Source: Acidobacteriota bacterium
Lineage (GTDB): Bacteria; Acidobacteriota; Terriglobia; UBA7540
Direction: 5' to 3'
DNA: 5,726 bases
Assembly: GCA_003165615.1 (NCBI GenBank)
Contig: PLWR01000479.1
Coordinates: 2,784 to 8,509 of the forward strand
Positions 1-5,726 of this stretch are shown here, one piece after another (position 1 is the first letter of the stretch; each line of letters starts with the position of its first letter). The position numbers and the translations under genes were made by a program. A model generated the notes under the pieces. That model made no database searches and was not told the origin of the DNA. It saw only the letters and a list, made by a program, of their open reading frames with translations.

Positions 1-123
1 CGCACGTTTTCTCTTCCTCCGCGCCCCCATGGAGCACTCATGACGGGTGCGGCATCCCCTTGGCAAGGTCGGTGCGGCCGAGGCCTTTCGCCCCGCTGGG
101 GCTTGTCCATTTCGCTCGCGTTT

Positions 124-148
124 AACCCATGGCTTACGCCATGGGCTA
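124..148. repeat. Short palindromic intergenic repeat
   Basis: CCCATGGC (126-133) and GCCATGGG (138-145) form a perfect 8-bp inverted repeat around TTAC. The flanks (AA before, CTACG after, then a CCGCCGCT stretch) resemble dispersed 'AACCC..GGCTTACGCC..GGGCTAC' elements that I recall from acidobacterial intergenic DNA. The same CCCATGGC core recurs in the larger palindrome at 3711-3789. Its dispersed nature cannot be shown from one window. Confidence 0.5.
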
Positions 149-251
149 CGTTCTTCCGCCGCTGACGGGGCTGCGGAACGGTCATCCGCAAAGGAAGATT
201 TCATCGGCAAACTTCTAACTCGGAACGCCAGCTCTCGCCTTCCTTTGTTGG

Positions 252-286
252 GAAGGGAAGCCAGAAGGTATCTCCGGCTCCCCTTC
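252..286 (-). terminator. Stem-loop just downstream of the porin stop codon
   Basis: Positions 252-262 and 276-286 pair as an 11-bp stem with a 13-nt loop. The stem starts 16 nt past the porin stop. In minus-strand RNA every position pairs if one G-U wobble is allowed; in plus-strand RNA the same position would be an A-C mismatch. That asymmetry favours a role in the porin transcript. No U-tract follows, so it may be a 3'-end stabiliser or a Rho-dependent end rather than a classical intrinsic terminator. Confidence 0.45.
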
Positions 287-302
287 GTTGGTAGACAAAC
301 GC

Positions 303-2522
303 TTAGAATTTCACCATAACGCCCGCGCTGAGGGCGTCTTGGGTTTTGCGAAGATCCGGGAACCAGACGCTGCCGATCCCGCCGCCGCAAGCCGCCTCCG
401 CGTCGGGTAAATCGGGAGCCCCGGACGATGCGCCGCTGCTGCAAACGTAGTCTTGGGGGGACGCAGTATTTCCTGCCGGAGGAGTAATCCCGTGCCGGCC
501 TGTCCAATACGGGATGTTCGAGGCTCGATGCCCGGCTTCTACCCACCATGTGATGTATTCTTTGGGCATCCACTGGAAAGTGAGCGTGGTATCCCACATT
601 TTGGCCACTTGACCGGGATTCTCCGTGAAATAAGGAGAGCCGGAGACGGCATCGGCGCCATTGATCGGTGGCAGCAGAGTAAGATAGCGGCCGGGATTAT
701 TCATCTGACCGCCACCATACGTGAGGCCATACTTGTCGTGTCCCCACCAGATTCGGTTGTAAGCCATCCAACCCGCAAACGAATCCTTGGTGGCTCCGCC
801 CGTGCACCTGAAACCGGGCCCGTACTGACAGCCCAAATCTCCTGTCAGGGAGAAAGCCATCTTGTCGATTCCCGTGCTCTTGGGATGGTCAAAGTATTTA
901 ACTTCGATGCTATCATCGGTGTGGATACGCTGGACATAGGGCAACCCCAGGTTATCTTGTCCGTACCCATATTGATTCATCACGAGCTTGAACCAGTCCT
1001 TGGGCATCCACAGAAGCTGGCCTCCCAGACCCAGGTGACCGTTGTACCGGTTATACGACTGCCAACCGTTAATGATCCAGGGCTCGATCTTGAGCTTGTT
1101 CGTGGGGAACCACTGAATTCGCAGTCCATTGAAGAACCACGGCGTATTGGAAGACACAAAGGACGGTTGATAGGTCCAGTTATCGAAGTTGTAGTAGCTG
1201 AACAGGCCGATGTACGACACGAAGATTCCGGCATCGACGTTCAGCCCGTGGCTCACGTTGAAGTGATACCCACCCCAGGCCTCCGAAACATATTTATACG
1301 CCCCGCGGACATCCCATTGGCCGACTCCGGCGCTGGCGTCATTTCGCGGGGTCGTGGTCGCGAATAAACCGTCCATGGTCAGAATCCTGCCGCGCACGTT
1401 CTGCCAGTGGAAGTCACCGCCGACGCTGATCTGCTCCAACTGAAATTCGCCGGACCGGAACGACTCCGTCGCGCCGCCCATCGTATGGTCGATGGGTTGA
1501 TTAAAGTCCGCCATGAAGTTGGTATCGAATCTAATTTCCGGGGTGAAGAATTTGGTGTCCAGCACCGCATCTTTGTTGCGCGGGGTGCCGTTTAACCAGG
1601 TAAAGTCGCCGAACGCAAACGGAGTGAAATTATCCACGCCCGTGGTGGGATCGGGGGCTTCCAAAGCTTCCGGGAGGGTGTGCGTGGCGGCAGGCGCCGG
1701 CGTGGCCGCTGCCTGCTTGCTGGGCGAAATTGAAATTGCCGGCGGCTTTTCCGCGGACTTGATTCCAATTGCGCCCTCGAGCGAAGCCAGCAGGGTGTGC
1801 TTAGCAGGTGCGGCGGTCGAATTGGCGCCGGCGCTGGCAGAAGTCACGGGTGCGGGCTGCGTTGCCGCCACCGTTGTCGCGCTGGTCGTGGGCGGGGAAG
1901 CCACCGCCGCCGGCTGAGCTGCGATTGCGGTGGCAGCCGGGGCTGCCGCTTTGGCATCTTTGGCTTCCATGGCTGCCAGCCGCTGCTCCAGCCGGTCCAG
2001 GCGCTCCAGCAACATCTTCTCGCGATCGGTAAGGGGAGCAGGTTCCGTATTCGCGGCCACCGCAGGCGAGCGCAAATCAGCGGTGAGATTTGAATTCGCT
2101 GTCGCTTTCGACGCGCTGGCAGAAGCGAGGGTCACGTCTACCTGCAAATCCTGGTGGGGCTTGAGGTCGACAGTGGTTAGCGCGGAACTGGCCAGACCTT
2201 CCTTGGCTGCTCGCAATTCGTAGCGTCCCGGCCTGAGGTTCTCAACCAGGAAAGCTCCCTGGTCATTGCTCATGATATTCAGGTCGGTGTTATCTTCCAC
2301 GCTATGCACCAACACCTGCACTCCGGGAAGAGGCGCTCCCTGCACGCTGCGAGTAACCCCGCGGAGATCACCAAATTCCGGTCCGGCATTGGCGGAACTG
2401 AGAGTCAACAACACCCCACACAAAACCGCTAGCGCCCCCGCGAAAGCAGCTTTCCTGCGCATATTGAATGGGTGTAACCGAAATTGAAAGTGATTCATTT
2501 CACCCACCCTTTTCTGGGTCAT
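303..2522 (-). CDS. Porin-like outer-membrane beta-barrel with N-terminal carboxypeptidase-regulatory-like domain
   Basis: Predicted outer-membrane channel of 739 residues; substrate unknown. The start at 2522 is chosen because AGGAGG lies 9 nt upstream; a longer in-frame start at 2627 falls inside the promoter repeats. The n-region is long (about 23 residues, ending MRRK), followed by a hydrophobic stretch and a likely signal peptidase site after SANA (residue 46). Residues 47-133 look like a CarboxypepD_reg beta-sandwich (GVTRSVQGAPLPGVQV, then LRPGRYELRA). Residues about 164-189 form a Leu-rich coiled coil (LLERLDRLEQRLAAME). An Ala/Pro/Ser/Thr-rich linker runs to about 285. Residues about 295-739 alternate in beta-barrel fashion, rich in Trp, Tyr and Gly, and end in VMVKF, with the terminal Phe of BAM substrates. 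The barrel most resembles the BBP2/OmpL-like porin family, by eye only. Four cysteines of the mature chain (565, 573, 694, 712) lie as two pairs in Gly/Ser-rich, loop-like segments. It is downstream of and co-oriented with the LysR gene but has its own promoter. Confidence 0.88.
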   Translation of the reverse strand: MTQKRVGEMNHFQFRLHPFNMRRKAAFAGALAVLCGVLLTLSSANAGPEFGDLRGVTRSVQGAPLPGVQVLVHSVEDNTDLNIMSNDQGAFLVENLRPGRYELRAAKEGLASSALTTVDLKPHQDLQVDVTLASASASKATANSNLTADLRSPAVAANTEPAPLTDREKMLLERLDRLEQRLAAMEAKDAKAAAPAATAIAAQPAAVASPPTTSATTVAATQPAPVTSASAGANSTAAPAKHTLLASLEGAIGIKSAEKPPAISISPSKQAAATPAPAATHTLPEALEAPDPTTGVDNFTPFAFGDFTWLNGTPRNKDAVLDTKFFTPEIRFDTNFMADFNQPIDHTMGGATESFRSGEFQLEQISVGGDFHWQNVRGRILTMDGLFATTTPRNDASAGVGQWDVRGAYKYVSEAWGGYHFNVSHGLNVDAGIFVSYIGLFSYYNFDNWTYQPSFVSSNTPWFFNGLRIQWFPTNKLKIEPWIINGWQSYNRYNGHLGLGGQLLWMPKDWFKLVMNQYGYGQDNLGLPYVQRIHTDDSIEVKYFDHPKSTGIDKMAFSLTGDLGCQYGPGFRCTGGATKDSFAGWMAYNRIWWGHDKYGLTYGGGQMNNPGRYLTLLPPINGADAVSGSPYFTENPGQVAKMWDTTLTFQWMPKEYITWWVEAGHRASNIPYWTGRHGITPPAGNTASPQDYVCSSGASSGAPDLPDAEAACGGGIGSVWFPDLRKTQDALSAGVMVKF

Positions 2523-2531
2523 GGGAACGTA

Positions 2532-2537
2532 CCTCCT
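2532..2537 (-). promoter_or_regulatory. Shine-Dalgarno that sets the porin start
   Basis: The minus strand reads AGGAGG, 9 nt before the ATG at 2522. None of the alternative in-frame ATGs (2627, 2576, 2570, 2498, 2462) has a comparable site. This decides the start and leaves a leader of roughly 58 nt from the presumed -10 box. Confidence 0.8.
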
Positions 2538-2560
2538 GTCAGTTGAAACAATTTGGTTGC

Positions 2561-2574
2561 GGCGATCCATCGCC
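2561..2574 (-). other. Small hairpin near the 5' end of the porin mRNA
   Basis: The minus strand reads GGCGA-TGGA-TCGCC, a 5-bp GC-rich stem with a 4-nt loop (GGCGAT/ATCGCC is fully palindromic). It lies a few nucleotides after the transcription start predicted from the -10 box at 2587-2592. A 5'-terminal hairpin of this kind can protect an mRNA from decay; that role is inferred. It also buries the upstream in-frame ATG codons. Confidence 0.4.
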
Positions 2575-2586
2575 ATTTCCAAATTC

Positions 2587-2630
2587 AGAATAGAGCGCCC
2601 GGCATGAAGAAGGCATAAACACGTCATAAG
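2587..2630 (-). promoter_or_regulatory. Porin promoter: three 11-bp direct repeats plus -10 box
   Basis: Read toward the porin gene, the minus strand carries TTATG (2626-2630), TTATG (2615-2619) and TCATG (2603-2607 with its preceding T at position 2608), starting every 11 bp. TATTCT follows at 2587-2592, exactly 10 bp after the last repeat unit. There is no recognisable -35 hexamer; the repeats occupy that place, as in promoters activated by OmpR/PhoB-family regulators. The same design precedes the LysR and response-regulator genes. The segment TTATGCCTTCTTCAT differs from the response-regulator copy at one of 15 positions. Confidence 0.68.
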
Positions 2631-2679
2631 GATTTTAGGAAGAACCCATTGATTCCATTTATGCGTATCATGGCGCGCA

Positions 2680-3624
2680 TCATCTTGCCGCGGCGGCGGG
2701 GGCCATCGGTCGAGTGCATACGGAGTTCTTTACAACATCCAGGAACGCCTTGGCGGGCAGCGTCATGGGGCTACTGCGCCGGTACACCAATCCCAATTCA
2801 CGGGAGAGCTTCGGCCCCTGCACTGAAACCAGTCTCAGCGTTCCAGCGGCCACCTCCGCCTGCGCAAACGCTTCCGGGAGCAGAGAGATGCCAATCCCGG
2901 CAGAGACGTATTTCTTGATGATTTCCACGCTCGCCAGCTCCATCGAAATCTGCAGAGCCTTTTTGTATGGGCGCAGAAGGTCTTCGATCATCTTGCGGGT
3001 TCTTCCGGTCTTCGGCAGGAGGAGCGGGTAGAAGGAAATCTCCTCGGGCGTGATCTCCTTCCTTTCCGCCAGGGGATGGTCAGGCGGCAGCAAGACCTTG
3101 AGTTCCGCCGCAAAGATCGGGATGACCTCAAGGCCCTTGACCGTGCGGGGCAGGGAAACAATACCGACCTCTACACTTCCTTCCTGAATCTTTTCCACGA
3201 TCTTGTGGCTGAAATTTCTGTAGATATTCACTTGCACCTGCGGATAGAGCCGCCGGAAACCCGCCAGGGCATTGGGCAGGACGTAGAGGCAGGTGGCGTC
3301 ATTGGTGCCGATGCGCAGACTGCCGCGGGGGTTCTCCTTGATCTGGCCGATGGCATCCAGGGCCTCGGTGCGCAGGGCCAGCATCTCCTCCGCATAGCGC
3401 CGTAGCGTGCTGCCGGCCTGGGTCAGCCTGACCGCTTTGAAATCGCGGTCGAAGAGTTTTCCCCCGAATTCCCTTTCCAGCCTCTGAATCTGCTGACTCA
3501 GCGTGGGCTGCGTGCGAAAGAGAATGGAAGCGGCTCGGGAAAAGTTTCTTACTTTGGCAACCTCAAGAAAACCCTCGAGGTAATCAAAATTCATGCGATG
3601 CCGGACCCGGGTTTGTTTCAGCAT
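2680..3624 (-). CDS. LysR-type transcriptional regulator
   Basis: A cytoplasmic DNA-binding regulator of 314 residues, the usual LysR length. Residues 13-72 form the N-terminal winged helix-turn-helix, with the LysR signature around 28-58 (FSRAASILFRTQPTLSQQIQ, then LEREFGGKLFDR). A linker helix spans about 73-97. Residues 102-300 form the periplasmic-binding-protein-like effector domain, starting LRIGTNDATCLYVLP and containing the typical VSAGIGISLLPE segment at 240-251. The tail is Ala-rich and ends in Arg. The start at 3624 is supported by AGGGAG 8 nt upstream (3633-3638). The alternative MNFDYLEGF start at 3594 fits the family's usual length equally well but lacks a ribosome binding site. 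Its target and effector cannot be named. It is upstream of and co-oriented with the porin gene, which makes the porin a plausible but unproven target. Confidence 0.93.
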   Translation of the reverse strand: MLKQTRVRHRMNFDYLEGFLEVAKVRNFSRAASILFRTQPTLSQQIQRLEREFGGKLFDRDFKAVRLTQAGSTLRRYAEEMLALRTEALDAIGQIKENPRGSLRIGTNDATCLYVLPNALAGFRRLYPQVQVNIYRNFSHKIVEKIQEGSVEVGIVSLPRTVKGLEVIPIFAAELKVLLPPDHPLAERKEITPEEISFYPLLLPKTGRTRKMIEDLLRPYKKALQISMELASVEIIKKYVSAGIGISLLPEAFAQAEVAAGTLRLVSVQGPKLSRELGLVYRRSSPMTLPAKAFLDVVKNSVCTRPMAPAAAAR

Positions 3625-3687
3625 GTTTGTGGCTCCCTTTCGATCCTTCCTGTTTTTAAGCCCTCGCTCAGGGCCGCCATTTAGGAG

Positions 3688-3801
3688 GCTGATGAAAACT
3701 CCCTTCGGCGCGACGTAGCGGCGGGTTTACCCCGCCATGGGTCGATTGCTTTAGACGCCCCATGGCGGCATAAAACCGCCGCTACATCGTTTTTCATCAG
3801 C
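3688..3801. repeat. Long imperfect palindrome (REP/MITE-like) in the LysR leader
   Basis: The outer arms GCTGATGAAAA (3688-3698) and TTTTCATCAGC (3791-3801) are perfect 11-bp complements. The inner arms 3711-3744 and 3756-3789 are complementary at about 29 of 34 positions around an 11-nt loop. The inner arms carry GTAGCGGCGG and GCCATGGG, the latter shared with the palindrome at 126-145. The element sits between the LysR start codon and the presumed LysR promoter, so it would be transcribed as a long hairpin leader. No transposase is encoded. Dispersal in the genome is inferred from its form. Confidence 0.7.
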
Positions 3802-3846
3802 CCTCTGGACATTCTATAAGGAGGACTAAGACCCATCCCTGTGGTT

Positions 3847-3889
3847 AGGTTATGCGGTCTTTCATGAACAAGTCATAAAGAGGGGATAA
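3847..3889 (-). promoter_or_regulatory. LysR promoter: three 11-bp direct repeats plus -10 box
   Basis: On the minus strand, TTATC (3885-3889), TTATG (3874-3878) and TCATG (3863-3867) start every 11 bp. After exactly 10 bp comes TAACCT (3847-3852), a weak -10 candidate. The architecture matches the porin and response-regulator promoters in order, period, orientation and spacing. The implied leader to the LysR start at 3624 is about 215 nt and includes the long palindrome. The first unit (TTATC) and the -10 hexamer are the weakest of the three promoters, so this is the least certain member of the set. Confidence 0.55.
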
Positions 3890-3974
3890 GGAAGTTGGGA
3901 GTAAGAATCGGTAATTTTTTCAGGAGCCATAGATTATTTTGATGGGAATTAAGGTTTTTGCGAGCCTCGCCAAG

Positions 3975-4194
3975 CGGGGATAGCATCTCTCCCGAGGCCG
4001 GGATAACCCCTGGCGCAAAGCCTCACGGAGCCCATTGCCTGCCCCCCGAGGGTGGTTTCAACCAATGGATATGCGGTGCCGGTGCGGGCGATATCTCAAG
4101 TGCGGCGAAAACCAGGCCACCGCGCGCTATCCCCGATCGGCATAGTTCAAGAGTGAAGTGTACCGGCGTCAAGGCAAGAAATGACCGGTATGCC
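3975..4194 (+). ncRNA. Candidate structured RNA of unknown family
   Basis: A long-range 10-bp perfect helix (CGGGGATAGC 3975-3984 with GCTATCCCCG 4126-4135) closes about 140 nt that fold further. TCCCG/CGGGA (3990-3994/3999-4003) has a 4-nt loop. CCTGG/CCAGG pairs 4009-4013 with 4112-4116. CCATTG/CAATGG pairs 4032-4037 with 4063-4068. ATAT/ATAT with TGCC/GGCG makes a hairpin over 4069-4094. Directly after P1, GGCAT/ATGCC (4139-4143/4190-4194) and TACCGG/CCGGTA (4161-4166/4185-4190) form a second domain. These are pairings found by eye, not by folding software. The piece CGCAAAGCCTC (4014-4024) recalls the cyclic-di-GMP-I aptamer, but the partner GGGCAAACC segment and hairpin are absent. The strand is uncertain because helices are symmetric. 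No protein-like frame competes convincingly. It could be a standalone RNA or part of a long leader for the gene at 4661. Confidence 0.4.
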
Positions 4195-4328
4195 ACGCTC
4201 CTGTATCCGCTATAAAAATATCGAATTGCCCAGGCACGTGCGTCTCAAGGTATACTTTTAATTGACGGCAGGCGAAAAAGCGAACCCTGGCAAGTTCGCG
4301 CTGTGGAGGCTGCGCAGAAACCCGGCAA
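4195..4328. other. Intergenic stretch with weak promoter-like and palindromic sequences
   Basis: No gene is visible. TATACT at 4251-4256 is a good -10 match on the plus strand, but the nearest -35-like TTGCCC is 19 bp upstream, so a promoter is only possible. GCGAAC (4280-4285) and GTTCGC (4294-4299) form a 6-bp inverted repeat with an 8-nt loop. Confidence 0.3.
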
Positions 4329-4438
4329 ACTGTCATCCTTAGCGAAGCGAAGAATCCCGGTAGTTGAATTATCAAACGAATACGGAGGTCCTTCCTTCGC
4401 GATACTCAGGACCGGCTTCGCCTCCTCAGGATGACAGT
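4329..4438. mobile_element. MITE-like element with terminal inverted repeats
   Basis: ACTGTCATCC at 4329-4338 and GGATGACAGT at 4429-4438 are perfect 10-bp terminal inverted repeats. Similarity continues inward, with a GCGAAG block near each end. The left end resembles the 'TGTCATCCTGAGCGAAGCGAAG' sequence that I recall as widely dispersed in acidobacterial and other environmental genomes. At 110 bp it has no coding capacity and would have to be mobilised in trans, if it is mobile at all. No clear target-site duplication is seen. Confidence 0.6.
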
Positions 4439-4440
4439 AT

Positions 4441-4457
4441 TGGGGAGTTTTTCCCCA
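4441..4457. terminator. Perfect 6-bp hairpin, possible terminator
   Basis: TGGGGA (4441-4446) and TCCCCA (4452-4457) pair around the 5-nt loop GTTTT. No T-tract follows on either strand, so termination is uncertain. It lies just outside the MITE-like element and could end either a transcript from the structured-RNA region or a minus-strand transcript. Confidence 0.3.
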
Positions 4458-4572
4458 GGGTGTTTAGGCCGCCGCGCTCAGGGCCCAATGGCAAAAATCA
4501 TTCACGGTTTGTATTTTGAACCCCATCCGTGAAAACGCTTCGGTCTCGCGGCACATCTGCGCCGGGAGCGGA

Positions 4573-4624
4573 GTCTCCGGCTTTTCCACAAAGCTTGTAG
4601 GAGGACTGCCAACCTGCCGGAGAC
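4573..4624 (+). promoter_or_regulatory. Inverted repeat in the leader of the small membrane-protein gene
   Basis: GTCTCCGGC (4573-4581) and GCCGGAGAC (4616-4624) are perfect 9-bp complements with a 34-nt loop. The repeat ends 20 nt before the ribosome binding site of the gene at 4661. A second inverted repeat, TTCACGG/CCGTGAA (4501-4507/4527-4533), lies further upstream. Either could be an operator or a leader hairpin. No known riboswitch is recognised. Confidence 0.35.
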
Positions 4625-4644
4625 CTGGCGCGATCATTTCCTGA

Positions 4645-4650
4645 AGGAGG
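4645..4650 (+). promoter_or_regulatory. Shine-Dalgarno supporting a TTG start
   Basis: AGGAGG ends 10 nt before TTG at 4661. The next in-frame ATG at 4679 would be 28 nt from it and would remove part of the first membrane helix's lead-in, so TTG is preferred. Confidence 0.7.
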
Positions 4651-4660
4651 AAGATTACCT

Positions 4661-4993
4661 TTGCGTTACAGTTTCGCGATGGGGATTTTGTTGTGCGCTG
4701 CATTTGTGGAAGCGGCCGGTGATGCTTTGATGCGCGTTGGGCTGCGCAGCCCAACCCACACTCGTGCGGCCCTGTTTTTTGTCCTCGGCGGCCTGGTCCT
4801 CGGCTTGTACGGATACTTGGTTAATGCGCCACCGTGGGACTTCGGGCGGCTCATCGGCGTGTACGTGGCCTTTTTCTTTGTCGTGGCCCAGTTGATTTCC
4901 TGGTTGGGGTTCGGCCAAAAGCCCACTCCCATGATCCTGTTGGGCGGAGCCCTCATTGTGATGGGCGGGTGCGTTGTGTCTTTGGCGAAATGA
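4661..4993 (+). CDS. Small four-helix membrane protein, SMR superfamily, YnfA/UPF0060-like
   Basis: An inner-membrane protein of 110 residues, the usual size of SMR and YnfA proteins. Four hydrophobic segments are visible at about 5-24, 36-54, 63-83 and 89-108. The first holds FVEAAGDALMR with Glu17, at the place of the conserved membrane-embedded Glu of EmrE (AEVIGTTLMK). The third contains GRLIGVYVAFF, close to YnfA's GGVYVA, and continues ISWLGFGQ, like EmrE's LLSWGFFGQ. The family exports small cations, toxic organics or guanidinium-type compounds as dimers; the substrate here is unknown. Asp21 in helix 1 is an unusual second acidic residue. It starts with TTG, backed by a strong ribosome binding site, and ends in TGA at 4991-4993. 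It appears monocistronic: 236 bp separate it from the response regulator, which has its own promoter. A minus-strand frame overlapping its 5' end is rejected. Confidence 0.8.
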   Translation: MRYSFAMGILLCAAFVEAAGDALMRVGLRSPTHTRAALFFVLGGLVLGLYGYLVNAPPWDFGRLIGVYVAFFFVVAQLISWLGFGQKPTPMILLGGALIVMGGCVVSLAK

Positions 4994-5058
4994 GAAAGGA
5001 ATCTCTTCACACCCTGCGCGCGAGTTAAGATTGCCCATAAGCAATTCTTCCCCATTCC

Positions 5059-5112
5059 TCATGAATTCCTTATGAAGAACTTATGCTTTCTTCATCGTCG
5101 GCATCGTACTGT
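5059..5112 (+). promoter_or_regulatory. Response-regulator promoter: four 11-bp direct repeats plus -10 box
   Basis: TCATG (5059-5063), TTATG (5070-5074), TTATG (5081-5085) and TCATC (5092-5096) start exactly every 11 bp. After 10 bp comes TACTGT (5107-5112), a plausible -10 box. A perfect 8-bp inverted repeat, ATGAAGAA/TTCTTCAT (5072-5079/5088-5095), is superimposed. The 11-bp period is that of head-to-tail OmpR/PhoB-family dimers, and the gene behind it encodes such a regulator, so autoregulation is the natural inference. A further half-similar block, CATAAG..TTCTTC, lies upstream at 5036-5050. Confidence 0.7.
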
Positions 5113-5148
5113 AGATCTGCAATGATTGGACAAACGTACCCTTCCAAC

Positions 5149-5174
5149 CACCCATCGACGGTTTCGATCGGGTG
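5149..5174 (+). other. Stem-loop in the response-regulator leader
   Basis: CACCCATCGA (5149-5158) pairs with TCGAT (5164-5168) and GGGTG (5170-5174), leaving one bulged C at 5169 and a 5-nt loop. It lies about 40 nt upstream of the ribosome binding site, within the leader predicted from the -10 box at 5107-5112. No T-tract follows, so it is more likely an mRNA leader structure than a terminator. Its function is unknown. Confidence 0.4.
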
Positions 5175-5229
5175 CACGCCTCAACCCGCCAGAACTTGCA
5201 GTTACTTGCTGAAAGGAAGGAATGCTCAC

Positions 5230-5726
5230 GTGGATTTCCGAATTCTGGTGGTGGACGATGACGTGCAGATCCGCCGTGTTTTGCGCGCCTCGCTTACGGC
5301 GGCCCGGTATGAGGTGGACACCGCCGCCAGTAGCGAAGAATCCCTGGAGATGATGGAGGACAAACAATACCACCTGGTCCTTCTGGACTTGAGCATGCCG
5401 GGGGTGGATGGGTTTGAATTGTGCCGCAGGCTGCGCTCCACATCCGAAGCTGAAATCATTATTATCAGTGTGAGGTCTATTGAACAAGATATTATTGCGG
5501 GGCTCGATGCGGGGGCCGACGATTACATTACCAAACCCTTCCGCACCCCGGAATTGCTGGCCAGGATTCGCTCCGCCCTCCGCCGGAATGTTGCCTCAAT
5601 GGAATCGGGCCCCCATAAGATCACCCTGGAAGGCATCGAAATTGACTTCCGCGAACGGCACGTAACCGTCGACGGGAAAGGCGTGCGGCTTACCCCCAAG
5701 GAATTTGAAGTCCTGCATTATCTTGC
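5230..5726 (+). CDS. OmpR/PhoB-family response regulator, KdpE-like, cut by the window end
   Basis: A two-component DNA-binding regulator; the first 165 codons are present. The GTG start is backed by AAGGAAGG 9 nt upstream (5213-5220). Residues 4-118 form a complete receiver domain. Visible key residues are the acidic pocket Asp9/Asp10/Asp11, phosphoacceptor Asp53 (LVLLDLSMPG), Ser80, and Lys102 in AGADDYITKPF. A winged-helix Trans_reg_C domain begins near residue 128 (ITLEGIEIDFRERHVTVDG, then VRLTPKEFEVLHYL) and is truncated before the recognition helix. IRRVLRASL, LDAGADDY and ELLARIRSALRR resemble KdpE more than other OmpR members, but with the effector domain and kinase missing this does not prove a role in potassium control. 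PhoB-like paralogues remain possible. Its promoter carries the 11-bp repeats shared with the porin and LysR genes, suggesting it is autoregulated and may control both. Confidence 0.92.
   Translation, partial: MDFRILVVDDDVQIRRVLRASLTAARYEVDTAASSEESLEMMEDKQYHLVLLDLSMPGVDGFELCRRLRSTSEAEIIIISVRSIEQDIIAGLDAGADDYITKPFRTPELLARIRSALRRNVASMESGPHKITLEGIEIDFRERHVTVDGKGVRLTPKEFEVLHYL

Follow-up and report, generated by a model that had tools for sequence, protein, structure and literature searches.

Gene content and operators of the locus

The window (i.e., the whole 5,726-nucleotide stretch analyzed here) originates from a soil bacterium of the Acidobacteriota and carries four genes. Two of these lie on the minus strand: an outer-membrane porin gene (303..2522), whose product contains CarboxypepD_reg and BBP2 (PF07642) domains according to Pfam (BBP2 score, 104.8 bits; gathering threshold, 26.2), and a LysR-family regulator gene (2680..3624) recognized by a profile match. 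On the plus strand, a gene for a YnfA/UPF0060-like small membrane protein (4661..4993) is located between the LysR gene and a gene with a GTG start (5230..5726), which encodes an OmpR-family response regulator that is a KdpE paralogue and has its first 165 residues in the window. The porin start was set at the ATG at 2522, behind GGAGG; a longer open reading frame (ORF) extending to 2627 would begin within the operator described below. Two further elements were observed: a palindrome with arms at 3711-3744 and 3756-3789, and an Acido-Lenti-1 RNA at 126-172, the single Rfam match in the window and unrelated to the operators.

The porin, LysR, and response-regulator promoters share an operator composed of 6-bp half-sites with an 11-bp period, followed after 10 bp (N10) by a -10 hexamer. 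The porin operator and its -10 (2587..2630, minus strand) comprise CTTATG (2630-2625), TTTATG (2619-2614), TTCATG (2608-2603), N10, and TATTCT (2592-2587), and those of the LysR gene (3847..3890, minus strand) comprise CTTATC (3890-3885), TTTATG (3879-3874), TTCATG (3868-3863), N10, and TAACCT (3852-3847). The response-regulator operator and -10 (5058..5112, plus strand) include CTTATG (5069-5074), CTTATG (5080-5085), TTCATC (5091-5096), N10, and TACTGT (5107-5112), preceded by an additional repeat, CTCATG (5058-5063), which was absent from the original prediction and brings the number of repeats to four. Five of the 10 half-sites across the three operators start with C followed by T. The claim of a shared triple-repeat operator before three of the four genes was borne out: a search of both strands for TTATS-N6-TTATG-N6-TCATS, with one mismatch allowed, returned three matches in the window, all exact, and none in 200 dinucleotide-preserving shuffles, and the pattern searched in the window did not occur before the YnfA-like gene. 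The promoters were also said to lack a good -35, and the hexamers located 17 bp from the -10 (TGCCTT, TGACTT, and TGCTTT) agree with this, as does a sigma-70 scan of positions 2500-5250, which returned zero sites. An operator covering the -35 position, a fixed N10 distance to the -10, and a weak -35 in the window sequence are consistent with the proposed class II geometry of the OmpR/PhoB family. A leader of ~220 nt follows the -10 of the LysR operator.

Conservation and confinement of the operators

The porin operator is kept in all seven orthologous promoters (in the window and genomes G001 to G005 by position and in G006 by pattern), as is the core of the regulator operator (in the window, G001, and G003 to G006 by position and in G010 by pattern), and each of the 12 porin and regulator sites located by position ends in TTCAY. 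The LysR operator was present in three of the six promoters examined (i.e., those of the window, G001, and G006); it was looked for and not found in the LysR promoters of G003 to G005, and the contig of G002 is cut. The predicted membership thus stands for the porin and regulator genes, where no loss of the repeats at orthologous promoters was seen, but only in part for the LysR gene, which is an occasional member of the regulon. LysR relatives with at least 75% identity are found in G001 to G006 only, others in the order reaching 52 to 57%, and the YnfA/UPF0060-like gene also occurs in G003, G004, and G006. The LysR protein was considered as the operator binder and set aside as improbable on general grounds, LysR binding sites usually being dyads; the porin and regulator promoters of G003 to G005 retain their sites though the LysR promoter has none.

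Genome-wide scans were made in relatives represented by draft genomes, which may be incomplete. A relaxed core gave 15 matches in 7 of 40 genomes of the same order, against 0 for a backward control, and matched nowhere else among the 40 genomes examined. Among 399 genomes of the class, the full motif with YANNNT matched 14 times, in 7 genomes, versus one backward match, as expected of the compact regulon originally proposed, and its matches in the relatives are limited to the porin, regulator, and LysR promoters and one neighboring gene. The N10 spacing at all 14 matches follows from how the pattern was built. The fixed TANNNT hexamer that had been put forward is present at all three window sites but broadens to YANNNT in the relatives.

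KdpE-type boxes at the locus and upstream of kdpA

In the Escherichia coli study (PMC3264566), the KdpE box is TTTATA-N5-TTTACA, i.e., two 6-bp half-sites, the first two bases of which are T and invariant across the genera aligned; the DNA upstream of E. coli kdpF contains TTTATACTTTTTTTACAC. Judged by layout, the three window operators are KdpE-type boxes (6-bp direct half-sites with 5-bp spacers), with the same TTTATA/TTTACA-type half-sites, spacer, and orientation to the gene as the E. coli site. They differ from it in three respects: they have three or four half-sites rather than two; their last half-site lies 10 bp before the -10, whereas the E. coli footprint (PMC3264566) spans -72 to -50, away from the -10; and their targets are the porin, the regulator itself, and sometimes the LysR gene, whereas the E. 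coli site serves the kdpFABC promoter.

Of 30 kdp loci in the same order, 25 have a tandem KdpE-type box upstream of kdpA; controls gave 0. These loci derive from 37 kdpA matches; the porin-distance count for the order given below used 36 places, one match below the cutoff being dropped. The search did not require any spacing to a -10, and at a distance of precisely 10 bp from the last repeat we observed YANNNT in 24 of the 25 boxes (read from the rows by eye) and TANNNT in 15 (script count). No box was detected under the stricter expression at L052, L070, L072, L073, and L076. Of these, L052 and L072 fit a looser expression; L073 and L076 hold only a fragment of kdpA next to the end of a contig and have no DNA upstream of it. 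The label "apparently undescribed," which had been given to the regulon, is not supported for the operator, because a KdpE-type box also precedes kdpA within this order and the layout fits that of E. coli KdpE. The kdp promoters of the order and the window operators share tandem YTTATG-type half-sites (CTTATG included) with an 11-bp period, but the last half-site is of the YTTAYG type in the former and TTCAY in the latter. In the seven genomes that carry the locus, the kdp box consists of a TTGA-type half-site with two good ones behind it and ends in YTTATG, with CANNNT or GACAAT as the -10.

The response regulator is a paralogue of KdpE

Because the window includes only the first 165 residues of the regulator, the DNA-contact helix falls outside it. 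Full-length comparisons (i.e., identity, structure, alignment, and tree) were made on the G001 protein, which is 89% identical to the window regulator over these residues. Relatives with at least 75% identity occur in six of the seven site-bearing genomes; the seventh is G002, whose contig begins at the LysR gene and whose best relative is 54% identical, and the other 33 genomes of the order reach at most 60%. Among solved structures, E. coli KdpE (4KNY; 162.9 bits) ranks first, with 6LGQ (162.6 bits) 0.3 bits behind. In a tree with kdpA-linked KdpE proteins, which left out six duplicate rows, the truncated window regulator, and hits of <150 residues (L055 and L077), the regulator clade received 100/100 support, and the kdpA-linked rows formed one group excluding this clade in 0 of 200 bootstrap trees; forks within the order are open, and the E. 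coli branches are long. Residues R193, R200, and T215, which are important in E. coli KdpE according to PMC3264566, recur unchanged in each of the six full-length relatives that were aligned; the window protein ends before them.

No NCBIfam cutoff was reached by the full-length relative, which scored 185 bits with the KdpE model NF007820 (cutoff, 325), slightly below its scores with MtrA (194.9) and RpaB (187.7). The NF007820 cutoff does not discriminate here, because the kdpA-linked KdpE of G001 also fails it (189 bits). Like E. coli KdpE, the regulator belongs to the OmpR family but, unlike KdpE, it lacks linkage to kdpFABC: its gene is not placed with kdpD and kdpFABC. We term it a paralogue rather than KdpE because in the locus genomes a separate KdpE is encoded next to kdpA; it is a clade-specific paralogue of this housekeeping protein. 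The kinase encoded beside the G001 regulator has a DUF4118-HisKA-HATPase architecture, as does the kdp-linked kinase of G001. The other locus genomes contain no close relative of this kinase, and no box was found within 400 bp upstream of its gene. The original prediction included neither the paralogy of the regulator to KdpE nor the tie of the porin to kdp described next.

Linkage of the porin family to kdp genes

The BBP2 porin family, present in 126 of 151 genomes of the class, is Kdp-linked and recurs beside kdp genes. In the class sample, kdpA is found within 10 kb of 28 of the 150 porin matches listed (0.64 expected) and, in the order, of 9 of 45 (0.24 expected); the expected counts were calculated as if placement were uniform and the genomes independent. 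In all 14 genomes with a porin-kdpA distance of <2 kb, the porin comes before kdpA, but this cut favors porins upstream of kdpA because kdpB and kdpC follow kdpA; porins located after kdpC, and thus outside the cut, were found in G012, G015, and G016. With a looser expression than in the 30-locus count, a box was detected upstream in 8 of these 14 pairs and was absent in 6, the control matching 1. The second porins of G015 and G016 have a box, but YANNNT is not at N10 after the last repeat, and no box was found in the 400 bp upstream of the G009 porin, which at 62% comes closest among those from genomes without the locus. An RND efflux operon follows the porin in G001, G002, and G009 (judged from ORF beginnings in the latter two), which points to another possible function.

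Proposed regulation and alternative explanations

We propose, with a probability of roughly 0.75, that the KdpE paralogue controls itself and the porin (and optionally the LysR gene) through class II promoters of the KdpE type, likely with a K+/osmotic input. The phosphorylated product of the gene at 5230 would bind, most likely head to tail, the tandem YTTATG/TTCAY half-sites that recur every 11 bp, the last of which ends 10 bp before the -10 so that the operator covers the -35 position. The bound regulator would activate sigma-70 promoters in class II fashion from the predicted transcription starts, thereby turning on the gene for the BBP2 porin, the LysR gene in some of the lineages, and, by positive autoregulation, its own gene. 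The repeated proximity of the porin family to kdp genes, together with the occurrence of this operator type at kdp promoters, makes a KdpD-type potassium/osmotic signal the likely input. The circuit would probably serve to adjust the permeability of the outer membrane to high-affinity K+ uptake, with the porin as a putative K+ channel.

It is unlikely, in our estimation, that the regulator answers another signal, such as metal or toxic-compound efflux, with KdpE-type recognition reflecting ancestry only. G001 has a fourth site, located before a gene whose family is unknown, with genes for CusB-like membrane-fusion and AcrB/RND proteins coming next, and the ORF beginnings in G002 and G009 suggest the same porin-RND arrangement. 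However, the sites remain in G003 and G005, which have no RND-size ORF beside the porin within the contig, and both the tie of the porin family to kdpA and the domains that the G001 regulator-adjacent kinase shares with the kdp-linked kinase speak against this reading.

The sites might also lie in the regulon of the housekeeping, kdpA-linked KdpE, with the local regulator as a secondary or competing binder. The kdpA-linked KdpE of the locus genomes has a very similar DNA-contact stretch (YLRVFINQLRKK versus YLRAFIKQLRKK), and kdp boxes of the same layout occur in the same genomes. We nevertheless regard this as quite improbable: the sites are restricted to seven genomes of the order, six of them with the paralogue (the G002 contig being cut), whereas kdpA-linked KdpE is far commoner, and the TTCAY ending of the porin and regulator sites (12/12) and the YTTATG plus CANNNT/GACAAT of the kdp boxes represent distinct consensus sequences.

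PhoB boxes, too, are 11-bp direct repeats with class II activation beside the -10, and PhoB models are the best matches for the receiver part of the window regulator, which belongs to the same OmpR/PhoB family. A Pho-box-like operator of a PhoB-type regulator responding to phosphate limitation is nonetheless very hard to reconcile with the full-length relative's score of 166 bits against a cutoff of 296 for PhoB (TIGR02154), with KdpE as the nearest solved relative, with the different half-site sequence of the Pho box, and with the same box type before kdpA in 25/30 loci. Chance or selfish intergenic repeats, for which other repeats in the region such as the palindrome might speak, can be practically dismissed in view of the empty shuffles, the confinement among the 40 genomes, and the constant position, direction, and distance to the -10 that the sites show at orthologous promoters.

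Implications for Kdp regulation in Acidobacteriota

The direct targets of E. coli KdpE given in the accessible part of PMC7657598 are kdpABC, adeP, uxaA, and uxaC, a regulon that is likewise very small and includes the regulator's own genes; that part names no porin target, whereas the regulon proposed here has one. Our search of the open-access literature, outside which most subscription papers lie, found neither a porin in a Kdp regulon nor KdpE boxes from Acidobacteriota. A broader reading, which we offer tentatively and at somewhat less than even odds, is that the BBP2 porin regularly belongs to the Kdp regulon and forms the outer-membrane half of high-affinity K+ uptake in Acidobacteriota; in one clade, it would have separated and come under a KdpE paralogue of its own with a diverged TTCAY half-site, turning one ancestral potassium regulon into two, distinguished by a single base and by a small number of residues in the contact region (194 and 197, for example).

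A seemingly unknown operator is now assigned to a named type, that of KdpE, and a porin family common in this class of Acidobacteriota gains a testable function, i.e., outer-membrane passage coupled to Kdp potassium uptake. The paralogous regulators and their operators form a natural pair within the same cells and may serve as a model for the divergence of DNA specificity in response regulators.

Operators in the window and their conservation

The three direct-repeat operators of the original prediction are present as described, upstream of the genes for a BBP2 porin that also carries a CarboxypepD_reg domain (2587-2630, minus strand), a LysR regulator (3847-3890, minus) and an OmpR-family response regulator (5058-5112, plus; 165 residues inside the window); a YnfA-like protein is also encoded. 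The pattern TTATS-N6-TTATG-N6-TCATS, with up to one mismatch permitted, matches the window three times, each time exactly; 200 dinucleotide-preserving shuffles of the window contain no match. The regulator promoter carries an additional fourth repeat upstream (CTCATG, 5058-5063), and no sigma-70 consensus promoter was found at 2500-5250. Translation of the porin probably starts at the ATG at 2522, which has GGAGG ahead of it; the start of an alternative, longer ORF would fall within the operator.

A palindromic, MITE- or REP-like element (3686-3802) with GGCTGATGAAAA ends and arms (3711-3744 and 3756-3789) that are 85% complementary separates the LysR operator from the LysR start, stretching the leader to approximately 220 nt. 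By eye, another stretch resembling a repeat, its ends reading GTCATCC...GGATGAC, is visible in the LysR-YnfA intergenic region (4330-4440), and an Acido-Lenti-1 RNA (RF01687; 37.7 bits versus a gathering score of 37) lies downstream of the porin gene (126-172).

A search with the LysR protein yielded seven loci, six of them in Acidobacteriota/Terriglobia metagenome-assembled genomes (G001 to G006; 75-87% identity). The LysR-then-porin order is kept in five of the six (G001 to G005), with one intervening gene in G004 and G005; in G006, the porin and its site are on a separate contig. The regulator gene lies on the opposite side of LysR in five (G001 and G003 to G006), the YnfA-like gene is present in three, and a short contig of G010 bears the regulator and its site. 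The operator was found at 7/7 porin promoters (the window and G001 to G005 by position; G006 by pattern) and at 7/7 regulator promoters (the window, G001 and G003 to G006 by position; G010 by pattern). A matrix built from 14 porin and regulator sites located the LysR-promoter operator in the window, G001 and G006 and did not find it in G003 to G005; the G002 contig is cut there. LysR is most likely a lineage-dependent extra target.

The relaxed core pattern has 15 matches, in 7 of the 40 genomes of the order, and its backward version has none in those 40; the full pattern with YANNNT has 14, located in 7 of the 399 class genomes scanned, and its backward version has one (G248). By coordinates, every match precedes the porin, regulator or LysR gene or, once in G001, the gene ahead of an RND efflux operon. 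Since the matches are confined to these promoters, the regulon looks compact, as had been predicted.

Relationship of the operator to kdp promoters

A tandem YTTAYR-N5-YTYAYR box occurs within 1,500 bp upstream of kdpA in 25 of 30 kdp loci of the order; reversed, complemented or both, it has no match in those 30 stretches, and it is absent from the kdpA stretches themselves. TANNNT stands exactly 10 bp past the last repeat in 15 of the 25 boxes (every other offset occurs at most twice), and YANNNT does so in 24. For E. coli KdpE, PMC3264566 gives the 6-bp half-sites TTTATA and TTTACA, separated by 5 bp, a direct-repeat layout that the window operators share, and a footprint from -72 to -50; the E. 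coli kdpF upstream region holds TTTATACTTTTTTTACAC. Given the kdp boxes with their -10 at N10 and the E. coli half-site layout, both the operator and the geometry of its -10 are, judged from sequence, those of this group's kdp promoters.

A two-repeat scan of the seven operator-bearing genomes gave eight matches, comprising six kdp promoters and two Ser/Thr kinase gene sites, and the backward pattern gave none. The latter boxes, one each in G001 (L138:721-753) and G002 (L139:7707-7739, minus), have YANNNT at N10 and lie 41 bp ahead of the kinase gene (domain assigned by Pfam in L138; the L139 protein starts alike), which is a possible further Kdp target.

A KdpE paralogue and its possible kinase

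Because the window covers only 165 residues of the regulator (gene at 5230, plus), its DNA-binding end was examined in relatives. The G001 regulator, 89% identical over those residues, has E. coli KdpE (4KNY) as its closest solved relative, with 6LGQ close behind. Relatives with at least 75% identity occur in six of the seven operator-bearing genomes; in the seventh, G002, the contig begins at LysR and the best relative reaches at most 54%. None of the order's remaining 33 genomes contains one above 60%, and the best of these lower-identity relatives are KdpE proteins linked to kdpA. All locus regulators fall into a single clade (support, 100/100), and the kdpA-linked KdpE rows formed one group without it in 0 of 200 bootstrap trees, which places the clade only approximately. 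The NCBIfam KdpE cut-off of 325 is missed by both the paralogue (185 bits) and the G001 kdpA-linked KdpE (189), and other NCBIfam models slightly outscore the KdpE model for both alike. G031 (L137) and G030 (L140) each have a second, divergent kdpABC system that comes with a kinase and regulator of its own, the regulators being 47-48% identical to the locus regulator; the G031 system also includes a BBP2 porin.

R193, R200 and T215, named for E. coli KdpE in PMC3264566, are kept in all six full-length paralogues aligned. One main rival explanation is that the housekeeping KdpE, whose own promoters share this architecture, binds the sites. In the contact stretch (residues 191-202 by E. coli numbering), the paralogues have A at 194 where the aligned kdpA-linked KdpE proteins have V, and K at 197 where these have N; further differences lie just ahead, at 188-189. 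Each of the 12 porin and regulator sites read by position finishes with TTCAY; in the kdp boxes of the seven genomes the last half-site is YTTATG, and CANNNT or GACAAT stands at N10. The TTCAY ends and contact-stretch differences fit a diverged specificity, without proving it.

In G001, a kinase gene convergent to the regulator encodes DUF4118, HisKA and HATPase domains, and the kdp-linked kinase has the identical set. Matches at E <= 1e-50 in the other six genomes are kdp-linked kinases (32-33% identity), with a second match in G003 (34%). As only such distant, mostly kdp-linked matches were found, KdpD itself may serve the paralogue, and gaps in the draft genomes could also account for this pattern.

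Porin linkage to kdp and proposed regulon

Beyond G001 to G006, four further genomes of the order have matches to the window porin at E <= 1e-60, namely G009 (62%) and G015, G016 and G008 (51-59%). The porin comes after kdpA-B-C in G015 and G016 and adjoins a kdpD-like gene in G008; more distant BBP2 porins are part of the kdp cluster in G012 and in G031. Of 45 BBP2 matches in the order, 9 are no more than 10 kb from kdpA (0.24 expected); of the 150 matches listed for a sample of 151 class genomes, 28, in 25 genomes, are within that distance (0.64 expected), and 15 are within 2 kb. These expectations assume uniform placement and independence of related genomes and are not literal probabilities. 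The porin is ahead of kdpA in all 14 genomes with a distance below 2 kb, a cut-off that favors that order, and 8 of the 14 have a KdpE-type box upstream (looser expression) versus one control match over three orientations.

The other main rival is an efflux-related signal. G009, with the nearest porin outside the operator-bearing genomes, is a counter-example to kdp linkage: RND genes come next, and no box was found within 400 bp of the porin. A cluster encoding a porin, a membrane-fusion protein, an RND pump, an outer-membrane factor and a KDPG-aldolase-like protein is present in G001 (L036:14259 to L037:2263), G002 (L044) and G009 (L135), with domains assigned by Pfam in G001 and likeness judged from ORF beginnings in the others. 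In G001, a fourth operator stands ahead of this cluster.

The regulon had been called apparently undescribed, a description that does not extend to its operator type or regulator family, both of which are known. The open-access literature searched, which included few subscription journals, yielded neither a porin in a Kdp regulon nor a paralogue-run split of one. The sites, their conservation and distribution, the paralogy, the architecture common with kdp and the porin-kdp linkage are computed observations. Most likely, the KdpE paralogue, once phosphorylated, would bind these KdpE-type operators and, from class II promoters, activate both its own gene and that of a Kdp-associated porin, and K+ may be both the signal and what the porin passes.
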